Shown here in pieces: positions 1 to 64,000 of a stretch of DNA of 64,000 nucleotides. The translations under genes were made by a program, and so were the position numbers. This DNA is from Promicromonospora sp. MEB111 (lineage in GTDB: Bacteria > Actinomycetota > Actinomycetes > Actinomycetales > Cellulomonadaceae): positions 248,001 to 312,000 of the forward strand of contig NZ_JARVSD010000011.1 in the NCBI RefSeq assembly GCF_030209445.1, read 5' to 3'. A model generated the notes under the pieces. That model had not been told where the DNA came from. It saw only the letters and a program-made list of their open reading frames with translations, and did not search any database. Every line of letters begins with the position of its first letter. Position 1 is the first letter of the stretch.

Positions 1-423
1 GACCGCGCCCGCGGCTGGAGCGAGGCGATGGCCGACGCCGGGTCCGCCGGCCCTCGCTGGCACACCGAGGAGAGCGTCGGCCTCGCCCGCGAGCTGACCG
101 GGGCGGCGCTCGCGGCCGACCCCGCGGTGGACGCCGTCGTGTGCGTCAGCGACTCCCTGGCGATCGGCGCGCACCTGGCGGCCACGGCGCTCGGCCGGCC
201 GGACCTGCCCGTCGTCGGGTTCGACAACACGCCGGCCGCCGAAGCGCTGGGCATCAGCAGCGTGGAGCAGCTCCCGGAGCAGGTCGCGGCCGGGGTGCTG
301 GACCTGCTGATGGGGCCCACGGGCGGCGTCGTCCTGCGGAGCGACCAGCGCGACTCGGCCGAGGAGGCCGCGTACGTGCTGGTCGAGCCGCGCCTGGTGG
401 TCCGCGGAGGCCTCACCGCATAG
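1..423 (+). CDS. LacI-family transcriptional regulator, C-terminal part (5' truncated by window)
   Basis: The reading frame is open from base 1 and stops with TAG at 421-423, so the N-terminal DNA-binding domain lies outside the window. What remains resembles the second half of the periplasmic-binding-protein-like effector domain of LacI/GalR repressors: the pieces DAVVCVSDSLAIGAH and LPVVGFDNTPAAEALG match the family's 'aifa.nD.lA.G' and 'vVGfDd...a' stretches, and the end VEPRLVVRGG is the usual LacI-family terminus. Family members bind a sugar or related effector and release an operator next to a catabolic operon. No effector can be read from the fragment, and the neighbouring sigma/anti-sigma pair runs convergently, so no target is suggested. 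Confidence 0.8.
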   Translation, partial: DRARGWSEAMADAGSAGPRWHTEESVGLARELTGAALAADPAVDAVVCVSDSLAIGAHLAATALGRPDLPVVGFDNTPAAEALGISSVEQLPEQVAAGVLDLLMGPTGGVVLRSDQRDSAEEAAYVLVEPRLVVRGGLTA

Positions 424-438
424 TTCCGCCGTCGGGCG

Positions 439-1434
439 TCAGGGCATCGCCGTGGCCCACGTCTCGCCGTCCGGGGTCGTCAGGCGCACCGCGACGACGT
501 CGCGCACGGGGACGTCGAGGATCCCGCCCGTCGAGCAGGTGCCCGTCGTGACGACGCACGAGCCGAGGTCGATCTCGCGGGTGTCCTCGTTGGCGGGGCG
601 GACGGCGCCGGTGCTGCCTGGGTTGCCTGCGCCGGGTGGGGTGCCGGCCTCCGAGGCCCTGCGGTCGAAGGTCGTGTGGCCCGGCTCTGTCGCGTGGATG
701 CCCCTGCCGTACGGGGTGGGGGCGACGGCGTCCGGATCGTCCGTGCCGCTCGCGACCACCACGGTGACGTCGTAGCGGGGCGCCGGCCCGGCGTCGCGCA
801 CCACCACGGAGGCCCAGGAGGGGTCGCCCTCGTAGAGGAAGACGGTGCCGACCGACTGCGCCGAGCCGTCCGCCGAACCGTCCGTCGTGTCGGTCGCGAC
901 CAGGTCGGCGGCGGTGAGGTAGCGGCCGTGCGCCGTGTCGAGCGTCGTGCGGTACGACGCGGCCAGCTCCCGGTCCGGCGCCGTCACGACCCACACGCCC
1001 GCGCCGCCCGCCACGAGCAGCCCCGCCCCGAGGGCGGCGGCCAGGACGGCGCGCCGGGCGCCGTGCCGCCGGACGGTCGCGGGGCCGGGTGTCGCCGGGC
1101 CGTCCTGGGCGCCCGGATCGGACGGAGCACCGGGAACGTGGCTCGTCGGTTCGGTGTCGTGCCGTGCCGGACCGGCCGCGAGCCGGGCCAGCACGCGCCC
1201 CTCGAAGTCGGCCGGGGGCTCGCGCTCCGGGACCAGGAGCAGCAGCTCGTCGGCCGCGTCGGCCAGCGACGACAGCTCGTCGCGGCAACGGTCGCACGTC
1301 GCCAGGTGCGCCATGACGGCGGCCCGGGTGGCGCCGTCGGCGACCCCCAGCGCCACCTCGGTGAGTGCGTCGCGCAGCTCCGCGCAGCGGCCGCTCCCGC
1401 TCGTGTCCGCCCCGTTCCCGTTCGCCCCGTTCAT
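439..1434 (-). CDS. Anti-sigma factor, zinc-finger (RskA-like), membrane anchored
   Basis: A 331-residue protein whose ATG (1434) overlaps the stop of the ECF sigma gene by 4 bp (ATGA), so the two are translationally coupled. Residues 1-60 carry an anti-sigma zinc-binding motif with H43, C47 and C50 (H-x3-C-x2-C). Around residues 125-148 there is one hydrophobic segment (Ala/Gly/Val-rich), after a Pro/Gly/Asp-rich linker. The C-terminal half is extracytoplasmic in the usual topology and resembles RskA-type sensor domains. By family knowledge the cytoplasmic zinc domain sequesters the cognate ECF sigma factor until the membrane protein is inactivated. The longer open frame upstream of 1434 is antisense-type read-through of the sigma gene and is not used. 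Confidence 0.85.
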   Translation of the reverse strand: MNGANGNGADTSGSGRCAELRDALTEVALGVADGATRAAVMAHLATCDRCRDELSSLADAADELLLLVPEREPPADFEGRVLARLAAGPARHDTEPTSHVPGAPSDPGAQDGPATPGPATVRRHGARRAVLAAALGAGLLVAGGAGVWVVTAPDRELAASYRTTLDTAHGRYLTAADLVATDTTDGSADGSAQSVGTVFLYEGDPSWASVVVRDAGPAPRYDVTVVVASGTDDPDAVAPTPYGRGIHATEPGHTTFDRRASEAGTPPGAGNPGSTGAVRPANEDTREIDLGSCVVTTGTCSTGGILDVPVRDVVAVRLTTPDGETWATAMP

Positions 1435-1994
1435 GGCCGCTCCTCCTCCCGGCTGCTCGCCAGCTCGTCGCGCAGGTGCCGCAGCCCCAGCCGGATACGC
1501 GTCTTGGCCGTCCCCAGCGGCACGCCGGTCCGCCGCGCGATCTCCGCGCCGCTGAGCCCGAAGACCGCCGCGAGCACCACCGCCGTCGCCTGCTCCCGCG
1601 GCACGTGGGCCAGTGCGGCGTCCACCGTGGTGCCGGTCGCCACCCGGTCCGCGAGCAGGTCCGGGTCGGCGACGGTCTCGGCCGTGATCCGCTCCGCCAT
1701 GACCACGGGGTCGACGGGCACATCGCGCCGCACCCGGAGCACGTCGATCGCGGCGTGCCGGGCGATCGCGAGCAGCCACGTCGTCGCGCGGCCCCGCCGG
1801 GGGTCGAACCCGTCGGCGTGCCGCCACGCGCGGACGAACGTCTCCTGCGCCACCTCCTCGGCGACCGCGGGGATGCCGACCACGAAGAGCGCCAGCCCGT
1901 ACACCCGTGCCTGGTGCCGGCGCACGAAGACGGCCGCCGCGTCCGGGTCGTCCGCGGCCATCCCGGCGAGGAGCGCCTCGTCCGATGCCGTCAT
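1431..1994 (-). CDS. ECF-type RNA polymerase sigma factor
   Basis: A 187-residue protein with the two ECF regions. Region 2 (about residues 20-90) includes the ARVYGLALFVVG helix and the conserved EVAQETFVRAWRHADGFDPRRG stretch (shown split: EVAQETFVRAW, then R-x5-FDPRRG). Region 4 (about 120-180) includes the helix-turn-helix GLSGAEIARRTGVPLGTAKTR. The start ATG at 1994 has a purine-rich GGGAAGG just upstream. It forms an operon with the zinc anti-sigma factor that follows. It resembles the SigK/SigL-like ECFs paired with RskA-type anti-sigmas, but the exact ECF group cannot be set by eye. A 10-bp element CACGTAGGGA lies directly before this gene and again, inverted, before the divergent lipoprotein gene. 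Confidence 0.9.
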   Translation of the reverse strand: MTASDEALLAGMAADDPDAAAVFVRRHQARVYGLALFVVGIPAVAEEVAQETFVRAWRHADGFDPRRGRATTWLLAIARHAAIDVLRVRRDVPVDPVVMAERITAETVADPDLLADRVATGTTVDAALAHVPREQATAVVLAAVFGLSGAEIARRTGVPLGTAKTRIRLGLRHLRDELASSREEERP

Positions 1995-1999
1995 GTCCT

Positions 2000-2096
2000 T
2001 CCCTACGTGCCGGGACCGGTCCGTGGATCTCGCCCCGCTGGATCGTGTCGCGCTTCGGAGGTCGAGAGATCCGTCGAACGCTCCGCCACGTAGGGA
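2000..2096. promoter_or_regulatory. Divergent intergenic region with a 10-bp element shared by sigma and lipoprotein genes
   Basis: TCCCTACGTG at 2000-2009 and its exact reverse complement CACGTAGGGA at 2087-2096 face the ECF sigma gene and the lipoprotein gene respectively. A shared element in front of both divergent genes would fit joint control, perhaps by the sigma factor itself, but no clear -35 partner was identified. This is inference from position only. Confidence 0.4.
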
Positions 2097-2141
2097 CAGG
2101 TGACGGGCGTCGTCGGCGACGCCCGGAACAAGGAGGTAGCC

Positions 2142-2675
2142 ATGTCCAGACTACGAGGAGCGTCCGGGCTGCGCGGAGCGTCCGGACTGCATGGGGCGTC
2201 CAGGCTGCGCGGAGCGAGGCTCGCTGCCGGGGCGGCACTGACCGTCCTGCTCGTGGCGGGTTGCGGCAGCGGCGGTGGCAGCGGGGGCGGCTACGGCGGG
2301 GGTGGCGGCGACGAGGGCGACTCGGGCGGTGCGGCCGGCGGCATGACGCTGGAGATCACCTCGCCCGACGACGGCGGCACGGTCGAGACGCCGTTCACCG
2401 TCGACCTCTCCTCCAGCGAGGAGCTCGGGCCGACCGAGTCGGGCAATCACCACGTGCACGTGTACTTCGACGGGGACGACCAGGAGTACCTGGTGGTCGA
2501 GGGCGACAGCGTGGAGGTCACCGACCTGCCCGAGGGTGAGCACGAGATCGACGCGTCGCTGCGCAACGCCGACCACTCGCCGGCGGGGGTGGAGACCCAC
2601 ATCGAGGTGACCGTGGGCGCAGGCGGTTCGGGCGACACGGGAGGTGCCACGGAGGACGACGGTGACAGCTACTGA
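2142..2675 (+). CDS. Secreted lipoprotein of unknown function
   Basis: A 177-residue protein. The ATG at 2142 is chosen because AAGGAGG sits 6 nt upstream. The N terminus has an unusual repeated Arg/Gly/Ala segment (GASGLRGASGLHGASRLRGAR) before a hydrophobic helix ending in the lipobox LVAG-C, predicting cleavage before Cys and lipid attachment. A Gly-rich flexible stretch follows, then a beta-rich domain (about residues 68-155) with the pattern NHHVHVYFDGDDQEYLVVEG and a closing HIEVTVG strand. The histidine cluster resembles small copper- or haem-associated secreted domains seen next to b-type cytochromes, but no specific family is recognised. The stop lies inside the beginning of the downstream cytochrome gene, so the two form an operon. 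Confidence 0.75.
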   Translation: MSRLRGASGLRGASGLHGASRLRGARLAAGAALTVLLVAGCGSGGGSGGGYGGGGGDEGDSGGAAGGMTLEITSPDDGGTVETPFTVDLSSSEELGPTESGNHHVHVYFDGDDQEYLVVEGDSVEVTDLPEGEHEIDASLRNADHSPAGVETHIEVTVGAGGSGDTGGATEDDGDSY

Positions 2676-3426
2676 GCGCCCCGACCCTGCCGCCAACGGT
2701 GCCGGCAAGCGTGCTGCCGGGGCTGCTGCTGGTGCCGCCACCGGAGCGGCCTCCGGACCGGTCGTCGGCACGGTCGAGCGCAACCGCCGTCCGGCACGCT
2801 GGTTCCATGCCGGCGTCTACGTGACCGTCGTCGTGCTGCTGATCACCGGCTGGTGGCTGCTGCTCGGGAACGAGGGCAGCCCGAGCGTCGTCGCGCGGGT
2901 CACCGGCGTGTCCGACGCCGACCTGCACACCGTCACGGGTTGGGTCCTCGCCGGGCTCACGGTGCTGGCCGTCGTCGTCGGCGTACGGGGCTGGCGCACC
3001 TTCTGGCGCGAGACCTTCCGGTTCGAGCACGGCGACGGCGCGTGGTTCCGGAGCTGGCCCGCCGCGATCCTCACGGGGCGGTTCGGGCGGCACGAGGGCC
3101 GGTTCGACCCGGGGCAGCGCATCGCGAACCTGGTGCTCGTCGCGACGCTGCTCGCGCTGGTCGTGTCCGGCGTGGGGCTGGCGGTCGTCAGCGGGGGACC
3201 GGCGTTCGTGTGGTTCGCGGCGGTGCACCGGTGGTCCACGTATGTGGTGACCCCCGTCGTCGTCGGGCACGTGATCATCGCCTCCGGCGTGCTGCCCGGC
3301 TACCGCGGCGTCTGGCGGGCGATGCACCTGGGCGGCAAGCTCCACGAGCGCGACGCGCAACGCGTCTGGCCGGGCTGGACCGAACGCGCCACAGGCCACG
3401 CCCACAACCCCCGCCACCGCCGCTGA
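2662..3426 (+). CDS. Cytochrome b561-like membrane protein (b-haem electron carrier)
   Basis: A 254-residue protein. GTG at 2662 is preferred over GTG 2644 because GGAGG lies 6 nt before it. After an Ala/Gly-rich N-terminal tail there are four hydrophobic segments (about residues 48-68, 90-110, 150-175, 190-215). Histidines sit at the segment edges where b-haem ligands occur in the family: RWFHAGVY in helix 1, LHTVTGW in helix 2, and VHRWSTYVVTPVVVGHV in the last helix. This is the layout of bacterial cytochrome b561 and Ni-hydrogenase/formate dehydrogenase b subunits. It overlaps the lipoprotein gene. A role passing electrons between the quinone pool and the secreted lipoprotein or a partner is plausible inference, since no dehydrogenase catalytic subunit is adjacent. 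Confidence 0.75.
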   Translation: MTATERPDPAANGAGKRAAGAAAGAATGAASGPVVGTVERNRRPARWFHAGVYVTVVVLLITGWWLLLGNEGSPSVVARVTGVSDADLHTVTGWVLAGLTVLAVVVGVRGWRTFWRETFRFEHGDGAWFRSWPAAILTGRFGRHEGRFDPGQRIANLVLVATLLALVVSGVGLAVVSGGPAFVWFAAVHRWSTYVVTPVVVGHVIIASGVLPGYRGVWRAMHLGGKLHERDAQRVWPGWTERATGHAHNPRHRR

Positions 3427-3440
3427 CCCGCCCGCCCCAA

Positions 3441-3507
3441 CTCGTTGAGTGCTGGGTATTCGCCCTTTTTCGTGTGCCAGAAGGGCGAATACCCAGCACT
3501 CAACGAG
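3441..3507. terminator. 27-bp perfect inverted repeat (bidirectional terminator-like hairpin)
   Basis: Arms at 3441-3467 and 3481-3507 are exact reverse complements separated by a 13-nt loop. The left arm ends in a T run and the right arm begins AAGGG. It lies between the convergent cytochrome and flavoprotein genes, whose stops are at 3424-3426 (+) and 3519-3521 (-), which suits termination from both sides. The length and perfection of the arms exceed an ordinary intrinsic terminator, so a mobile palindromic repeat is also possible. Confidence 0.7.
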
Positions 3508-3518
3508 CCGGGGGAGGG

Positions 3519-5255
3519 TTACTCGACCAGCTTGCCCTCCGTCGAGACCTCCTGGGCCGCGATCAGGGTCGCGATCTCCTCCGGGACCGCCGGGATCTCC
3601 TCGCGGACGATGCCGGTCTTCGGGGACCAGACCAGGTTCACCTGGAGCGCCGGGTCCAGGTCCGGGTAGTCGCTCCGGTTGTGGCAGCCGCGGGTCTCTC
3701 GGCGCTCGCGGGCGGCCTCCAGGGTGGCGCGGGCCGCGATGAGGGACGCCTTGAGGTCGAAGGCGTGTGCGAGGTCCTGGAAGCCGGCGATGTCGGGGTG
3801 CACGCCGATCTCCTGGGTGCGCGCCTCGATCTCGTCCAGCTCGCGCAGGCCCGTGACCAGGCCCTCCTCGTCCCGGACGACGCCCGCGTGCTCGGTCATC
3901 GTGTTGCGGATCGCCCGCTGCAGGGCGCGCACGTTCTCGTGCCCGTCGGCGGTGAGCAGGTCGGCCACCTCGGCGCGGGCGTAGGCCTCGGCGTCGTGCG
4001 AGCGGCGCTGCGCCTCCAGGCCGGCCGAGTAGGCCGCCGCGGCGCGGCCGACGATGCGGCCGAACACCAGCAGCTCGATCAGCGAGTTGCCGCCCAGGCG
4101 GTTGGCGCCGTGCAGGCCGCTGGACGCCTCGCCGATCGCGTACAGGCCGTCGACCTCGGTGCTGTGGTCCTCGGGCCGCACCCACACGCCGCCCATGGAG
4201 TAGTGCGCGGTGGGGGCGATCTCGATGGGCTCGGCCGTGATGTCGAGCATCTGCAGCTCGAGCATCGTCTGGTAGACGCGCGGCAGGCGCGTCATGATCG
4301 TCTCGCGCGGCAGGTGCGAGACGTCGAGCCAGACGCCGCCCTTCTCGGTGCCGCGGCCCTCCTTGATCTCGGTGTACGCGGCGAGCGCCACGCGGTCGCG
4401 GGTCGAGAGCTCCATGCGCTCGGGGTCGTAGTTCTGCATGAACCGCTCGCCGAGGGCGTTGCGCAGGATGCCGCCCTCGCCGCGCGCCGCCTCGGAGATC
4501 AGCGTGCCCGCGGCGTTCTCGGGCTCCAGGATGCCCGACGGGTGGAACTGGACCAGCTCCGGGTCGCGCAGGCGCGCGCCGGCCTCGACGGCGAGGCGGA
4601 ACGAGTCGCCGGTGTTCTCGTCGCGGCGGGACGACGTGCGCCGCCAGATGCGGTTGTGGCCGCCCGCGGCGAGGATCACGGCGTCGGCGTGGATCAGGTA
4701 CGGCGTGCCGTCGGTGAGGTCGAACCCGTAGGCGCCGAACACCGCGCCGTCGTGGGTCAGGATCCGGGTGACGTAGACCGAGTCGAGGATCGGGATGTCG
4801 AGCTGCGTCGCCCGGTTCACGAGGGACCGCTGGATCTCCAGGCCGGTGTAGTCGCCGGCGAACGCGGTGCGGCGGTAGGTGTGCGCGCCGAAGAACCGCT
4901 GGGAGATGCGCCCGTCGTCCTCCCGGGCGAAGGCCATGCCGTACCGCTCGAGGTCGGCGATGCCCTGTGCGGCACCCTGCGCGACGATCTCGGCCGTGTG
5001 CGGGTTGGCCAGGAAGTAGCTCTCCTTGATGGTGTCCGCGGCGTGCTGCTGCCAGCTGTCCTCCGCGTCCATGGTGCCGAGGGCGGCGTTGATCCCGCCG
5101 GCGGCGAGCGAGGTGTGGGCGTCCATCCGGGGCCGCTTGCCGAGGGCGAGGACGTCCACTCCCTGTTCGGCGAGCTCGATGGCGGCGCGCAGGCCGGAAC
5201 CGCCCGTACCGATGACGAGCGCTGTCGTGGAGATGCGACGTTCGGTGGTGTTCAT
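3519..5255 (-). CDS. Fumarate reductase / succinate dehydrogenase flavoprotein subunit (lone copy)
   Basis: A 578-residue FAD enzyme. The ATG at 5255 begins MNTTERRISTTALVIG directly before the dinucleotide-binding fold; 23 extra codons upstream have no family counterpart. The FAD fold GTGGSGLRAAIELAEQG is at about 16-32. H47 in DAHTSLAAGG corresponds to the histidine that covalently binds FAD in SdhA/FrdA and that L-aspartate oxidases lack. Active-site pieces are LVQFHPSGI, SEAARGEGGILRN, TAHYSMGG and GLHGANRLGGNSLIE, matching the His/Arg residues that bind the dicarboxylate. No iron-sulphur (SdhB) or membrane anchor gene is adjacent, so partners must be encoded elsewhere or the protein works as an unusual soluble reductase. 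Confidence 0.88.
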   Translation of the reverse strand: MNTTERRISTTALVIGTGGSGLRAAIELAEQGVDVLALGKRPRMDAHTSLAAGGINAALGTMDAEDSWQQHAADTIKESYFLANPHTAEIVAQGAAQGIADLERYGMAFAREDDGRISQRFFGAHTYRRTAFAGDYTGLEIQRSLVNRATQLDIPILDSVYVTRILTHDGAVFGAYGFDLTDGTPYLIHADAVILAAGGHNRIWRRTSSRRDENTGDSFRLAVEAGARLRDPELVQFHPSGILEPENAAGTLISEAARGEGGILRNALGERFMQNYDPERMELSTRDRVALAAYTEIKEGRGTEKGGVWLDVSHLPRETIMTRLPRVYQTMLELQMLDITAEPIEIAPTAHYSMGGVWVRPEDHSTEVDGLYAIGEASSGLHGANRLGGNSLIELLVFGRIVGRAAAAYSAGLEAQRRSHDAEAYARAEVADLLTADGHENVRALQRAIRNTMTEHAGVVRDEEGLVTGLRELDEIEARTQEIGVHPDIAGFQDLAHAFDLKASLIAARATLEAARERRETRGCHNRSDYPDLDPALQVNLVWSPKTGIVREEIPAVPEEIATLIAAQEVSTEGKLVE

Positions 5256-5297
5256 ACTCCATCTGACAACGCACGAACGCGGAACGTGACGCCTCCG

Positions 5298-5348
5298 GAT
5301 GTGACAAGTCAGACGATGTGACATGTCAGACGCCGGTGCGTGTCAGAC
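5298..5348 (-). repeat. Three tandem 17-bp units upstream of the flavoprotein gene
   Basis: Units at 5298-5314, 5315-5331 and 5332-5348 all end in GTCAGAC; the first two differ at one base, and the third is degenerate at its start. They contain the self-complementary TGACATGTCA. They lie 43-93 bp before the flavoprotein start, where a repressor or activator could bind, and run into the long inverted repeat at 5333-5390. Confidence 0.5.
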
Positions 5349-5390
5349 GCCCAGGTCACGCGGGTGACCTGAGCGTCTGACACGCACCGG
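5333..5390. terminator. 27-bp inverted repeat with GTGTCAGACG/CGTCTGACAC ends
   Basis: Left arm 5333-5359 and right arm 5364-5390 pair with one mismatch around a 4-nt loop. It sits 2 nt after the haem oxygenase stop (5393), so it would act as that gene's terminator. A second element with the same outer GTGTCAGACG and inner CAGGTCAC blocks occurs at 62725-62770, showing a repeat family rather than chance. Confidence 0.65.
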
Positions 5391-5392
5391 GG

Positions 5393-6049
5393 TCAGCAGT
5401 GGATCTCGGCGAGCTCCGTGAACACCGCGCGGTTGAGCGTGAAGGCGAGGTGCGTCTCGGCGAGGGTGGCGGCCACCTCGTCGTCGTCCAGGTCGAGCTC
5501 GTCCAGGGCCTCGCGGTAGGCGTCCTTGAACACCTTGACCTTGGGGATGTCGGGGAAGGTGTAGAACGCCAGCCCCTCCTCGCCGAGGCCGTAGTGCTCC
5601 TTCATCATGCGCTTGACGATCTGCCCGCCGGACAGGTCGCCCAGGTAGCGCGTGTAGGAGTGCGCGGCGTACTGCGGCAGGCTGCCGCCCACCTCGCGGA
5701 CGTGATCGGCGTACGCCCGGGTCGCGGGCAGGATCCGGATCTTGTCGCGCCACCCCGGCCCGTACAGGAAGGCGAGGTCCCGCTCGATCGCGGGAACGCG
5801 GGTGAGCTCCGCGAAGACGAGGCCGGCACCCCGGTCGTCGCTCCCCAGGGCGGCGCTCGCCTCCTCCAGAGCCTCGTAGACCACGAGGAGCTGCGCCGTG
5901 AGGTCGGCGTGCGCGTCCCGGGTCAGTGCCCCGGACAGGAGCTCCTCGATGAACTGCTCCGAGTTGGCACCGGCATGGGCGTCACGGGTGCCCTGACGAA
6001 GCACGGCGGACAGGGGGACGGGGGCGATTTCCTCGACGGGCAGGCTCAC
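5393..6049 (-). CDS. Haem oxygenase (biliverdin-producing)
   Basis: A 218-residue HO-1-type enzyme that opens haem to biliverdin, CO and Fe2+ in the cytoplasm, using electrons from a reductase. GTG at 6049 is chosen because GGAGGAG lies 5 nt upstream. H25 (in GTRDAHAGANSEQF) is in the place of the proximal haem ligand. The distal helix with the conserved flexible glycines is AAHSYTRYLGDLSGGQI (about 128-144). Length and motifs fit HmuO of corynebacteria. A DtxR/IdeR-type box lies about 70 bp upstream, so induction under iron starvation is expected and the role is iron recovery from haem. The gene is divergent from an alpha/beta hydrolase. Confidence 0.92.
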   Translation of the reverse strand: MSLPVEEIAPVPLSAVLRQGTRDAHAGANSEQFIEELLSGALTRDAHADLTAQLLVVYEALEEASAALGSDDRGAGLVFAELTRVPAIERDLAFLYGPGWRDKIRILPATRAYADHVREVGGSLPQYAAHSYTRYLGDLSGGQIVKRMMKEHYGLGEEGLAFYTFPDIPKVKVFKDAYREALDELDLDDDEVAATLAETHLAFTLNRAVFTELAEIHC

Positions 6050-6118
6050 AGGGTCTCCTCCGGCGCAGTTCTGACGTGCTGACAATGTGTCATCACGAGC
6101 CGATCATAGCAATAGAAG

Positions 6119-6137
6119 TAAGGCTAGCCTCACCTTA
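6119..6137. promoter_or_regulatory. DtxR/IdeR-type iron box
   Basis: TAAGGCTAGCCTCACCTTA matches the known DtxR/IdeR consensus TWAGGTWAGSCTWACCTWA at 17 of 19 positions; the mismatches are symmetric-side positions 6 and 13. It lies between the divergent haem oxygenase and hydrolase genes, 70 bp from the haem oxygenase GTG, so Fe2+-loaded DtxR/IdeR should repress at least that gene. Confidence 0.85.
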
Positions 6138-6210
6138 TTCACCCCTTGGGTCGGCTGGCTTGGTGCCCGTCGCCATGGGGTGTGTCGGAGGCTCGGGATA
6201 GCGTCGGGGG

Positions 6211-7176
6211 ATGCCTGGCCGCGCCTCCGCCCCACGCCCGTCCGCCCTGCTCGAGCCGGTGTTCGTCGAGGTCGATGTCGACGGCGGCGGCGGCGGTGCC
6301 GGCGCCCGCGAGCGCATCGCCACCTATGTGCTGGAGCCCGATCAACCGGAGCGGTCCGGGCCGGAGCCGGACGGGAGCGAGCCGGACGGGACCGAGCCGG
6401 CCGGACCGGCTGCCGGTGATGTAGTGCTCTGCCACGGCACGCCGTGGTCCGTGCGGGTCTGGGAGCCCGTGGCCCGGGCGCTGAGCCGGGACCGCCGGGT
6501 CTTTCTCTGGGACATGCCCGGGTACGGCGCCTCGCGGAAGGGGGCCGGGGTCGACGTCGACCTCGTGTCCCAGCGCAGGCGGCTGGCCGCGCTCCTGCGG
6601 CACTGGGGGCTGGACCGCCCGCACCTGGTCGCGCACGACATCGGGGGAGCCGTCGCGCTCGGCGCCCACCTCCTGGAGGGCGCGGACCTGGCGAGCCTGT
6701 TCCTGCTCGACATCGTGACGCTGGACCCCTGGGGTTCGGAGTTCTTCCGCCTCGTGGCGCGGAACGAGTCCGTCTTCGCGGCGGTGCCCGGGCCGCTGCA
6801 CGGCGCCCTGGTGCGGGAGTACATCGCCGGCGCCGCCAACCACGCGCTCGCCCCCGAGCAGGTCGAGCTGCTCACCGAGCCGTGGCTCGGCGACGTGGGG
6901 CAGGCCGCGTTCTACCGCCAGATCGCGCAGCTCTCGCCCGAGCACACCGCGCCGATCGTGCGCCGGCTCGGCGAGGTGCGCTGCCCGGTGCGCATCGGCT
7001 GGGCCGAGGCCGACCCGTGGATCCCGTTCGAGCAGGCCACGCGCCTGCGAGAGCGGCTTCCCGGCGACCCTGAGGTGGTCGCGTTCGCCGGGCGCGGTCA
7101 CCTCGTGCCGCTGGAGGACGACGTCGCGGCGGGTCGCGCCGTGCGGAACTGGCTCGCCGCCGCCGATGCCGGGTGA
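6211..7176 (+). CDS. Alpha/beta hydrolase with Asp nucleophile (haloalkane dehalogenase/epoxide hydrolase type)
   Basis: A 321-residue protein with an alpha/beta-hydrolase fold. The oxyanion HG motif is LCHGTPWS (about 74-80), the nucleophile elbow is VAHDIGG with D143, the acid is in GWAEADPWIP, and the catalytic His is in GRGHLVPLED near the end. An aspartate instead of serine at the elbow is the mark of haloalkane dehalogenases and epoxide hydrolases rather than esterases. The halide-stabilising Trp that usually follows the Asp (HDWG) is Ile here, so the substrate is uncertain. A Pro/Glu/Asp/Gly-rich insert (about 43-68) precedes the core. The gene starts about 70 bp beyond the iron box that serves the divergent haem oxygenase. 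Confidence 0.75.
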   Translation: MPGRASAPRPSALLEPVFVEVDVDGGGGGAGARERIATYVLEPDQPERSGPEPDGSEPDGTEPAGPAAGDVVLCHGTPWSVRVWEPVARALSRDRRVFLWDMPGYGASRKGAGVDVDLVSQRRRLAALLRHWGLDRPHLVAHDIGGAVALGAHLLEGADLASLFLLDIVTLDPWGSEFFRLVARNESVFAAVPGPLHGALVREYIAGAANHALAPEQVELLTEPWLGDVGQAAFYRQIAQLSPEHTAPIVRRLGEVRCPVRIGWAEADPWIPFEQATRLRERLPGDPEVVAFAGRGHLVPLEDDVAAGRAVRNWLAAADAG

Positions 7177-7191
7177 GCTGGTTGGGCCGTA

Positions 7192-7240
7192 TCGGTGCGG
7201 TCGGTGCGGTCGGTGCGGTCGGTGTGAGTCGGTGTGAGTC
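7192..7240 (+). repeat. Short tandem repeats (TCGGTGCGG x4, then TCGGTGTGAG x2)
   Basis: Four 9-bp units followed by two 10-bp variants, lying between the hydrolase stop and the aspartyl-tRNA synthetase leader. No function is visible; replication slippage is the likely origin. Confidence 0.7.
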
Positions 7241-7305
7241 GGTCGGCGGTGGGACGGACGCCGAATCATGTGGCGCCGCCGTCGCCGTCGGGCATAGCGT
7301 GTGCG

Positions 7306-7470
7306 GTGGTGAGCGTGAGGCGTGACGAACCTCGGCCCGGTCCGCCGGGCGAGCGACCACCCGCGCGTGCGGCGTACCGACGAGAGGCCGGGACTTCCCG
7401 GCAAAGGAGTGGTGGCACCGCGACCTAGCCCCCGCCCGCTCCTCCAGGGCCTGCGCTCTCTGGAGGAACG
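7306..7470 (+). promoter_or_regulatory. T-box riboswitch, translational type, upstream of aspartyl-tRNA synthetase
   Basis: The conserved T-box core GGTGGCACCGCG is at 7411-7422, preceded by a Stem III-like hairpin (GCCGGG/CCCGGC, 7387-7402). Further upstream a helix GGTGGT/ACCACC (7306-7311/7356-7361) encloses GAGG/CCTC (7317-7320/7330-7333), whose loop holds GAC (7324-7326), an Asp codon. The bulge reads TGGC, which would pair with a G73-CCA tRNA end, as in tRNA-Asp/Asn, not A73 tRNA-Ile. Two exclusive helices are visible: CCTCCAG 7441-7447 with CTGGAGG 7460-7466 hides the Shine-Dalgarno, while AGGAG 7405-7409 can capture CTCCT 7439-7443 and free it. Uncharged tRNA should therefore switch translation on. 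The specifier assignment is inference. Confidence 0.82.
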
Positions 7471-8865
7471 ATGAGACCACCTGTGCCGTCCCCGACGGCG
7501 TCCCCGGCTCCGGCCGTGACCGCGTCCGCAGCGGTTCCCGCCCGCACCCTCGCGCGCGACCTGCCCGACGTCCCGCCTGGGTCCGTCGTGCGGCTGCAGG
7601 GCTGGGTGCACCGCCGTCGCGAGCTCGCGACCGTGACCTTCCTGGTGCTGCGCGACCGCACGGGTCTCGCCCAGGTCGTGGTGCGCTCCGGCGTCGGGCG
7701 GGAGGCGCCGGGCGTGCCGCCCGAGGAGACCACCGTGGAGGTGACCGGCACGGTCACCGCGAACCCGCAGGCACCCGGCGGCGTGGAGGTCACCGGGCTG
7801 GCGGGTGCCGGACCAAGCGACGCCGGACCGGTGATCACGCCGCTCACGGACGCCGCGGAGACCCCGCCGGTCGAGCTGTGGCGGCCTGCCCTGACCGCCG
7901 CCCTGCCCACGATGCTCGACCACGCCGCCGTCGCCTGGCGGCACCCCGCGCAGAAGGCGCGCTGGGAGGTCGCGGCGGCGAGCCTGCGCGGGTTCCGCGC
8001 GACGCTCGACGCGGCGGGCTTCACCGAGGTCTGCACGCCCAAGCTGGTCGGTACGGCCACGGAGTCGGGAGCGAACGTGTTCCCCGTCGACTACTTCGGC
8101 CGGCCCGCCTACCTCGCGCAGTCGCCGCAGTTCTACAAGCAGCAGATGGTCGGCGTCTTCGAGCGGGTCTACGAGGTGGGGCCGGTGTTCCGGGCCGAGC
8201 CGCACGACACCGTGCGGCACCTCGCGGAGTACCGCTCGCTCGACGTCGAGCTCGGGTTCGTGCGCGACCACCGCGACGTGCTGGCCGTGCTGCGCGACGT
8301 GCTGGCGGGGATGGCCGATGCCGTCCGCGGGTCGGGGGCCGCCGAGCGGCTGGGCGTCGAGGTGCCGCGGGTCCCGGCCGAGTTCCCGGTGCTGCACTTC
8401 GCCGACGCGCTGGAGCTCGTCGGGGCGCCGTCGGACGAACCCGACCTGGCACCCGAGCACGAGCGCGCTCTGGGGGAGTGGGCGCGGGCCGAGCACGGGT
8501 CGGACTTCGTCGCGGTCGAGGGCTACCCGATGGCCAAGCGGCCGTTCTACACGCACCCTGAGCCGGCTCGGCAGAGGCCCGGGGACTCCCGGTGGAGCAA
8601 CAGCTTCGACCTGCTGTTCCGCGGGCTGGAGCTGGTCACGGGCGGGCAGCGCCTGCACCGGTACGCCGACTACGTGGCGGCGATCGAGGCCCGGGGCGAA
8701 GACCCGGCGTCGTACGCGTCCTACCTGGAGGCGTTCCGGCACGGGATGCCGCCCCACGGCGGGTTCGCGATCGGGCTGGAGCGTTGGGTGGCGCGCCTCG
8801 TGGGGGCCGCCAACGTCCGCGAGGTGACGCCGTTCCCGCGGGACCTGCACCGGCTGACGCCGTAG
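7471..8865 (+). CDS. aspS2: Archaeal-type (probably non-discriminating) aspartyl-tRNA(Asp/Asn) synthetase
   Basis: A 464-residue class IIb aminoacyl-tRNA synthetase. An OB-fold anticodon-binding domain (about 30-125, VVRLQGWVHRRRELATVTFLVLRD) is followed by the catalytic core: motif 2 EVGPVFRAEPHDTVRHLAEYRSLDVEL (shown in the family as FR-E...T-RH--E) and motif 3 HGGFAIGLERWV. The length and the short insert match archaeal/eukaryotic-type AspRS rather than the about 600-residue bacterial AspS, so this is a second, shorter type. Such enzymes often charge both tRNA-Asp and tRNA-Asn, with GatCAB converting Asp-tRNA(Asn) to Asn-tRNA(Asn). A GGAGG lies 5 nt before the ATG and is sequestered in the T-box leader. 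The first 25 residues are Ala/Pro-rich and may not be conserved. Confidence 0.85.
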   Translation: MRPPVPSPTASPAPAVTASAAVPARTLARDLPDVPPGSVVRLQGWVHRRRELATVTFLVLRDRTGLAQVVVRSGVGREAPGVPPEETTVEVTGTVTANPQAPGGVEVTGLAGAGPSDAGPVITPLTDAAETPPVELWRPALTAALPTMLDHAAVAWRHPAQKARWEVAAASLRGFRATLDAAGFTEVCTPKLVGTATESGANVFPVDYFGRPAYLAQSPQFYKQQMVGVFERVYEVGPVFRAEPHDTVRHLAEYRSLDVELGFVRDHRDVLAVLRDVLAGMADAVRGSGAAERLGVEVPRVPAEFPVLHFADALELVGAPSDEPDLAPEHERALGEWARAEHGSDFVAVEGYPMAKRPFYTHPEPARQRPGDSRWSNSFDLLFRGLELVTGGQRLHRYADYVAAIEARGEDPASYASYLEAFRHGMPPHGGFAIGLERWVARLVGAANVREVTPFPRDLHRLTP

Positions 8866-8921
8866 CCGTCGCGTCTCCCGTCGCGCCCGGGCGGGCAGCC
8901 CCTCCTGGCTGTCGGTCGGGG

Positions 8922-8943
8922 TGTCAGTGGCCACCGCTACTTT
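8922..8943 (+). promoter_or_regulatory. PafBC-type (RecA-NDp) DNA-damage promoter before the DUF4132 gene
   Basis: TGTCAGTG (8922-8929), 8 nt, then TA-N3-T (8938-8943) matches the published mycobacterial RecA-NDp/PafBC pattern TGTCRGTG-N8-TA-N3-T at every defined position. The predicted start of transcription is near 8950, leaving an untranslated leader of about 70 nt before the ATG at 9021. Confidence 0.8.
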
Positions 8944-9020
8944 GTGCGCGTGCTGCTGAAGGCGGCACGATCCAGGGGCGAGCTCTGCCCCGATGGCCGA
9001 CGACGACGTGATGGGGCGAG

Positions 9021-12000
9021 ATGCTGCAGGAGCTGATGGACCGGGTGCGGGGCGGCGACGAGACGGCGCGAGGCGTGGCGGATGCGCTGGCGCCGCTGTC
9101 GCTGATCAGCACCGGTCTGTACGAGGACGCGGTGGGTTACGTGCTGGAGGGCACGACGCCGGAGGTCCTGACCCAGGTGGCGTCCGCCGCCACGGACGAC
9201 GTCGACCGGCTGCTCGACCAGCCGGGCCGCACCACCTACTGGTCGAGCTGGGTCTCGCCCGACCTCGTCAAGAAGGTCGCCGCCCAGCACAAGAACTGGA
9301 CCACCGACAAGGGTGTCAACGGCCGTCGCCGTGTCTACGCCGTCGGCGCCATGGCGCAGGTGGTCCGTCTCGCCCGGCTGCTGGCGCAGGCCTGCGAGAC
9401 GGTCGAGATCCCGGGTGTGCCCGAGTGGCTCTCGCTCCTGGTGCACGACATCGGCCACATCGGCACGCCCAAGCGCAACCGTCCCGGCAACGGGGACCAG
9501 GCCACGCGCACGCGCTGGACGCCGGCGATGTTCGAGGAGGCCGCGGTCGAGGGCGGCGTGCCGGCCGACGACGCCCCGCGCACCGTGCTGGTGGCGATCG
9601 TGCACCGCTCCTCGAAGGGCCGCTCCTGGTACTCGGACGCCCGCGAGGGGATCATGAAGTCCGCCGCGTTCGGCGAGTTCGTGGGCCTGCACGCCGTGCT
9701 CCTGGCCGACGTCGTCCCCGGGCTGACCGCAGCGAGCAAGGAGGAGGTGCTCGACCGGATCGGCAAGCGCATCTCGACCCAGGAGGTCCCGAGCGACGAG
9801 TTCGCGCGGATCGTCGCGGGTCTCGCCGCCGACCCGGCCAAGGGCGTGCGCATCGCGGCGCTCCAGCACCTCGCGACCCTGCCCGACGACCGGCAGGTGG
9901 CGCTGCTCGCGCCCTTCCTGACCACGGCGAAGTCGGGAGCGCTCGGCGAGGCCGTGACGCGGCTGGCCGCGCTGGACGGTGGCCTCGCCGCGTGCGAGGC
10001 GGCGCTCGCCACGCTGCGCGACGAGAACGGGAAGATCGCGGCCGGGCAGGGCGCGCGCGTCAAGCTGCTGGAACAGACCGTCGAGCGCTCCCGCGCGCTG
10101 GAGACGCCCGCGCAGGACGTCGTCATCGACCTCCCGGAGTGGGAGTCGCTGCCCGACCCGGTGCTCGACGACGCGTGGGTCAAGCAGCTCCGCACCGACG
10201 TCGAGCAGGCGACCGCCCGGGCCCGGACCAACCTCGACGAGGCCCGGAAGAACGCGAAGGCCGGCGGCCACGACTGGGTGCTCAAGACCGCCCAGAACAA
10301 CCTCAAGCAGCTCGAGAAGATCACCGCCAAGGACGTCGAGGCCCTCCCGCGGGTGCTCACGGCGAAGGCTCCGGCTCGGCAGCTCGGCAGCTCGCCCCTG
10401 GTCGCCTGGCTCACGGACCGGCGCCACGAGCCGTTCGCCGACCAGGGCCTGATGTTCCACGTGCGCCTGCGGGCGCTGGTCCACGGCGGCCGCAGCGACG
10501 GCAACAACCTGCTGTGGAGCCTGCGCGGGCACCTCGACGAGATCACCGACCTGCGCCAGCTCCACGACGGCCTCGAGCGCGCCGGGATCCCGGACGTCGA
10601 GCGGCTCGTCACCGATCTCGTCCTGAACCGCTGGTGGGGGCACGAGGAGATCCCGGCGCCGGTCGCCTGGCCCTGGTTCGCCGAGCGCCCCGAGATCCTG
10701 GAACGCGCCCTGCGGACCGGGGACGGCGGCGAGCGCACCGGCAAGGCGCTCGCGATGCTGCGCGAGTTCCCCGCCCTGCCGCCGATGCTGCTGCCCAAGC
10801 TCACGGCGCTCGCGCTCGGTGCGGGCAAGACCCACCGTGTCACGGCGCAGCAGGTCCTGGAGGCCCACACCGGGGCGCGGTCCCTGGCCGAGCAGGCGCT
10901 CGCGGACAGCAAGGGCGAGGTGCGTGCGTCGGCCGCGGTTTGGCTCGCCCGCATCGGTGACCCCGCCGCGGTGCCCGCGCTGCGCGCCGCCCTGAAGAAG
11001 GAGCGTCGCGAGGCGGCGCGGGCCGCGCTGCTCTCGGCCCTGGAGACGCTCGGCGACGACATCTCGGCCGACCTCGCGCCGGAGATCCTGCTGGCCGAGG
11101 CCGTCAAGGGCCTCAAGGCGAGGATCCCGGCGAGCCTCGACTGGTTCCCGTTCGAGCAGCTCCCGGAGGTGCGGTGGGCGGGTGCTGCTGGTGCTGGGGC
11201 CGGTGCCGGGGTCGCCGGCGAGGCTGGCGGCGTCGTGCCGCGGGACGTCGTGCGCTGGTGGGTCGTCCTGGCCACCAAGCTGAAGGCGCCCAGCGGCGAG
11301 GGCCTGATCGCCCGGTACGTCGGGCTGCTGGACCCGGCCTCGCGGGCCGCGCTCGGCTCGTTCGTGCTGCGCGCCTGGGTCGCCCAGGACACCCGCAACC
11401 CGTCCGTGGAGCACTCCCGCGAGTACGCCGACCAGCACGCGCAGTCCCGCTGGGACAACCTGCAGTCCGCGATCAAGCGCTACCCCGAGTACTACTCGGA
11501 CCAGGCCGGGCAGACCGTCGAGGACTTCTGGAAGAGGCTCTACCGCGAGGACCAGGCCACGTATCTCGGGTCGGCCACGCAGGAGAAGGGGCTGCTCGCG
11601 CTGACCGTCGGGATGCCCGGGGCCGGGCTGGCGACGACCGCGCAGCACTACTTCGCCGCGCACAAGGGCCGCCGCGCCCAGGCCGAGTACCTGGTGCGGG
11701 CGCTCGCCGCCAACGGCGACCGGGCCGCGGTGCAGCAGCTGCTCGCGGTGTCACGCCGGTTCAAGCAGCGCACGGTCCAGGAGACGGCCGGGGTGCTCGC
11801 CCAGGACATCGCCGACCGCAACGGCTGGGACGGCGACCAGCTCGCCGACCGTACGGTCCAGACGGCCGGGTTCGACGACGACGGCATCCTGCGCCTCGAC
11901 CTCGGCGGACCCTCTGCTGCCGGGAACGACGGTGGCGCCGACGGCGGCGAGGCGCGCGTGGTCACCGGGCGCATCACCGAGGCGTTCACGCTCGAGCTGC

Positions 12001-12920
12001 GCAACCCGGCGGGCAAGGTCGTCAAGGCTCTGCCGGCCAAGCGCGCGTCCGACGACGACGAGGTGTATGCCGAGGCGAAGCGGCAGCTCAAGGAGTCGCG
12101 GGCCGAGCTCAAGGCCGTCGTCGCGCTGCAGACCCAGCGGTTCGCCGAGGCCATGGTCACGGGCCGCACGTGGAGCGCCGCCGACTGGCGCGAGTTCGTG
12201 CTGGGGCACCCGCTGATGTCCCGCCTGGCCGCGCGCCTGGTGTGGGCGGCGGAGCTGCCCGGCACTGATGGTGCTGCCGGTGCCGCCGGCGCGGGTACGA
12301 CGGCTGGCCCGACCGTGACGTTCCGGCCGGGCGACGGCGGCGCGCTGATCGGTGTCGACGACGAGGACGTCACCCTGCCGGACGACGCCCGGGTGTCGCT
12401 GGTGCACGCCGCCACCCTCGGGGACGACGACGAGACCGGCGCGCCCGCCTGGCGCGGCCACCTCGCCGACTACGAGATCACACCGCTGTTCGACCAGGGC
12501 CTGGGAGCCGAGGCGGACGACGCCGGCGGGCTGCCGGACCTGCCGGGTGAGGCCACCGTGGTCGACACCCGGAAGGGCTGGCTCAGCGACTCGTTCACGA
12601 TCCGCGGCCGTGCCACCAAGCTCGGGTACTCACGCTCGCAGGCCGAGGACGCCGGCTGGTTCTCGGCCTACCGCAAGGAGTACCCGACCCTCGACCTCAC
12701 GGTCGAGATCGAGTTCACCGGGGCGTTCCTGCCCGAGGAGAACATCACCGCGGCCGTCCAGGAGCTGGTGTTCCGCCGTACCGGGACGTGGGACGACCGG
12801 GGCCGGCTCAAGCTCAAGGAGGTGCCGAAGGTGCTGCTCGCGGTGTCCTACCGGGACTACGTGACCGTGGCCGAGGGCGGGGCCTTCGACCCGGACTGGG
12901 AGAAGAAGAGCCAGTACTGA
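9021..12920 (+). CDS. DUF4132 / HEAT-repeat protein (YehI/MolR-like), first gene of MoxR-VWA-SWIM system
   Basis: A 1299-residue protein. Residues 1-230 are helical and include LLVHDIGHIGTPKRN, where H142-D143 plus H146 resemble an HD-phosphohydrolase motif, though the usual upstream His is not evident. Helical repeats follow, clearest at about 630-685 (RASAAVWLARIGDPAAVPALR, a HEAT-like unit), then an Ala/Gly linker near 718-735. The C-terminal third (about 950-1150) is recognisable as DUF4132: FTLELRNPAGKVVKALP, EAKRQLKESRAELKAVV and HPLMSRLAARLVW. E. coli YehI (MolR) combines the same domain with neighbours YehL (AAA+), YehM (DUF5682), YehP (VWA) and YehQ (SWIM), and all four follow here in order. 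Function is unknown; a large scaffold or client-binding subunit for the MoxR/VWA pair is inference. Transcription should start at the PafBC-type promoter just upstream. Confidence 0.85.
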   Translation: MLQELMDRVRGGDETARGVADALAPLSLISTGLYEDAVGYVLEGTTPEVLTQVASAATDDVDRLLDQPGRTTYWSSWVSPDLVKKVAAQHKNWTTDKGVNGRRRVYAVGAMAQVVRLARLLAQACETVEIPGVPEWLSLLVHDIGHIGTPKRNRPGNGDQATRTRWTPAMFEEAAVEGGVPADDAPRTVLVAIVHRSSKGRSWYSDAREGIMKSAAFGEFVGLHAVLLADVVPGLTAASKEEVLDRIGKRISTQEVPSDEFARIVAGLAADPAKGVRIAALQHLATLPDDRQVALLAPFLTTAKSGALGEAVTRLAALDGGLAACEAALATLRDENGKIAAGQGARVKLLEQTVERSRALETPAQDVVIDLPEWESLPDPVLDDAWVKQLRTDVEQATARARTNLDEARKNAKAGGHDWVLKTAQNNLKQLEKITAKDVEALPRVLTAKAPARQLGSSPLVAWLTDRRHEPFADQGLMFHVRLRALVHGGRSDGNNLLWSLRGHLDEITDLRQLHDGLERAGIPDVERLVTDLVLNRWWGHEEIPAPVAWPWFAERPEILERALRTGDGGERTGKALAMLREFPALPPMLLPKLTALALGAGKTHRVTAQQVLEAHTGARSLAEQALADSKGEVRASAAVWLARIGDPAAVPALRAALKKERREAARAALLSALETLGDDISADLAPEILLAEAVKGLKARIPASLDWFPFEQLPEVRWAGAAGAGAGAGVAGEAGGVVPRDVVRWWVVLATKLKAPSGEGLIARYVGLLDPASRAALGSFVLRAWVAQDTRNPSVEHSREYADQHAQSRWDNLQSAIKRYPEYYSDQAGQTVEDFWKRLYREDQATYLGSATQEKGLLALTVGMPGAGLATTAQHYFAAHKGRRAQAEYLVRALAANGDRAAVQQLLAVSRRFKQRTVQETAGVLAQDIADRNGWDGDQLADRTVQTAGFDDDGILRLDLGGPSAAGNDGGADGGEARVVTGRITEAFTLELRNPAGKVVKALPAKRASDDDEVYAEAKRQLKESRAELKAVVALQTQRFAEAMVTGRTWSAADWREFVLGHPLMSRLAARLVWAAELPGTDGAAGAAGAGTTAGPTVTFRPGDGGALIGVDDEDVTLPDDARVSLVHAATLGDDDETGAPAWRGHLADYEITPLFDQGLGAEADDAGGLPDLPGEATVVDTRKGWLSDSFTIRGRATKLGYSRSQAEDAGWFSAYRKEYPTLDLTVEIEFTGAFLPEENITAAVQELVFRRTGTWDDRGRLKLKEVPKVLLAVSYRDYVTVAEGGAFDPDWEKKSQY

Positions 12921-12957
12921 GCCCTGTCCTGCCTGAGCTCTGTGCTGACTGAGCTCT

Positions 12958-12989
12958 GTGCTGCGCGGGTCGCGATACCCGCGCAGCAC
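12958..12989 (+). terminator. 13-bp perfect hairpin after the DUF4132 gene
   Basis: Arms 12958-12970 and 12977-12989 are exact complements with a 6-nt loop CGCGAT. There is no T run. It lies 38 nt after the DUF4132 stop and before the gene remnant, so it may attenuate transcription into the MoxR gene, which has its own promoter. Confidence 0.55.
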
Positions 12990-13059
12990 GGCTCGCTCAG
13001 CCGCTCCTGGCCGCGGGACCGATCGACGAGCTCCGGCTCATCAGCGGCGCATCGCCGCC

Positions 13060-13235
13060 GTGTCGGTGACACCCGCGCCTACACCAAGTACCCGCGTCCC
13101 GGCGTCACCGTGGAGATCGCGTTCACCGGCGCCCACCTGGCGGCGGCGCTCGTCGCGGTCTCGGACCGGGCGTACGTGACGGTGGCCCAGGCAGGGTCGT
13201 TCGACCCCGACCGGGCGAGGAAGAGCAGGTTCTGA
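13060..13235 (+). pseudogene. Remnant duplicate of the DUF4132 C terminus
   Basis: The frame ending at 13235 encodes AYTKYPRPGVTVEIAFTGAHL, then VSDRAYVTVAQAGSFDPDRARKSRF. The end of the intact DUF4132 protein reads AYRKEYPTLDLTVEIEFTGAFL, then VSYRDYVTVAEGGAFDPDWEKKSQY. The two are clearly homologous, with about 33 residues missing from the middle of the remnant. The 5' part of this open frame (from 12942) shows no similarity and no ribosome site. It is therefore a degraded copy of the gene's 3' end, left by a tandem duplication or by loss of a second DUF4132 paralogue. A second PafBC-type promoter follows within 16 bp. Confidence 0.75.
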
Positions 13236-13250
13236 GCTGACCTACGGCGG

Positions 13251-13272
13251 TGTCAGTGGCTCCCGCTACCTT
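13251..13272 (+). promoter_or_regulatory. Second PafBC-type (RecA-NDp) promoter, before the MoxR gene
   Basis: TGTCAGTG (13251-13258), 8 nt (GCTCCCGC), TA (13267-13268), N3, T13272 again fits TGTCRGTG-N8-TA-N3-T exactly. Sequence around it resembles the first promoter (shared GTGTCAGTGGC and CCGCTAC), as expected if promoter and upstream gene were duplicated together. The MoxR ATG is 130 bp downstream. Confidence 0.8.
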
Positions 13273-13401
13273 GATCGCACGCTGACCGGAGCAGCCCTGA
13301 CCTGGGGCGAAACGTCGCTGCCACGTCGGCCACCACTCGAAGTACCTCGAAACGCCAGCACCCGAAACGCCATCACTCGAACGCAAGCACCGAAGGACGT
13401 C

Positions 13402-14532
13402 ATGACCACGGACACCACCATCTCAGCCGGCACGACCGCCGATGCCGAGATCCGCCCGCCCGCCGAGATCCGTTACGCCGCCGAGCTGGCGACGCTCGAC
13501 GCCTGGGACACCGAGCGCGGGCACGAGCGACCCCCGGGCTGGCGGCTCAGCCCGCGGGCCGTGCGGGCGTTCGTCGTGGGCTCCGAGGAGCTCGGCGTGA
13601 CCCGCAAGTTCTACGGTGACGACCCGCTGGTGGACCGCGCCGTCGTCTCCCTGATGGGGCGGCAGGGCCTGATGCTCGTGGGTGAGCCCGGCACGGCCAA
13701 GTCGATGCTGTCGGAGCTGCTGTCGGCGGCGGTGTCGGGCAGCTCGACCCTGACGGTGCAGGGCACCGCGGGCACCACCGAGGACCACGTCCGGTACTCG
13801 TGGAACTACGCGCTCCTGGTGTCCGAGGGGCCGAGCGAGCGGTCGCTGGTGCCGTCGCCGATCTGCACGGGTATGCGCGAGGGGCGTGTCGTGCGCTTCG
13901 AGGAGATCACGCGTTGCGCGCCCGAGATCCAGGACACGCTCGTGTCGATCCTGTCGGAGAAGCAGCTGATGGTCCCCGAGCTCGGGCCCGACGCGCGGGT
14001 CGCCGCCCGCCCCGGCTTCACCGTGATCGCGACGGCGAACCTCAAGGACCGCGGTGTGCACGAGATGTCGGCGGCCCTCAAGCGCCGGTTCAGCTTCGAG
14101 ACCGTGGCGCCGGTGCGCGACCGCGCGTTCGAGATCGAGCTGGTGCAGCGCCAGCTCGCGGCCGAGCTGGGACCGGAGGGCGACCGCCCCGAGGTGCCGC
14201 GCGACGTGCTCGAGGTGCTGGTCACCGTCTTCCAGGACCTGCGGACGGGCAGCACCCGCGAGGGCGCGCCGGTCAAGCGACCGGAGACGGTCATGTCCAC
14301 GGCCGAGGCCGTCAACGTCGCCGTCGCCGCCTCGCTGGAGGCCCGGTACCTCGGCGACGGCACGGTGACCGCCGCCGAGGTGGCGCGGCAGGTCGCGGGC
14401 GTGGCGCTCAAGGGCGAGGAGGAGGACGCGCGCCGGCTGCGGCACTACGTGGACAACGTGGTGCGCGAGCGTGCCCGCACCGACGCGCGCTGGAAGGCGT
14501 TCTTCACCGCGGCAGAACCGCTGTGGCGGTGA
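13402..14532 (+). CDS. MoxR-family AAA+ ATPase (YehL-like)
   Basis: A 376-residue AAA+ protein. Walker A is GEPGTAKS (94-101), Walker B is VVRFEE (163-168), sensor 1 is FTVIATANLKDRG, and the arginine-rich SAALKRRFSFETV follows at about 225-240. A C-terminal helical lid follows, ending VRERARTDARWKAFF. MoxR ATPases act as chaperones that, with a VWA-domain partner, remodel or activate a client or insert a cofactor. AAGGA lies about 7 nt upstream of the ATG. The stop overlaps the GTG of the DUF5682 gene by 4 bp. A dedicated PafBC-type promoter precedes the gene, so the last four genes can be expressed without DUF4132. Confidence 0.93.
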   Translation: MTTDTTISAGTTADAEIRPPAEIRYAAELATLDAWDTERGHERPPGWRLSPRAVRAFVVGSEELGVTRKFYGDDPLVDRAVVSLMGRQGLMLVGEPGTAKSMLSELLSAAVSGSSTLTVQGTAGTTEDHVRYSWNYALLVSEGPSERSLVPSPICTGMREGRVVRFEEITRCAPEIQDTLVSILSEKQLMVPELGPDARVAARPGFTVIATANLKDRGVHEMSAALKRRFSFETVAPVRDRAFEIELVQRQLAAELGPEGDRPEVPRDVLEVLVTVFQDLRTGSTREGAPVKRPETVMSTAEAVNVAVAASLEARYLGDGTVTAAEVARQVAGVALKGEEEDARRLRHYVDNVVRERARTDARWKAFFTAAEPLWR

Positions 14533-17500
14533 CGGGCGGGGCGGGCGCGGGCGCCGTCTGGGATCTCGCGCCGCAGCGCCTGCGCTCGGCAGCGGACGCC
14601 GTCGGACGGCTGCAGACCGAGCGTGGCATCTACTTCGCGCCGGTGCGGCACCACAGCCCGGCGTGCGCCGTGGCGGTGCGCGCGGCGATCGAGGAGCTGC
14701 GGCCGGCCGCAGTCCTCATCGAGGGGCCGGAGGAGTTCACGCGGCTCATCCCGGACCTGCTGCACGAGGCGACCCGGCCGCCGATCGCGGTGCTGAGCCT
14801 CGGCGGCCCGGCTGGTTCGGGTACGGGCTCCACGGCGGAGACGGGCGACCGCGAACCCGGGGAGGGCGCCGGCTTCTACCCGCTCGCGTCCTTCTCCCCG
14901 GAGTGGGTCGCCCTGCACGCGGGGCGTGACGTCGGTGCGGAGCTCAGGTTCATCGACCGCTCCTTCGGCGAGCGGTCGGCGGCGGAACGCGCGGTCTCGG
15001 GGCCCGGCGGTTCTGGGCCAGCCGGCTTCGGACCGGACGCCTCAGGGCCGGGTGCCGGCCCGGGCCACGGGCCGGACGTCGCCGCTCAGCCCGATCCGTT
15101 CGCGCGGACGCTCATGTCCGAGCGGTACCTGGCGCACTCTGAGGCGGTCGCGACGCTCGCGCGTCGGCTCGGGTGCCGCGACCACGACGAGGTGTGGGAC
15201 CACCTGTTCGAGTCCCGGCGCAGTGCCGAGCTGGCCGACTGGCGGGCCGTCTTCGACGACGTCTTCGCGTGGGCGGCGCTCGCGCGTCTCGACTACGAGG
15301 AGGGTGTGCTCGACGCCGACGGGTCCCTGGACCGTGAGGCGCGAATGTCGGCCCGTGTGGCTGAGGCGGCGGCAGAAGCAGTGGCAGGGGCGGGCGGACC
15401 GGTGCTCGTCGTGACCGGGGCCTTCCACACGCTCGCCCTGGTGGAGGCCCTGTCCGGCGCGCCGGAGGGCGCTCCGGTGCGCGACCGGCAGCCCGAGGGC
15501 GGCTTCGGCCCGGTGGCCGAGGGCGAGGCCTGGCTGGTGCGCTACGACCACGAGCGGCTCGACGGGCTGCGCGGGTACGGCGCGGGCATGCCCTCGCCCG
15601 GCTACTACGAGCGCCTGCACGCGGCGCACCTGCGGGAGCTGGCGGTCGAGGGCACGGCTTTCCCGGCGTTCGGCTCGGTCGGCGCGACCGGCGCGACAGG
15701 CGCGACAGGCGCAATCGGTGCCACTGCCGCGACCTCTGCGGCGAAGCCTGGGTCGACGAAGCGTCGGTCCGCGAAGGGCAGCGCGGTTTCCGGTACCGCG
15801 GCGACTGGTCCAGCGGCGACCGGTACTGCGGCGAGCGGCACTGCGGCAGGCGCTGCGGGCACGGTGTCCGCGGCGTCCGGTCCTGTCGGCGCTCGCGCCC
15901 TCGCCGCGGAGATCCTGGTCGACGTCGCCCGGGGCGCCGTCGACCGGGGGCACGCCGTGAGCCTGCCGCAGGTGGGGGCCGCCGCGGCGTCCGCGACCCG
16001 GCTCGCGGACCTGCGCGAACGCGCCTTCGCCGGCCGCACCGACCTGCTGGACGCGATGCGTTCGTGCTACGTGCAGGACGACGGCGGCGTCGGCGGACCG
16101 GGCGAGCCGGAGCGGCCGCTGGGGCTGGCGATCGCCGAGGTGTTCGGCGGCCGGGCCCTGGGGGAGGTGCCGCCCGGCAGCGCGTCGCCGCCGCTCGTAC
16201 GCGACGTGCGCAAGCGGGTGCGGGCGGTACGGCTCGTCGTCGACGACTCGCTGCCGCGCACGGCCCGCCTGGACGCGCGCCGGACGGCGTCGCACCGCGC
16301 CAAGCGTCAGGTGCTGGCGCTGCTCGACTTCGTCGGGGCTGGTTTCGGGCAGCTGGTCTCGGGTCCGGACCACGTGGCCGGCCGTGGGCTGGGCCTGATC
16401 ACGGAGGAGTGGCAGTACTGCTGGACGCCGCTGGTCGAGGCACGGCTGGTGGAGATGGTGCACCTCGGCGCGACGCTCGAGGCGGTCGCGGTCGCCCGGC
16501 TGTACGAGGCGGAGGCGCGGCTCGCCGGCACCGGGGCGGGCTCGGTGCCCGGGGCAGCGGCCGCGTCGGTCGACGCCCTCGCGCGGCTCGTCGCGCAGGC
16601 GCTCGTGATCGGGATGGGTTCGCACCTGCCCCGGATCGTCACCCTGCTGCGGGTCACCCTCGACACCGACCGCGACGTCGACTCCGTCGTCTCGGGCGCG
16701 CGCCGGCTGCTCGGGCTGTGGCAGGCACGGGTCGAGCTGGGTGCGGAGGAGTACGCGGGCGAGCTGCTCGACCTGGTGAGCCAGGCACTCGCGACGGCTG
16801 CCTACCTGGTCAGCGACCTGGGCAAGGTCCGGGCCGAGGACGAGGACGCCGCGATCGGGACGCTGATCGGCCTGCGCTCCCTGCTGCGGGACGCGGCGGC
16901 AGCAGACGGCGGCGCGGCGGACGGCAGCGCGGCAGACGGCGGCGCGCCCGACAACGTCGTGCGTGACGGCGGTGCGAGCCGAGCCGACGGCGCGGCCAAC
17001 CGCATCGCCGTCGAGCGCGAGCTCGCGCGCCTGCGCGATGACGAGGGCACCGCGCCCGCCGTGGCGGGCGCCCTGCTCGCCCTGGGCTTCACCGACGGCG
17101 AGGTGGCTGACGACGTCCTGGTCACCCGGGTGCGTGGCGCCCTGTCCGCGGGGGCGGACCCGGGAGCGGCCGTGCGGTTCCTCGGCGGCGTGATGCGCGC
17201 CGCGCCGGACCTGATCCTGCACACGCCGGAGATGTTCGACGCCGTGGACGACGCGCTGCGCACGCTCGACGGCGACGCGTTCCTGGCGGTGCTGCCGGAC
17301 CTGCGGCGGGCCTTCACCTGGCTGCGTCCCACCGAGACGCACCGGCTGGCCAAGCGTGTGGCCGAGCGAACCGGCGCGCGGGTGGACCAGGTGGACGTGC
17401 GGGTCGCGCTGTCGGAGGAGGACCTGGCGACCGGCCTGGTGCTGGACCGGGAGCTGGTCGCGGTGCTGGAACGGGACGGGCTGGCCCACTGGGGCCCGGC

Positions 17501-17591
17501 GACGGAAGCGACCAGAGCCGTGGGCGCCGCCGGCGTTTGCACGGCAGGAGTCGGTATTGCACAGGTCGGCACGGCAGGAGGAGAAGCATGA
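14529..17591 (+). CDS. DUF5682 protein (YehM-like) of the MoxR-VWA system
   Basis: A 1020-residue protein. GTG at 14529 overlaps the MoxR stop (GTGA), and GTG 14523 in the same frame is the alternative. The N-terminal segment IYFAPVRHHSPACAVAV with ELRPAAVLIEGPEEF is the DUF5682 signature (RHH plus VLIEGP), a fold suggested in the literature to be related to ChaN/EreA-like enzymes; the two histidines could be metal or catalytic residues (inference). The middle (about 375-460) is a low-complexity Gly/Ala/Thr/Ser linker encoded by 9-bp tandem units. The C-terminal half is helical. Another Ala/Gly/Asp-rich insert is at about 790-825. It sits between MoxR and VWA genes with overlaps on both sides, so it is a constant component of the complex. 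Confidence 0.8.
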   Translation: MTGGAGAGAVWDLAPQRLRSAADAVGRLQTERGIYFAPVRHHSPACAVAVRAAIEELRPAAVLIEGPEEFTRLIPDLLHEATRPPIAVLSLGGPAGSGTGSTAETGDREPGEGAGFYPLASFSPEWVALHAGRDVGAELRFIDRSFGERSAAERAVSGPGGSGPAGFGPDASGPGAGPGHGPDVAAQPDPFARTLMSERYLAHSEAVATLARRLGCRDHDEVWDHLFESRRSAELADWRAVFDDVFAWAALARLDYEEGVLDADGSLDREARMSARVAEAAAEAVAGAGGPVLVVTGAFHTLALVEALSGAPEGAPVRDRQPEGGFGPVAEGEAWLVRYDHERLDGLRGYGAGMPSPGYYERLHAAHLRELAVEGTAFPAFGSVGATGATGATGAIGATAATSAAKPGSTKRRSAKGSAVSGTAATGPAATGTAASGTAAGAAGTVSAASGPVGARALAAEILVDVARGAVDRGHAVSLPQVGAAAASATRLADLRERAFAGRTDLLDAMRSCYVQDDGGVGGPGEPERPLGLAIAEVFGGRALGEVPPGSASPPLVRDVRKRVRAVRLVVDDSLPRTARLDARRTASHRAKRQVLALLDFVGAGFGQLVSGPDHVAGRGLGLITEEWQYCWTPLVEARLVEMVHLGATLEAVAVARLYEAEARLAGTGAGSVPGAAAASVDALARLVAQALVIGMGSHLPRIVTLLRVTLDTDRDVDSVVSGARRLLGLWQARVELGAEEYAGELLDLVSQALATAAYLVSDLGKVRAEDEDAAIGTLIGLRSLLRDAAAADGGAADGSAADGGAPDNVVRDGGASRADGAANRIAVERELARLRDDEGTAPAVAGALLALGFTDGEVADDVLVTRVRGALSAGADPGAAVRFLGGVMRAAPDLILHTPEMFDAVDDALRTLDGDAFLAVLPDLRRAFTWLRPTETHRLAKRVAERTGARVDQVDVRVALSEEDLATGLVLDRELVAVLERDGLAHWGPATEATRAVGAAGVCTAGVGIAQVGTAGGEA

Positions 17592-18880
17592 GCGCGACCG
17601 ATCAGGCGGTGCCCGATCTCGAGGTGTCTGATCCCGTGGTGCCCGCCGTCCTTGGGGCGCCCCAAGGCGTTCAGACGTCCGAAAACCTTGAGGCGCCCGA
17701 ACCAGCCCCGTCTGTCTCGGACGACGAGGCCGCCCGGCGCTGGCGCCTGGTGCTGGGCCGGTACGCGGCCGACGAGCTACAGGTGGGGCAGCAGGACCAG
17801 GGGCTGGAGCGGTCGCTGCGGTACCTGTACGACCGCGAGTACACGGCCCGCGGGCACCGCGTCGGCCGAGGCACGGGTCCGGGCGAGGGCGGCGGAGCGC
17901 GCGGCGGCAGGGGTGCGGGACTCGGCGGGTCCCAGCCGCACGGCGTGGACGTGACCGCGCTCGGCTGGCTCAGCGAGGCCGGCAGCCTGTTCCCGCGGGA
18001 GACCTTCGAGCGCATGCAGGTCGACGCCGTCAGCCGCTACGGCCTGACCGAGCTGCTGCAGGACGAGACCGCGCTCGAGACCCTCGAACCGTCGCGTGAG
18101 CTCGCCGTCGCGATGCTGCAGGTCCGGGGCGCCCTGAGCGAGCAGGCCGCGTCCGGGCTGCGGCGCATCATCCGCCGGGTCGTCGATGACGTGGTGCGAC
18201 GGCTGCGACCCCGGTTCACCACGGCGGTCAACGGCCGCATCGACCGGTCGCGCCGGTCGATGCACCGGGTCGCGCGGAACTTCGACTGGAAGCGCACGCT
18301 GCGCGCCAACCTTGGCCGCGTCGACGCCGAGGGCCGGATGACGGTGGAGGACGTCCGCTTCTCCGCGCGTGCCAAGCGGACCCTGACCTGGGACGTCATC
18401 CTGCTCGTCGACCAGTCGGGCTCGATGGCGCCGTCGCTGCTGTACTCCGCGGTGTGTGCGGGAATCCTGTCGGGGCTGCCCGGCATCAACGTGCAGCTCT
18501 ACCTGTTCGACACCTCGGTGGTGGACATGTCGCACCTGGCCGCAGACCCCGTCGAGGTCCTGATGACCGCGCAGCTCGGCGGCGGCACCGACATCGCACG
18601 GGCGGTGCGGCACGCCGAGCAGCAGGTCCGCAACCCGTCGCGGACCGTGGTGGCGCTGGTCAGCGACTTCTACGAGGGCGGATCGGTGTCCAACCTGCTG
18701 ACGACGGTGCGCCGCATGGCGTCCTCCGGCGTCACCATGCTGGGGCTCGCCGCCCTGGACGAGGCGGCCGAACCCGTCTACGACCAGGGCACCGCCCGGC
18801 ACCTGGCCGAGTGCGGCATGGAGGTCGCCGCGCTCACGCCCGAACGTTTCGCCGAGTGGTTGGGGGAGGTGCTCTCATGA
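17588..18880 (+). CDS. VWA-domain protein (YehP/CoxE-like), MoxR partner
   Basis: A 430-residue protein. The ATG at 17588 overlaps the previous stop (ATGA) and has AGGAGGAG 4 nt upstream. The C-terminal VWA domain (about 265-425) has a complete metal-ion site: DQSGS (275-279), the Thr in GGGTD, and the Asp in VSDFYEGG. The N-terminal half is helical and basic, with a Gly-rich linker near 90-110 and FDWKRTLRANLGR just before the VWA domain, as in CoxE-type proteins. In known MoxR systems the VWA protein presents the client to the ATPase. Its stop overlaps the start of the SWIM gene. Confidence 0.9.
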   Translation: MSATDQAVPDLEVSDPVVPAVLGAPQGVQTSENLEAPEPAPSVSDDEAARRWRLVLGRYAADELQVGQQDQGLERSLRYLYDREYTARGHRVGRGTGPGEGGGARGGRGAGLGGSQPHGVDVTALGWLSEAGSLFPRETFERMQVDAVSRYGLTELLQDETALETLEPSRELAVAMLQVRGALSEQAASGLRRIIRRVVDDVVRRLRPRFTTAVNGRIDRSRRSMHRVARNFDWKRTLRANLGRVDAEGRMTVEDVRFSARAKRTLTWDVILLVDQSGSMAPSLLYSAVCAGILSGLPGINVQLYLFDTSVVDMSHLAADPVEVLMTAQLGGGTDIARAVRHAEQQVRNPSRTVVALVSDFYEGGSVSNLLTTVRRMASSGVTMLGLAALDEAAEPVYDQGTARHLAECGMEVAALTPERFAEWLGEVLS

Positions 18881-20994
18881 GCGACCGGAAGACCTACGCG
18901 TGGGCGGCGCCCTACGCGGGCCTGGACGACGACGCGCTCAAGGCGCTCGGCAACGCCGGCCTGCTGCGCCGCGCCCGCAAGGACACCGTGACCGAGGTGT
19001 CGCTCGACGCCAAGGGTGCGGTGCTCGACGTGTCCGGCGTCGCGGTGCGCGTGGACGGCCGCGGCCCGGCCGCGGTCGCGTGCGACTGCCCGACGGCGGG
19101 GGTGTGCCAGCACGTCGTCGCCGCCTGCCTGTGGGCGATCGGGATCGCGCCCGACGTGGTGTCGGCGGACGCAGCGGCGGTCGTCGCGCAGTCCGTGCCC
19201 AGGGCGGGATCCGCGGCAGGACCTGGTGCGCTGACCGGATCTGGCCCGACCGCCGGACCCGGTGGGGCCGCAGGGCCCGGCGGGCCGGCAGGTGCGGGTG
19301 ACGGCGCAGCGGGCGCGCCCGGCGGTGCGGGTGCGGCCGGTTCGGCCACCGGGTCCGCAGCCCCCGGCGCGGCGGCGGGCCGCGCCCCGTCCGCGGCGGT
19401 AGTGAAGCGCCGTCGCGAGGCGCTCGCGGAGGTGCGCGACGTCGTCGGGCGGCTCATGTCGGGCGGCCTGTCCCACCTCGGGGCGGACGACGCGGAGTCG
19501 CTGACCGCACTGGCCGGCCGGGTGCGGGTCGCCGGGTTCGACCAGGTCGCGCCCGACCAGGTCGGCAACGTGCGGTTCGACGGTCTCATCCGGGTCGCCG
19601 GCGGCCTCGTCGCGGGCCTCGCCGGTCGCGACGACGCCGTCACGGAGTCCGACCTGCTCGACGCCTTCGCCGAGGTCTGGGCGATGTGCGAGGTGCTGGA
19701 ACGCGCGACGGACCCGGCGGCAACTGCCGGTGCAGGACCCACGACAGCGTCGGGTGCCGCGGGAGTTCCGGGAGATGCTGGTGGCGGTTCGGGCGATGCC
19801 GTCAGCACCTTGGGCGCCGTCGCCGGCGTTTCGGGCGTTGCCGCTGGTGCGTCGGGCAGCGCCGCGAGCACGTCGGGCCGCGCAGCGACAGGCAGTGCAG
19901 CGGCAGGCCGGGGGCGCGGGCCCGGCAAGGGCACGGACGACGAGATCGACATCTCCCGCTGGGTGCCGCTCGGGGCCCGCTGGTGGACGTCGCAGAGCGG
20001 GTCGCGCGGCCTGGCCTACCTGGGTTGGGACGCCGAGACCGAAGCTGGCGCGCCCGCCACGGCGGACGCCGGCCAGGTACGGCAGGTCGTGACCGGCCGG
20101 CCGTCGGGCAGCGACCCGAGGTTCCAGCGGAGCTGGACCAGCCCGCTCCTGTGGAACAGGTCCCTGAGCACGCTGTGCGAGGGCGCGTTCGCCCTGACGA
20201 AGGTGCGGACCAAGCCTGACGGCGGCCTCGGCGCGGGCGGCACGCCCGTGCTCCAGCGCCTGGACGGCGACGGGTTCGCCCTCGAGGAGCTCCGCGTGAT
20301 CGCGGAGCGCACGGGGGCGGGCGTGCGGCCGCGCGACGTCGTCGGGTTCGGTCGCCGTCCGGCGAACGTCCGGCTGGTACTGGTCCGCGACGTCGGCGAG
20401 GTCGGCATCGACGAGGTGCGGCAGGAGCTCACGCTCGCCGTCGTCACCTCGGACGGCGAGACGCGGCAGCTGCGCCTGCCGGCCGCGGGGGAGCAAGCGG
20501 TCCAGACGCTGCTGTCCGTGCGGTCCAGGCTGGTCGCGGTGACGATCGAGCGCCGCGAGGACCGGGACGAGCCGGTCGGCCTGTTCGTGCGCGACAAGGG
20601 TGCGATCCGCCTGGTCAGCCCCACGATCACGCCCGCCTGGTCGCTCGAGAACAGCCACTGGGACTTCTGGCGCAAGCGGATCCGCAAGCTCAAGGCCCAG
20701 GCGTCCTCGGCAAAGGTCGTCCGGCCGCCGACGGCGCCGCCGCCCCCGGTGCGCCGCGTGGCGCTGCTGCTGGGCGACGTCCTGCTCGCCGCGGCAGCCA
20801 CGGGCCGGCCGGCGCTCACGGTGCGGCAGCGGTCCGACGTCGAGCAGGCGCGCGTGCTTGCCCGGGACCTCGGGCTCGCGACACTGGAGCGGACGGCCCA
20901 GGGCCTCCTGGCCGGCGAGCTGACACCGCCCGCGGTGCTGCACGCCGCCTTCGTCGTGGGCCGGGCCCGAGCTGTGGCGGACGTCGCGGGTTGA
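18877..20994 (+). CDS. SWIM zinc-finger protein (YehQ-like)
   Basis: A 705-residue protein. The ATG at 18877 overlaps the VWA stop (ATGA). The SWIM zinc ligands are C69, C71, C77 and H79 (CDCPTAGVCQH, C-x-C-x5-C-x-H), a module that binds DNA or proteins in other families. Two long low-complexity Gly/Ala/Pro/Ser/Thr segments (about 108-170 and 280-350) separate a helical middle (about 172-280) from a conserved-looking C-terminal half with ISRWVPLGARWWTSQSGS and LAVVTSDGETRQLRLP. It is the last gene of the five-gene run. Because SWIM domains often touch nucleic acid, it may link the MoxR/VWA machine to DNA (inference), in keeping with the damage-type promoters. Confidence 0.88.
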   Translation: MSDRKTYAWAAPYAGLDDDALKALGNAGLLRRARKDTVTEVSLDAKGAVLDVSGVAVRVDGRGPAAVACDCPTAGVCQHVVAACLWAIGIAPDVVSADAAAVVAQSVPRAGSAAGPGALTGSGPTAGPGGAAGPGGPAGAGDGAAGAPGGAGAAGSATGSAAPGAAAGRAPSAAVVKRRREALAEVRDVVGRLMSGGLSHLGADDAESLTALAGRVRVAGFDQVAPDQVGNVRFDGLIRVAGGLVAGLAGRDDAVTESDLLDAFAEVWAMCEVLERATDPAATAGAGPTTASGAAGVPGDAGGGSGDAVSTLGAVAGVSGVAAGASGSAASTSGRAATGSAAAGRGRGPGKGTDDEIDISRWVPLGARWWTSQSGSRGLAYLGWDAETEAGAPATADAGQVRQVVTGRPSGSDPRFQRSWTSPLLWNRSLSTLCEGAFALTKVRTKPDGGLGAGGTPVLQRLDGDGFALEELRVIAERTGAGVRPRDVVGFGRRPANVRLVLVRDVGEVGIDEVRQELTLAVVTSDGETRQLRLPAAGEQAVQTLLSVRSRLVAVTIERREDRDEPVGLFVRDKGAIRLVSPTITPAWSLENSHWDFWRKRIRKLKAQASSAKVVRPPTAPPPPVRRVALLLGDVLLAAAATGRPALTVRQRSDVEQARVLARDLGLATLERTAQGLLAGELTPPAVLHAAFVVGRARAVADVAG

Positions 20995-21048
20995 CCAAGT
21001 CGCGGTTGACCACGTGGCGGGTTGACCACGTGGCGGGTTGACCAACCT
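20986..21048 (+). repeat. Four tandem 16-bp units (GCGGGTTGACCACGTG type)
   Basis: Units at 20986-21001, 21002-21016 (one base short), 21017-21032 and 21033-21048. The first overlaps the SWIM gene's end. Each contains TTGACC, like a -35 hexamer, so the array could hold promoter or operator sites; slippage is the simpler explanation. Confidence 0.6.
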
Positions 21049-21292
21049 GCCCGTCCCGGCCGGTGCTCCGGCCGGGACGGCGGCGGTACGCACCCGCCTG
21101 CCTGGAGCACCGGCGGGCTGTTTCATCTCCGTCCCCCGATCGCTCGGAGCGGGCTGCCCGCCGGGTGGATCTCCCGGCCGTGGCGGTCAACGAGGGTCCA
21201 GCCGGAGTGGATGCATTTCCGTGCCTCGCGCCAGGTCTCCTGCGAGGTTTCCTGCCGGGCGAGGGGCTGCACGTACCGGGGCTCCGACAGAG

Positions 21293-21314
21293 TGTCAGAG
21301 GCGCACGGCAGACT
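21293..21314 (+). promoter_or_regulatory. Imperfect PafBC-type promoter before the DNA polymerase gene
   Basis: TGTCAGAG (21293-21300), 8 nt, CA-N3-T (21309-21314) differs from TGTCRGTG-N8-TA-N3-T at two positions. The 8-nt gap to the ATG at 21322 would give a leaderless transcript, common in Actinobacteria. Confidence 0.4.
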
Positions 21315-21321
21315 GGGTCCC

Positions 21322-23124
21322 ATGCACACGGTGGTCTCGCGGGACGGCTCCGGCATCGGCCTGCGGCCGGTGTCCGACACGGGCGTGCCCGAGGGGGAGC
21401 CGCGGGTCGTCGAGACGTCCGCCCTGGCGCAAGAGGTGGCGCGCGACGAGGCGGCTCACGTGCGATGGACCTGGGACGACACCAACGGCTGGTACCCCGA
21501 GTTCCTCGCCGAGGGCGTCCGGGTCGACCGGGCGCACGACCTCCGGCTCGCGCACGCGGTGCTTCGCGCCTCGACCCTGTCGGCGCACACGGCGCTCGCC
21601 GAGGCCGGGGCTACGGCCTGGGACCGGCTCACCCCCATCCCGCCCCCGGGCGGGCCGACGGCGGCCGCCCTCGTCCGGCCCGATCGGCACCCCGGCGCCG
21701 AGGCACTCTTCGACCTCGGCGAGAGTGGACCCGCCGCCACCGTCCCAGCCGGCAGTGCAGCAGACGACCCTGTCGACCCGCTCGACCCCGTCACGGAGCT
21801 GGCCGCCCAGCTCCTCGCGATCAAGGACAGCACCGACCCCGGGCGGCTCCGCCTCCTGCTCGCGGCGGAGTCGGCGGGCGCGCTGGCCGCCGCCGAGATG
21901 CATCACGCCGGCCTCCCGTGGCGCGGCGACGTCCACGACGAGATCCTCACCGAGGCCCTCGGGCCGCGGCCGCGGCCGGGTGCACGGCCCGCGAAGCTCG
22001 AGGCACTGGCCCAGAAGATCCGGGCCGCGCTGGACGCCCCGCCCACACTCAACCCCGACTCCCACCAGGACCTGCTGCGCGCCATGGAGTACGCGGGCGT
22101 GGGCTCGCGCAGCCTGCGCAAGTGGGAGCTGGAGAAGCTCGACCACCCCGTGATCGCGCCGCTCCTGGAGTACAAGAGCCTCTACCGCCTCTATACCGCG
22201 AACGGCTGGAACTGGCTCGACACCTGGGCGCCTGACGGCCGGTTCCGCATGGAGTACGTCGTGGGCGGCGTGGTCACCGGCCGCTGGGCCAGCACGGGCG
22301 GCGGCGCGCTCCAGCTCCCGCACAACGTGCGGCGCGCGGTGGTCTCCGACCCGGGCTGGACCTTCGTCGTGGCCGACGCCGCCCAGCTCGAACCACGCGT
22401 GCTGGCCGCCCTGGCGCGCGACGAGCGCATGGCCGCCGCCGGCCGCACCAAGGACGGGGCGAGCACCGACATGTACGCGGGGATCGTCGCCACGGGCGCT
22501 GTCGACTCCCGCGAGCACGCCAAGGTGGGCATGCTCGGCGCCATGTACGGGGGTACGACCGGCGTCAGCGCCCAGGTGCTGCCGCGGCTCGCCCGGGCGT
22601 TCCCGCAGGCCATCGAACTGGTCGAGCGCGCGGCCCGGGCGGGGGAGCGCGGCGAGGTGGTCACCACCCGGCTCGGCCGCAGCTCGCCGCTTCCAGGGGA
22701 GTCGTGGGCCGCCGTGCAGGGCTCCGCGTTCGACGAGGACGCCGGCGCCGACGCCCAGTCCCGCGCCCGCAGCCAGACCCGGTCCTGGGGCCGGTTCACC
22801 CGGAACTTCGTCGTGCAGGGCACCGCGGCGGAGTGGGCGCTGTGCTGGATCGCGTCCATCCGCCGTCGACTCTGGGCGCTCGGGGAGGATGCGTCCGACG
22901 GCGCCCCCGGGCTTGCCCCGGCGCCGTTCGACCGCCGGCCGCACCTCGTGTTCTTCCTGCACGACGAGATCGTGGTGCACGCCCCGGCGGCGCTCGCCGA
23001 CGTCGTCGCGCAGGAGGTGCGCGCCGCCGCGGAGGAGGCCGGCCGGCTCCTGTTCGGTGACTTCCCCGTCGACTTTCCGCTCAGCGTCGCCGTGACCGAG
23101 AGCTACGCGGACGCGAAGGGCTGA
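21322..23124 (+). CDS. Family A DNA polymerase (bifunctional 3'-5' exonuclease/DNA polymerase type)
   Basis: A 600-residue protein of the short PolA-like family found in many Actinobacteria. The polymerase motifs are present: motif A FVVADAAQLEPRVLAALARD with D352, motif B KVGMLGAMYGGTTG, and motif C FFLHDEIVVHAP with H547-D548-E549. The N-terminal 170 residues fall where a 3'-5' exonuclease domain would be, but the DxE metal site is not evident, so proofreading may be lost. The ATG at 21322 is chosen over frame extensions up to 300 bp longer because those translate to low-complexity sequence. A leaderless start 8 nt after a weak damage-type promoter fits. It may act in repair synthesis together with the operon upstream (inference). 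Confidence 0.85.
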   Translation: MHTVVSRDGSGIGLRPVSDTGVPEGEPRVVETSALAQEVARDEAAHVRWTWDDTNGWYPEFLAEGVRVDRAHDLRLAHAVLRASTLSAHTALAEAGATAWDRLTPIPPPGGPTAAALVRPDRHPGAEALFDLGESGPAATVPAGSAADDPVDPLDPVTELAAQLLAIKDSTDPGRLRLLLAAESAGALAAAEMHHAGLPWRGDVHDEILTEALGPRPRPGARPAKLEALAQKIRAALDAPPTLNPDSHQDLLRAMEYAGVGSRSLRKWELEKLDHPVIAPLLEYKSLYRLYTANGWNWLDTWAPDGRFRMEYVVGGVVTGRWASTGGGALQLPHNVRRAVVSDPGWTFVVADAAQLEPRVLAALARDERMAAAGRTKDGASTDMYAGIVATGAVDSREHAKVGMLGAMYGGTTGVSAQVLPRLARAFPQAIELVERAARAGERGEVVTTRLGRSSPLPGESWAAVQGSAFDEDAGADAQSRARSQTRSWGRFTRNFVVQGTAAEWALCWIASIRRRLWALGEDASDGAPGLAPAPFDRRPHLVFFLHDEIVVHAPAALADVVAQEVRAAAEEAGRLLFGDFPVDFPLSVAVTESYADAKG

Positions 23125-23151
23125 TCGTCGAGGCCAGCGCCGTCCGGGCTC

Positions 23152-23169
23152 CGTGCCCGGCCGGGCACG
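23152..23169. terminator. 18-bp perfect GC palindrome between convergent genes
   Basis: CGTGCCCGG/CCGGGCACG lies between the polymerase stop (23124) and the dialkylglycine decarboxylase stop (23214). It probably acts as a T-less bidirectional terminator. Confidence 0.45.
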
Positions 23170-23213
23170 CCTCGTGCCGGCCAGGCCCGCAGACCGCCGC
23201 TACCGGTCCAGCT

Positions 23214-26955
<3,742 letters not shown>

Positions 26956-26964
26956 GGTCCGAGC

Positions 26965-28743
26965 CTATGCCGTCAGCGGCGCCGGTACATGCGACCTGGC
27001 GTGCTCCACCGCGGAGGGCAGATCGGTGAACAGGTGGCTCTCGTGCGCCAGCATCCGGTTCAGGCCCACCGCCTCCAGGAGCTTGCGGTGCTGCGGCTGG
27101 ATCCCCTTGACCAGCACGGTCACGTCGCGCTGTTCGAGCTCCAGCACGAGATCGGCCAGGGCCCGCGCCCCGGTGGCGTCCACGAGCTGCAGGTGCGAGA
27201 GCCACAGGATCACCACGTTGACGGGTTCGCGCAGGCGGGGCTCGCCGTGCGTGATTGCCGTGACCTCGCTCAGTATCCGGTCGGACGCGCCGAAGAACAT
27301 GGCGCCCTCCAGGCGGAACAGCGCGATGCGCTCGTCGCCCTCGTGCGCGACGCCGGGCAGCGGCTCGCGGTGCACCCTCGCGGCCCCGGCCACGGCCTTC
27401 AGGGCGAAGAACGCGGCCACGAGCAGGCCGATCTGGACGGCGTCGATGAGGTCGAACGCGACGGTGATCACGGCGGTGATCACGAAGGTGACGGCGTCGG
27501 GCCGGGTGGAGGTGAGCACCGCCCGGATGGTGGAGGCGCCGATCATGCGGAACGAGGTGACCATGAGCACGCCGGCGAGCGCGGCCAGGGGGATGTGGCT
27601 CACGGGTCCGGTGGCGAGGTAGATGACGGCGAGGATCACGAGGGCGTGGACGACGGCGGCCAGGCGGGTGCGTGCCCCGGAGCGCACGTTGACCGCGGTC
27701 CGTGCGATGGCGCCGGTGGCGGGGATGCCGCCGAACACGCCGCTGGCCAGCGACGCGAACCCCTGCCCGACGAGCTCCCGGTCGGGGTGGTAGGTCGCCG
27801 TCCTGCCCTGTGCGCCGCTCATCGTGGCCGCCACGCGGGCGGACAGCAGCGACTCGATGGCGGCCAGCGCCGCCACGGCGACGGCCGCGCCCACGAGGTC
27901 GCGGACGGCGTCCGGGGTCGCGTCGGGCAGCACGGGGACGGGCAGGGAGCTGGGCAGCGCGCCGATGCGCGGCACGGGGGCGTCGAGCAGGCCCGCCAGC
28001 AGCGTCACCAGGGCCACGGCGACCAGCGACGCGGGCAGGGCGCTGGCCACGCGCGGCAGCACGAGCATGACGGCCGCGACCACGGCCACGACCCCCAGCG
28101 TCCAGACCCAGCCCGGCGCCCCGCCGTCGGCCGGGCTGCCGGACGTGAGCCCTGACGTGAACGCCGAGCCGACCGACCGCACCGCCGTGACCAGCGTGTT
28201 GTGCCCGGTCTCGGCGGTGATGCCGACGGCGGCCGGCACCTGCTGCAGAAAGATGATCGCCGCGATGCCGAGCGTGAAGCCCTCGACCACGGGCCACGGG
28301 ATGTAGGTGACCACGCGGCCCAGCCGGAGCAGCCCGCACACGAGCACGAGGGCGCCGCCGAGCAGCGTCACCAGTGCGACCGAGCCGACACCGTGCTGCG
28401 CGACGATCGGCGCCAGCACCACGGCCATGGCTCCGGTGGGGCCGCTGACCTGGAGGTTGGACCCGCCGAAGACCGCGGCGACGATGCCGGCCACGACCGC
28501 CGTCACGAGCCCGGCGGCCGGCCCGACGCCGGAGCTGACGCCGAACGCGAGCGCGAGCGGCAGGGCGACGACGCCCACCGTGATGCCGGCCAGCAGGTCG
28601 GACCGCAGCGTGCGCGGCCGCAGGTCGTAGTCGGCGCGCGACGGCATGAGATCGCGGATGTCGACGCGCTCGCGGACGGCAGCGGTCAGCCTGGCGCGCA
28701 TGGTCGGTGGCCCGCCAAGGCGGTGCTCGACGGTATCCCCCAT
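26965..28743 (-). CDS. SulP-family anion transporter with C-terminal STAS domain
   Basis: A 592-residue membrane protein. Ten or more hydrophobic segments span about residues 48-440, opening with the SulP signature LLAGITVGVVALPLALAFG, and containing SNLQVSGPTGAMAVV and GGIPATGAIARTAVNVRSGARTRLAAVVHAL. A cytoplasmic STAS domain (about 470-580) ends with VDATGARALADL. Members carry sulphate, bicarbonate or other anions; none can be chosen from the sequence. It is the first gene of a sulP-luxS-mtnN run with a 9-bp gap, which hints at a link between anion or sulphur uptake and methyl-cycle recycling. A 7-bp inverted repeat lies just before the ATG. Confidence 0.88.
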   Translation of the reverse strand: MGDTVEHRLGGPPTMRARLTAAVRERVDIRDLMPSRADYDLRPRTLRSDLLAGITVGVVALPLALAFGVSSGVGPAAGLVTAVVAGIVAAVFGGSNLQVSGPTGAMAVVLAPIVAQHGVGSVALVTLLGGALVLVCGLLRLGRVVTYIPWPVVEGFTLGIAAIIFLQQVPAAVGITAETGHNTLVTAVRSVGSAFTSGLTSGSPADGGAPGWVWTLGVVAVVAAVMLVLPRVASALPASLVAVALVTLLAGLLDAPVPRIGALPSSLPVPVLPDATPDAVRDLVGAAVAVAALAAIESLLSARVAATMSGAQGRTATYHPDRELVGQGFASLASGVFGGIPATGAIARTAVNVRSGARTRLAAVVHALVILAVIYLATGPVSHIPLAALAGVLMVTSFRMIGASTIRAVLTSTRPDAVTFVITAVITVAFDLIDAVQIGLLVAAFFALKAVAGAARVHREPLPGVAHEGDERIALFRLEGAMFFGASDRILSEVTAITHGEPRLREPVNVVILWLSHLQLVDATGARALADLVLELEQRDVTVLVKGIQPQHRKLLEAVGLNRMLAHESHLFTDLPSAVEHARSHVPAPLTA

Positions 28744-28750
28744 AAGTGAA

Positions 28751-28767
28751 TGACCTTAGCAAGGTCA
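28751..28767. promoter_or_regulatory. Inverted repeat TGACCTT-AGC-AAGGTCA before the SulP gene
   Basis: Perfect 7-bp arms (28751-28757 and 28761-28767) lie 8 nt upstream of the SulP ATG, so it would be either an operator or a 5' hairpin in the mRNA. No matching regulator is recognised. Confidence 0.5.
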
Positions 28768-28927
28768 CGGGCCGTCCGCCTGGCGAGCGGCGCGATAAAC
28801 GCCCAGGTCAGAGCACGTTTCCGGCGTAACGGGGCGCACCGGTCATCCTGCGGCCGACGCCAGCCGCACGGCGCCGGACCGCCCGCCGGCCCGCCCGGTC
28901 CCGGAGCCCCGTACTACGCTGCACCGC

Positions 28928-29845
28928 GTGAGCAGCAGCGACGCCCCCGCCCCCGACGTACCTCCCACGCTGGCCCAGGTGGTCGCCGCGCTCGACGGCC
29001 TCTACCCGCCGTCGACGGCCGAGGGCTGGGACGCCGTCGGCCTCGTGGTGGGCGTCCCCGCCGCCCCGGTGCGCAAGGTGCTGTTCGCGGTGGACCCGGT
29101 GTCCGCCGTCGTGGACCAGGCCCTGGACTGGGGCGCCGACCTGCTCGTCACCCACCACCCGCTGTTCCTGCGCGGCGTGAGCTCCGTGGCCGCCACCACC
29201 TTCAAGGGGTCGGTGGTGCACCGGCTGCTCACCGGCGGCTGCGCCCTGCACGTGGCGCACACCAACGCCGACGCCGCACCGCGCGGCGTCGCCGACGCGC
29301 TCGCCGACCTGGTCGGCATCACCGACCGGCGGCCGCTCGAGGTCAGCGCCGCGCCGTCGGGCGGCGAAGGTACCGACGCCGCCCGCGGCATCGGCCGGGT
29401 GGGCCGCCTCGCCGAGCCCACCACCCTCGCCGGCTTCGCGCGCCGCGTCGCGGAAGCGCTGCCCGCCACCGCCCAGGGCATCCGCTTCTCCGGCGACCCG
29501 GACGCCCCGGTGACCACGGCCGCCGTCCTCGGCGGGTCCGGCGACGGCTACTTCGACGCCGTCCGCGCGGCCGCCGCCGACGTCTACGTCACCTCCGACC
29601 TGCGCCACCACCCGGCCTCCGAGCTGCGCGAACGCGCCGAGTTCGAGGCCCGCGCGGCCGGCGTCCCCGGGCCCGCGGGCACCCCCTTCCTCGTGGACAC
29701 CGCCCACTACGCGAGCGAGTGGCCCTGGCTGCGCTACGCCGTCGAGGACCTCGCCTCGGCGCTCGCGGCCGACGGCCTAGCGGTCGAGGCCCGCGTCAGC
29801 GAGCTGGTCACCGACCCCTGGACGGGCCAGATCCCGTCCCGCTGA
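28928..29845 (+). CDS. Nif3-like dinuclear metal centre protein
   Basis: A 305-residue member of the Nif3/YbgI family (hexameric ring, two metals per subunit), sometimes labelled GTP cyclohydrolase I type 2. Metal-binding pieces are VTHHPLFLRG near residue 76, AHTNADAA near 115, and HYASEWPW near the end. The start is GTG 28928; there is no Shine-Dalgarno, and a TACGCT hexamer 9 nt upstream suggests a leaderless transcript. The gene leads the Nif3, zinc-ribbon and histidine phosphatase trio, the same order seen in mycobacteria (Rv2230c-Rv2229c-Rv2228c, remembered). The precise biochemical role of the family is unsettled. Confidence 0.85.
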   Translation: MSSSDAPAPDVPPTLAQVVAALDGLYPPSTAEGWDAVGLVVGVPAAPVRKVLFAVDPVSAVVDQALDWGADLLVTHHPLFLRGVSSVAATTFKGSVVHRLLTGGCALHVAHTNADAAPRGVADALADLVGITDRRPLEVSAAPSGGEGTDAARGIGRVGRLAEPTTLAGFARRVAEALPATAQGIRFSGDPDAPVTTAAVLGGSGDGYFDAVRAAAADVYVTSDLRHHPASELRERAEFEARAAGVPGPAGTPFLVDTAHYASEWPWLRYAVEDLASALAADGLAVEARVSELVTDPWTGQIPSR

Positions 29846-29928
29846 GGACCCGGCCCGGGTGCGCCCAGGGCCTCGGGCGCGGGGTAGCGTTGGACCACCC
29901 CCAGATCACGACCGAGAGGACGCCTCCC

Positions 29929-30684
29929 GTGGCTACTGCACCACCCGAAGACCAGCGCAGGCTGCTGGAGGTCCAGGCGCTCGACACCCGCGCTCAGCAG
30001 CTCGCCCACACGCGCAAGAGCCTTCCCGCGCTCACGCAGCTGACCGAGCTCGACGGCCGGATCGCCGACCTGCGCGCCTCGCTCGTCGAGTCGCGGACCC
30101 GGGTGGCCGACCTCAAGCGTGAGCTCACCAAGGCGGAGAGCGACGTCGAGCAGGTGCGCAACCGCGCCGCGCGCGACCAGCAGCGGCTGGACACGGGCAG
30201 CGTGAGCGCCAAGGACGCCGTCGCGCTCACCGACGAGCTCCGCTCGCTCGCCGCCCGCCAGGCCGCGCTGGAGGAGGTCGAGCTCGACGTCATGGAGCGC
30301 CTCGACGCCCACGAGGACGCGCTGGCCAAGGTCGAGGCCGCGAACGACGAGCTCGTCGCGGAGAAGACCAAGGTCGAGGGCGAGCGCGACGCGGGCTGGG
30401 CCGACGTCGACGCGCAGGTCGCGGCGCTCGCGGCAAGCCGCGCGACGGCGGTCAAGGGCCTCGACGCGGGTCTGGTGGCCCTGTACGAGAAGCTCCGCGC
30501 GCAGCTCGGCGGCACGGGGGCGGCGGTGCTGAACGGCAACCGCTGCGACGGCTGCCGCATGGACCTGCCGCCGGTCGACCTGGACAAGATCCGCAGCGCG
30601 GCGCCCGACGCCGTGGTGCGCTGCGAGGAGTGCGGTCGCATCCTGGTGCGCGTCGCGTCGACGACCGGCGCTGCCGCCGGATGA
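29929..30684 (+). CDS. Coiled-coil C4 zinc-ribbon protein
   Basis: A 251-residue protein. A long heptad-rich coiled coil (about 20-190, with runs such as LKRELTKAESDVEQVRNRA) is followed by a zinc ribbon with CDGC and CEEC pairs. This is the conserved actinobacterial C4-type (DUF164) family, possibly a nucleic-acid-binding or tethering protein. The start is GTG 29929, as the reading before it lies in the intergenic GC-rich stretch. It is 7 bp from the phosphatase gene, so the two are co-transcribed. Confidence 0.85.
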   Translation: MATAPPEDQRRLLEVQALDTRAQQLAHTRKSLPALTQLTELDGRIADLRASLVESRTRVADLKRELTKAESDVEQVRNRAARDQQRLDTGSVSAKDAVALTDELRSLAARQAALEEVELDVMERLDAHEDALAKVEAANDELVAEKTKVEGERDAGWADVDAQVAALAASRATAVKGLDAGLVALYEKLRAQLGGTGAAVLNGNRCDGCRMDLPPVDLDKIRSAAPDAVVRCEECGRILVRVASTTGAAAG

Positions 30685-30691
30685 CCCGCGC

Positions 30692-31444
30692 ATGAGCGAG
30701 GCGCCCGGCCTCGACACGCACGTGCGTCCCTCGGGCATCCCCACGCGGTTCGACGATGCCGTCCCGCTCACCGTGGTGCTCGTGCGGCACGGCGTGACCC
30801 CGCTGACGGAGGTCGGCGTCTACTCCGGCTCGGACGCGCCCGGCCCGTCGCTGAGCGCCCGCGGCCGGCTCCAGGCCGCCCAGGCGGCGGACGCCGTGTT
30901 CCGGATCGGGCGGACGCCGCGGGCCGGCGCGTCGTCGTCGGGCGGCATGCGCGGCGGCGGCCTCTGGCCGGACCTGCCCCGTCCGACGGCGCTCGTCGCC
31001 TCCCCGACGGTGCGCACCCAGGAGACGGCGTCCGCCGTCGGACGTCGCCTCGGGCTGCACGTGAGCACCGACGACCGGTTCGCGGAGAGCCGGTTCGGGC
31101 AGTGGGAGGGGCATACCGCCGCGGAGATCGAGCAGGGCTGGCCGGGTGAGCTGGCGCAGTGGCACTCGACCGGCACCTTCGTGCCGCCGGGCGGCGAGTC
31201 GTACGCGCAGCTCGGCGCCCGCGTCTGGGACGGCCTGACCGAGCTGCTGGCCGGCGGCGTGGACCGCACGGTCGTGGTGGTGGGGCACGCGGGGCAGATC
31301 CGCACCGCCGTCGGGCAGGCGCTGGGGGCGCCAGCCTCGTACTGGGCGCGGCTGCGCGTCCCGCCCGCGTCGCTGTCGGTGCTGCGTCTGTGGGAGGACG
31401 GCACCGCCGAGGTGACCGCCGTCGGGGTGCCTACCGACGGTTGA
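30692..31444 (+). CDS. Histidine phosphatase family protein (CobC/phosphoglycerate mutase-like)
   Basis: A 250-residue protein. The RHG motif is VLVRHGVTPLTE (catalytic His near residue 32), the second-half His is in VVVGHAGQIRT, and ASPTVRTQETA and ESRFGQWEG are the expected substrate-binding pieces. In mycobacteria the matching gene fuses this domain to an RNase HI domain; here the N-terminal about 25 residues are too short for RNase H, so only the phosphatase half is kept. The substrate is unknown (alpha-ribazole phosphate or another phosphomonoester). The stop overlaps the convergent MFS gene by 14 bp. Confidence 0.85.
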   Translation: MSEAPGLDTHVRPSGIPTRFDDAVPLTVVLVRHGVTPLTEVGVYSGSDAPGPSLSARGRLQAAQAADAVFRIGRTPRAGASSSGGMRGGGLWPDLPRPTALVASPTVRTQETASAVGRRLGLHVSTDDRFAESRFGQWEGHTAAEIEQGWPGELAQWHSTGTFVPPGGESYAQLGARVWDGLTELLAGGVDRTVVVVGHAGQIRTAVGQALGAPASYWARLRVPPASLSVLRLWEDGTAEVTAVGVPTDG

Positions 31445-32663
31445 GCGCGCCCCGGGCGAACGCCGGGGCGAGCGGCACGAGCGCCAGCACGAGGACGGCG
31501 GGCAGGGCGAACCCGAGCCGCAGGTTGTCGGCGCCCACGAAGCCCGTGAGCACCGCTCCGAGCAGCGCGCCGACGTAGTTGAACTGGTTGAAGCGCGCGA
31601 TGACGGCGTCGGTCCGGGCGCGGTCGGGCTCGGCGGGCGCCGAACCGTCCGCCGTGGCGCCCGCCGTGCCGTCAGCCGCCGTTCCCGCGGCGATGCGGCC
31701 CGCGGCCGAGAAGCTGAGCGGCGCCACCAGCGCGACCGCCGCGCCGAGGACCGTGAACCCGGCCACCGCGACCTGCCAGGTCGGCGCGAGCGCCACCAGC
31801 GTCAGGGCCCCGCAGGCGACGACCGCCCCGACCCGGAGCAGGGGCACCACGCCGAACCGGGTCACGAGCTGACCGCCGGCCAGGCGCACCACGATCGAGG
31901 TCACGAGGTAAGGGAAGGTTGCGAGGGCCACCAGGTTGCCTGGCGCGTCGAAGGAGCGCGCGAGGTAGACGGGCCCCCAGGTCGAGGCCGTGGTGTCGAC
32001 CATGTAGAACACGACCAGCCCGGCGCCCACGAGCCAGATGGGCTTCCACGGGATCGGGGCGGCGTCGGGCGCGAGGCCGGGCGCCGCCCCGATAGCGGGT
32101 GCGCCGTCGGCCGCGGCCCCGACGCGCGGGACGAACCGCGCGAACGCGATCGCTGCGGGGACCACCGCGACGAACGCGCCGACCGCGGGGGAGAGGTGCC
32201 CCGTGGCCAGGGCGATCGCGGCGGCGATGATGCCGCCGGTGGTCCAGTAGCCGTGGGACGACGGCAGGATGGGGCGGCCGTACCGGTGCTCCAGGTCGAC
32301 GGCCTGCATGTTCGAGGTGGCGTCGACCAGGCCGAGCGCGATCCCGTAGAGGGCGACCCCGCCGACGAAGAAGCCGACGGCAGGCGCCAGGGTGATGGCC
32401 GGGACGGCGACCACCATCAGCCCGAGTCCGAGCCGGAGCATCGGCGCGCTGCCGGTGCGGTGCGCGGCGCGCTCGGCGACCAGCGACCCGACCCCGGCGA
32501 GCAGCACCATCATGAGCAGCAGCAGCGAGAGCGCCACCTCGTCCATCCCCCACCGCTCCAGGAACCGCGGGAGGCGCGTGGTGAGGCTGATGAAGACAAA
32601 GCCCTGCGCGAAGAACGCCGCGGCCACTGCGATCCTGGCGCCCGTCAGGCTGCTGATCCTCAT
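31431..32663 (-). CDS. MFS transporter, 12 TM
   Basis: A 410-residue major facilitator with twelve predicted helices and the central linker at about 185-205 (Ala/Gly/Asp-rich). The loop motif between helices 2 and 3 is AERAAHRTGSAPMLRLG, and the family's GYWTTGGII lies in helix 5. It looks like the FucP/YbjJ-type group of small MFS proteins. The substrate cannot be told. Overlaps the histidine phosphatase gene tail to tail. Confidence 0.8.
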   Translation of the reverse strand: MRISSLTGARIAVAAAFFAQGFVFISLTTRLPRFLERWGMDEVALSLLLLMMVLLAGVGSLVAERAAHRTGSAPMLRLGLGLMVVAVPAITLAPAVGFFVGGVALYGIALGLVDATSNMQAVDLEHRYGRPILPSSHGYWTTGGIIAAAIALATGHLSPAVGAFVAVVPAAIAFARFVPRVGAAADGAPAIGAAPGLAPDAAPIPWKPIWLVGAGLVVFYMVDTTASTWGPVYLARSFDAPGNLVALATFPYLVTSIVVRLAGGQLVTRFGVVPLLRVGAVVACGALTLVALAPTWQVAVAGFTVLGAAVALVAPLSFSAAGRIAAGTAADGTAGATADGSAPAEPDRARTDAVIARFNQFNYVGALLGAVLTGFVGADNLRLGFALPAVLVLALVPLAPAFARGALNRR

Positions 32664-32740
32664 GACCGCACATCCAACCGGTCGGTAGGCGTTGGCGCCA
32701 GGCCTGTGGCCCAGCCGTTACCGACGCCGGGGGGTCAGGC

Positions 32741-33580
32741 TTACGCGAGGACGAGCTCCAGCGTCCGCGGTCCGCGCGGCCTGCCGTCCAGCAGGTTCGC
32801 CTCGATGAGTGTCTGGTCCTTGCCCGAGCCGATCTCGGTGAGCACCACGGACCCCACCAGCTCCTGGGCGGCCTTGAGCACGTCCTCGCTGGTCCGGGCC
32901 TCGTGCTCGCGGCGCAGCAGGTGCCCGGCCAGCACGCCGCGCGTGTGCTTGGCGTTGTGCGACACCACGGTGCGCTTCCCGTCCGTCTCGCGCAGTACCC
33001 GCACCTCGACCCATTCGGCGGGAGGCGTCCCGTCGGCGGCGGCCGTCGTCCGCGGCTTCCAGGCCGCGACATACGTCGCGGACCGGCAGTCCACGACGAC
33101 GTCGCCCGCGGCCCGTGCGTCGAGCACCTCGGCCAGGGCGGGCTTCCAGAAGGTGGCGAGCCGGCCGGCGTCGGGCAGGCCGACGCCCATGCCGAGCCGG
33201 TAGGCGGGGATGCGGTCGCCAGGGGCGACCACGCCCCACAGCCCCGAGAAGGTGAGGACGCTCGCCTGGGCGCGCCGCGCCGCGGCGTCGGGCAGCTCGG
33301 CGAGGCCGGCCGCCGCGTACAGAACACCCGTGTAGACCTCGGCCGCGGGAGCCGCAGGGGCCGCGTGGAGCGCGGTGTTGCGCGCCACCTCCTCGGCGAG
33401 CCCGTCGCTGACCCCGAGGGCCGCCGTCGCGCCGGGCCGCGCGCTGACCTGGGCCAGCTCGGCGAGCACCTGCTCGCGCCGGGCGGTGAGCTCCGGGTGG
33501 GCCAGGGCGGTCAGGTCGAGGGGAGCGGCGCCGTCGGGCGCGGGCGTCTTGCCCTCGGAGGGCGGCAGGAGCAGGAGCAC
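32741..33580 (-). CDS. yaaA: YaaA-family peroxide-stress protein
   Basis: A 279-residue protein with the family's N-terminal LLPPSEGKTPAP and C-terminal VVSHNAKHTRGVLA, plus the middle segment LTFSGLWGVVAPGDRIPAYRLGMG. In E. coli YaaA lowers free iron and DNA damage during H2O2 stress. The start is GTG 33580. It is divergent from the tautomerase gene and separated from the MFS gene by 77 bp. Confidence 0.88.
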   Translation of the reverse strand: MLLLLPPSEGKTPAPDGAAPLDLTALAHPELTARREQVLAELAQVSARPGATAALGVSDGLAEEVARNTALHAAPAAPAAEVYTGVLYAAAGLAELPDAAARRAQASVLTFSGLWGVVAPGDRIPAYRLGMGVGLPDAGRLATFWKPALAEVLDARAAGDVVVDCRSATYVAAWKPRTTAAADGTPPAEWVEVRVLRETDGKRTVVSHNAKHTRGVLAGHLLRREHEARTSEDVLKAAQELVGSVVLTEIGSGKDQTLIEANLLDGRPRGPRTLELVLA

Positions 33581-33637
33581 CCGCCTAGCCTAAGTCGCCG
33601 CCCGGACCGGTCGTCGAGGCCACTAGGGTTGGCGGGC

Positions 33638-34021
33638 ATGGTGCAGGTCAAGGTGTACGGGAACCGGTCGGTCTGGGGCGAGCGGCGCGCGGAGGTCTCC
33701 GACGCGCTCCACGAGGCTCTGGTGCGCACCTGGCAGCTCCCGCCGGAGAAGCGGTTCCACCGCTTCCTCCTCCTGGACGACGGCGACCTGGTCGCCCCGC
33801 GCTCGGACGCCTACCTGGTCGTGGAGATCGTCTGCTTCACCGGTCGCAGCCGCGAGGCCAGGCGCGCGCTGATCGCCGCCCTGTACGACGACGTCGCGCC
33901 GCGCCTCGGACTGGCGGTGGACGACCTGGAGATCGTGATCCTGGAGAGCCCGCGCGAGAACTGGGGGATCCGCGGGGTGTCGGGGGACGAGCTGGCGCTG
34001 GGGTACCGCGTGGACGTCTGA
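33638..34021 (+). CDS. Tautomerase-superfamily protein lacking Pro-1
   Basis: A 127-residue protein resembling the Tautomerase_2 group: VQVKVYGNRSVWGERRAEVSDAL at the start, PEKRFHRFLLLDDGDLVAP in the middle, and ILESPRENWGIRGVSGDELALGY at the end. The usual catalytic Pro at residue 2 is Val here (MVQVKV), so classical tautomerase chemistry is doubtful. The ATG at 33638 lies 30 bp before rnpB begins to be approached; the stop is 29 bp before the RNase P RNA. Confidence 0.75.
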   Translation: MVQVKVYGNRSVWGERRAEVSDALHEALVRTWQLPPEKRFHRFLLLDDGDLVAPRSDAYLVVEIVCFTGRSREARRALIAALYDDVAPRLGLAVDDLEIVILESPRENWGIRGVSGDELALGYRVDV

Positions 34022-34032
34022 ACCGGCGTCCG

Positions 34033-34052
34033 GCAGGTACTCTTCTACCTGC
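34033..34052 (+). promoter_or_regulatory. rnpB: Inverted repeat and TACTCT box just before rnpB
   Basis: GCAGGTA/TACCTGC arms (34033-34039, 34046-34052) with TACTCT at 34038-34043, 7 nt before the predicted 5' end of RNase P RNA. The spacing suits a -10 element; no convincing -35 was found. Confidence 0.4.
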
Positions 34053-34455
34053 GGACGAGTCGGTCGGGCGGTCGCGTCGGGCACCCTCGGGTGCCCGCCG
34101 AGGAACGTCCGGGCTCCACAGGGCAAGGTGGTGGTTAACAGCCACCCGGGGTGACCCGCGGGACAGTGCCACAGAAAACAGACCGCCCTCGGTCTCCGGA
34201 CCGGGGGTAAGGGTGAAACGGTGGTGTAAGAGACCACCAGCGCCGCCGGTGACGGCGGCGGCTAGGTAAACCCCACCTGGAGCAAGGTCAGACAGACTGT
34301 GTTTGAGGGCTGCTCGCCCGATTCTCTTCTGAGAAGCACAGTCGGGTAGACCGCTCGAGCCCTGCGGCAACGCAGGGCCTAGATGGATGACCGTCGCCCG
34401 CGCGGGGGTAACCGCGCGCGGGAACAGAACCCGGCGTACAGACCGGCTCGTCCGC
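34051..34455 (+). ncRNA. rnpB: RNase P RNA, bacterial class A
   Basis: Ribozyme subunit that trims 5' leaders from tRNA precursors. Helix P1 is formed by GCGGACGAG (34051-34059) and CTCGTCCGC (34447-34455). Conserved pieces follow in order: GAGGAACGTCCGGGCTCC near 34099, ACAGTGCCACAGAAAACAG near 34163, AAGGGTGAAACGGTG near 34209, GGAGCAAGGTCAGACA near 34278, AGATGGATGACCG near 34381, and ACAGAACCCGGCGTACAGA near 34425. A TTTT follows P1. The last 30 nt lie inside the 49-bp repeat that forms the left border of the integrated island, so insertion kept the RNA intact. Confidence 0.97.
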
Positions 34456-34474
34456 TTTTAACGCTCTGACCTGC
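34426..34474 (+). repeat. attL: 49-bp direct repeat at rnpB 3' end
   Basis: Identical over 49 bp to 40581-40629. It begins AGAACCCGGCG inside rnpB and runs 19 bp past its end to CTGACCTGC. With the integrase remnant 65 bp away, this is the left attachment site of an integrative element. Confidence 0.88.
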
Positions 34475-34499
34475 GGCGGAGTGCTGGCCGAAGGTGGCC

Positions 34500-34530
34500 G
34501 GTACACATTGGGTACACATGACTGTGTACC
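34500..34530 (+). repeat. Putative integrase arm-type sites, left end
   Basis: GGTACACAT at 34500-34508 and 34511-34519, followed by the inverted TGTGTACC at 34523-34530. The same pair with 11-bp spacing recurs at 40426-40445 near the right border. Confidence 0.55.
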
Positions 34531-34538
34531 GCGTGGGG

Positions 34539-34880
34539 TCAGGCGGCCTGTTGCTCGCCATCGGTCGCGGCCTCGTTGGTCTTCGCCGTGGCCGCAGGAG
34601 TTGGCCGGGTGCTCATGACGAGGTCGATCGCTGTGCGAGTCTGCTCCTCCTCGTCAGGCCAGAGGTGCGAGTAGGTGTCCAGGGTCTCGCTCGCGTTCTT
34701 GTGGCCCAGTCGTGCCTGAACCGCCTTCACGGATGAGCCGTGGCGGATGAGCAGGCTCGCGTAGTAGTGGCGCAGATCGTGGAAGGTGTAGCCCGAGAGC
34801 TTCGCCTCCTTGAGCGCACGCTTCCACGTCTCCCAGAACGCCGAGCGGCGCAGAGCACCGTTCTCGGTGTTGGTGCTGTG
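34539..34880 (-). pseudogene. Tyrosine recombinase (integrase), C-terminal remnant
   Basis: The frame ending at 34539 reads, upstream to downstream, NGALRRSAFWETWKRALKEA, then GYTFHDLRHYYASLLIRHG, VQARLGHKNASETLDTYSHL. It contains the second-box H-x-x-R (HDLRH), the third-box LGH and the nucleophile Tyr of tyrosine recombinases, but not the first catalytic Arg or the core-binding and arm-binding domains. Sequence upstream of about 34880 belongs to the patatin gene in another frame, so the 5' half of the integrase is lost through a junction there. Its place beside attL, pointing towards it, is typical of an island integrase. A start codon for the surviving part is not evident. Confidence 0.8.
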
Positions 34881-35830
34881 TGATCGATGAACTTGGCGAC
34901 ATACTCCGGACTGAGGTTGCGACTCACCGTGGCGGCGTAGCCCGCTACCTTGGCGGCGTCGATGCGGTCAAGTGCAAACAGGCTTTGTGGCACAGTGGCG
35001 TTTAAGCGGACGAAGTTGTCGAAGCCGATCAGGTGTTGTGCTAGACCATTGTTGCTGTGGCTACTCGCAGTAAGGATGGTGTTTACTGCGGCAGTGGCCC
35101 ATCGGCCGATCCCGGCGTTATCGAGTCGGTCAGAGTGGTCGGTGAAGGGCACCATCGTCCCAATGCTGAGAACCCGAATCGACTCTAGTGGGACGCCGAG
35201 CATGCTCTTGGCCTCGCTGATGGCGAATACCGACGGATTGTTGGCGAAGACCCCGCCGTCAATTAGCTGCGAAGAGTCGGCCGTCGCCGCTGGGAAGTAC
35301 GTCGGTGCAGCCGATGTGGCGAGCGCGACGTCGACCATCTTTACGTTTCGATCTCGAACGAGTCGTTCGCTATGTGGCGTCTTGAAGAGGTGCACCTCGC
35401 CGCTCTGGACGTTCCAGGAGGGTACAAGCAGTCGCTTGCTGCTTTCGCCAAGCAGACGGTCACCGAACACCTCGACCAGAGCTTCGCGGAGGGCGTTACC
35501 CGAGTAGCTGGGCCGCACCAGGCGACTGGGGCGCCACTTGCGTCGCCTGCTGCGGGGGAAGACTTTGGTGATCAGTTCGAGGTAACGGTCGGCAATCTCA
35601 GCTGGTGGCAGACCGGCGCCTAGGCATAGTGCCACGATGCCGCCGGCTGAAGTGCCTGCGATGAGGTCAAAGCGGTCGACAACCCTGACGCCGTGGTCTT
35701 CCTCGAAGCGAGCGAGGACACTTGCGGTGAATAGCGCTTTAGCGCCACCGCCGTCGAGCGAGAGGATTTGGAACCGGTCGCCTGCGTAAGCTTCAGGGGT
35801 CGGGCCCGTGGAGGAGTACCGGTTGGCCAT
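34727..35830 (-). CDS. Patatin-like phospholipase (CapV-like), 3' end fused into integrase remnant
   Basis: A 367-residue frame; residues 1-315 form a patatin domain. The oxyanion hole is SLDGGGAKALF, the nucleophile elbow is AGTSAGGIVAL, and the dyad Asp is in LIDGGVFANNP. Family members hydrolyse membrane phospholipids; in CBASS defence, CapV is a patatin switched on by cyclic nucleotides, and this protein has a similar start and size. No cyclase (CD-NTase) gene is nearby. The last about 50 residues are Arg/Ser-rich nonsense read out of frame over the integrase remnant, so the natural C terminus is missing. GGGAGGAG precedes the ATG at 35830. Base composition is clearly less GC-rich than in neighbouring genes, a sign of recent transfer. 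Confidence 0.8.
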   Translation of the reverse strand: MANRYSSTGPTPEAYAGDRFQILSLDGGGAKALFTASVLARFEEDHGVRVVDRFDLIAGTSAGGIVALCLGAGLPPAEIADRYLELITKVFPRSRRRKWRPSRLVRPSYSGNALREALVEVFGDRLLGESSKRLLVPSWNVQSGEVHLFKTPHSERLVRDRNVKMVDVALATSAAPTYFPAATADSSQLIDGGVFANNPSVFAISEAKSMLGVPLESIRVLSIGTMVPFTDHSDRLDNAGIGRWATAAVNTILTASSHSNNGLAQHLIGFDNFVRLNATVPQSLFALDRIDAAKVAGYAATVSRNLSPEYVAKFIDHTAPTPRTVLCAARRSGRRGSVRSRRRSSRATPSTICATTTRACSSATAHP

Positions 35831-36091
35831 GCGTATCTCCTCCCGCCGAGCGTCCTAAGCGGTCGCTGCCGCTACCAGCAGCGTCTCCGCAGCCAGCTAG
35901 TCACATGATGCTGCGTGTCCACAGAGCGGTGGCATGGAACTCCACTAGCGTGGCGACCACGTCGCGAAGGGAAGGTCTCGGCGATGTCGACATAGCGGCT
36001 CTCAGCGACCAGTTGGCGCGGGGAGTGCTGCCGTTGGTCAGCGACGGGCGCTGGCCGTGACATGCGATGGCGGTCCGGGCACACTGCTCGA

Positions 36092-36379
36092 ATGGAGTGG
36101 GCATTCAGCGGACCTGTGGTCGAATGGCGCGGCCCGGCGCCGTACCTCTTCGTCGCGATCCCCGAGGGCGACAGCGACGACATCCGTGAGGCCGCCCGCG
36201 ACGTCGTCTACTGGGGCCAGGTTCCGGTGATCGCCACGATCGGACGGACCGAGTTCACGACGGCGCTCTTCCCCAGGGACGGCCGGTACCTGCTCCCGGT
36301 CAAGGTTGCGGTGCAGCGCGCGGAGGGCGTCGGCGAGGGGGACATCGTCCAGGTTGCGATGCGCGTCGTCCGGCGCTGA
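36092..36379 (+). CDS. DUF1905-family protein
   Basis: A 95-residue protein, matched from memory to DUF1905 by MEWAFSGPVVEWRGPAPYLF, ATIGRTEFTTALFPRDGRYLLPVK and AEGVGEGDIVQVAMRV. The ATG at 36092 begins exactly at the family's start, and ten more codons upstream are not conserved. A small beta-barrel of unknown function, often found with accessory or stress genes. It stands alone on the plus strand inside the island; the 260 bp before it show no gene. Confidence 0.8.
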   Translation: MEWAFSGPVVEWRGPAPYLFVAIPEGDSDDIREAARDVVYWGQVPVIATIGRTEFTTALFPRDGRYLLPVKVAVQRAEGVGEGDIVQVAMRVVRR

Positions 36380-36501
36380 CCCGGTCAGGTCGCCGGGACT
36401 GCACCAGGCGCCGGGGTGATGAGGGCGTGGCTCGGTTGCTGGCGGATCGCCGGAGACTTCTGACCCGGATCACTCGGACCCAGGCTTCACGCTGCGGGTG
36501 A

Positions 36502-36532
36502 GGAGCCCGGGCGGGGGTGCCGCCCGGGCTCC
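36502..36532. terminator. 13-bp GC hairpin between DUF1905 and SDR genes
   Basis: Arms 36502-36514 and 36520-36532 are perfect complements with a 5-nt loop. They are placed between convergent genes whose stops are at 36379 and 36601. Confidence 0.6.
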
Positions 36533-36600
36533 CTCAGATGCCGGCGGTGCGGGTGCACGCCGTGGTGTGGGCGTGTCATGGCCCGCGGGCCGGGCGCCTT

Positions 36601-37419
36601 CTACTTGCCTTCTGCGGCCTTGGACACGTGCGCCCACTCGGCCCACTCGGCCAGGCGCTGCTGGTAGACCTGCGGTGCCAGCTGCGTCGGCCCCTCCCCG
36701 AAGAACACGCGCAAGGGCGGCTCCTCGGCGTCCACGACCTGGAGGATCGCGGACTTGAAGCCGACCGGCTCCGGGAGTACGACCTGCGCCAGCCGCGCGG
36801 CCATGTTCTCGTGCAGAGCCGCGTACGCGGGATGCGTGTCGGCGACGACGGCGGAGGCACCGGACCAGTCGGTGGCGAAGCCGCCGGGCTCGACCAGGGT
36901 GACCTTGATGCCGAAGCCGGCCACTTCCTGGGCGAGTGCCTCCGTCATCCCTTCCAGTGCCCACTTCGAGGCGTGGTAGCCACCGAGGGCCGGGAACGCG
37001 GCGATGCCGCCGATGGTCGAGATCTGGATGATGTGGCCCGCGCGCTGCTCGCGGAGGATCGGGAGGACGGCCTGCGTGACATGGAAGACGCCGAACAGGT
37101 TCGTCTCGAGCTGGTCACGCAGCTGCTGCTCGGTGATCTCCTCGACCGTTCCGAAGAGCCCGTAGCCCGCGTTGTTGATGACGACGTCGATCCGCCCGAA
37201 CGTCTCGTGTGCGGACTTCACCGCAGCGAACACCTGGTCGCGGTCGGTGACGTCGAGCTGGACCGGGAGGACGGCGTCGCTGTACTGCTCGACCAGGTCG
37301 CTCAGGGTGTCCGTGTTGCGGGCGGTCGCTGCGACCTGGTCGCCACGCTCGAGGGCGGCGAGGGCGAATTCGCGGCCGAAGCCTTTCGACGCGCCGGTGA
37401 TGAACCAGACGTTGCTCAT
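36601..37419 (-). CDS. SDR-family oxidoreductase, copy 1
   Basis: A 272-residue classical short-chain dehydrogenase. The cofactor motif is VWFITGASKGFGREFALAAL, then NNAGYG, the catalytic Ser in ISTIGGIAAF and Y-x3-K in GYHASKWALEG. It has the same length as, and clear identity to, the next SDR (37534-38352), including the end FFGEGPTQLAPQVYQQRLAEW / HVSKAAEGK. The two and the DJ-1-like gene form a minus-strand run facing a TetR regulator. NAD(P)-dependent reduction or oxidation of a small carbonyl compound is expected; the substrate is unknown. Confidence 0.85.
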   Translation of the reverse strand: MSNVWFITGASKGFGREFALAALERGDQVAATARNTDTLSDLVEQYSDAVLPVQLDVTDRDQVFAAVKSAHETFGRIDVVINNAGYGLFGTVEEITEQQLRDQLETNLFGVFHVTQAVLPILREQRAGHIIQISTIGGIAAFPALGGYHASKWALEGMTEALAQEVAGFGIKVTLVEPGGFATDWSGASAVVADTHPAYAALHENMAARLAQVVLPEPVGFKSAILQVVDAEEPPLRVFFGEGPTQLAPQVYQQRLAEWAEWAHVSKAAEGK

Positions 37420-37533
37420 GATGTAAACCTCCTGTTGGTGTGGACGGCCACCCGCAAGGGGGAGGGCTGTCCGGATTGTTTTGAGTTCGTTGTGGGTGGG
37501 CCCTACGTGTCATGGCCTGAGGGCCGGGCGTTC

Positions 37534-38352
37534 CTACTTGCCTTCCGCGCCCTTGGACACGTGCGCCCACTCGGCCCAGGTCTCCAGGCGCTGTTGGTAC
37601 ACCGCGGGCACCCACTGGGAGGGCTGCTCGCCGAAGAACACACGCAGCGGCGGCTCCTCGGCATCGACGAGCTGGAGGATCGCCTCGCCGACAGCCCCGG
37701 GGCCGGGCGCCTGGGCGGAGGCGCCCATCTCGTTCAGCGACGCGTGCAGGGGGCCGTAGGCGTCCTGGCGGTGCGCGGTGAAGACCGACGAGCTCGCGAA
37801 GTCGGTGGCGAAGGCGCCGGGTTCGATCATCGTGACTTTGATGCCGAAGGCCGCGACTTCCTGGGAGAGCGCCTCGCTCAGGCCTTCCAGCGCCCACTTG
37901 GAGGCGCTGTAACCGCCCGTGCCGCCGAAGGTGGCCACCCCCATGGCCGAGGAGATCTGGACGATGTGGCCGCTGCCCTGCGCCCGCAGGACGGGCAGTA
38001 CCGCCTGGGTGACGTGGAAGACGCCGAACACGTTGGTCTCCAGCTGGTCGCGCAGCTCCTGCTCGCCGAGTTCCTCCACGGCGCCGATCAGGGAGTAACC
38101 GGCGTTGTTGACCACCACGTCCAGCCGGCCGAACCGCTCCTTGGCCGCCGCGACCGCCTCGAACACCTGCGCACGGTCGGTGACGTCCAGATGCAGCGGC
38201 AGCACCGCCTCACCGAACCGCTCGACCAGGTCGGTCAGCGTTGTGGTGTCCCGGGCGGTTGCCGCGACCTGGTCGCCGCGCTTCAGGGCGGCGAGGGCGA
38301 ACTCGCGGCCGAAACCGCGCGACGAACCCGTGATGAACCAGACCTTGCTCAT
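37534..38352 (-). CDS. SDR-family oxidoreductase, copy 2
   Basis: A 272-residue paralogue of the downstream SDR. It has VWFITGSSRGFGREFALAAL, NNAGYS, the Ser in ISSAMGVATF, GYSASKWALEG, and the same C-terminal FFGEQPSQWVPAVYQQRLETW. The ATG at 38352 begins MSKVWFITG; the longer open frame upstream covers noncoding spacer and the DJ-1 gene. The spacers before the two SDR genes also match (GTAAA, CTCCTGT, TGGACGGCCA), so the duplicated unit includes the leader. The middle differs more (AQAPGPGAVGEAILQ here), suggesting divergence in substrate. Confidence 0.85.
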   Translation of the reverse strand: MSKVWFITGSSRGFGREFALAALKRGDQVAATARDTTTLTDLVERFGEAVLPLHLDVTDRAQVFEAVAAAKERFGRLDVVVNNAGYSLIGAVEELGEQELRDQLETNVFGVFHVTQAVLPVLRAQGSGHIVQISSAMGVATFGGTGGYSASKWALEGLSEALSQEVAAFGIKVTMIEPGAFATDFASSSVFTAHRQDAYGPLHASLNEMGASAQAPGPGAVGEAILQLVDAEEPPLRVFFGEQPSQWVPAVYQQRLETWAEWAHVSKGAEGK

Positions 38353-38447
38353 GACGTAAAAGCTCCTGTGGGTATGGACGGCCATCCGCACGCGTATGGC
38401 GATCCGACGATCTTTGAGTTCGTTGTGGAGGTGGGCGGCGGTAGTGG

Positions 38448-39479
38448 CTACTTGCTCAGCTGCTTGTCGCCGGCGCGGAGGGCGGTGCGGTTGCTGGTGA
38501 GGATGCTGCGCAGCTTGGTTGTCTGCCGGTCGATGGCCTGCGGGCCGTTGCCGGTGAGCAGCCGCACGGACGGCTCGTAGGCCAGTTTCGGCGCGGCCCC
38601 GTTGCGCACGAGGGTGAAGCCGGCTTCCTTGATGGCCTGGTCGACGAAGTAGGTCAACCGGGTCTTCTTGCCCGGGACGTGCGGGTAGAGGAACCGCAGC
38701 GCGAAGATCTCGCCCATGGTGGGGACGGTCGAGATGGGTGTGCCCGCGAACGGGTTGTCGCTGACGGTGTAGGGGCGGCCCTGTGCGTCGACGCGCTGTC
38801 GGGTGGAGGTCACCGCGATGGGTGCGTGGCAGATCAGCGAGATGGTGACGTCGTTCTCCCGGGCCAGGTGGAGGGTTTCGCCGACCCACGGGTTGTCGCG
38901 GAAGTCGACCATAGGGGCGTGACCGCCGGGGGTGTGGATGAAGTCGAAGTCGGCGAAGGTGAACGGGTCGGCCTGGTCGCGGTGGCGCCCGACGAGTTCG
39001 GGCAGCGAGTGGAAGGTCCCCTCGGGCAGCTTGTTGAGGCGGCGGAGCAGCTCGGGGCGGTACTCGGCCAGCTCCGGCTCGCTGTTGGGCAGCAGCTCGG
39101 AGACCGGGATCCGGCCGAGGTGCCGCTCCAGCAGCCGGACCTCCTGCTCGCGGCGGGCCACCATATCGGGGTGGCGCTCCCGGAAGCCGCTGACGGTGAA
39201 CGAGCTGCGGCGCTGCTCCATGCGCAGGGGCATGGTCCTGGCGCCGACCTTCTCGACGGCGTTCACCGCCAGCGCCATGCCGTTGATGTCGAGCTGTGGG
39301 GCGTTGCCGTCGGGGGTGGCGAAGGTGAACTCGTAGTCGTTCTCGAACTCCTTGAGTACCTGAGCCATCTCGACCAGGAAGAACCCGGTCGAGATCGACG
39401 TGACCTCGGCCGGCTGGGCCAGCGGCAGCTGTCGGGCCGACGAGATGAGGATCAGTGCGCGGCGCTTGGTGGTGGGCAT
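38448..39479 (-). CDS. DJ-1/PfpI-superfamily protein (Hsp31-like class I amidotransferase fold)
   Basis: A 343-residue protein. The ATG at 39479 begins MPTTKRRALILISSA, the first strand of the fold. The conserved nucleophile elbow is ISLICHAPIAV, preceded by FIHTPGGHAPMVDF, which supplies a His-rich loop. It is longer than DJ-1 (about 190), with an insert at about 70-170, resembling the large 'type 1 glutamine amidotransferase' group that includes glyoxalase-III and Hsp31-like proteins. Its place at the head of a run with two SDRs under a TetR regulator suggests detoxification of reactive carbonyls (inference). Confidence 0.8.
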   Translation of the reverse strand: MPTTKRRALILISSARQLPLAQPAEVTSISTGFFLVEMAQVLKEFENDYEFTFATPDGNAPQLDINGMALAVNAVEKVGARTMPLRMEQRRSSFTVSGFRERHPDMVARREQEVRLLERHLGRIPVSELLPNSEPELAEYRPELLRRLNKLPEGTFHSLPELVGRHRDQADPFTFADFDFIHTPGGHAPMVDFRDNPWVGETLHLARENDVTISLICHAPIAVTSTRQRVDAQGRPYTVSDNPFAGTPISTVPTMGEIFALRFLYPHVPGKKTRLTYFVDQAIKEAGFTLVRNGAAPKLAYEPSVRLLTGNGPQAIDRQTTKLRSILTSNRTALRAGDKQLSK

Positions 39480-39615
39480 GACGTTGCTCCTTCTGGATGC
39501 CTTCGGCCGGGATGAGGGGGGCTGGCCGCCCATGTCACGCATCGGCTCTCTGGCTACTGTACGTCAAAGATGTCACTCGGTGTCAAGAGTGCGCCTGCGT
39601 GGTATTGTTATCGTC

Positions 39616-40212
39616 ATGCAGCGCGATCCACTCCCGGTCCGGGAACGCACCCGCCGGGCCGTCCGCGGCGAGTTGACGCAGCTCGCCGTTGACCTGTTCG
39701 TCGAAAAGGGTTACGACGAGACGACCATCGACGATCTGGCGGCGGCGGCCGGTATGTCCAAGCGCACGTTCTTCCGCTACTTCGCGTCGAAGGAAGAGCT
39801 CGTGATGGGCAAGTACGAGGTCCTTGGTGAGCAGCTCGCCGAGGACCTGGCCGCCCGCCCGGCCGGCGAACCCATCTGGGCGTCGCTGCGGCAGGTGTTC
39901 GGCCGGGTCGCCGAATACTTCGAGAGCGAAGCCCGGGGAGCCACAACGATCGCCATGGAGAAGATCGTGCGGGACCATCCGACGCTCAACGCCAGCTACC
40001 TCGACCGGGTGTCCCGGATGCAGGAGCTCGTGCTCAAGGAGACACGCACTCGCACCGGCTGGCTCGATCCGGCCGACCCGCGCGCCGCGGCCATCGTCGG
40101 CGCCGCCTTCTCCTGCCTCATCGCGGCCGGGACCACGTGGCTCACCACCAACCAGGCGCCGCCGTTCGGCGATCTGCTCGACCAGGCAATGGGCGCCATC
40201 CAACCCACCTGA
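39616..40212 (+). CDS. TetR-family repressor of the divergent SDR/DJ-1 operon
   Basis: A 198-residue protein with an N-terminal TetR DNA-binding domain: LTQLAVDLFVEKGYDETTID, then DLAAAAGMSKRTFFRYFASK. The ligand domain follows (about 60-190) with FSCLIAAGTTWLTTNQ near the end. The ATG at 39616 places the helix-turn-helix at the standard distance. It is divergent from the DJ-1-like gene across 136 bp, which holds repeated TGTCA words and a TTGACA on the minus strand, so autoregulation and control of the SDR run are likely. This is the last gene inside the island. Confidence 0.87.
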   Translation: MQRDPLPVRERTRRAVRGELTQLAVDLFVEKGYDETTIDDLAAAAGMSKRTFFRYFASKEELVMGKYEVLGEQLAEDLAARPAGEPIWASLRQVFGRVAEYFESEARGATTIAMEKIVRDHPTLNASYLDRVSRMQELVLKETRTRTGWLDPADPRAAAIVGAAFSCLIAAGTTWLTTNQAPPFGDLLDQAMGAIQPT

Positions 40213-40425
40213 CCCGCGTGGCCGGCACCAGGGCGGACATCGACACCGCCATGACTCCGGCCTGCTCTGCTGAGCGGGCGGAAGGCCGACGCGGCTGCTG
40301 GGCCTTTGCTCAGGACCGTGCCAGCGCGCCTGCGATCAGCGTGGCGACGGCGCTGTCCAATGCGACCAGGGCACCTGGAAATCGCTCAATGCAAGTCTGT
40401 GCGCCGTGTGAGTGGGGAGCGGCCG

Positions 40426-40445
40426 GGTACACATCGGGTACACAT
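40426..40445 (+). repeat. Putative integrase arm-type sites, right end
   Basis: GGTACACAT at 40426-40434 and 40437-40445, same order and 11-bp spacing as at 34500-34519; the surrounding GGCCGG and CGGGTACACATG also match. Confidence 0.55.
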
Positions 40446-40580
40446 GGCCGCCGTCTGAGCCCATGCGGCGCCACTCCCACCAACGCAGCGTGACACCGTG
40501 AGATCCTCGAGATTCCAACGATCTCGCGGTGCCCAACCAGTTCGTCGGACACCGCGAGACATACCGTGACAGCCCGCGGG

Positions 40581-40629
40581 AGAACCCGGCGTACAGACCG
40601 GCTCGTCCGCTTTTAACGCTCTGACCTGC
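40581..40629 (+). repeat. attR: second copy of the 49-bp rnpB repeat
   Basis: Exact copy of 34426-34474, including the 30 nt of the rnpB 3' end but none of the rest of the RNA. It marks the right end of the island. Confidence 0.88.
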
Positions 40630-40820
40630 CCAGAGGTCGTCGCCGCGATCCAGGTTTCAACGCATCGTGATCCCTTGTCGAGACCGGACCTGACCGACGA
40701 GCGAACGACTGACGCTGCTGACTGAGGGTTGCCGGCAACACCGGTGACCGCCCGTTCGGTCGGTCAGGAGGTCTTCACCACATCGGTCATCGGTTGTGCG
40801 GACAGCACGGTACGTCAGCC

Positions 40821-41732
40821 CTACCCGACGGCGCGTCGTGACTCGTGGGCCGCGAGTTCCTCGGCCAACTGCATGCAGCGCAGGCGGGCGGGGGAGAAGC
40901 CGTAGGGCATCTTTCCGGTGGCTTCGAACGCGCTCATGGACTCGTGCCCCCTGCCAGTGGCTTGGCCTGCCTCGTTCGTACCCTCATCGGCGGTAGCGGG
41001 GTGCAACGCGTCCCAGGAGTCGAAGAGCGCATCGTCGCTCTGCGCCAGGCCGGAATCCTCGATGACGGCATGCAGCGCCAGTTCGAAGGCGTGCCGTTCG
41101 GCAGCCACCTGTGCCACGCGGGGGTCGTCGACAGCGATCGTGTCGTCGAGTGCCTCCTCGGCGGCATCAACGCGGTCGGACTCCTCCCGCAGACCCGGGT
41201 GGGTTGCCAGGGCGATGTAACGGGTGGCGTTGACGGCCGCACTGAGCGGGCCGAAGATCCGCTCGATGACCAGCAGGTTGTCCAGGTCCGCCTGGCGCAG
41301 GGAACCCTCGGGCAGGCTCTTGAGGCGGCTGGTGACGAAGTCGGAGAGCAGGCCCATCCTGCTGCCCTCGGTGCGCATGCGCTGCACGGCGGTCCGCTGC
41401 CGCCGCAGCTCTGCTTCCTGGGCGACGAGGGTTTCCTCCAGCCGTTCCAGGATGCTCGCGACGTCGTGGTCGCTGTCGGCACCTGCAGGTGCCGTGTCGG
41501 CGAAGGCGTCACGGACGTCGTCCAGGGCGATCCCGGCGTCGGCCATCTTGCGGATCCACAGCAGCCGGATCATGTCTTCGTAGCCGTAGTGGCGGCGGTC
41601 GTCACTGCCCCGCTCAGGCTCGGGGAGCAGGCCGATCTCGTGATAGTGACGGATCGCCCGCGGTGTGGTGCCGACGAAGGCCGCCGCGTCACCGATCTTC
41701 ACGTGGCGCGGCGGGATGAACGACGAATACAT
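40821..41732 (-). CDS. MerR-family transcriptional regulator
   Basis: A 303-residue regulator. The MerR winged helix is at about 10-80: VKIGDAAAFVGTTPRAIRHY, HEIGLLPEPERGSDDRRHYG, YEDMIRLLWIRKMADAGIAL. A predicted coiled-coil dimer helix follows (ILERLEETLVAQEAELRRQ). The long C-terminal part (about 140-300) is helical and not recognised; it could bind an effector. No Cys metal site is present, so it is not a metal sensor of the MerR/CueR kind. It lies just outside the island's right border. Confidence 0.8.
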   Translation of the reverse strand: MYSSFIPPRHVKIGDAAAFVGTTPRAIRHYHEIGLLPEPERGSDDRRHYGYEDMIRLLWIRKMADAGIALDDVRDAFADTAPAGADSDHDVASILERLEETLVAQEAELRRQRTAVQRMRTEGSRMGLLSDFVTSRLKSLPEGSLRQADLDNLLVIERIFGPLSAAVNATRYIALATHPGLREESDRVDAAEEALDDTIAVDDPRVAQVAAERHAFELALHAVIEDSGLAQSDDALFDSWDALHPATADEGTNEAGQATGRGHESMSAFEATGKMPYGFSPARLRCMQLAEELAAHESRRAVG

Positions 41733-41893
41733 GGGCAGGGCCTTCCTCAGTGGGCGGGACGTGGGTCAACCGGACCACATACCGCTACGAGAGGTGCAAC
41801 TCCAGGATCGGGCACGATGAGAAATGGCGCCGATAGTCGTCTGAGCTGAGTACGGTCCGGTGAACGCGGGGCGCATCAAGGGAGAGCAACAAG

Positions 41894-42463
41894 ATGAGAC
41901 CACTCCGATACTCGATCAACGTCACACTCGACGGTTGCTGCCACCACGAGGCAGGGCTCCCCCCGGACGAGGAGTCGATGCGCTACTGGACCGCTGAGAT
42001 GGAGCGAGCCGATGCCCTGCTCTTCGGCCGGGTGACCTACGAGATGATGGAGTCGGCGTGGCGGAAGCCGGCTACAGGGACGTGGCCCGACTGGATGGGT
42101 GAGTGGGAGACCCCGTTCGCCGAGGCCATCGACCGGGCGAAGAAGTACGTCGTGTCGAGCACGCTGAGCGAGGTCGACTGGAATGCCGAGCTGGTGGGAG
42201 GCGACCTGGGTCAAGCGGTGCAGCAGCTCAAGCAGGAGTCAGGCGAGGGCCTGTGGGTGGGTGGCGTGACGCTGCCCCTGGCGTTGGCAGATCTGGGACT
42301 GATCGACGAGTACGAGTTCGTTGTGCAGCCGGTCCTCGCCGGACACGGGCCGACGTTGCTCGCCGGTCTGCGCGAGCGCATCCAGCTCGAGCTCGTGGAC
42401 CGCCATGAGTTCCGGTCGGGGGCGGTCGCCATGCGATACCGGCCCACGCAAGCAGCGGCTTGA
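41894..42463 (+). CDS. Dihydrofolate reductase-like / RibD C-terminal domain protein
   Basis: A 189-residue protein of the RibD_C/YyaP group. The NADPH-fold pieces are RYSINVTLDGCCHHEAGLPP, DALLFGRVTYEMMESAW, KYVVSSTLSEVDWN, GLWVGGVTLPLALADLGLID and EYEFVVQPVLAGHGPTL. Homologues are called dihydrofolate reductase family proteins, but none of the folate residues can be claimed. AGAGCAACAAG precedes the ATG. It stands alone. Confidence 0.82.
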   Translation: MRPLRYSINVTLDGCCHHEAGLPPDEESMRYWTAEMERADALLFGRVTYEMMESAWRKPATGTWPDWMGEWETPFAEAIDRAKKYVVSSTLSEVDWNAELVGGDLGQAVQQLKQESGEGLWVGGVTLPLALADLGLIDEYEFVVQPVLAGHGPTLLAGLRERIQLELVDRHEFRSGAVAMRYRPTQAAA

Positions 42464-42492
42464 CGTGATACCCGACGTCGAGGGACGAGAGT

Positions 42493-43299
42493 TCAGGGAC
42501 GCGCGAAATAGATGTCGTCCTCGGATCCGTACTCGCCACCGGCGTGGACCTCGACCCCTGATCCGAGCGTCGCGTGTACGTCCGGCACGAGGTCGGGCGC
42601 CATGATGATCTCGTCCGCGAGCGGGCCGGTGAGCTCGGGCGGGTGTCCTGCGGCGCCCAGGGCCTGAGCGATGGCCGCCGCCGCCACGGTGGCACCACCA
42701 GCGCTGCGGTACAGCGCCTCCTGGTGCTGCCGTTCGAGCACCGGTGCAACCTGGTCGGGCTGTTCACCTTCCGCGTCAGGTCTGATCTCGTGCCCGGCAC
42801 GGATCACCTGACGCAGGCCGCCGGGGCCGACCATCACCTCCAGGCCGGCCTTGAGCACACTGCCGAGAGGCCCGAAGTTGAGCGTGATGCTCAGCGGACT
42901 GCCGTAGGACATGCTCCGCACGGCGATCGCGTAGTCGGCCATGTACTGCACGGCGTCTGCCGCAGGCACGATGATCGGCAGGTTGGCTGCCTCGGCGATC
43001 TTGTGCGGATAGGCGACGTCGATCCCCGAACCGCCCAGCGCCTGTGGCCCGAGCGCTCCACGGCGATGTACCGCCGCCCGGTCGACCAAGCCGGCCATCA
43101 TCGTGGAAGGCCCCAGGACGATGCCACCGCGTGCCGCAGGCCGTCCCTCGAAGGCCAGCGCGACTTCTGAGGAGAGCGCCAGATGACCGGCGGCGATCGC
43201 AGCCGCAGATCGAACCCACGCCTTGGGCAGGTAGGTCGCCGTGGAACCCGACAGACCACGCAGGGCACCAGGCATCGTGAGTATGACGTCAGCCGACAT
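42493..43299 (-). CDS. Hypothetical protein, unrecognised
   Basis: A 268-residue frame with several Gly/Ala-rich hydrophobic patches (SAAAIAAGHLALSSEVALAF, LPIIVPAADAVQYMADYAIA) but no clear signal peptide or domain. The ends are regular (GSEDDIYFARP). It is convergent with the DHFR-like gene, 30 bp away. An overlapping plus-strand frame exists and looks worse. I cannot assign a family. Confidence 0.55.
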   Translation of the reverse strand: MSADVILTMPGALRGLSGSTATYLPKAWVRSAAAIAAGHLALSSEVALAFEGRPAARGGIVLGPSTMMAGLVDRAAVHRRGALGPQALGGSGIDVAYPHKIAEAANLPIIVPAADAVQYMADYAIAVRSMSYGSPLSITLNFGPLGSVLKAGLEVMVGPGGLRQVIRAGHEIRPDAEGEQPDQVAPVLERQHQEALYRSAGGATVAAAAIAQALGAAGHPPELTGPLADEIIMAPDLVPDVHATLGSGVEVHAGGEYGSEDDIYFARP

Positions 43300-43459
43300 A
43301 CTCGGATGCTAGAACCAGGTGCCGTGATCGGCAGCGGACCCACGGATGAACTTCTCCGCCTGACCAGACGCCTCCGCGACCTGCGAGAGCGACGTACGGG
43401 CCTGGCACCCACAGTCGGTGGTTCTATGCTCGGAGGACCCAAGACCCGAGGTGGGGCTC

Positions 43460-43819
43460 ATGCACCGTCTGTCAGCGCACGACCTGCTCGCGCTCGCGTA
43501 TGGCGTCGCTTTCCCCGCTGCACCCGACCGGACGAGCCTCCTGAACGTCCAGGACAGCTCGGGGACCCGCGGCGCGGTGCTGGAGATCTGTCCCTACAGC
43601 TTGAGGATGGTCGATCGGGCCGATCCGGAGGCTTCCTACGAGTGGCAGTTCAGCGGCCCGGACGGTCTCCAGTCCGCCGCACGATTCGGGACGGAAGGGC
43701 AGGCCCACCGAGTCGCCAGGGACTGGGTCGTCGAGACCGTGACACGCGGCATGAAACCCTCGACAGTGCAGCTGGACGCGATGCGTGCCAGGAAGCAGAC
43801 CGGACTCGGCGCAAGATAG
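43460..43819 (+). CDS. Hypothetical protein, 119 aa
   Basis: A small soluble protein (YEWQFSGPDGLQSAARFGTE in the middle, WVVETVTRGMKPSTVQLDAM near the end). The ATG at 43460 is preferred because GAGGTGGGG lies just upstream. No family recognised. It is convergent with the histidine kinase gene. Confidence 0.55.
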   Translation: MHRLSAHDLLALAYGVAFPAAPDRTSLLNVQDSSGTRGAVLEICPYSLRMVDRADPEASYEWQFSGPDGLQSAARFGTEGQAHRVARDWVVETVTRGMKPSTVQLDAMRARKQTGLGAR

Positions 43820-43893
43820 CCGTTGACCAGCAGCTGCCGGTGATCGCGTCATGAACGAACTCGGCCGGCAGAGGCCATGACGCGGAGGCAGGG

Positions 43894-45519
43894 TCAGCTC
43901 TGGGACAGGGGGACCCGCCACTCCAGGCGAGTGCCGTTCGCCCCGGCCGGCTGAACACTGAGCGCACCACCGAGGTCTGCTGCCCGCCGGGCGAGGTTGC
44001 GTAGCCCGCTCAGGGGAACGTCGGTAGGAATGCCGACTCCGTCGTCGGCCACGGTGAGGACGACGTCGTCCAACGCCACCAGGCGTACCGAGACTGTCCG
44101 CGCGTGCGCATGCCTGGCGACGTTCGACAACCCTTCGCGCAGGACAGCGACGACATGATCCGCGATGTTTGGTGGGACAGCAGCATCGACGGGGCCGTCG
44201 AACCGCAACCGGGGCGCGTAGCCCAACCGGCTGGTTGCCGCATCGATCTCCGCGTAGACCCGTGATCTCAGGCCCGCCTGTCGTGAGCCCGCACCTTCGG
44301 GCTGCAGCCTGTGCACCGTGGTCCGGATCAGGGCGATCGTCTCGTCGATCTCGTCGACCGCCCGGCCGATCCGTCGTGCGTGATCATCGTCGAGGTCGCG
44401 GCCGGCGGCCAGCAGCGACAAGCCGGTCGCGTACAGGCGCTGGATGGCGAGATCGTGCAGGTCGCGCGCGATGCGCCCCCGGTCACGCTGCACGGCGAAC
44501 CGCTCGACGTCCGCTCGATGCTCCGCCAGCTCCAGCGCAACGGCCGCCTGAGCCGCGAAACCCTGCAACGCCTCGACGACGAGGGGCGCGAACGGCACCC
44601 TGCCGCCGTACCTCCCGATGGCCAGCACCCCACGCGTACTGCTTGGCTCTCCCAGCGGAAACGCCAGGAGGGCGCCGATCTCACGGCGCAGATCGAAGGA
44701 GAGCTGGGCGCGTTCGTCCGCCATGGCGTCGGGGGCGACGCTCGACCCATCCGGCTCGAACGCGGCGCCCGAGAAGGTGCTACCCGGCGGGAGCATGACG
44801 CCGACCAGTCGCTTGGCCTCGGCCCCCGACGCGGATCTCACAACAAGGCGCTTTGACTCGGGCTCCGGCCTGGCGATGACCGCGAGATCCGCGTCTGCCA
44901 CGTGCAGGGCACGGTCCGCGATCAGGGCGTGCAAGTCCTCCTGTGAGTGACCGGCGAGCACCCGGCGGGAGATCTCGTCGTTTGCACGTGCCGACTGCTC
45001 CCGCAGGCGCGACTCCTCGTAGAGGTGAGCATTCTCGATGGCGACGCTCGCTCCGGCGGCCAGTGCCTCCAGCAGCCGCTCGTCCTCATCGGTGAAGTCG
45101 CCACCGTCCACCTTCTGCGTGAGATACAGATTGCCGAACGCCGTGCCGTGCACACGTAGCGGCACCCCGAGTAAGGACCGCATGGGCGGATGATTGGCCG
45201 GGAAACCCACGGATGCCGGGTGTGCCGAAAGATCATGCAGCCGCAACGGCACCTGGCGCCGGATCAGCTCGCCCAAGATTCCGCGCCCCGTCGGGTAAGG
45301 GCCGATGGCCCCGACCTGCGCGGCTGAGAGCCCGACCGTCAGCAACCGGGCGATGCGCCCGTCGTCGCCCAGTACGCCGAGTGCCACATACCGCGCCCCG
45401 ACCAGCTGAGCAGCGACCGCACTGATCTGATTCAAGACGGCTTCAAGATCAAGACCGCGTCCAAAGTTCGCCATGGCATCAAGCAGGAGCTTGGTTCTCT
45501 CGCGGGCATGTTCTGCCAC
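43894..45519 (-). CDS. GAF-domain sensor histidine kinase (DevS/DosS-like)
   Basis: A 541-residue cytoplasmic kinase. Two GAF domains are at about 20-165 and 190-335; the first has the DevS-type 'GRGILGELI..PLRLHDL' and 'LGVPLRV.....GNLYLT' segments. The dimerisation/phosphoacceptor helix is GRIARDLHDLAIQRLYATG with H355, and the HATPase has VLREGLSNVARHAHA and VADDGVGIP. In mycobacterial DosS, His in GAF-A binds haem to sense O2/NO; a candidate His is present (SAHPASVG) but cannot be assigned with confidence. No response regulator is adjacent, so the partner is elsewhere. Confidence 0.88.
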   Translation of the reverse strand: MAEHARERTKLLLDAMANFGRGLDLEAVLNQISAVAAQLVGARYVALGVLGDDGRIARLLTVGLSAAQVGAIGPYPTGRGILGELIRRQVPLRLHDLSAHPASVGFPANHPPMRSLLGVPLRVHGTAFGNLYLTQKVDGGDFTDEDERLLEALAAGASVAIENAHLYEESRLREQSARANDEISRRVLAGHSQEDLHALIADRALHVADADLAVIARPEPESKRLVVRSASGAEAKRLVGVMLPPGSTFSGAAFEPDGSSVAPDAMADERAQLSFDLRREIGALLAFPLGEPSSTRGVLAIGRYGGRVPFAPLVVEALQGFAAQAAVALELAEHRADVERFAVQRDRGRIARDLHDLAIQRLYATGLSLLAAGRDLDDDHARRIGRAVDEIDETIALIRTTVHRLQPEGAGSRQAGLRSRVYAEIDAATSRLGYAPRLRFDGPVDAAVPPNIADHVVAVLREGLSNVARHAHARTVSVRLVALDDVVLTVADDGVGIPTDVPLSGLRNLARRAADLGGALSVQPAGANGTRLEWRVPLSQS

Positions 45520-45652
45520 AGCGCCCTCCTGGGTGACAGCCCCCTGCGTCTTCCACAGTAGCCACCACAGGGCCTCCGGGCCCCTCTGGGGTGATGACCG
45601 CAGGGCCCCGGATCAGGGCGCGAGAGCGTTCGCGGGGTGGTCGCTCCGGCCG

Positions 45653-46489
45653 TCATCCCAGGGCATGCGTGGGTGAGAATTCGCGAAGCTCCTCGCGGCC
45701 GCCATGGACGACGAGGCACGTGGACTCCGGCACCTCTCGCCATGCTCCGCGCAGGTCCCCCAGCGGTTCGGACACCACGAGCCGTGCGTCGTTGGAGAGC
45801 TCGTGCAGCACGGGGTTGTCGGGGTACTGGAATCGGAGCGTGGAGATGTCGGTGCTGTGGAACAGCGACCGAGACTTGCCCACGCTGGAGTAGCGGAACG
45901 CCCACGTGGTGGTCCCGTCGGTGGTGGCCACCGTCATCTGGATCGGGTGCTCGATGCCGTGGCGTCGCCCCGTCTCCTCGATGAGGCCGACTGCTCGGGC
46001 CACTGCTTCGGGTGGGTCCTCTTCGAGTCCGAAGGTCAGGGCCAGGAAGAAGAACAGCTCGGAGTCCGTCGATCCCTCGATCTCCGTGTAGAGGGCAGGA
46101 TCGACGGCCAGGATCAGGTCGCGCTTCAGCACCGTGAAGTCCGTGATGGACCCGTTGTGCATCCAGAGCCAGCTGCGGTGCCGGAAGGGATGACAGTTGG
46201 TCTGCTGCACCGCCGTGCCGGTCGATGCGCGGATGTGAGCGAAGACCCGCCCGGCGGATGCGTGGGCTGAGAGCTCTCGCAGGTTGCGATCGTTCCATGC
46301 GGGCTCGGTGCTGTGGTAGATGCCTGGTTCCTCCAGGGCGCCGTACCAGCCGACACCGAAACCGTCACCGTTGATGGTCTCCACGCCCAGGCGTGAGTGC
46401 CTGCTCTGCACCACCAGCGAGTTCTCAGGTTTGTAGAGAAGATCCTGCAGAAGCACCGGCGAACCTGAATACGCGAGCCAACGACACAT
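45653..46489 (-). CDS. Class II glutamine amidotransferase (EgtC/YafJ-like)
   Basis: A 278-residue Ntn-hydrolase domain. Cys2 (MCRWLAYSG) would be the N-terminal nucleophile after Met removal; NGDGFGVGWY, VFAHIRAST and CHPFRHRSWLWMHNGSITDF are the glutamine-binding and oxyanion pieces. There is no synthetase domain, so it works with a partner or as a stand-alone hydrolase. Related proteins include EgtC of ergothioneine synthesis, but no other egt gene is adjacent, so the pathway is open. Confidence 0.85.
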   Translation of the reverse strand: MCRWLAYSGSPVLLQDLLYKPENSLVVQSRHSRLGVETINGDGFGVGWYGALEEPGIYHSTEPAWNDRNLRELSAHASAGRVFAHIRASTGTAVQQTNCHPFRHRSWLWMHNGSITDFTVLKRDLILAVDPALYTEIEGSTDSELFFFLALTFGLEEDPPEAVARAVGLIEETGRRHGIEHPIQMTVATTDGTTTWAFRYSSVGKSRSLFHSTDISTLRFQYPDNPVLHELSNDARLVVSEPLGDLRGAWREVPESTCLVVHGGREELREFSPTHALG

Positions 46490-46669
46490 CTCGACCTCAC
46501 TCTCGGCGCCAGTATGCGCCCGGGACGGTCCCCGCGAGTCATCCGAAACGGGTGAGGTCGAGCGCGCAACCCGTCGGCCGAACCCGCCGAGGAAGGACCG
46601 CGCTCAGCACCTCGTCTCGTACCGGTTCATGGCCACCCCGCCAGGAGACGTCCGCGTCTCCGCGACCGG

Positions 46670-47581
46670 TCAACTGCGCCGTGAAACGGCGTCGTTCGCA
46701 CGTTGCCACATCTCGTAGTTCCCGCATTCCGCCGTGATCTCAGCCGTCGCCTGAGCCGCGGCGAAGAAGTCGTCGGCCATCGGCGAGGTGCGCGACGCCG
46801 CCATGGCCAGGTATATCTGCTCGGGCGCCAGATCCGGGACGGGCACGTAGCTGATGTCCGGACGTGAGTAGAACACGGTCTCCGAACGCCCCACGAACGA
46901 GATACCCCGGCCGGCCGCGACGTGCTCGAGCTTCTCCTCGACCCCGCGCACCCGGAGCCCGGAGTCGGGGTGCGGGCGCCTGGTGGGCTGCGTGCTCGCG
47001 TCGGCGTGCCAGACCAGCGGCTCGCCGGCCAGGTCGGCCTCGGTGACCTCCTCCTTGCCGGCCAACCGGTGACCGGCGGGCAGCACCACCATGAGCGGCT
47101 CGGTGTAGAGCGGTGTCAGGCGCAGTCCGGTCTCGTCGATGGGCAGCCGCACATAGCCGACGTCGACGCGGCCGTCGAGCAGCATCGGCGCCTGGTCGTC
47201 CCACTCCATGCGCTGCACGTCCACGACGACGTCCGGATGCCGGGCCTCGAACTCCCGCGCCGCCGGGATGACCGGTATGCCCGCCCGAAAGCCGACCACC
47301 AGCCGCCGGCTGCCGCGGGCGGCCGCGGACACCCGGCGCCGGACCGCGTGCGCGGAGGCGAGCAGCGGACCGGCGTCGTCCTGCAGCTGTCGACCCGCGT
47401 CGGTCAGCGCCGCGCCGTGGCTGTCCCTGGTGAACAGCGTGGCGCCGAGATCGTGTTCGAGCGCGCGGATCTGCCGGCTGAGCACCGGCTGCGCGATGTG
47501 CAGCTCCTCCGCGGCGCGACCGAAGTGCAGCGTGTTGGCGACGGCGACGAAGTAGCGCAGCTTGCGCAGGTCCAGATCCAT
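46670..47581 (-). CDS. LysR-family regulator
   Basis: A 303-residue LysR protein. The N-terminal helix-turn-helix is LRKLRYFVAVANTLHFGRAA, EELHIAQPVLSRQIRALEHD; the effector domain has RRLVVGFRAGIPVIPAAREF, RVDVGYVRLPIDETGL and AAGRGISFVGRSETV. It is divergent, across 204 bp, from a three-gene NAD(P)-oxidoreductase operon, the likely target. The space between contains four GAATTC palindromes. Confidence 0.87.
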   Translation of the reverse strand: MDLDLRKLRYFVAVANTLHFGRAAEELHIAQPVLSRQIRALEHDLGATLFTRDSHGAALTDAGRQLQDDAGPLLASAHAVRRRVSAAARGSRRLVVGFRAGIPVIPAAREFEARHPDVVVDVQRMEWDDQAPMLLDGRVDVGYVRLPIDETGLRLTPLYTEPLMVVLPAGHRLAGKEEVTEADLAGEPLVWHADASTQPTRRPHPDSGLRVRGVEEKLEHVAAGRGISFVGRSETVFYSRPDISYVPVPDLAPEQIYLAMAASRTSPMADDFFAAAQATAEITAECGNYEMWQRANDAVSRRS

Positions 47582-47680
47582 GGGCCCTCCCGGTCCGGCA
47601 ATGCCCCCAAGGTATCACCGCGGCTGAAAAGGGTCTTGGACGGCACGTTCGCGCCAATGGCATCGTTCATGAGGCCGAGC

Positions 47681-47739
47681 GAATTCGGCACAAGATTCCC
47701 GCACAAGAATTCGACGCCGGAATTCGGCAACCGGAATTC
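47681..47739. repeat. Cluster of four GAATTC palindromes in a divergent promoter
   Basis: GAATTC at 47681-47686, 47707-47712, 47720-47725 and 47734-47739, two of them within CCGGAATTCGG. In DNA of this GC content four copies in 60 bp are not expected by chance. A binding array for the LysR regulator or another protein is the plausible reading. Confidence 0.6.
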
Positions 47740-47785
47740 GGGATCGGGATCTGATCGCAGTATCCATCAATTCAACGGAGTGATA

Positions 47786-48520
47786 GTGGGAAAGCTCGAT
47801 GGCAAGGTAGCGGTGATCACCGGCGGATCCACCGGAATGGCACTGGCGGGCGCCAAGCTGTTCGTCGAGGAGGGAGCGCACGTCTTCATCCAGGCCCGGC
47901 GGCAGGAGGCGCTGGACGACGCCGTCAGGCTGATCGGCCGCAACGTCACCGCCGTGCAGGGTGACGCGGCCGAGCTGGACGACCTGGACCGCCTGTACGA
48001 CACCGTCAAGCGGGAGAAGGGCTCGATCGACGTGCTGTGGGCCAGCGCCGGGATGGGCGAACCCGCCGCCCTCGGCGAGATCACCGAGGAACAGTTCCAC
48101 CGTGCCTTCTCGCTCAACGCGCGCGGCACCCTGTTCACCGTGCAGAAGGCGCTGCCGCTGATCAACGACAACGGCTCGATCCTCATGACCGGGTCCAACG
48201 CCTCACTCGGCGCCTTTCCCGGCTGGAGTCTCTACGCGGGGAGCAAGGCCGTCCAGCAGGCCTGGGCCCGCGTCTGGCTCAACGAGCTGCGCGACCGCAA
48301 GATCCGGGTCAACGTCCTGACCCCCGGCCAGGTCGCCACGGCCAAGCAGGAAGAACTGTTCGACGAGGCGACCAAGGCCGCATTCGAGTCCCTCATCCCC
48401 CGCGGAACGATGGGCCGCCCCGAGGAGATCGCCGCCGTCGCCCTGTTCCTCGCCTCCGACGACTCCAGCTACGTCAACGGCCTGGAACTGGTCGCCGACG
48501 GCGGCACCACCGCCATCTGA
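47786..48520 (+). CDS. SDR-family oxidoreductase
   Basis: A 244-residue classical SDR. The cofactor motif is VAVITGGSTGMALAGAKLF, where the usual third Gly is Met-Ala. WASAGMGEP stands in place of NNAG; the catalytic Ser is in MTGSNASLGAF, Y-x3-K in SLYAGSKAVQQAW, and the end is the 'SSYVNGLELVADGGTTAI' motif (ylnG..l.vDGG). GTG 47786 is chosen: GGAG lies 5 nt upstream and the protein begins at KLDGKVAVITGG. First gene of the operon opposite the LysR regulator. Confidence 0.85.
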   Translation: MGKLDGKVAVITGGSTGMALAGAKLFVEEGAHVFIQARRQEALDDAVRLIGRNVTAVQGDAAELDDLDRLYDTVKREKGSIDVLWASAGMGEPAALGEITEEQFHRAFSLNARGTLFTVQKALPLINDNGSILMTGSNASLGAFPGWSLYAGSKAVQQAWARVWLNELRDRKIRVNVLTPGQVATAKQEELFDEATKAAFESLIPRGTMGRPEEIAAVALFLASDDSSYVNGLELVADGGTTAI

Positions 48521-48562
48521 AGCACGCACCAGGAACCACGCATCGGGAAGAGAGCACAACTC

Positions 48563-49186
48563 ATGAGCAGCATCACCCTCATCGGTACGGGAAACATGGC
48601 CCGTGCCATCGGCACGCTCGCGGTGGCGGGCGGCAACACCGTCGAGGTCATGGGACGGGATCAGTCCAAGGCCGACGACCTGGCCAGGGTTCTGGGCGGC
48701 GGCGCGACGGCGGGCAAGTGGGGCGCCGTCCCGGCCGGGGACATCGTCATCACGGCGCTGTTGTACGACGGCGTCGTCCCGGTCGTCGCCGAGTACGGGG
48801 ACGCTCTTGCGGGCAAGATCATCGTCGACATCAGCAACCCCTTCAACGCCACGTTCGACGGGCTTGCCCACGGCGAGGAGACCTCGATCGCGCAGGAGGT
48901 CGCCAAGGTGGCCCCGGCCGGCGCGAGTGTGGTGAAGGCCTTCAACACCATCTTCCGCAACGTCCTGGAGAACGGCCGGCCCGACGTCTTCATCGCCGGC
49001 GACGACGCGCAGGCCAAGGTGCACGTGGCCACGTTCGTCGAGAGCCTCGGGCTGCGCCCGCTCGACGTCGGCGGCCTGAGGATGGCGCACTGGCTGGAAG
49101 GGATGGGCCTGGTCACGGTGAGCCTCGCCGGCAACGGGGTGGGCCACTGGGGCTTCGCCCTCGGCGTCGACGAATTCACGGGCTGA
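48563..49186 (+). CDS. NADPH-dependent F420-reductase-like oxidoreductase
   Basis: A 207-residue Rossmann protein. The N-terminal SSITLIGTGNMARAIGTLAV has the G-x-G-x-M of the F420-dependent NADP reductase family, and DIVITALLYDGVVPVVAEYG, IIVDISNPFN and VVKAFNTIFRNVL are further family pieces. Such proteins move hydride between NADPH and F420 or act as simple NAD(P) oxidoreductases. Second gene in the operon (42 bp after the SDR). Confidence 0.82.
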   Translation: MSSITLIGTGNMARAIGTLAVAGGNTVEVMGRDQSKADDLARVLGGGATAGKWGAVPAGDIVITALLYDGVVPVVAEYGDALAGKIIVDISNPFNATFDGLAHGEETSIAQEVAKVAPAGASVVKAFNTIFRNVLENGRPDVFIAGDDAQAKVHVATFVESLGLRPLDVGGLRMAHWLEGMGLVTVSLAGNGVGHWGFALGVDEFTG

Positions 49187-49278
49187 GCGCACTTCCACCA
49201 ACATCTGTTGCGCCAGTTCACCTACCCGCATCACACGCCCGCACAACTCATCCCGCACAACTCATAAGGAGCAGCAGC

Positions 49279-50223
49279 GTGCGCGTCTTCGTCGCCGGCG
49301 GGACCGGCCACTCCGGTTCGTACATCATCCCCGAGCTCCTCGCCGCCGGGCACGAGGTCACCGGCCTGGCCCGGTCGGACACGGCCGCGGCGGCCCTGTC
49401 CGCACTCGGCGCGAAGGTACGCCGCGGCGATCTCCAGGACCTCGACGTGCTCAAGGAGGCGGCCGCGGACTCCGACGGCGTCATCCACGTGGCGCACCGG
49501 CAAGACCTGCTTCCGTCCGGCGGGATCGACGCCGTGACCGCCGCGGAGCTCCCGGTCGTGCTCGCGTACGGCGAGGCACTCGCGGGAACCGGAAAGCCGC
49601 TGGTCGCGGCGGGGAGCATCGGCTCGCCCGGGAACGGGCGGAACCTGGGCCGGCCGGCCACCGAGGAGGACCCGGCCCTTCCCGTCGGCGACGAGCACAA
49701 GGGCACCCTGCGGGCCCGTAACGTCGTGGAAGCCGCCGTGGTCGGACTCGCCGAGCGGGGAGTGCGGTCCTCGGTCGTGCGGATCGCCAACATCGCGCAC
49801 AGCACGACCGATCGTGCCGGCTTCCTCCCCATGCTGATCGCGCTCGCGAAGGAGAAGGGCTTCGCCGGTTATCCCGGAGACGGCGCGAACCAGTGGAACG
49901 CCGTGCACGTCCGCGATGTCGCCTCCGTGTTCCGCCTGGCGCTGGAGACGGGCCCAGCCGGCAGGTACTGGCACGGAGTAGGGGACGGGGGCATCTCGGT
50001 CCGCGAGATCGCCGAGGCCATCGGCAGCCGCTTGGGTCTGCCCGCTGTGAGCGTGCCCCTGGACGAGCTGGTGCTGCCGGGGTATTTCGGGTTCCTCACG
50101 AACGTGGTCACGCGGAGCTACCCGGCGTCCAGCCTCATCACCCGCCGGACCCTCGGCTGGGAACCCGCTCAGCCGAGCCTGCTCGCCGATCTGGACAACG
50201 GCCATTACTTCCCCGCCGGATGA
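49279..50223 (+). CDS. NAD-dependent epimerase/dehydratase-like (extended SDR) protein
   Basis: A 314-residue extended SDR. The cofactor motif is VRVFVAGGTGHSGSYIIPEL (G-x-x-G-x-x-G), then DSDGVIHVAH; the Y-x3-K position is altered (DEHKGTLRARNVVE), so catalysis may differ. YPGDGANQWNAVHVRDVASV is the typical 'rwn.vHv.Dva' segment. GTG 49279 has AAGGAG about 9 nt upstream. Third gene of the operon. Confidence 0.82.
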   Translation: MRVFVAGGTGHSGSYIIPELLAAGHEVTGLARSDTAAAALSALGAKVRRGDLQDLDVLKEAAADSDGVIHVAHRQDLLPSGGIDAVTAAELPVVLAYGEALAGTGKPLVAAGSIGSPGNGRNLGRPATEEDPALPVGDEHKGTLRARNVVEAAVVGLAERGVRSSVVRIANIAHSTTDRAGFLPMLIALAKEKGFAGYPGDGANQWNAVHVRDVASVFRLALETGPAGRYWHGVGDGGISVREIAEAIGSRLGLPAVSVPLDELVLPGYFGFLTNVVTRSYPASSLITRRTLGWEPAQPSLLADLDNGHYFPAG

Positions 50224-50271
50224 AGGCAGGGCCCCGATCACAAGACGTACCCCGCTCCTAGACTGTCCGCC

Positions 50272-50895
50272 ATGACTCGACCGTCGCAGATCCAGGAGCG
50301 GGAGCACGCGGCGCTCGTCGCCGACCTGCGCATGCTGACGCCGGAGCAGTGGCGCTCGCCGACGCTGTGCGGCGACTGGGACGTCGAGGACGTCGTCGCG
50401 CACCTGGGTGCCGCGTCGACGCTGACGTTCTGGGGCTGGCTGCGCAGCATCGCCGGTGCCCGCTTCGACGCCGACGTGCACAACCAGCGGCGGCTGGAGG
50501 AGTTCCGCGGGGACTCGTCGGCGCAGACGCTGGAGCGCTACGCCGTATTCGGGCCCATCGCGCTCCCCCGGAAGGAGAGCGTGGGCGGGCTGGGCGAGCT
50601 GATCGTGCATGCCGAGGACATCCGCCGGCCCCTGGGGCTGGAGCACGAGCCGGACGCCGAGGGCCTGATCCTGGTCGCGCGCTTCTTCGCGGCGAAGGAC
50701 TTCGCGGTGAACAGCAGGTCGCTGGTCAAGGGGCTCCGGCTGACGGCCACCGACGCGGAGTTCCGGACCGGCGACGGGCCAGTGGCAAAGGGTCCGCTGC
50801 TCTCCCTGGTCATGGCGATGGCGGGACGGCGCGAGGCGCTGACGGACCTGGAGGGTGACGGCGTGCCGGTGCTGAGCCGGAGACTCGGGGTCTGA
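50272..50895 (+). CDS. Maleylpyruvate isomerase-family (mycothiol-dependent-type, DinB fold) protein
   Basis: A 207-residue protein with the family signature PTLCGDWDVEDVVAHLG near residue 30, whose His together with the His in LIVHAEDIRRPLG would hold a metal as in mycothiol-dependent maleylpyruvate isomerase. The C-terminal part (LEGDGVPVLSRRL) is as in actinobacterial paralogues. The substrate is unknown; mycothiol use is inferred from the family and host type. Confidence 0.8.
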   Translation: MTRPSQIQEREHAALVADLRMLTPEQWRSPTLCGDWDVEDVVAHLGAASTLTFWGWLRSIAGARFDADVHNQRRLEEFRGDSSAQTLERYAVFGPIALPRKESVGGLGELIVHAEDIRRPLGLEHEPDAEGLILVARFFAAKDFAVNSRSLVKGLRLTATDAEFRTGDGPVAKGPLLSLVMAMAGRREALTDLEGDGVPVLSRRLGV

Positions 50896-51010
50896 CGCCG
50901 GCATCGCCCAGGGTGCGTGTTGCCCGGACTCGACAGCCGGCTCGGCTCGTGCGCTTCTCGAGCCATGACTTCCGTCGATTCCCGGGCGGTTCGGTGGCAC
51001 GCTTCACCCC

Positions 51011-51301
51011 ATGAGTGACGAGACGGGCGGAGCCCCGAAGGCCGCGTCCCCGAAGCAGGTTGTGCACAGCTCGGCCAGCTCGCTCACGATCGGGCTCTGC
51101 CTGGTCCTCGGGGGCGGGGTCGTCTTCTTCCTGGTGGGCCTGCTCGCCAGCACGGCCAGCGGAGCTGGAGTCTCGCTGTTCCTGTTCCTCGGGGGTGCGG
51201 CGATCGTCGTCGGCGTCGTCCAGCTCGTCGTCGGCGTCTACCAGCTCGCCGACAACGTCGACCGGGCGGCGAAGGCAGTGATCAACGGGCAGCGGCGCTA
51301 G
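51011..51301 (+). CDS. Small two-TM membrane protein
   Basis: A 96-residue protein with hydrophobic helices at about 26-46 (TIGLCLVLGGGVVFFLVGLL) and 52-78 (GVSLFLFLGGAAIVVGVVQL), short polar ends, and a basic C terminus (AKAVINGQRR). No family. The stop overlaps the convergent gene by 4 bp. Confidence 0.65.
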   Translation: MSDETGGAPKAASPKQVVHSSASSLTIGLCLVLGGGVVFFLVGLLASTASGAGVSLFLFLGGAAIVVGVVQLVVGVYQLADNVDRAAKAVINGQRR

Positions 51302-52065
51302 CTCGACTCCCAGACCACGAGGTCGAAAGCGACGGTCTCGGCGGCACGGTCGACCGCCGCGATGTGCGCGTACGCGGTACGGCGCTCGTTGGTCTGCACG
51401 CAGAGGTGCATCCCCTCGGTCACCGCGTCCGAGGCGATGGTCTGCTGCCAGGTCGTCTGCGCCTCGCAGTCCGCCCGGCTGGGCACTCCGCTCATGATCG
51501 TGAGGCGCGCGCCCTCGACGCCGGCGTCGCCGTAGCAGAGGTCCTGGGGGACCGACGCCGCGCCCCAGCCGGCCGACGTCGTGTCCAGGTCGAGGCAGGT
51601 GTGGAGCATCACCTGGACGGCGGCGTCCGTCTCGCGCCTGACACCGGAGACGACGGCGGAAGCGCCCCCGGCGGAATCGTCCTGCGTGCCGTCATCATTC
51701 CCGGCGTCGGTCCCGGCGCTGTCGTCCGCGCTCGCCTGGTCATTGAGGCGATCGATCTCCTCGCGCAGCTCCTGGTTCTGCGCTTCGAGGTCGTCGAGCT
51801 CGGCCCGCTGGCCGTCGTTCTGGTCGCGCAGGGCGGTCAGCTCGTCGTCGAGCCGGCCGTTGGCCGCCTCCAGGTCCTTGATCGTGGCTTCGAGCACGCG
51901 GACCTGCGCCCCGGAGTCCGACGTGCCCGGGGCGAACAGGTTCTCGCCCCAGGCCGTCGCCACGCCGCCGAGCACCGCGGCGGCGACGGCCGCCACGACG
52001 GCGACCGAGTGCTGGCCGAACCAGCCCGCCCGGCGGCCCGGCGAACTCTCCTGCGTGTCCACCAT
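51298..52065 (-). CDS. Membrane-anchored coiled-coil protein of unknown function
   Basis: A 255-residue protein. A single TM segment is at about 20-40 (HSVAVVAAVAAAVLGGVATA), then a coiled coil at about 55-110 (VRVLEATIKDLEAANGRLDD, heptad leucines), an Asp/Gly-rich linker, and an extracytoplasmic C-terminal domain with four cysteines (MLHTCLDLD, QDLCYGDAG, RADCEAQTT, HLCVQTNER) that could form two disulphides. The family is not recognised. Confidence 0.65.
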   Translation of the reverse strand: MVDTQESSPGRRAGWFGQHSVAVVAAVAAAVLGGVATAWGENLFAPGTSDSGAQVRVLEATIKDLEAANGRLDDELTALRDQNDGQRAELDDLEAQNQELREEIDRLNDQASADDSAGTDAGNDDGTQDDSAGGASAVVSGVRRETDAAVQVMLHTCLDLDTTSAGWGAASVPQDLCYGDAGVEGARLTIMSGVPSRADCEAQTTWQQTIASDAVTEGMHLCVQTNERRTAYAHIAAVDRAAETVAFDLVVWESS

Positions 52066-52157
52066 CGTGAGGATACGGGCATATGCCGCGAAAGCGAGGG
52101 CTCGTCGAGTGAGCGCGGGGCGCCGGTGCTCGGCCTCCTCGCGGCTAACCTGGCGGG

Positions 52158-52883
52158 GTGCTGATCGAGCGAGTGAGCGTCAGACCCGCCCTGGTCGAAG
52201 ACGGCGCCTGGCCGTGGACCGTACCCGCCGTCGCCGAGATCGCCGCGCGTGGCGTGCGGCTGACCAGCAGTATCGTGGTCCTGATGGGGGCGAACGGGTC
52301 CGGCAAGTCCACCGTGCTCGAAGCGATCGCGGAGCAGTACGGGATCGACGTGCGGGGTGGCCACGGCGGTCGGAAGTACGCGAGCGAGCTCGACACGAGC
52401 CCGCTGGGCGAGGCGCTCGTCCTGGACCGGACGATCGCCGGGTCCCGGATGCTCCGGCAGAAGGCGAAGGGGTTCTACCTGCGCGCCGAGACGGCCGCGG
52501 GGATGCTGGAGTTCATGACGGGCGCCGGGGTGAGCGGCTACGGCGACCGGCTGTCGACGGAGGTCAGCCACGGCGAGTCCTACCTCCAGGCCATCTCGGG
52601 CCGGTTCAGCGGTCCCGGCCTCTATCTGCTCGACGAGGCCGAGGGGCCGCTGTCGTTCGAGTCCACGCTGCAGCTCCTGTACCGGCTGCAGGACCTGGTG
52701 GCCGACCATGCCGCCCAGGTGATCTACGCGACGCACTCACCGCTCGTGGCGGCGCTCCCCGGGGCGCAGATCCTGGAGATGACCGAGCACGGCATCGCCG
52801 AGCGCACCTGGTCCGAGCTGGAGTCGGTCGCCCTCTGGAAGAGGTTCCTCGGCCGCCCGGAGACGTTCTTCGACGTTGTGTGA
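52158..52883 (+). CDS. ABC-type AAA ATPase, stand-alone
   Basis: A 241-residue ATPase. Walker A is LMGANGSGKST (about 43-53), the signature-like segment is STEVSHGESYLQ, Walker B is GLYLLDEAEGPLS, and the H-loop is IYATHSPLVAAL. No transmembrane or substrate-binding gene is beside it. This short form (GTG 52158) resembles the AAA_21/AAA_23 group of 'predicted ATPases', some in repair or defence, rather than a transporter ATPase. Confidence 0.82.
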   Translation: MLIERVSVRPALVEDGAWPWTVPAVAEIAARGVRLTSSIVVLMGANGSGKSTVLEAIAEQYGIDVRGGHGGRKYASELDTSPLGEALVLDRTIAGSRMLRQKAKGFYLRAETAAGMLEFMTGAGVSGYGDRLSTEVSHGESYLQAISGRFSGPGLYLLDEAEGPLSFESTLQLLYRLQDLVADHAAQVIYATHSPLVAALPGAQILEMTEHGIAERTWSELESVALWKRFLGRPETFFDVV

Positions 52884-52897
52884 CCGGTCGAACCCGG

Positions 52898-53410
52898 TCA
52901 CAGCTCCGTCGTCAGGAACAGCGAGTCCCCGTGCACGGCGTCCTTCTCCACGCGGCCGGACTCCACGAACCCGACCTTCGCCAGCACCCGGAGCGACGCG
53001 CCGTTCCAGTCCCGCACCGTGGCCCACAGCCGCCGGTAGCCCGACTCCCGTGCCCAGCCCAGCACCGCCCGTGCGGCCTCGGTCGCGTACCCCTGACCCC
53101 AGGCGCGGCGCAGCAGCTCGTATGCCAGCTCCGGCTCGTCCTCCGGCCCGTGCGTGTTCGCGATCAGCCCGCAGTAGCCGACGACGTCGCCGGTCGCCCT
53201 GACCTCCAGCGCCGGCAGCCCGAGGGAACCGGGCGGGGCACCGTCGCGGATCCAGCCCTCGACGTCCTCGACGGTGGGCCGGCCGTCGGCGCCGATCCGC
53301 CGGTGCCGCGGCACCCGCGGGTCGCGTTCGGTCCACATCTCGTGCTGGACGGCGGCCTCGGACACGCGCCACGGCCGCAGCAGCAGGCGTTCGGTCTCCA
53401 GCACGAACAT
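52898..53410 (-). CDS. GNAT-family N-acetyltransferase (RimJ-like)
   Basis: A 170-residue protein starting MFVLETERLLLRPW, the usual opening of the RimJ/RimL group. The acetyl-CoA loop is AWGQGYATEAARAVLGWA (Q/R-x-x-G-x-G/A), followed by ATVRDWNGASLRVLAKVGF, the N-x-x-S-x-x-x-x-x-K segment. Acceptor unknown. Convergent with the ATPase gene 15 bp away. Confidence 0.87.
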   Translation of the reverse strand: MFVLETERLLLRPWRVSEAAVQHEMWTERDPRVPRHRRIGADGRPTVEDVEGWIRDGAPPGSLGLPALEVRATGDVVGYCGLIANTHGPEDEPELAYELLRRAWGQGYATEAARAVLGWARESGYRRLWATVRDWNGASLRVLAKVGFVESGRVEKDAVHGDSLFLTTEL

Positions 53411-53537
53411 GCGACCGACCCTATCCGGCGCCCCGGACGCCGGCCGGTTGCCCGCCCTCGTCCGTCCTCGTCGCTCCGCCCTGACGTCCCTCGGACGCCC
53501 CAGCACCAGCCGCGCCCCGCATGGCAGCATGCGGGCC

Positions 53538-54128
53538 ATGAAGCTGCACGAACGGATCGAAGGCCGGCTGCGAGAGTTCGTCGAACGGCAGCCCGTGTTC
53601 TTCGTGGCGACGGCGCCCCTGGCCGCGGACGGGCACGTCAACCTCTCGCCCCGCGGCGTCCCCGGCACCTTCGGCGTGCTCGACGACCACACGTTCGCGT
53701 GGCTCGACGCCACCGGCAGCGGCAGCGAGACCATCGCGCACCTGCGCGAGAACGGCCGGATCACCGTCATGTTCTGCGCGTTCGACGGCCCGCCGAACAT
53801 CGTCCGGCTGCACGGCACCGGCCGCGTCGTGACTCGGTACGACGACGGGTACGCGGCGCTCGCGGGCGGCTTCATCAACGTGCCCGGCGCCCGCGCGGTC
53901 GTCGTCGTCGACGTCGACCGTGTCTCCGACAGCTGCGGCTGGGGCGTGCCGCTCATGGCGTACGAGGGCGAGCGGGACCTGATGGGCCCCTACTTCGAGC
54001 GCAAGGGCGAGGCCGGGCAGCAGGAGTACCGGCGACGGAAGAACCTGACGAGCATCGACGGCCTGCGGGCCTTCGACGACGACCCGGCCGACGACCCTGC
54101 CGACGACCCGGCCCCCGCGGGTCAGTAG
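53538..54128 (+). CDS. Pyridoxamine-5'-phosphate oxidase-family flavoprotein
   Basis: A 196-residue split-barrel protein. MKLHERIEGRLREFVERQPV opens the fold, FFVATAPLAADGHVNLSPRG is the FMN-phosphate region, and GSGSETIAHLRENGRITVMF follows. The end (GWGVPLMAYEGERDLMGPYF) places it in the group near Rv1155-like proteins. An Asp/Pro-rich repeat tail (DDPADDPADDPA) closes it. It overlaps the stop of the glutamate decarboxylase gene by 7 bp. Confidence 0.82.
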   Translation: MKLHERIEGRLREFVERQPVFFVATAPLAADGHVNLSPRGVPGTFGVLDDHTFAWLDATGSGSETIAHLRENGRITVMFCAFDGPPNIVRLHGTGRVVTRYDDGYAALAGGFINVPGARAVVVVDVDRVSDSCGWGVPLMAYEGERDLMGPYFERKGEAGQQEYRRRKNLTSIDGLRAFDDDPADDPADDPAPAGQ

Positions 54129-55495
54129 CCCGTACCGGTCTTGGCCTGCAGCCGCTCGGTCGGGTGCGCGCCACCCTTGAGGTCGAGGGTCGTGCAGGCG
54201 TCCTCGATGTCCTGCGTCAGCCGGTCCACCTGGGCCCGGCTCATCGTCTCCTTGACCAGGGCACGGAGGATCTTCACGTCCTGCGCGTCCGGCGGGAGCG
54301 TGTACGCCGGCACCATCCAGCCGCGCTCCGCCGAGAGCTGCCAGGCGATGTCCGACTCGTCGTACCCCACGTGGTCGCCCGCCAGCCGGAAGGCGACCAG
54401 CGGCAGCTGCTCGGCGTCGTCGCCGATCACCTCGAACCGCCCCGTCTCGCGCAGGTTGGCCGCCAGCACCCGGGCGTTCTGCTGCATCTGCGTCATCACG
54501 TAGGTGTAGCCCTCACGGCCGAGCCGCACGAAGTTGTAGTACTGGGCGAGCACCATCGCCGCGCCGGTCGAGAAGTTGAGCGTGAAGGTCGCGTCCGTCT
54601 TGCCCAGGTAGTTCTCGTAGAACACGAGGTCCTTCGCGAGGTCCGACGTCTCACGGAAGACCAGCCAGCCGATCCCGGGATAGACCAGTCCGTACTTGTG
54701 GCCCGACACGTTGATGGACCGGACCTGCTCCAGCCGGAAGTCCCACGGCGAGTCGGGGTAGAGGAAGGGCCAGACGAAGCCGCCGCTGGCGCCGTCGACG
54801 TGCAGCGGGATGTCGAGCCCGCGCTCCGCCCGGACGTCCAGGAGCAGCCGGTTGATGCCGACGATGTCGTCCATGTGCCCCGTGAAGGTGGTACCGAGCA
54901 CGGCGGCCACGCCGATCGTGTTCTCGTCGAGGTACGGGGACACGTCGTCGGGCCCGATCGTGTACTTGTCCTTCGCCAGCGGGATGATCCGGGGCTCGAC
55001 GTCGAAGTACCGGCAGAACTTCTCCCAGACCACGTGCACGTCGCCGCCGAAGACCAGGTTGGGGCGGTCGACGGGCTGACCTGCTGCCTCGCGGCGCTCC
55101 TTCCACTTCCACTTCAGCGAGAGCGCACCGAGCATGATCGCCTCCGACGACCCCTGGGTGCGGCACCCGGTGGTCTCCCCGGGGGCGTGGAAGAGGTCCG
55201 CGAGCATCCGCACGCACCGCTGCTCGATCTCCGCGGAGATCGGGTACTCCGCGTGGTCGATGAAGTTGCGGTGCAGGTTCTCGGCGATGATCCGCTGCGC
55301 CTCGGGTTCCATCCAGGTGGTGACGAACGTCGCCAGGTTGCGCATGGGGTCACCCTCGAGCGCCAGGTCCTCGCCCAGCATCCGCATGGTGTCGGTGGGA
55401 CTCATCCCCGTCGCCGGGAACACCGAGGAGGGTGCCTCCTCGGTGAGGAATCTGTTTCCGTAGAGCGCCGTCGTGCGCTCGTCGCGCGTGGCCAT
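54122..55495 (-). CDS. gadB: Glutamate decarboxylase
   Basis: A 457-residue PLP enzyme, L-glutamate to GABA + CO2, consuming a cytoplasmic proton. The PLP lysine is K267 (INVSGHKYGLVYPG), with the preceding HVDGASGGF and the substrate loop TGCRTQGSSEAIMLG. The N-terminal PSSVFPATGMSP and the sequence around residue 80 (RNFIDHAEYPISAEI) match bacterial GadB/plant GAD. No GadC antiporter is adjacent. The last about 20 residues carry no clear calmodulin-like or Trp-His motif. Confidence 0.93.
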   Translation of the reverse strand: MATRDERTTALYGNRFLTEEAPSSVFPATGMSPTDTMRMLGEDLALEGDPMRNLATFVTTWMEPEAQRIIAENLHRNFIDHAEYPISAEIEQRCVRMLADLFHAPGETTGCRTQGSSEAIMLGALSLKWKWKERREAAGQPVDRPNLVFGGDVHVVWEKFCRYFDVEPRIIPLAKDKYTIGPDDVSPYLDENTIGVAAVLGTTFTGHMDDIVGINRLLLDVRAERGLDIPLHVDGASGGFVWPFLYPDSPWDFRLEQVRSINVSGHKYGLVYPGIGWLVFRETSDLAKDLVFYENYLGKTDATFTLNFSTGAAMVLAQYYNFVRLGREGYTYVMTQMQQNARVLAANLRETGRFEVIGDDAEQLPLVAFRLAGDHVGYDESDIAWQLSAERGWMVPAYTLPPDAQDVKILRALVKETMSRAQVDRLTQDIEDACTTLDLKGGAHPTERLQAKTGTGY

Positions 55496-55580
55496 GTTTT
55501 CGAGTCAAGCACGGCGCCCCGGCACCGTCGACCCGAGGGAGGGCGAACTTGACCCGGCGCTCGCGGGTCTGTCCGCGGTG

Positions 55581-56468
55581 TCAGCGGTCCGGGCGTTCCG
55601 CGAGCTGCAGCGCCCCGCCGACGACGAAGCAGACCGCCCCCGCGAACGTGCCCCAGTTGACCATGCCCAGGTCCACCACGGTCGACGTGGCCGGCCGGGT
55701 GAACGCGGCGAGCCCGGCGAGGAAGAAGAAGACCGAGCCGAGCTGGTTGACCGCCACCACCCACCAGCCGAGATCGTGGGGCCGCAGCCCGATGCGGCCG
55801 TGGCAGACCTCGACCAGGGCGAGGTGCCCCGAGACGAGAAAGCAGATACAGCCCACGATGTCCGGGAACCAGATCCACCCGTTGGACTGCCGCGCCGTGA
55901 GGTCGGACGCGAACGCGGCGACGAGGCTGACCCCGAAGGACAGGGTGCCGGCGAACAGCACCGCCGCGCTGAGCCAGCCGATCTGCCGGGGCCACCATGC
56001 CCACCACCGCCACGACGTGGTGCGCAGCATGCCGCGCGCGTCGATGTCGGTCGGCATGTTCGACGCCTGCACCACCGAGACGTAGCCGCCCGCGCTGAAG
56101 AACACCCCGCCGACGAGGTAGACCATGTCGACGCCCCGGACGCTCCCCGCGCCGAACTGGGCCAGCAAGGGGCCGAGGGCGAACAGGGAGCCGCCGATCA
56201 TGAAGGCGATGCCCGCGGCGAGGTTCGCCCGGGCCAGCCGGGTCGCGGTCGCGGGCTCGGCACCGACGACGCGGGTCACGCTCCCGTCGGCGTCCCGGAT
56301 CTCGACCCGGCCGCGGCGACGGACCGCGCGCGACGCCCAGCGGACCGACGAGCCGTCGACGAGATGCCAGGTCATCCGGGTGACGAACCCGCCCGAACGC
56401 TCGACCCGGCCCAGCGCCCACCGCGCCGGACGGGCTATACGCAGGCCGTGCGGCGCGTCGTCAGCCAC
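55581..56468 (-). CDS. Polytopic membrane protein of unknown function
   Basis: A 295-residue protein. About 75 polar residues are followed by six to eight hydrophobic segments (for example ARANLAAGIAFMIGGSLFAL, MVYLVGGVFFSAGGYVSVV, WLSAAVLFAGTLSFGVSLVA, IVGCICFLVSGHLALV, NWGTFAGAVCFVVGGAL). A repeating 'GxxxFxxGG' theme recalls YrhK-type membrane domains (possible, not proven). It is divergent from a phosphatase gene. Confidence 0.65.
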   Translation of the reverse strand: MADDAPHGLRIARPARWALGRVERSGGFVTRMTWHLVDGSSVRWASRAVRRRGRVEIRDADGSVTRVVGAEPATATRLARANLAAGIAFMIGGSLFALGPLLAQFGAGSVRGVDMVYLVGGVFFSAGGYVSVVQASNMPTDIDARGMLRTTSWRWWAWWPRQIGWLSAAVLFAGTLSFGVSLVAAFASDLTARQSNGWIWFPDIVGCICFLVSGHLALVEVCHGRIGLRPHDLGWWVVAVNQLGSVFFFLAGLAAFTRPATSTVVDLGMVNWGTFAGAVCFVVGGALQLAERPDR

Positions 56469-56548
56469 GTCTCGAAGTTAGCACCGGCCCGGCCGGCGCG
56501 CGGGCCCCGCGCGTCGGCCGGACCCGGCCGGTCGGGGAGAATGCGCCC

Positions 56549-57211
56549 ATGCGACTTCTGCTGCTGCGCCACGGACAGACCCCCTCGAACGTGGAAGGGC
56601 TGCTCGACACGGCACACCCCGGACCGGGCCTGACCCGGCTCGGCGAGCGGCAGGCGGCCGCGGTCCCCGCGGCGCTGCGCGGCCGCCAGATCGACGCGAT
56701 CGCCGTCTCCTCGCTGGTACGGACGTCGCTCACGGCGGCGCCGCTCGCCCAGGAGCGTGGGATCGAGCCGCAGGTGCTGGACGGCCTGCGCGAGATCGAC
56801 GCCGGCGAGCTGGAGATGGCAGGAGCGCACGAGGCGCACCTGCGCTACCTCGACACGGTGTTCGGCTGGGCGCGCGGCGACGTCGGCCGTGCGATGCCCG
56901 GCGGCCCCGACGGCCGCGCGTTCCTCAGCCGGTACGACGACGCCGTCGCGCAGCTCGCCGCGCAGGGCCTCGAGAGCGTCCTCGTGGTCTCGCACGGCGC
57001 CGCGATCCGCGCGTGGGCGGCGGCGCGCGCGGCGGACGTCGACGTCGACCACGCCGAGCGCACGCCGCTGGCCAACACCGGCCTGGTAGAGGTCGAGGGC
57101 GACCCCGTGGGCGGCTGGCGGCTGAAGGCGTGGAACGCGGACCCCGCGGGCGGGCCCGAGCTGGCCGCGCCGGCCGCGGACGACCCGACGGGTGAACCCG
57201 TCGAGCCGTAG
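56549..57211 (+). CDS. Histidine phosphatase / phosphoglycerate mutase family
   Basis: A 220-residue protein with the LLLRHGQTPSNVEGLLD motif, SSLVRTSLTAAPLA, a catalytic Glu in LREIDAGELE, and the second His in VVSHGAAIRAW. The tail is Ala/Pro/Glu-rich. Substrate unknown. Confidence 0.85.
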   Translation: MRLLLLRHGQTPSNVEGLLDTAHPGPGLTRLGERQAAAVPAALRGRQIDAIAVSSLVRTSLTAAPLAQERGIEPQVLDGLREIDAGELEMAGAHEAHLRYLDTVFGWARGDVGRAMPGGPDGRAFLSRYDDAVAQLAAQGLESVLVVSHGAAIRAWAAARAADVDVDHAERTPLANTGLVEVEGDPVGGWRLKAWNADPAGGPELAAPAADDPTGEPVEP

Positions 57212-57283
57212 GCCCTTCCCGACGAGGGGGCGCACCGCCGATCACCGACGACCGCACCGGCTCTCGATACAGCGTTCCGTGAA

Positions 57284-57299
57284 TACACGATTCCGTGTA
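57284..57299. promoter_or_regulatory. Palindrome TACACG-ATTC-CGTGTA, candidate ArsR/CmtR operator
   Basis: Perfect 6-bp arms 12 bp before the ArsR-family ATG; TTCCGTG is also repeated directly (57275-57281 and 57291-57297). ArsR-type repressors bind such 12-2-12-like palindromes over their own promoters. Confidence 0.6.
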
Positions 57300-57310
57300 C
57301 TGTCGCTCCC

Positions 57311-57655
57311 ATGACCGAGACGATCGCCGAGTCGGTGACCCTGACCCATACCGCCGCCCTGGCGCGGCTGGGGCACGCGCTGTCCGACGAGACCCGCACC
57401 CGCATCCTGCTCGCGCTGCGGGAGGCGCCGGCCTACCCGTCCGACCTCGCCGACGCGCTGGGCGTGTCCCGGCAGGTGATGTCCAACCAGCTCGCCTGCC
57501 TGAGGGGCTGCGGGCTGGTCGAGTCCGTCAAGGACGGACGGCGGTCCTGGTACCGGCTCGCGGACACCCGCCTCGCGCCCGCGCTGGGTGACCTGCTCGG
57601 CCTGGTGCTGGCGGTCGACCCCGGCTGCTGCGGCCCCGACTGCACGTGCGCATGA
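57311..57655 (+). CDS. ArsR/SmtB-family metal-sensing repressor (CmtR-like)
   Basis: A 114-residue winged helix protein. The recognition region is DLADALGVSRQVMSNQLACL; the CLRGCG pair matches the Cys57/Cys61 Cd/Pb-binding pair of mycobacterial CmtR, and the C-terminal CCGPDCTCA could supply the third thiolate (CmtR uses Cys102). Cd(II)/Pb(II) binding would release the operator just upstream and induce the CDF transporter gene that overlaps its stop (ATGA). Confidence 0.88.
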   Translation: MTETIAESVTLTHTAALARLGHALSDETRTRILLALREAPAYPSDLADALGVSRQVMSNQLACLRGCGLVESVKDGRRSWYRLADTRLAPALGDLLGLVLAVDPGCCGPDCTCA

Positions 57656-58371
57656 CCGCGCTCCCCGTGCCCCGGCCGCTGGGCGTCGCGCGGCGTGCGG
57701 TGCTGGCCCGCCGCATCCGCTGGGTCGTGGCCGCCACGATCACCTACAACGTCGTCGAGGCGGCGGTCGCCCTGGCCGCCGGCCACATCGCCTCCTCCAG
57801 CGCGCTGATCGGGTTCGGCCTGGACTCCGTGGTCGAGGTGCTGTCGGCGGCCGCGGTCGCCTGGCAGTTCGCGGGCCGCGACCCGGAGGCCCGCGAGAAG
57901 GTCGCGATGCGCCTGATCGCCGTCTCGTTCTTCGGCCTGGCCGCGTTCGTCACCGTCGACGCCGCCCGCGCCCTGCTCGGCGCCACCTCGCCCGAGCACT
58001 CCACGGTCGGCATCGTCCTGGCCGCCGTCAGCCTGCTGGTCATGCCGGGGCTGTCCTGGTTCGAGCGCCGCACGGGGCGCGAGCTGGGCTCCGCCTCCGC
58101 CGTGGCCGACTCCCGGCAGACCCTGATCTGCTCCTACCTCTCGGCGGCCCTGCTCGCCGGGCTCCTGCTCAACAGCCTGCTCGGCTGGTGGTGGGCCGAC
58201 CCGGTCGCTGCCGTGGTCATTGCGGGCTTCGCCGTCCGCGAGGGCTGGGAGGCCTGGCACGGCGACGCCTGCTGCACCCCCGTGGCCCAGCTCGTGGGCG
58301 AGGGCGAGCTCCAGGGTGGGCTCAGGGCCGAGCAGGGGTGCGGCGACGACGGCTGCCGCTGCGGGGACTAG
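57652..58371 (+). CDS. CDF-type cation exporter, short form with Cys-rich tail
   Basis: A 239-residue protein with five to six TM segments. Helix 2 is HIASSSALIGFGLDSVVEVL (DxxE rather than the usual HxxxD), helix 5 has ASAVADSRQTLICSYLS. The C terminus is cysteine-rich (DACCTPV, EQGCGDDGCRCGD). ATG 57652 overlaps the sensor's stop. The changed metal site and the Cys residues fit a soft metal such as Cd or Pb rather than Zn (inference). Confidence 0.82.
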   Translation: MTALPVPRPLGVARRAVLARRIRWVVAATITYNVVEAAVALAAGHIASSSALIGFGLDSVVEVLSAAAVAWQFAGRDPEAREKVAMRLIAVSFFGLAAFVTVDAARALLGATSPEHSTVGIVLAAVSLLVMPGLSWFERRTGRELGSASAVADSRQTLICSYLSAALLAGLLLNSLLGWWWADPVAAVVIAGFAVREGWEAWHGDACCTPVAQLVGEGELQGGLRAEQGCGDDGCRCGD

Positions 58372-60509
58372 CGCCCGACGCCGGCCACGGCCCCGTCCGG
58401 AGCCTCGTCCGTGGCCCCGTCCGGAGCCTCGACGCCGAGCTCCGGCGGCAGGTCGCCGTCGTGCCGCACCACCAGCGACGTGACCGCGCGGGTGAGGCAG
58501 ACGTAGAGGCGGCGCAGGCCGGTGGCGTGGTTCGGCTCGGCCGCGACGATCGCGGCCGGGTCGTGCAGCAGCACGTGGTCGAACTCCAGGCCCTTCGCCA
58601 GGGAGGCGGGCACCAGGTCCAGGTGGACGTCGAACTCCGAGGAGTCGTCCGGCTCCGCGTGGTCGCCGCCTGCCGCGGCCGGGGTGGCGTCCTCCTGCTC
58701 GCCCACGACGGCGAAGGTGAGCCCGACGGCGGCCAGCGTCTCGCGGACGTCCGGCACGGCGGCGTCGGGCACGATGAGGCCGACCGAGCCCTCCAGGTCC
58801 GCGATGCCGACGCCGACCAGCACGTCGTCGAGCGGTTCCGCTGTGAACCTGAGGCGGCCTCGGGCGCGCCGCACCGCGGTGGGCGGCTCCAGGCCGGGCG
58901 CGATGCTCGGCAGCAGCCGGGCGGCGAGCTCGATCACGTCGGCGGGCACGCGGAAGCCCGCCGTGAGCTGTTCCACGTACCCGTCCGGCTTGGCCAGGTG
59001 GCGCAGCACGTCCGCCCAGTCGCGTGCCGCCCAGGGCGTCGTGGCCTGGGCCAGGTCGCCGAGCACGGTGAGCGAGCCGGTGGCGGCGCGCCGGCCGAGG
59101 GAGCGCAGCATCATCGCGGACAGGTCCTGCGCCTCGTCGACCACGATGTGCGCCACCGACGTGGTCCGGTCCAGCAGGTCGGCGATCTCGTCGAGCAGCA
59201 CGAGGTCCGCCGTCGTCCAGCGGGCGGAGCCTGCGGTGCGGGGCGGACGGGCCCAGGTCAGGAGGGCCTGCTCGGCGTCGGTCAGGACGTCCTGAGCGCA
59301 CTCGGCCAGGAACTCCGGGTCGGAGAACAGGCGGAACAGCAGCTTGCGCGGGTCCACCGCGGGCCAGACGGCCGCCGCGTAGTCCCGCACGGGCTTGGTC
59401 CGGGCCAGCACGTCCCAGGCCTTGTCGTCGAGCGCGTCGCCGGTCTCCTCGATCTGGACCAGCACCCGGTGCGCCAGCGCGTGCCGGAGCTGGGCCGCGC
59501 CCAGCGCGTACGGCACGCCCCGGCCCATGACCTGCTCCACGGCCTCGCGCGCCTCGTAGGCCGGAACCCGCCAGCGGAACGAGCCGCGCGGCAGCACGAG
59601 CGTCTCCTCCGGGGTGCCGACGTGCGACCAGACGGCGCGGCGCAGCACCTCGGCCATCCGCCCGTCGCCCTTGAGGGTCGCGACGTCGGCGGGATCCGTG
59701 GCGCGGACCGGGGCGTGGCCGCTCACGATCTCCTCGATGGTCGCCTGAGTCGCGTGGATCTCGCCCAAGGCGGGCAGCACGTCGCGGATGTACCTCAGGA
59801 AGCTCTTGTTCGGCCCGACGACGAGCACGCCGCGGCGGGTGAGCTGGTCCCGGTGCGCGTACAGGAGGTACGCCGCGCGGTGCAGGCCCACCGCCGTCTT
59901 TCCGGTGCCGGGCGCGCCCTGCACCACGAGCGTGCGTTCGAGCGGCATACGGACGATGACGTCCTGCTCGGGCTGGATCGTCGCGACGATGTCACGCATG
60001 GGGCCGGAGCGCGGGCGCTCGATCTCGGCCTCGAGGATCTCGGAGTGTGCGGCGCCGTCGTCACCCTGCCCGCCCTGCCCACCCAGGCCGGCGCGGGTCA
60101 GGGACTCGTCCTCGAACGCCGTCAGGTGGCCGCGGGCGAACCCGTACCGGCGCCGGGCCGTGATGCCCATCGGCTCCTTGGCCGTGGCCCGGTAGAACGG
60201 GGTGCTCACGGGGGCGCGCCAGTCCACGACCATGGGCTCGCCGTCCGGGTCCGACACGTGGCGTCGTCCGATGTGGAAGGTCTCGCCGGCCGCGAGGTCG
60301 ATGCGGCCGAAGAAGAGCGGGATCTCCGGGTCGTCGGTGAGCTGCTCCATGCGGCGCGCGAGCGTGGCCTCCAGGACCTCGGCGCTCACCCAGTCGCCCG
60401 CGTAGCTGCCGTCGAGCGCGGCGACGCGGTCGCGCATCCGGCCGAGCTGTGAGCGGGCCTCGGCAAGGAACTCCCGCTCCGTGGCGAGCTCGGACGCGTC
60501 GGCGGGCAT
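58368..60509 (-). CDS. UvrD-like helicase of the HelD/HelR type (RNA polymerase recycling)
   Basis: A 713-residue SF1 helicase-like ATPase. An N-terminal coiled arm (about 1-60) precedes the split UvrD core. Walker A is VVQGAPGTGKTAVGLHRAAY, Walker B is HIVVDEAQDLSAMML, and the late motifs are LTAGFRVPADVIELA and RRLYVCLTRAV. HelD/HelR removes stalled RNA polymerase from DNA; the Streptomyces HelR also dislodges rifampicin. The promoter region was searched for a rifampicin-associated element; none seen. It overlaps the CDF gene's stop by 4 bp, convergently. Confidence 0.85.
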   Translation of the reverse strand: MPADASELATEREFLAEARSQLGRMRDRVAALDGSYAGDWVSAEVLEATLARRMEQLTDDPEIPLFFGRIDLAAGETFHIGRRHVSDPDGEPMVVDWRAPVSTPFYRATAKEPMGITARRRYGFARGHLTAFEDESLTRAGLGGQGGQGDDGAAHSEILEAEIERPRSGPMRDIVATIQPEQDVIVRMPLERTLVVQGAPGTGKTAVGLHRAAYLLYAHRDQLTRRGVLVVGPNKSFLRYIRDVLPALGEIHATQATIEEIVSGHAPVRATDPADVATLKGDGRMAEVLRRAVWSHVGTPEETLVLPRGSFRWRVPAYEAREAVEQVMGRGVPYALGAAQLRHALAHRVLVQIEETGDALDDKAWDVLARTKPVRDYAAAVWPAVDPRKLLFRLFSDPEFLAECAQDVLTDAEQALLTWARPPRTAGSARWTTADLVLLDEIADLLDRTTSVAHIVVDEAQDLSAMMLRSLGRRAATGSLTVLGDLAQATTPWAARDWADVLRHLAKPDGYVEQLTAGFRVPADVIELAARLLPSIAPGLEPPTAVRRARGRLRFTAEPLDDVLVGVGIADLEGSVGLIVPDAAVPDVRETLAAVGLTFAVVGEQEDATPAAAGGDHAEPDDSSEFDVHLDLVPASLAKGLEFDHVLLHDPAAIVAAEPNHATGLRRLYVCLTRAVTSLVVRHDGDLPPELGVEAPDGATDEAPDGAVAGVGR

Positions 60510-60745
60510 GGCAGGTCCTCCAGGGTGTGTGAGCGGGTCGGTGCGGGATGTTCGGCGCGCGAGGCGCTCGCGCGAACGGCCGCGTGAGTCTAGTGCCGGG
60601 AACCTGAACGTGGCGGCACATTTTCTTGACCGGGGCGCCAGCTCGGCCGGTCAGGAACCATATGTCCTTCGAGTCCGTTTCCACTGTCGCGCCAACCTGC
60701 CCCACGGTACGGTCGGTGCACCGCCCGGCCTAACGAGGAGCCTCA

Positions 60746-61102
60746 GTGTCGTCCGACGAGCTGCCCCAGGAGTTCCAGATCGACGTGCCCGACGAGATGG
60801 AGACCGGCGTACCGGCCGACTTCGCCTCGGTGTGGCACACACCGACGTCGTTCATCCTGGACTTCATCGCCGTGAAGCAGCCGCCGAGCCCGGTCTCGGA
60901 CCCGGAGTCGGGTGAGGTCACGTCGATCACCGTGCCGGGCCGGGTGGTTTCGCGCGTGCGCATTCCTCCGCAGCAGGTGTTCGAGCTCGCCAAGGCTCTC
61001 ACTATGCAGCTCGATGCATGGGAGAAGGAAAGCGCACCGAACGTTCGCAATCCCGGTGCCTCCGAAGGCCCGGACGGCCCCAATCGGTCGTCGGAGAATT
61101 GA
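60746..61102 (+). CDS. DUF3467 protein
   Basis: A 118-residue protein, recognised by ADFASVWHTPTSFILDFIAV and VSRVRIPPQQVFELAKALTM. The family is small, widespread and of unknown function. GTG 60746 has AACGAGGAG nearby. A polar tail (NPGASEGPDGPNRSSEN) ends it. Confidence 0.85.
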   Translation: MSSDELPQEFQIDVPDEMETGVPADFASVWHTPTSFILDFIAVKQPPSPVSDPESGEVTSITVPGRVVSRVRIPPQQVFELAKALTMQLDAWEKESAPNVRNPGASEGPDGPNRSSEN

Positions 61103-61370
61103 TTCCGGTGAATTTTTTTCTTGGACGTATGTCCAACTCGGTATCTTTATGTCCGATCTGACCGGGAGTTGTGTGCTAGTTTGCCCGGAGAAATACTGGG
61201 TTATACCAGTAGGGTCTTCGAAATGTAACCCTTGCAGGCTGTTCCACTTGCGATCTTCACGGATGTAGGCTGCCCGTGATCGCGACGAAGGCGTTGCAAT
61301 CTCCCAGAGTTGCCCGGGGGGTCGGGCGACCCGTTCCGGCGGCCATGTCGGGGAGCAATGAACAGGGGCG
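61103..61370. other. AT-richer intergenic region with two palindromes
   Basis: TTGGAC-GTAT-GTCCAA (61121-61136) and TACTGG-GTTATA-CCAGTA (61194-61211) lie in an unusually AT-rich stretch before the STAS gene. They look like operators or small hairpins. No gene is supported. Confidence 0.5.
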
Positions 61371-61739
61371 ATGCAAGTGAGCAACACCGAATTCGACAAC
61401 AGGGGGCGCACGGGCGGGATCCTGTTCGAGGAACAGGCTCGCACGAGCGTCGTGAGCATGTGGGGAGAGATCGATGTCTCTTTGCGCGGTGAGTCGAGTG
61501 CTGCCATAGCCAACGCCCTCGAGCGGGCCAAGGCGGTGGTCATCGACACGTCCAAGGTGACGTTCATGGACTCGACCGGCGTCGCGTTCCTCATGCAGAT
61601 GTACACCTACGGGACGCAGGAGGGCCTGACCGTCAGCCTTCCGGAGCCGCCGCCGGTGGTCCGGAACGTCATCGAGATGCTCGGGGTCGACGCGCTCTTC
61701 GCGCAGCCCGCGCACCCCCGCGCCGCGCGCGAGGCCTGA
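61371..61739 (+). CDS. STAS-domain anti-anti-sigma factor-like protein
   Basis: A 122-residue SpoIIAA-like protein. The phosphorylatable Ser is in [13 protein letters not shown] (S68), after the VVIDTSKV strand. Such proteins, when unphosphorylated, bind an anti-sigma kinase and free a sigma factor. No kinase gene is beside it. Confidence 0.82.
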
Positions 61740-61740
61740 C

Positions 61741-61766
61741 CGCGCCCGGCACGGAGGCCGGGCGCG
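61741..61766. terminator. 10-bp hairpin between STAS and ppgK genes
   Basis: Perfect arms 61741-61750 and 61757-61766, loop ACGGAG, between convergent stops. Confidence 0.6.
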
Positions 61767-61772
61767 CGCGCC

Positions 61773-62519
61773 TCAGCGCCCGGCGGCCAGTGCCGCGGCG
61801 CCGACGATGCCGGCCGCGTTGCGTAGCTGCGCCGGGACGATCGGCGCCCGCAGGTGCAGGTGCGGCAGGTACTTCTCGTGGTGCTTGCTGACGCCGCCCC
61901 CCACGACGATGAGGTCGGGGGAGATCAGGTCCTCGACCACCCCGAAGTAGCGCTGCAGGCGCTCGGCCCAGTCCTCCCACGACAGGTCCTCGCGCTCCCG
62001 CGCGGAGTCGGCCGCGCGCGACTCGGCGTCGTGCCCGTCGATCTCCAGGTGGCCCAGCTCGGTGTTGGGCACCAGGACGCCGTCGACCACCAGCGCCGAC
62101 CCGATCCCCGTGCCGAGCGTCGCCACCAGCACCACGCCGTCCGCGTCGCGGGCGGCGCCGTAGCGGACCTCGCCCACTCCGGCCGCGTCGGCGTCGTTCA
62201 CCGCGACCACGTGGCGCCCCGTCACGCGCTGCACGAGCGCCGGCAGGTCCACGCCGGTCCAGGACTGGTCGAGGTTCGCCATGGAACGCACCACGCCGTG
62301 CTGCATCGGTGCGGGGAAGGCCACGCCGATCGGGACGTCGTCTGGCAGGTGGTAGGTGTCGACGAGCTCCGCGAGCACGTCCGCCACGGCCTGCGGGGTG
62401 GACGGTTGGGGTGTCGGGATGCGAGTCCGCTTCTCCGCGTACTCGCCCGCCGTGAGATCGACGGGCGCACCCTTGATCCCCGAACCTCCGATGTCTATGC
62501 CGAACGCCAGGTCGCTCAT
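61773..62519 (-). CDS. ppgK: Polyphosphate glucokinase
   Basis: A 248-residue ROK-type kinase that uses polyphosphate (and often ATP) to phosphorylate glucose. The N-terminal phosphate motif is [17 protein letters not shown], the glucose site has [30 protein letters not shown] is the second phosphate loop, and [11 protein letters not shown] the ROK metal region. Typical of Actinobacteria. 14 bp from a divergent small gene. Confidence 0.93.
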
Positions 62520-62533
62520 GTCAGGATCGTCTC

Positions 62534-62719
62534 ATGAGCACCGAGGAGCAGTACTGGTACAACACCGAGACCGGGGCGGTCGAAGTGGGACGCCGTTCGT
62601 CCTGGTCGCACCTGATGGGTCCGTACAGCACCCGCGCCGAGGCCGAGCGGGCGCTGGACAGCGCGAGGTCGCGCAACGAGTCCTGGGACAAGGAGGACGA
62701 GGACTGGCGCAACAAGTGA
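62534..62719 (+). CDS. Small SPOR-like protein
   Basis: A 61-residue protein: [32 protein letters not shown]. The 'GPY.tr.eAe.al' segment resembles the end of a SPOR domain, and similar short proteins are annotated so in Actinobacteria. Too short for a full SPOR fold. Confidence 0.7.
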
Positions 62720-62724
62720 GCACC

Positions 62725-62770
62725 CGTGTCAGACGTACAGGTCACCCGGGTGATCTGTACGTCTGACACG
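62725..62770. terminator. 23-bp inverted repeat, second member of GTGTCAGACG family
   Basis: Arms 62725-62747 and 62748-62770, one G-T wobble, no loop. The outer GTGTCAGACG/CGTCTGACAC and inner CAGGTCAC are shared with 5333-5390. It lies between the convergent SPOR-like and panB stops. Confidence 0.65.
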
Positions 62771-62774
62771 TGGA

Positions 62775-63605
62775 TCACTTCTCGAACGAGTGCTCCGCGT
62801 CCGGGAACGAGGCGTCCTTGACCTCGGAGACGTAGTCCTCCGCGGCCTGCTGCAGCGCCGCGCCGAGCTCGGCGTAGCGCCGGGCGAACCGCGGTGACCA
62901 GTCGGTCATCCCGGCCATGTCCGTCCACACGAGCACCTGGCCGTCGCAGTGCGGTCCGGCGCCGATGCCGATGGTCGGGATGCGCACGATCTCGGTGATC
63001 CGCGCGGCGACGTCGGTGGGCACCATCTCCAGGACGACGGCGACGGCGCCGGCCTCCTCGACGGCCTTCGCGTCGTCGGCGAGCCGCTCGACGGCGTCGT
63101 CGCCCCGGCCCTGCACGCGCGGTCCGCCCAGGAGGTTCTCCGACTGCGGCGTGTAGCCGAGGTGCGCGACGACGGGGATCCCGGCGTCGGTGAGCGCCCG
63201 GATCTGCGGCGCGGAGCGGACGCCGCCCTCCAGCTTGACGGCGTCGGCGCCCGTCTCCTTGAAGATCCGCACCGACGTCTCCAGCGCCTGCTGCGGCCCG
63301 GCCTCGTACGAGCCGAACGGCAGGTCGATCACCACGAACGCGCGCTTCGTGGCCCGCGCGACGGCGCGGGCGGCCGGGATCATGTCGTCCACGGTCACGG
63401 GGATCGTGCTGGTGTGCCCGTGCATGACGTTCCCGATGGAGTCGCCCACCAGCAGGATGTCCATGCCGGCCGCGTCGAAGATCGCTGCGGTCACCGCGTC
63501 GTACGCGGTGAGCATCGCGAGCTTCTCACCCTTGGCCTTGGCCTCGGCCAGATGGTGCACGCGGACCCTCTTGGGACCCTGAGTGGGTGAGGTGTGGGCG
63601 GACAT
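62775..63605 (-). CDS. panB: 3-methyl-2-oxobutanoate hydroxymethyltransferase
   Basis: A 276-residue enzyme of pantothenate synthesis (ketopantoate from 2-oxoisovalerate and methylene-THF). The metal site and catalytic pieces are LLVGDSIGNVMHGHTSTIPV, VVIDLPFGSYEA, VKLEGG, and VVLEMVP.. with the catalytic Glu; GIGAGPHCDGQVLVWTDMAG near the end. Divergent from glnA2. Confidence 0.95.
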   Translation of the reverse strand: MSAHTSPTQGPKRVRVHHLAEAKAKGEKLAMLTAYDAVTAAIFDAAGMDILLVGDSIGNVMHGHTSTIPVTVDDMIPAARAVARATKRAFVVIDLPFGSYEAGPQQALETSVRIFKETGADAVKLEGGVRSAPQIRALTDAGIPVVAHLGYTPQSENLLGGPRVQGRGDDAVERLADDAKAVEEAGAVAVVLEMVPTDVAARITEIVRIPTIGIGAGPHCDGQVLVWTDMAGMTDWSPRFARRYAELGAALQQAAEDYVSEVKDASFPDAEHSFEK

Positions 63606-63709
63606 GGTCCTCCTGTGGTTCGAACGGCCTCGGTGCCGCTGGAAAGCCTACGACCGGTCGTCCATGCTCGGTACACGCACCTGTAACAGGTTTAGTGCAA
63701 GATGGGCCC

Positions 63710-64000
63710 ATGGACAGGCAGCAGGAGTTCGTGCTCCGCACGGTCGAGGAGCGCGACATCCGCTTCATCCGGCTTTGGTTCACCGACGTGCTCGGCGTGC
63801 TGAAGTCGGTAGCTGTGGCACCCGCCGAGCTCGAGTCGGCGTTCAGCGAGGGCATCGGCTTCGACGGCAGCGCCATCGAGGGCCTCACCCGGGTCTTCGA
63901 GGCGGACATGGTCGCCAAGCCGGACCCGACCACCTTCCAGGTGCTCCCGTGGCGCGGCGAGCGGCACGGTACGGGCCGCATGTTCTGCGACATCCTGACG
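63710..64000 (+). CDS. glnA2: Glutamine synthetase type I, N-terminal part (3' cut by window)
   Basis: 97 codons present. MDRQQEFVLRTVEERDIRFI, RLWFTDVLGVLKSVAVAPAE and GIGFDGSAIEGLTRVFEADM match the beta-grasp start of the actinobacterial GlnA2 type (Rv2222c, remembered) rather than GlnA1. ATG 63710. The rest, including the ATP site, is beyond the window. Confidence 0.9.
   Translation, partial: MDRQQEFVLRTVEERDIRFIRLWFTDVLGVLKSVAVAPAELESAFSEGIGFDGSAIEGLTRVFEADMVAKPDPTTFQVLPWRGERHGTGRMFCDILT

Follow-up and report, generated by a model that had tools for sequence, protein, structure and literature searches.

Two exact matches to the RecA-NDp/PafBC promoter pattern lie in a DUF4132-MoxR-DUF5682-VWA-SWIM operon of Promicromonospora sp. 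MEB111, and both are probably (at roughly 0.8) PafBC-dependent, LexA-independent DNA-damage promoters. We infer PafBC control and induction strongly from the sites, from their conservation, and from their membership in a regulon that includes recA and classic repair genes.

Promoter sites and genes of the operon

Promoter 1 (TGTCAGTGGCCACCGCTACTTT, 8922..8943, + strand) is separated by 77 nt from the DUF4132 start codon at 9021, and promoter 2 (TGTCAGTGGCTCCCGCTACCTT, 13251..13272, + strand) by 129 nt from the MoxR start codon at 13402. Each joins a TGTCAGTG half-site to a -10 element (TACTTT in promoter 1 and TACCTT in promoter 2), and a pattern scan confirmed the claim of the initial annotation that both start with GTGTCAGTGGC and agree with TGTCRGTG-N8-TA-N3-T at every defined base. 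The letters of this consensus are reportedly those of Gamulin et al. 2004. No SOS box (GAAC-N4-GTTC) occurs within 250 bp of either site. The two sites are the only exact matches on either strand of the window, the whole 64-kb stretch of DNA that was analyzed, and dinucleotide shuffles of the window (n = 100) gave a mean of 0.01 matches and no shuffle with two.

The operon opens with a gene (9021..12920, + strand) for a YehI/MolR-like scaffold protein of 1,299 aa with HEAT repeats (Pfam DUF4132, 108.8 bits; HEAT_2). Behind promoter 2, on the same strand, are genes for a YehL-like MoxR-family AAA+ ATPase of 376 aa (13402..14532; Pfam AAA_5, 128.6 bits), a YehM-like DUF5682 protein of 1,020 aa counted from GTG 14529 (14529..17591; Pfam DUF5682, 304 bits for a longer frame), a YehP-like, CoxE-like VWA protein of 430 aa (17588..18880; Pfam VWA_CoxE, 169.6 bits for a longer frame), and a YehQ-like SWIM zinc-finger protein of 705 aa (18877..20994; SWIM motif). 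The start codons of the last three genes overlap the preceding stop codons (GTGA for DUF5682, ATGA for both VWA and SWIM). A strong G+C hairpin 3' of the SWIM stop codon (21047..21081, + strand; fold of 21035-21095, -43.6 kcal/mol, z = -4.64) has no T-run and is a possible transcript end.

The names first given to the genes were right, by Pfam for DUF4132, MoxR, DUF5682, and VWA and by motif for SWIM. A Pfam search of the SWIM protein returned no match, and its CxCx(n)CxH motif (CDCPTAGVCQH, residue 69) has a counterpart in E. coli YehQ (CSCGANGMCRH, residue 70). The bpMoxR match in the window scores 25.6 bits, below the cut-off of 27. A Pfam search of the DUF4132 protein gave no WGR match; among the loci scanned for WGR, it was found in L130, L134, and E. 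coli yehF. The C-terminal part of a homologue of the DUF4132 protein was modelled as HEAT-type repeats and a small alpha/beta domain, and in a structure search the model gave HEAT-type matches, with the predicted last domain matching YugN-like (Z = 9.6).

Eleven DUF5682 sequences share invariant R-H-H-S-P, E, and H residues. Searches with DUF5682 returned no PDB sequence relatives and no Foldseek matches below 0.001; its N-terminal domain aligned with 7w5z_E (Z = 10.2, root mean square deviation of 4.4, 196 residues aligned) and with HopBA1 (5t09; VIA Z = 7.4, root mean square deviation of 4.9, 160 aligned), which we take to be a member of the TIKI/EreA/ChaN superfamily, whose alpha/beta fold the domain may share. 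The VWA protein had no PDB sequence relatives at 0.01.

PafC and the motif regulon of the genome

The genome (6.23 Mb in 35 contigs) contains 55 exact matches to the pattern and none to the pattern read backwards. Among the 53 other sites, 9 were assigned no downstream open reading frame and 4 frames (L150, L162, L164, and L182) were left out of the scan; 17 of the 40 genes scanned function in repair, replication, or recombination. Exact sites precede recA, uvrA, uvrB, uvrC, uvrD, mfd, recR, radA, rarA, and gyrB. The pattern finds internal validation in the exact recA sites, which are present here and in relatives. In 11 of the 53 cases, the start codon begins precisely with the 7th base past the -10 box, a spacing as for leaderless transcripts. 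The genome has a PafC gene (HTH_PafC at C34:282018, 118.5 bits with a cut-off of 32); in the search for a pafB/pafA neighborhood, three frames of L196 gave no NCBIfam match. The PafC gene, the repair genes with the same motif, the distance to the start codon, and conservation support the earlier view that the sites are putative PafBC-type promoters.

Conservation before related operons

Matches in the search for related loci were present in 106 of 394 genomes of the class and in 17 of 59 relatives, the genome itself being included in both counts. For comparison, we used 50 loci, comprising the best 37 class matches besides the window (54 to 61% identical) and 13 relatives (at least 70%), and left out the rest, including four relative matches at 46 to 49%; the stretches reach from 12 kb upstream of MoxR to about 6.5 kb beyond it. 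An exact coding-strand site was found upstream in 30 of these 50 actinobacterial loci versus 1.58 expected, an expectation that overstates significance because the loci are not independent (21 of the 50 come from one genus, f6g7). Another 10 loci have a site with one mismatch and 10 have no site. Conservation before orthologous operons, the test by which the initial annotation would have had its proposal refuted, was thus observed.

All 31 coding-strand matches in the related loci are upstream of MoxR and none is downstream; the other strand yielded a single match and the reversed pattern none, and no SOS box lies within 250 bp of the 31 exact sites. The exact site is missing in 8 of 10 loci of f82. 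It is present in all three Streptomyces plasmids fetched, out of five whose MoxR is 54 to 55% identical, and in the two that are annotated it stands 84 and 85 nt from the DUF4132 start codon.

The two promoters had been presented as alike, and both are exact in the window, but within the genus their conservation is unequal. Among nine other genomes with the operon, the position of promoter 1 holds an exact site in five and a site with one mismatch (TGTCAGAG) in four, whereas the MoxR-proximal position of promoter 2 is poorly conserved, with one exact site, three with one mismatch, and five absent.

The possibility that the sites are chance matches, or persist merely for want of divergence in the surrounding DNA, has in its favor that other parts of the leader are also conserved within the genus. 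Chance matches are ruled out by the expectation in the window, by the lack of reversed matches in the genome, and by the related-locus counts; moreover, 24 of 41 loci outside the genus have an exact site versus 1.08 expected, and matches keep to one strand, upstream. We give this explanation next to no credence.

Twenty loci of more distant MoxR-DUF5682 paralogues (42 to 46% identical), hand-picked from lower-ranked matches, were meant as a negative control. Seven (L206-L212) carry an exact site on the coding strand some 3.5 kb ahead of MoxR, and S. fungicidicus L237, with 44 nt between site and first annotated gene, confirms this placement. Seven others (L216, L217, L219-L222, and L225) combine a one-mismatch site on the MoxR strand with an exact one on the opposite strand, at most 0.8 kb before MoxR, and six of these carry a further exact site about 10 kb upstream. 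The remaining six have no exact site, although four show one with a single mismatch about 3 kb ahead of MoxR. With sites of their own, these loci cannot serve as a neutral control, a role left to the reversed pattern, the opposite strand, and the downstream side.

Association with the recA promoter

Between lineages, the operon sites mostly shift with the state of the recA promoter. In a comparison of 27 genomes, 12 of them from one genus, that was designed after the operon data were known, the operon site was exact or had one mismatch in 18 of the 19 genomes whose recA site is exact and in 2 of the 8 without an exact recA site; G579 and G602, both with an exact operon site, were left out. One genome (G311) has the recA site and lacks the operon site, and another (G474) has an operon site, at one of its two loci, without a recA site. 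Half-site variants are common to recA and the operon: TGTCRGAG in G666 and TGTCGGTC in G259 and G386. An exact site precedes recA in all 12 genomes examined of one genus, probably Streptomyces. Loss of the regulator as the cause of missing sites is ruled out, since PafC is present in all 32 genomes tested, site-less ones included; the regulator can thus be kept where the site is lacking.

These data bear on whether the sites belong to some other regulator with a similar motif, such as another WYL activator. Four weaker HTH_PafC-like matches occur elsewhere in the genome, and some lineages with PafC have the motif neither at recA nor at the operon. Against this, the same motif precedes recA and classic repair genes and mostly follows recA from one lineage to another, even in its half-site variants, and we consider a regulator other than PafBC very improbable.

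The E. coli yeh locus and LexA

The description of the operon as a YehI-L-M-P-Q-like system proved apt: DUF4132 (YehI), MoxR (YehL), YehM, VWA (YehP), and SWIM (YehQ) occur in one E. coli locus in the same order. The window MoxR is 55 to 62% identical to its counterparts in Pseudomonadota loci L043-L048, L050, L051, L053, L054, and L056-L058. The E. coli locus (yehF-yehH-yehI-yehK-yehL-yehM-yehP-yehQ) differs from the window in having an extra WGR gene (yehF), a pseudogene (yehH), and yehK, and in that its regulator, LexA, is a repressor. Judged by their listing, none of the papers found under the yeh gene names deals with function. The WGR gene heading the locus, yehF/yehH, is presumably molR. 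In the literature, as far as the available text goes, molR is listed among the LexA-regulated genes.

A LexA-box-like sequence (AACTGGATAAAATTACAGGG, 13 of 20 positions to the consensus) stands 7 nt ahead of the start codon of yehF. We assume it to be the published molR box; its letters were found in no LexA papers and matched in a leuO paper. The box is weak, and the 25 kb of E. coli sequence scanned contain an equal-scoring match elsewhere and a 14-of-20 match with one core mismatch inside yehM. By the same pattern (CTG-N10-CAG, at least 13 of 20), no LexA-like box was present anywhere in 14 non-E. coli loci of Pseudomonadota (those named above and L231) or in plasmid loci L230 and L233. A scan for CTGT-N8-ACAG gave four matches (L043, L044, L051, and L054), all far from the operon head, and alpha-type, UmuDAb, and Xanthomonas patterns matched here and there in the scanned loci; the Acinetobacter loci often contain UmuDAb-like sequences if up to three mismatches are allowed, one of them (L043:9792) near a DUF4132 start. 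LexA control as a general rule outside actinobacteria is therefore unsupported, and the 14 Pseudomonadota loci indicate, by the criterion used, that damage control is not universal.

Comparison with known systems

Related genes in Deinococcus are induced by DNA damage. According to the available text of PMC5552922, ddrTUVWX (Deide_18730 to Deide_18690) comprises five genes of unknown function, with SWIM first and a CoxE-like VWA gene last; its strong induction by radiation is IrrE dependent, and a DdrO motif (RDRM) lies upstream. In D. taeanensis, a counterpart has the order SWIM-DUF5691-MoxR-small gene-DUF5682-VWA. Its SWIM gene is preceded, at 19 nt, by a palindrome that resembles the RDRM (9 of 10 core bases); alone, the palindrome is weak evidence because shuffles give 0.74 matches of 8 or more. 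From gene content and order, this operon would be ddrTUVWX, the Deide genes being known to us by description. The type differs from the window in that DUF5691 replaces DUF4132, SWIM is first rather than last, and the regulator is DdrO; the window operon, with DUF4132 first and SWIM last, works like ddrTUVWX and is not a member.

In D. radiodurans, DRA0165-DRA0166 (DUF4132) and DR2173 (WGR), of unknown function and with an RDRM upstream, increase at the protein level with mitomycin C in the wild type and not in an irrE mutant (PMC8533742, available text). In that text, no MoxR-VWA block is mentioned beside these genes, which we compared by description only (PMC8533742). With ddrTUVWX, DRA0165-0166, and the LexA listing of molR, the initial view that no report links such systems to damage induction is wrong in part. 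What looks new is PafBC control and the joining of related machines under PafBC, DdrO, and LexA. As in the window genome, promoter control in the mycobacterial PafBC regulon extends to recA and repair genes, and the mechanism described in mycobacteria is a single-stranded DNA (ssDNA)-activated sigma adaptation (PMC11804915, in the portion consulted). M. smegmatis without pafBC has less MoxR1, MoxR2, and one vWF protein (PMC5656591), which are possible members of this family.

A MoxR AAA+ ATPase, a vWA partner, and a third component also make up the MoxR-vWA ternary conflict systems proposed in actinobacteria (Kaur et al. 2020; PMC7159879, available text), and the operon could accordingly be an anti-phage or conflict system whose promoter senses attack rather than serving repair, boosted by the DNA damage that infection brings. 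Plasmids carry relatives of the operon, some of them in chromosome-sized records, and in Iodobacter relatives adjoin restriction genes. Unlike the conflict systems, however, the window has DUF5682 and DUF4132 and no VMAP, iSTAND, FtsH, or beta-propeller over the Pfam cut-off, and the text of PMC7159879 makes no mention of SWIM, YehL, LexA, or DNA damage. The seven proteins searched gave no match to PADLOC 2.0 defense models (2023 library), 10 of the 13 genus genomes, counting this one, have a MoxR that is at least 93% identical, and gene content is constant from Promicromonospora to Providencia and Massilia, whereas conflict systems swap effectors. A conflict role is doubtful, although it deserves some weight.

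MoxR proteins serve cofactor enzymes, and the best Pfam match of the VWA gene is VWA_CoxE, so that MoxR-VWA might instead be a metal- or cofactor-loading chaperone (compare CoxD-CoxE), with damage control serving to mature or protect a repair enzyme. The name molR, given for molybdate use, points the same way (cited in PMC8533742, available text), but in that source moeA and moeB are unchanged while DUF4132 and WGR genes are strongly up, and Pfam finds no cofactor enzyme among the five genes. We regard such a chaperone role as unlikely.

Model and implications

In the proposed model, PafBC loaded with ssDNA would let the housekeeping RNA polymerase start at both sites whenever ssDNA builds up. 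Promoter 1 would yield the DUF4132 transcript, and read-through together with the accessory promoter 2 would supply the coupled MoxR-DUF5682-VWA-SWIM block. The products would act as one machine, in which a MoxR AAA+ ring with its VWA adaptor would be the motor, SWIM and DUF4132 (a HEAT scaffold, WGR-linked in several relatives) the recognition parts, and DUF5682 a hydrolase-like or adaptor part; this machine would remodel protein-DNA complexes at damage. We infer more weakly that the products form one physical complex. That the substrate is a protein-DNA complex and the machine an AAA+ remodeller is a guess, to which we give somewhat less than even odds.

On a broader and similarly tentative view, more likely wrong than right, MoxR-DUF5682-VWA-SWIM machines with swappable recognition proteins (WGR/DUF4132 or DUF5691) may be a core and unrecognized arm of the bacterial DNA-damage response. 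They would have come independently under PafBC in Actinomycetota, under DdrO in Deinococcota, and under LexA in E. coli, and may act directly on damaged or blocked DNA-protein complexes in a role like that of AAA+ extraction machines in eukaryotes. The findings give a testable setting to a conserved AAA+ system of five genes whose function is unproven: three unrelated damage regulators (an activator, a repressor that cleaves itself, and a repressor cleaved by a protease) appear to govern related machines, so that E. coli K-12, Deinococcus, and Streptomyces can each be used to test for a role in survival after DNA damage.

Two RecA-NDp-type sites at a yeh-like operon

The window contains only two exact matches to the RecA-NDp/PafBC-type pattern TGTCRGTG-N8-TA-N3-T (0.01 expected), and both had been assigned correctly in the initial annotation, at 8922-8943 (site 1) and 13251-13272 (site 2) on the forward strand. 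Site 1 precedes a gene with Pfam DUF4132 and HEAT matches (9021-12920), and site 2 lies within the 481-base gap between this gene and the MoxR AAA+ gene (13402-14532; Pfam AAA_5). The same strand continues with the DUF5682 gene (Pfam DUF5682; GTG at 14529), the VWA gene (Pfam VWA_CoxE; ATG at 17588), and the SWIM gene (ATG at 18877, ending at 20994), the last recognized solely from a CxCx(n)CxH motif. Because the possible starts of these three genes overlap the preceding stops (GTGA, ATGA, and ATGA), MoxR through SWIM looks like a single translationally coupled block.

A strong hairpin 3' of the SWIM stop (-43.6 kcal/mol; z = -4.64) precedes a bifunctional 3'-5' exonuclease/DNA polymerase gene (21022-23124; NF011538, 719 bits) directly downstream of the operon. 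The NF011538 match begins at residue 101, so that translation probably starts near 21322 instead. Homologues are found a short way downstream in three other loci (L036, L037, and L040), and in L037 a one-mismatch RecA-NDp site (L037:21567) stands immediately before the match.

The full set of five genes recurs in this arrangement in Providencia, Massilia, and Pseudomonas loci and in the named Promicromonospora loci, where six of seven have it and L039 stops short of MoxR; Acinetobacter and Rudaea loci are arranged differently. Streptomycete operons are also built differently and encode a 288-aa DUF4132 protein, an approximately 1,640-aa protein, MoxR, DUF5682, and one further protein at the end. 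One locus (L187) has a DUF5682-VWA fusion. In Promicromonospora sp. AC04 (L039:10001-20988 and L110), DUF4132 genes stand in a tandem array of four or more, the first and the fourth each preceded by an exact site, and in a related genus two opposed exact sites, with starts 54 bp apart, precede a DUF4132 gene (L117:7939-8014). In another MoxR-DUF5682-VWA subfamily (L216, L217, L219, L220, L221, L222, and L225), the strand opposite MoxR carries an exact site at most 0.8 kb ahead of that gene, and a one-mismatch site (CA for TA in the -10 box) recurs on the MoxR strand, so that the pair may form a two-way damage promoter.

The motif in the rest of the genome

The 6.23-Mb genome encodes PafC and contains 55 matches to the pattern and 0 to its reversal. 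It is placed close to Promicromonospora because the nearest named relatives of the window's DUF4132 protein are seven Promicromonospora loci (66 to 80% identity). Flanking sequence was retrieved for the other 53 exact sites; a script assigned a downstream open reading frame at 44, and 40 of those were scanned against Pfam. Of the 40, 17 are genes of repair, replication, or recombination (short names are our reading of the Pfam domains): two MGMT-family proteins, DnaX, RecR, an HhH-GPD glycosylase, an AlkZ-like glycosylase, UvrA, UvrB, UvrC, UvrD, Mfd, a PDDEXK_1 nuclease, RadA, an RNase_T/GIY-YIG nuclease, GyrB, RarA, and RecA. This count leaves out the proteasomal ATPase, a phage-type integrase, and a DEAD-box helicase, and the remaining 20 comprise transporters, hydrolases, a sigma factor, a glycosidase, acetyltransferases, DUFs, and similar genes, two being without a Pfam match. 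At 11 of the 53 sites (L149, L156, L157, L159, L160, L161, L163, L176, L179, L184, and L185), a start codon falls at exactly the seventh base past the -10 box, the spacing that a genuine promoter with leaderless transcription would give; damage-induced transcripts without a leader are therefore likely here. The motif appears to be functional in this genome.

Conservation and co-variation with recA

Absence of the motif before orthologous operons was one outcome that the initial annotation took as refuting its reading; the motif is conserved there. Among 50 actinobacterial loci from 48 genomes, each with a close MoxR gene, 30 have an exact site, against 1.58 expected in the 12 kb upstream from the site density of each genome itself, an expectation that serves as a guide and not as a P value because the loci are related to each other. 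The 31 exact coding-strand matches all lie upstream of MoxR, with 0 downstream; across 967 kb of related loci, the other strand has 1 exact match and the reversed pattern 0. Ten further loci have a one-mismatch upstream site, and the remaining 10 have none. Outside the genus, the site is exact in 24 of 41 loci (1.08 expected). It is exact in only 2 of 10 loci of one taxon group (f82) and in all three named Streptomyces plasmids retrieved; the two with annotation place it 84 and 85 nt from the DUF4132 gene, and the third carries no annotation. Nonomuraea lacks a site. The initial annotation had both sites driving the operon, but among the nine other genomes of the genus with the operon the MoxR-proximal site is exact in one, carries one mismatch in three, and is absent from five, which makes site 1 the conserved control and site 2 an accessory.

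recA was readable in 27 of 29 genomes (in G579 and G602 its P-loop text did not turn up). An exact site precedes recA in 19 of these, 3 have a site with one mismatch, and 5 have neither. Of the 19 with an exact recA site, 13 also carry an exact operon site, 5 carry one with a single mismatch, and 1 lacks it; the corresponding numbers in the other 8 are 1, 1, and 6 (Fisher P = 0.013 for exact sites and 0.0006 with one mismatch allowed, both uncorrected for kinship). Variants are also shared by recA and the operon: TGTCRGAG in one genome (G666) and TGTCGGTC in two (G259 and G386), the G386 operon site having two mismatches in total. PafC is present in 32 of 32 genomes tested. Together, these results point to an operon promoter that is evolving in step with the PafBC regulon.

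All 12 genomes examined of one group, f6g7 (recA loci L238, L239, L241 to L244, L246 to L248, L250, L251, and L254), have an exact site before recA, 260 to 261 bases before the P-loop codons. This group is probably Streptomyces, as the operon region of one member matches that of a named S. atratus plasmid at 97.5% identity, and its recA sites stand against a published comment that S. venezuelae does not seem to conserve the PafBC motif.

Damage control of counterparts in other phyla

In E. coli MG1655, the gene order is metG-yehF-yehH (pseudogene)-yehI-yehK-yehL-yehM-yehP-yehQ, where yehF encodes a WGR protein and yehF/yehH is presumably molR. A site resembling a LexA box stops 7 nt short of yehF and scores 13 of 20, a score that is not significant alone because a second 13-scoring match occurs within the same 25 kb. 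Published text lists molR among LexA-regulated genes (PMC11039860, PMC3978071, and PMC4576408), and another account describes MolR as LexA regulated, with a WGR domain common to it and DR2173 (PMC8533742).

The Deinococcus ddrTUVWX operon is described as having five genes, a SWIM protein first and a VWA CoxE-like protein last, and its first gene as among the most radiation induced, IrrE dependent, and with an RDRM, the DdrO motif (PMC5552922). The rise of DRA0166 (DUF4132) after mitomycin C is reported to require irrE (PMC8533742). On a D. taeanensis plasmid the order is SWIM-DUF5691-MoxR-small gene-DUF5682-VWA, and 19 nt ahead of its SWIM gene lies an RDRM-like palindrome (9 of 10). No other match reaches 8 of 10 core bases in the 19 kb, but shuffles give 0.74 such matches. 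A Hymenobacter radiodurans plasmid (L235) carries a SWIM-DUF5691-MoxR-DUF5682 operon, with DUF5682 annotated as three pieces and no VWA gene listed.

Apart from E. coli, 14 Pseudomonadota loci were examined and yielded no LexA box, so machines of this kind have come under damage control repeatedly but not universally. The initial annotation knew of no report of damage inducibility; that of the Deinococcus and E. coli counterparts is already in print, although the accessible text does not present them as one kind of machine. For PafBC, we found no account of its controlling such an operon in the open-licence papers searched.

A proposed role in the damage response

The C-terminal part of a DUF4132 homologue was modelled (pLDDT, 85.5) as HEAT type, so that DUF4132 looks like a HEAT scaffold, and two actinobacterial relatives carry it as a fusion with WGR. 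In DUF5682, the R-H-H-S-P, E, and H residues are invariant. The first domain of DUF5682 shows a weak, tentative resemblance to HopBA1 (Z = 7.4), whose fold is TIKI/EreA-like. MoxR proteins and their VWA partners have been proposed to capture substrate peptides and release them remodelled (PMC7159879).

PafBC is described as activated by single-stranded DNA and as bringing RNA polymerase-sigma A to its promoters (PMC11804915), so that DNA damage would turn the operon on through PafBC without RecA or LexA; such induction is the most likely reading of our analysis. As to function, remodelling of protein-DNA complexes by the operon products would fit both the parts of the machine and the regulon; the main rival to this function is a conflict system boosted by damage.
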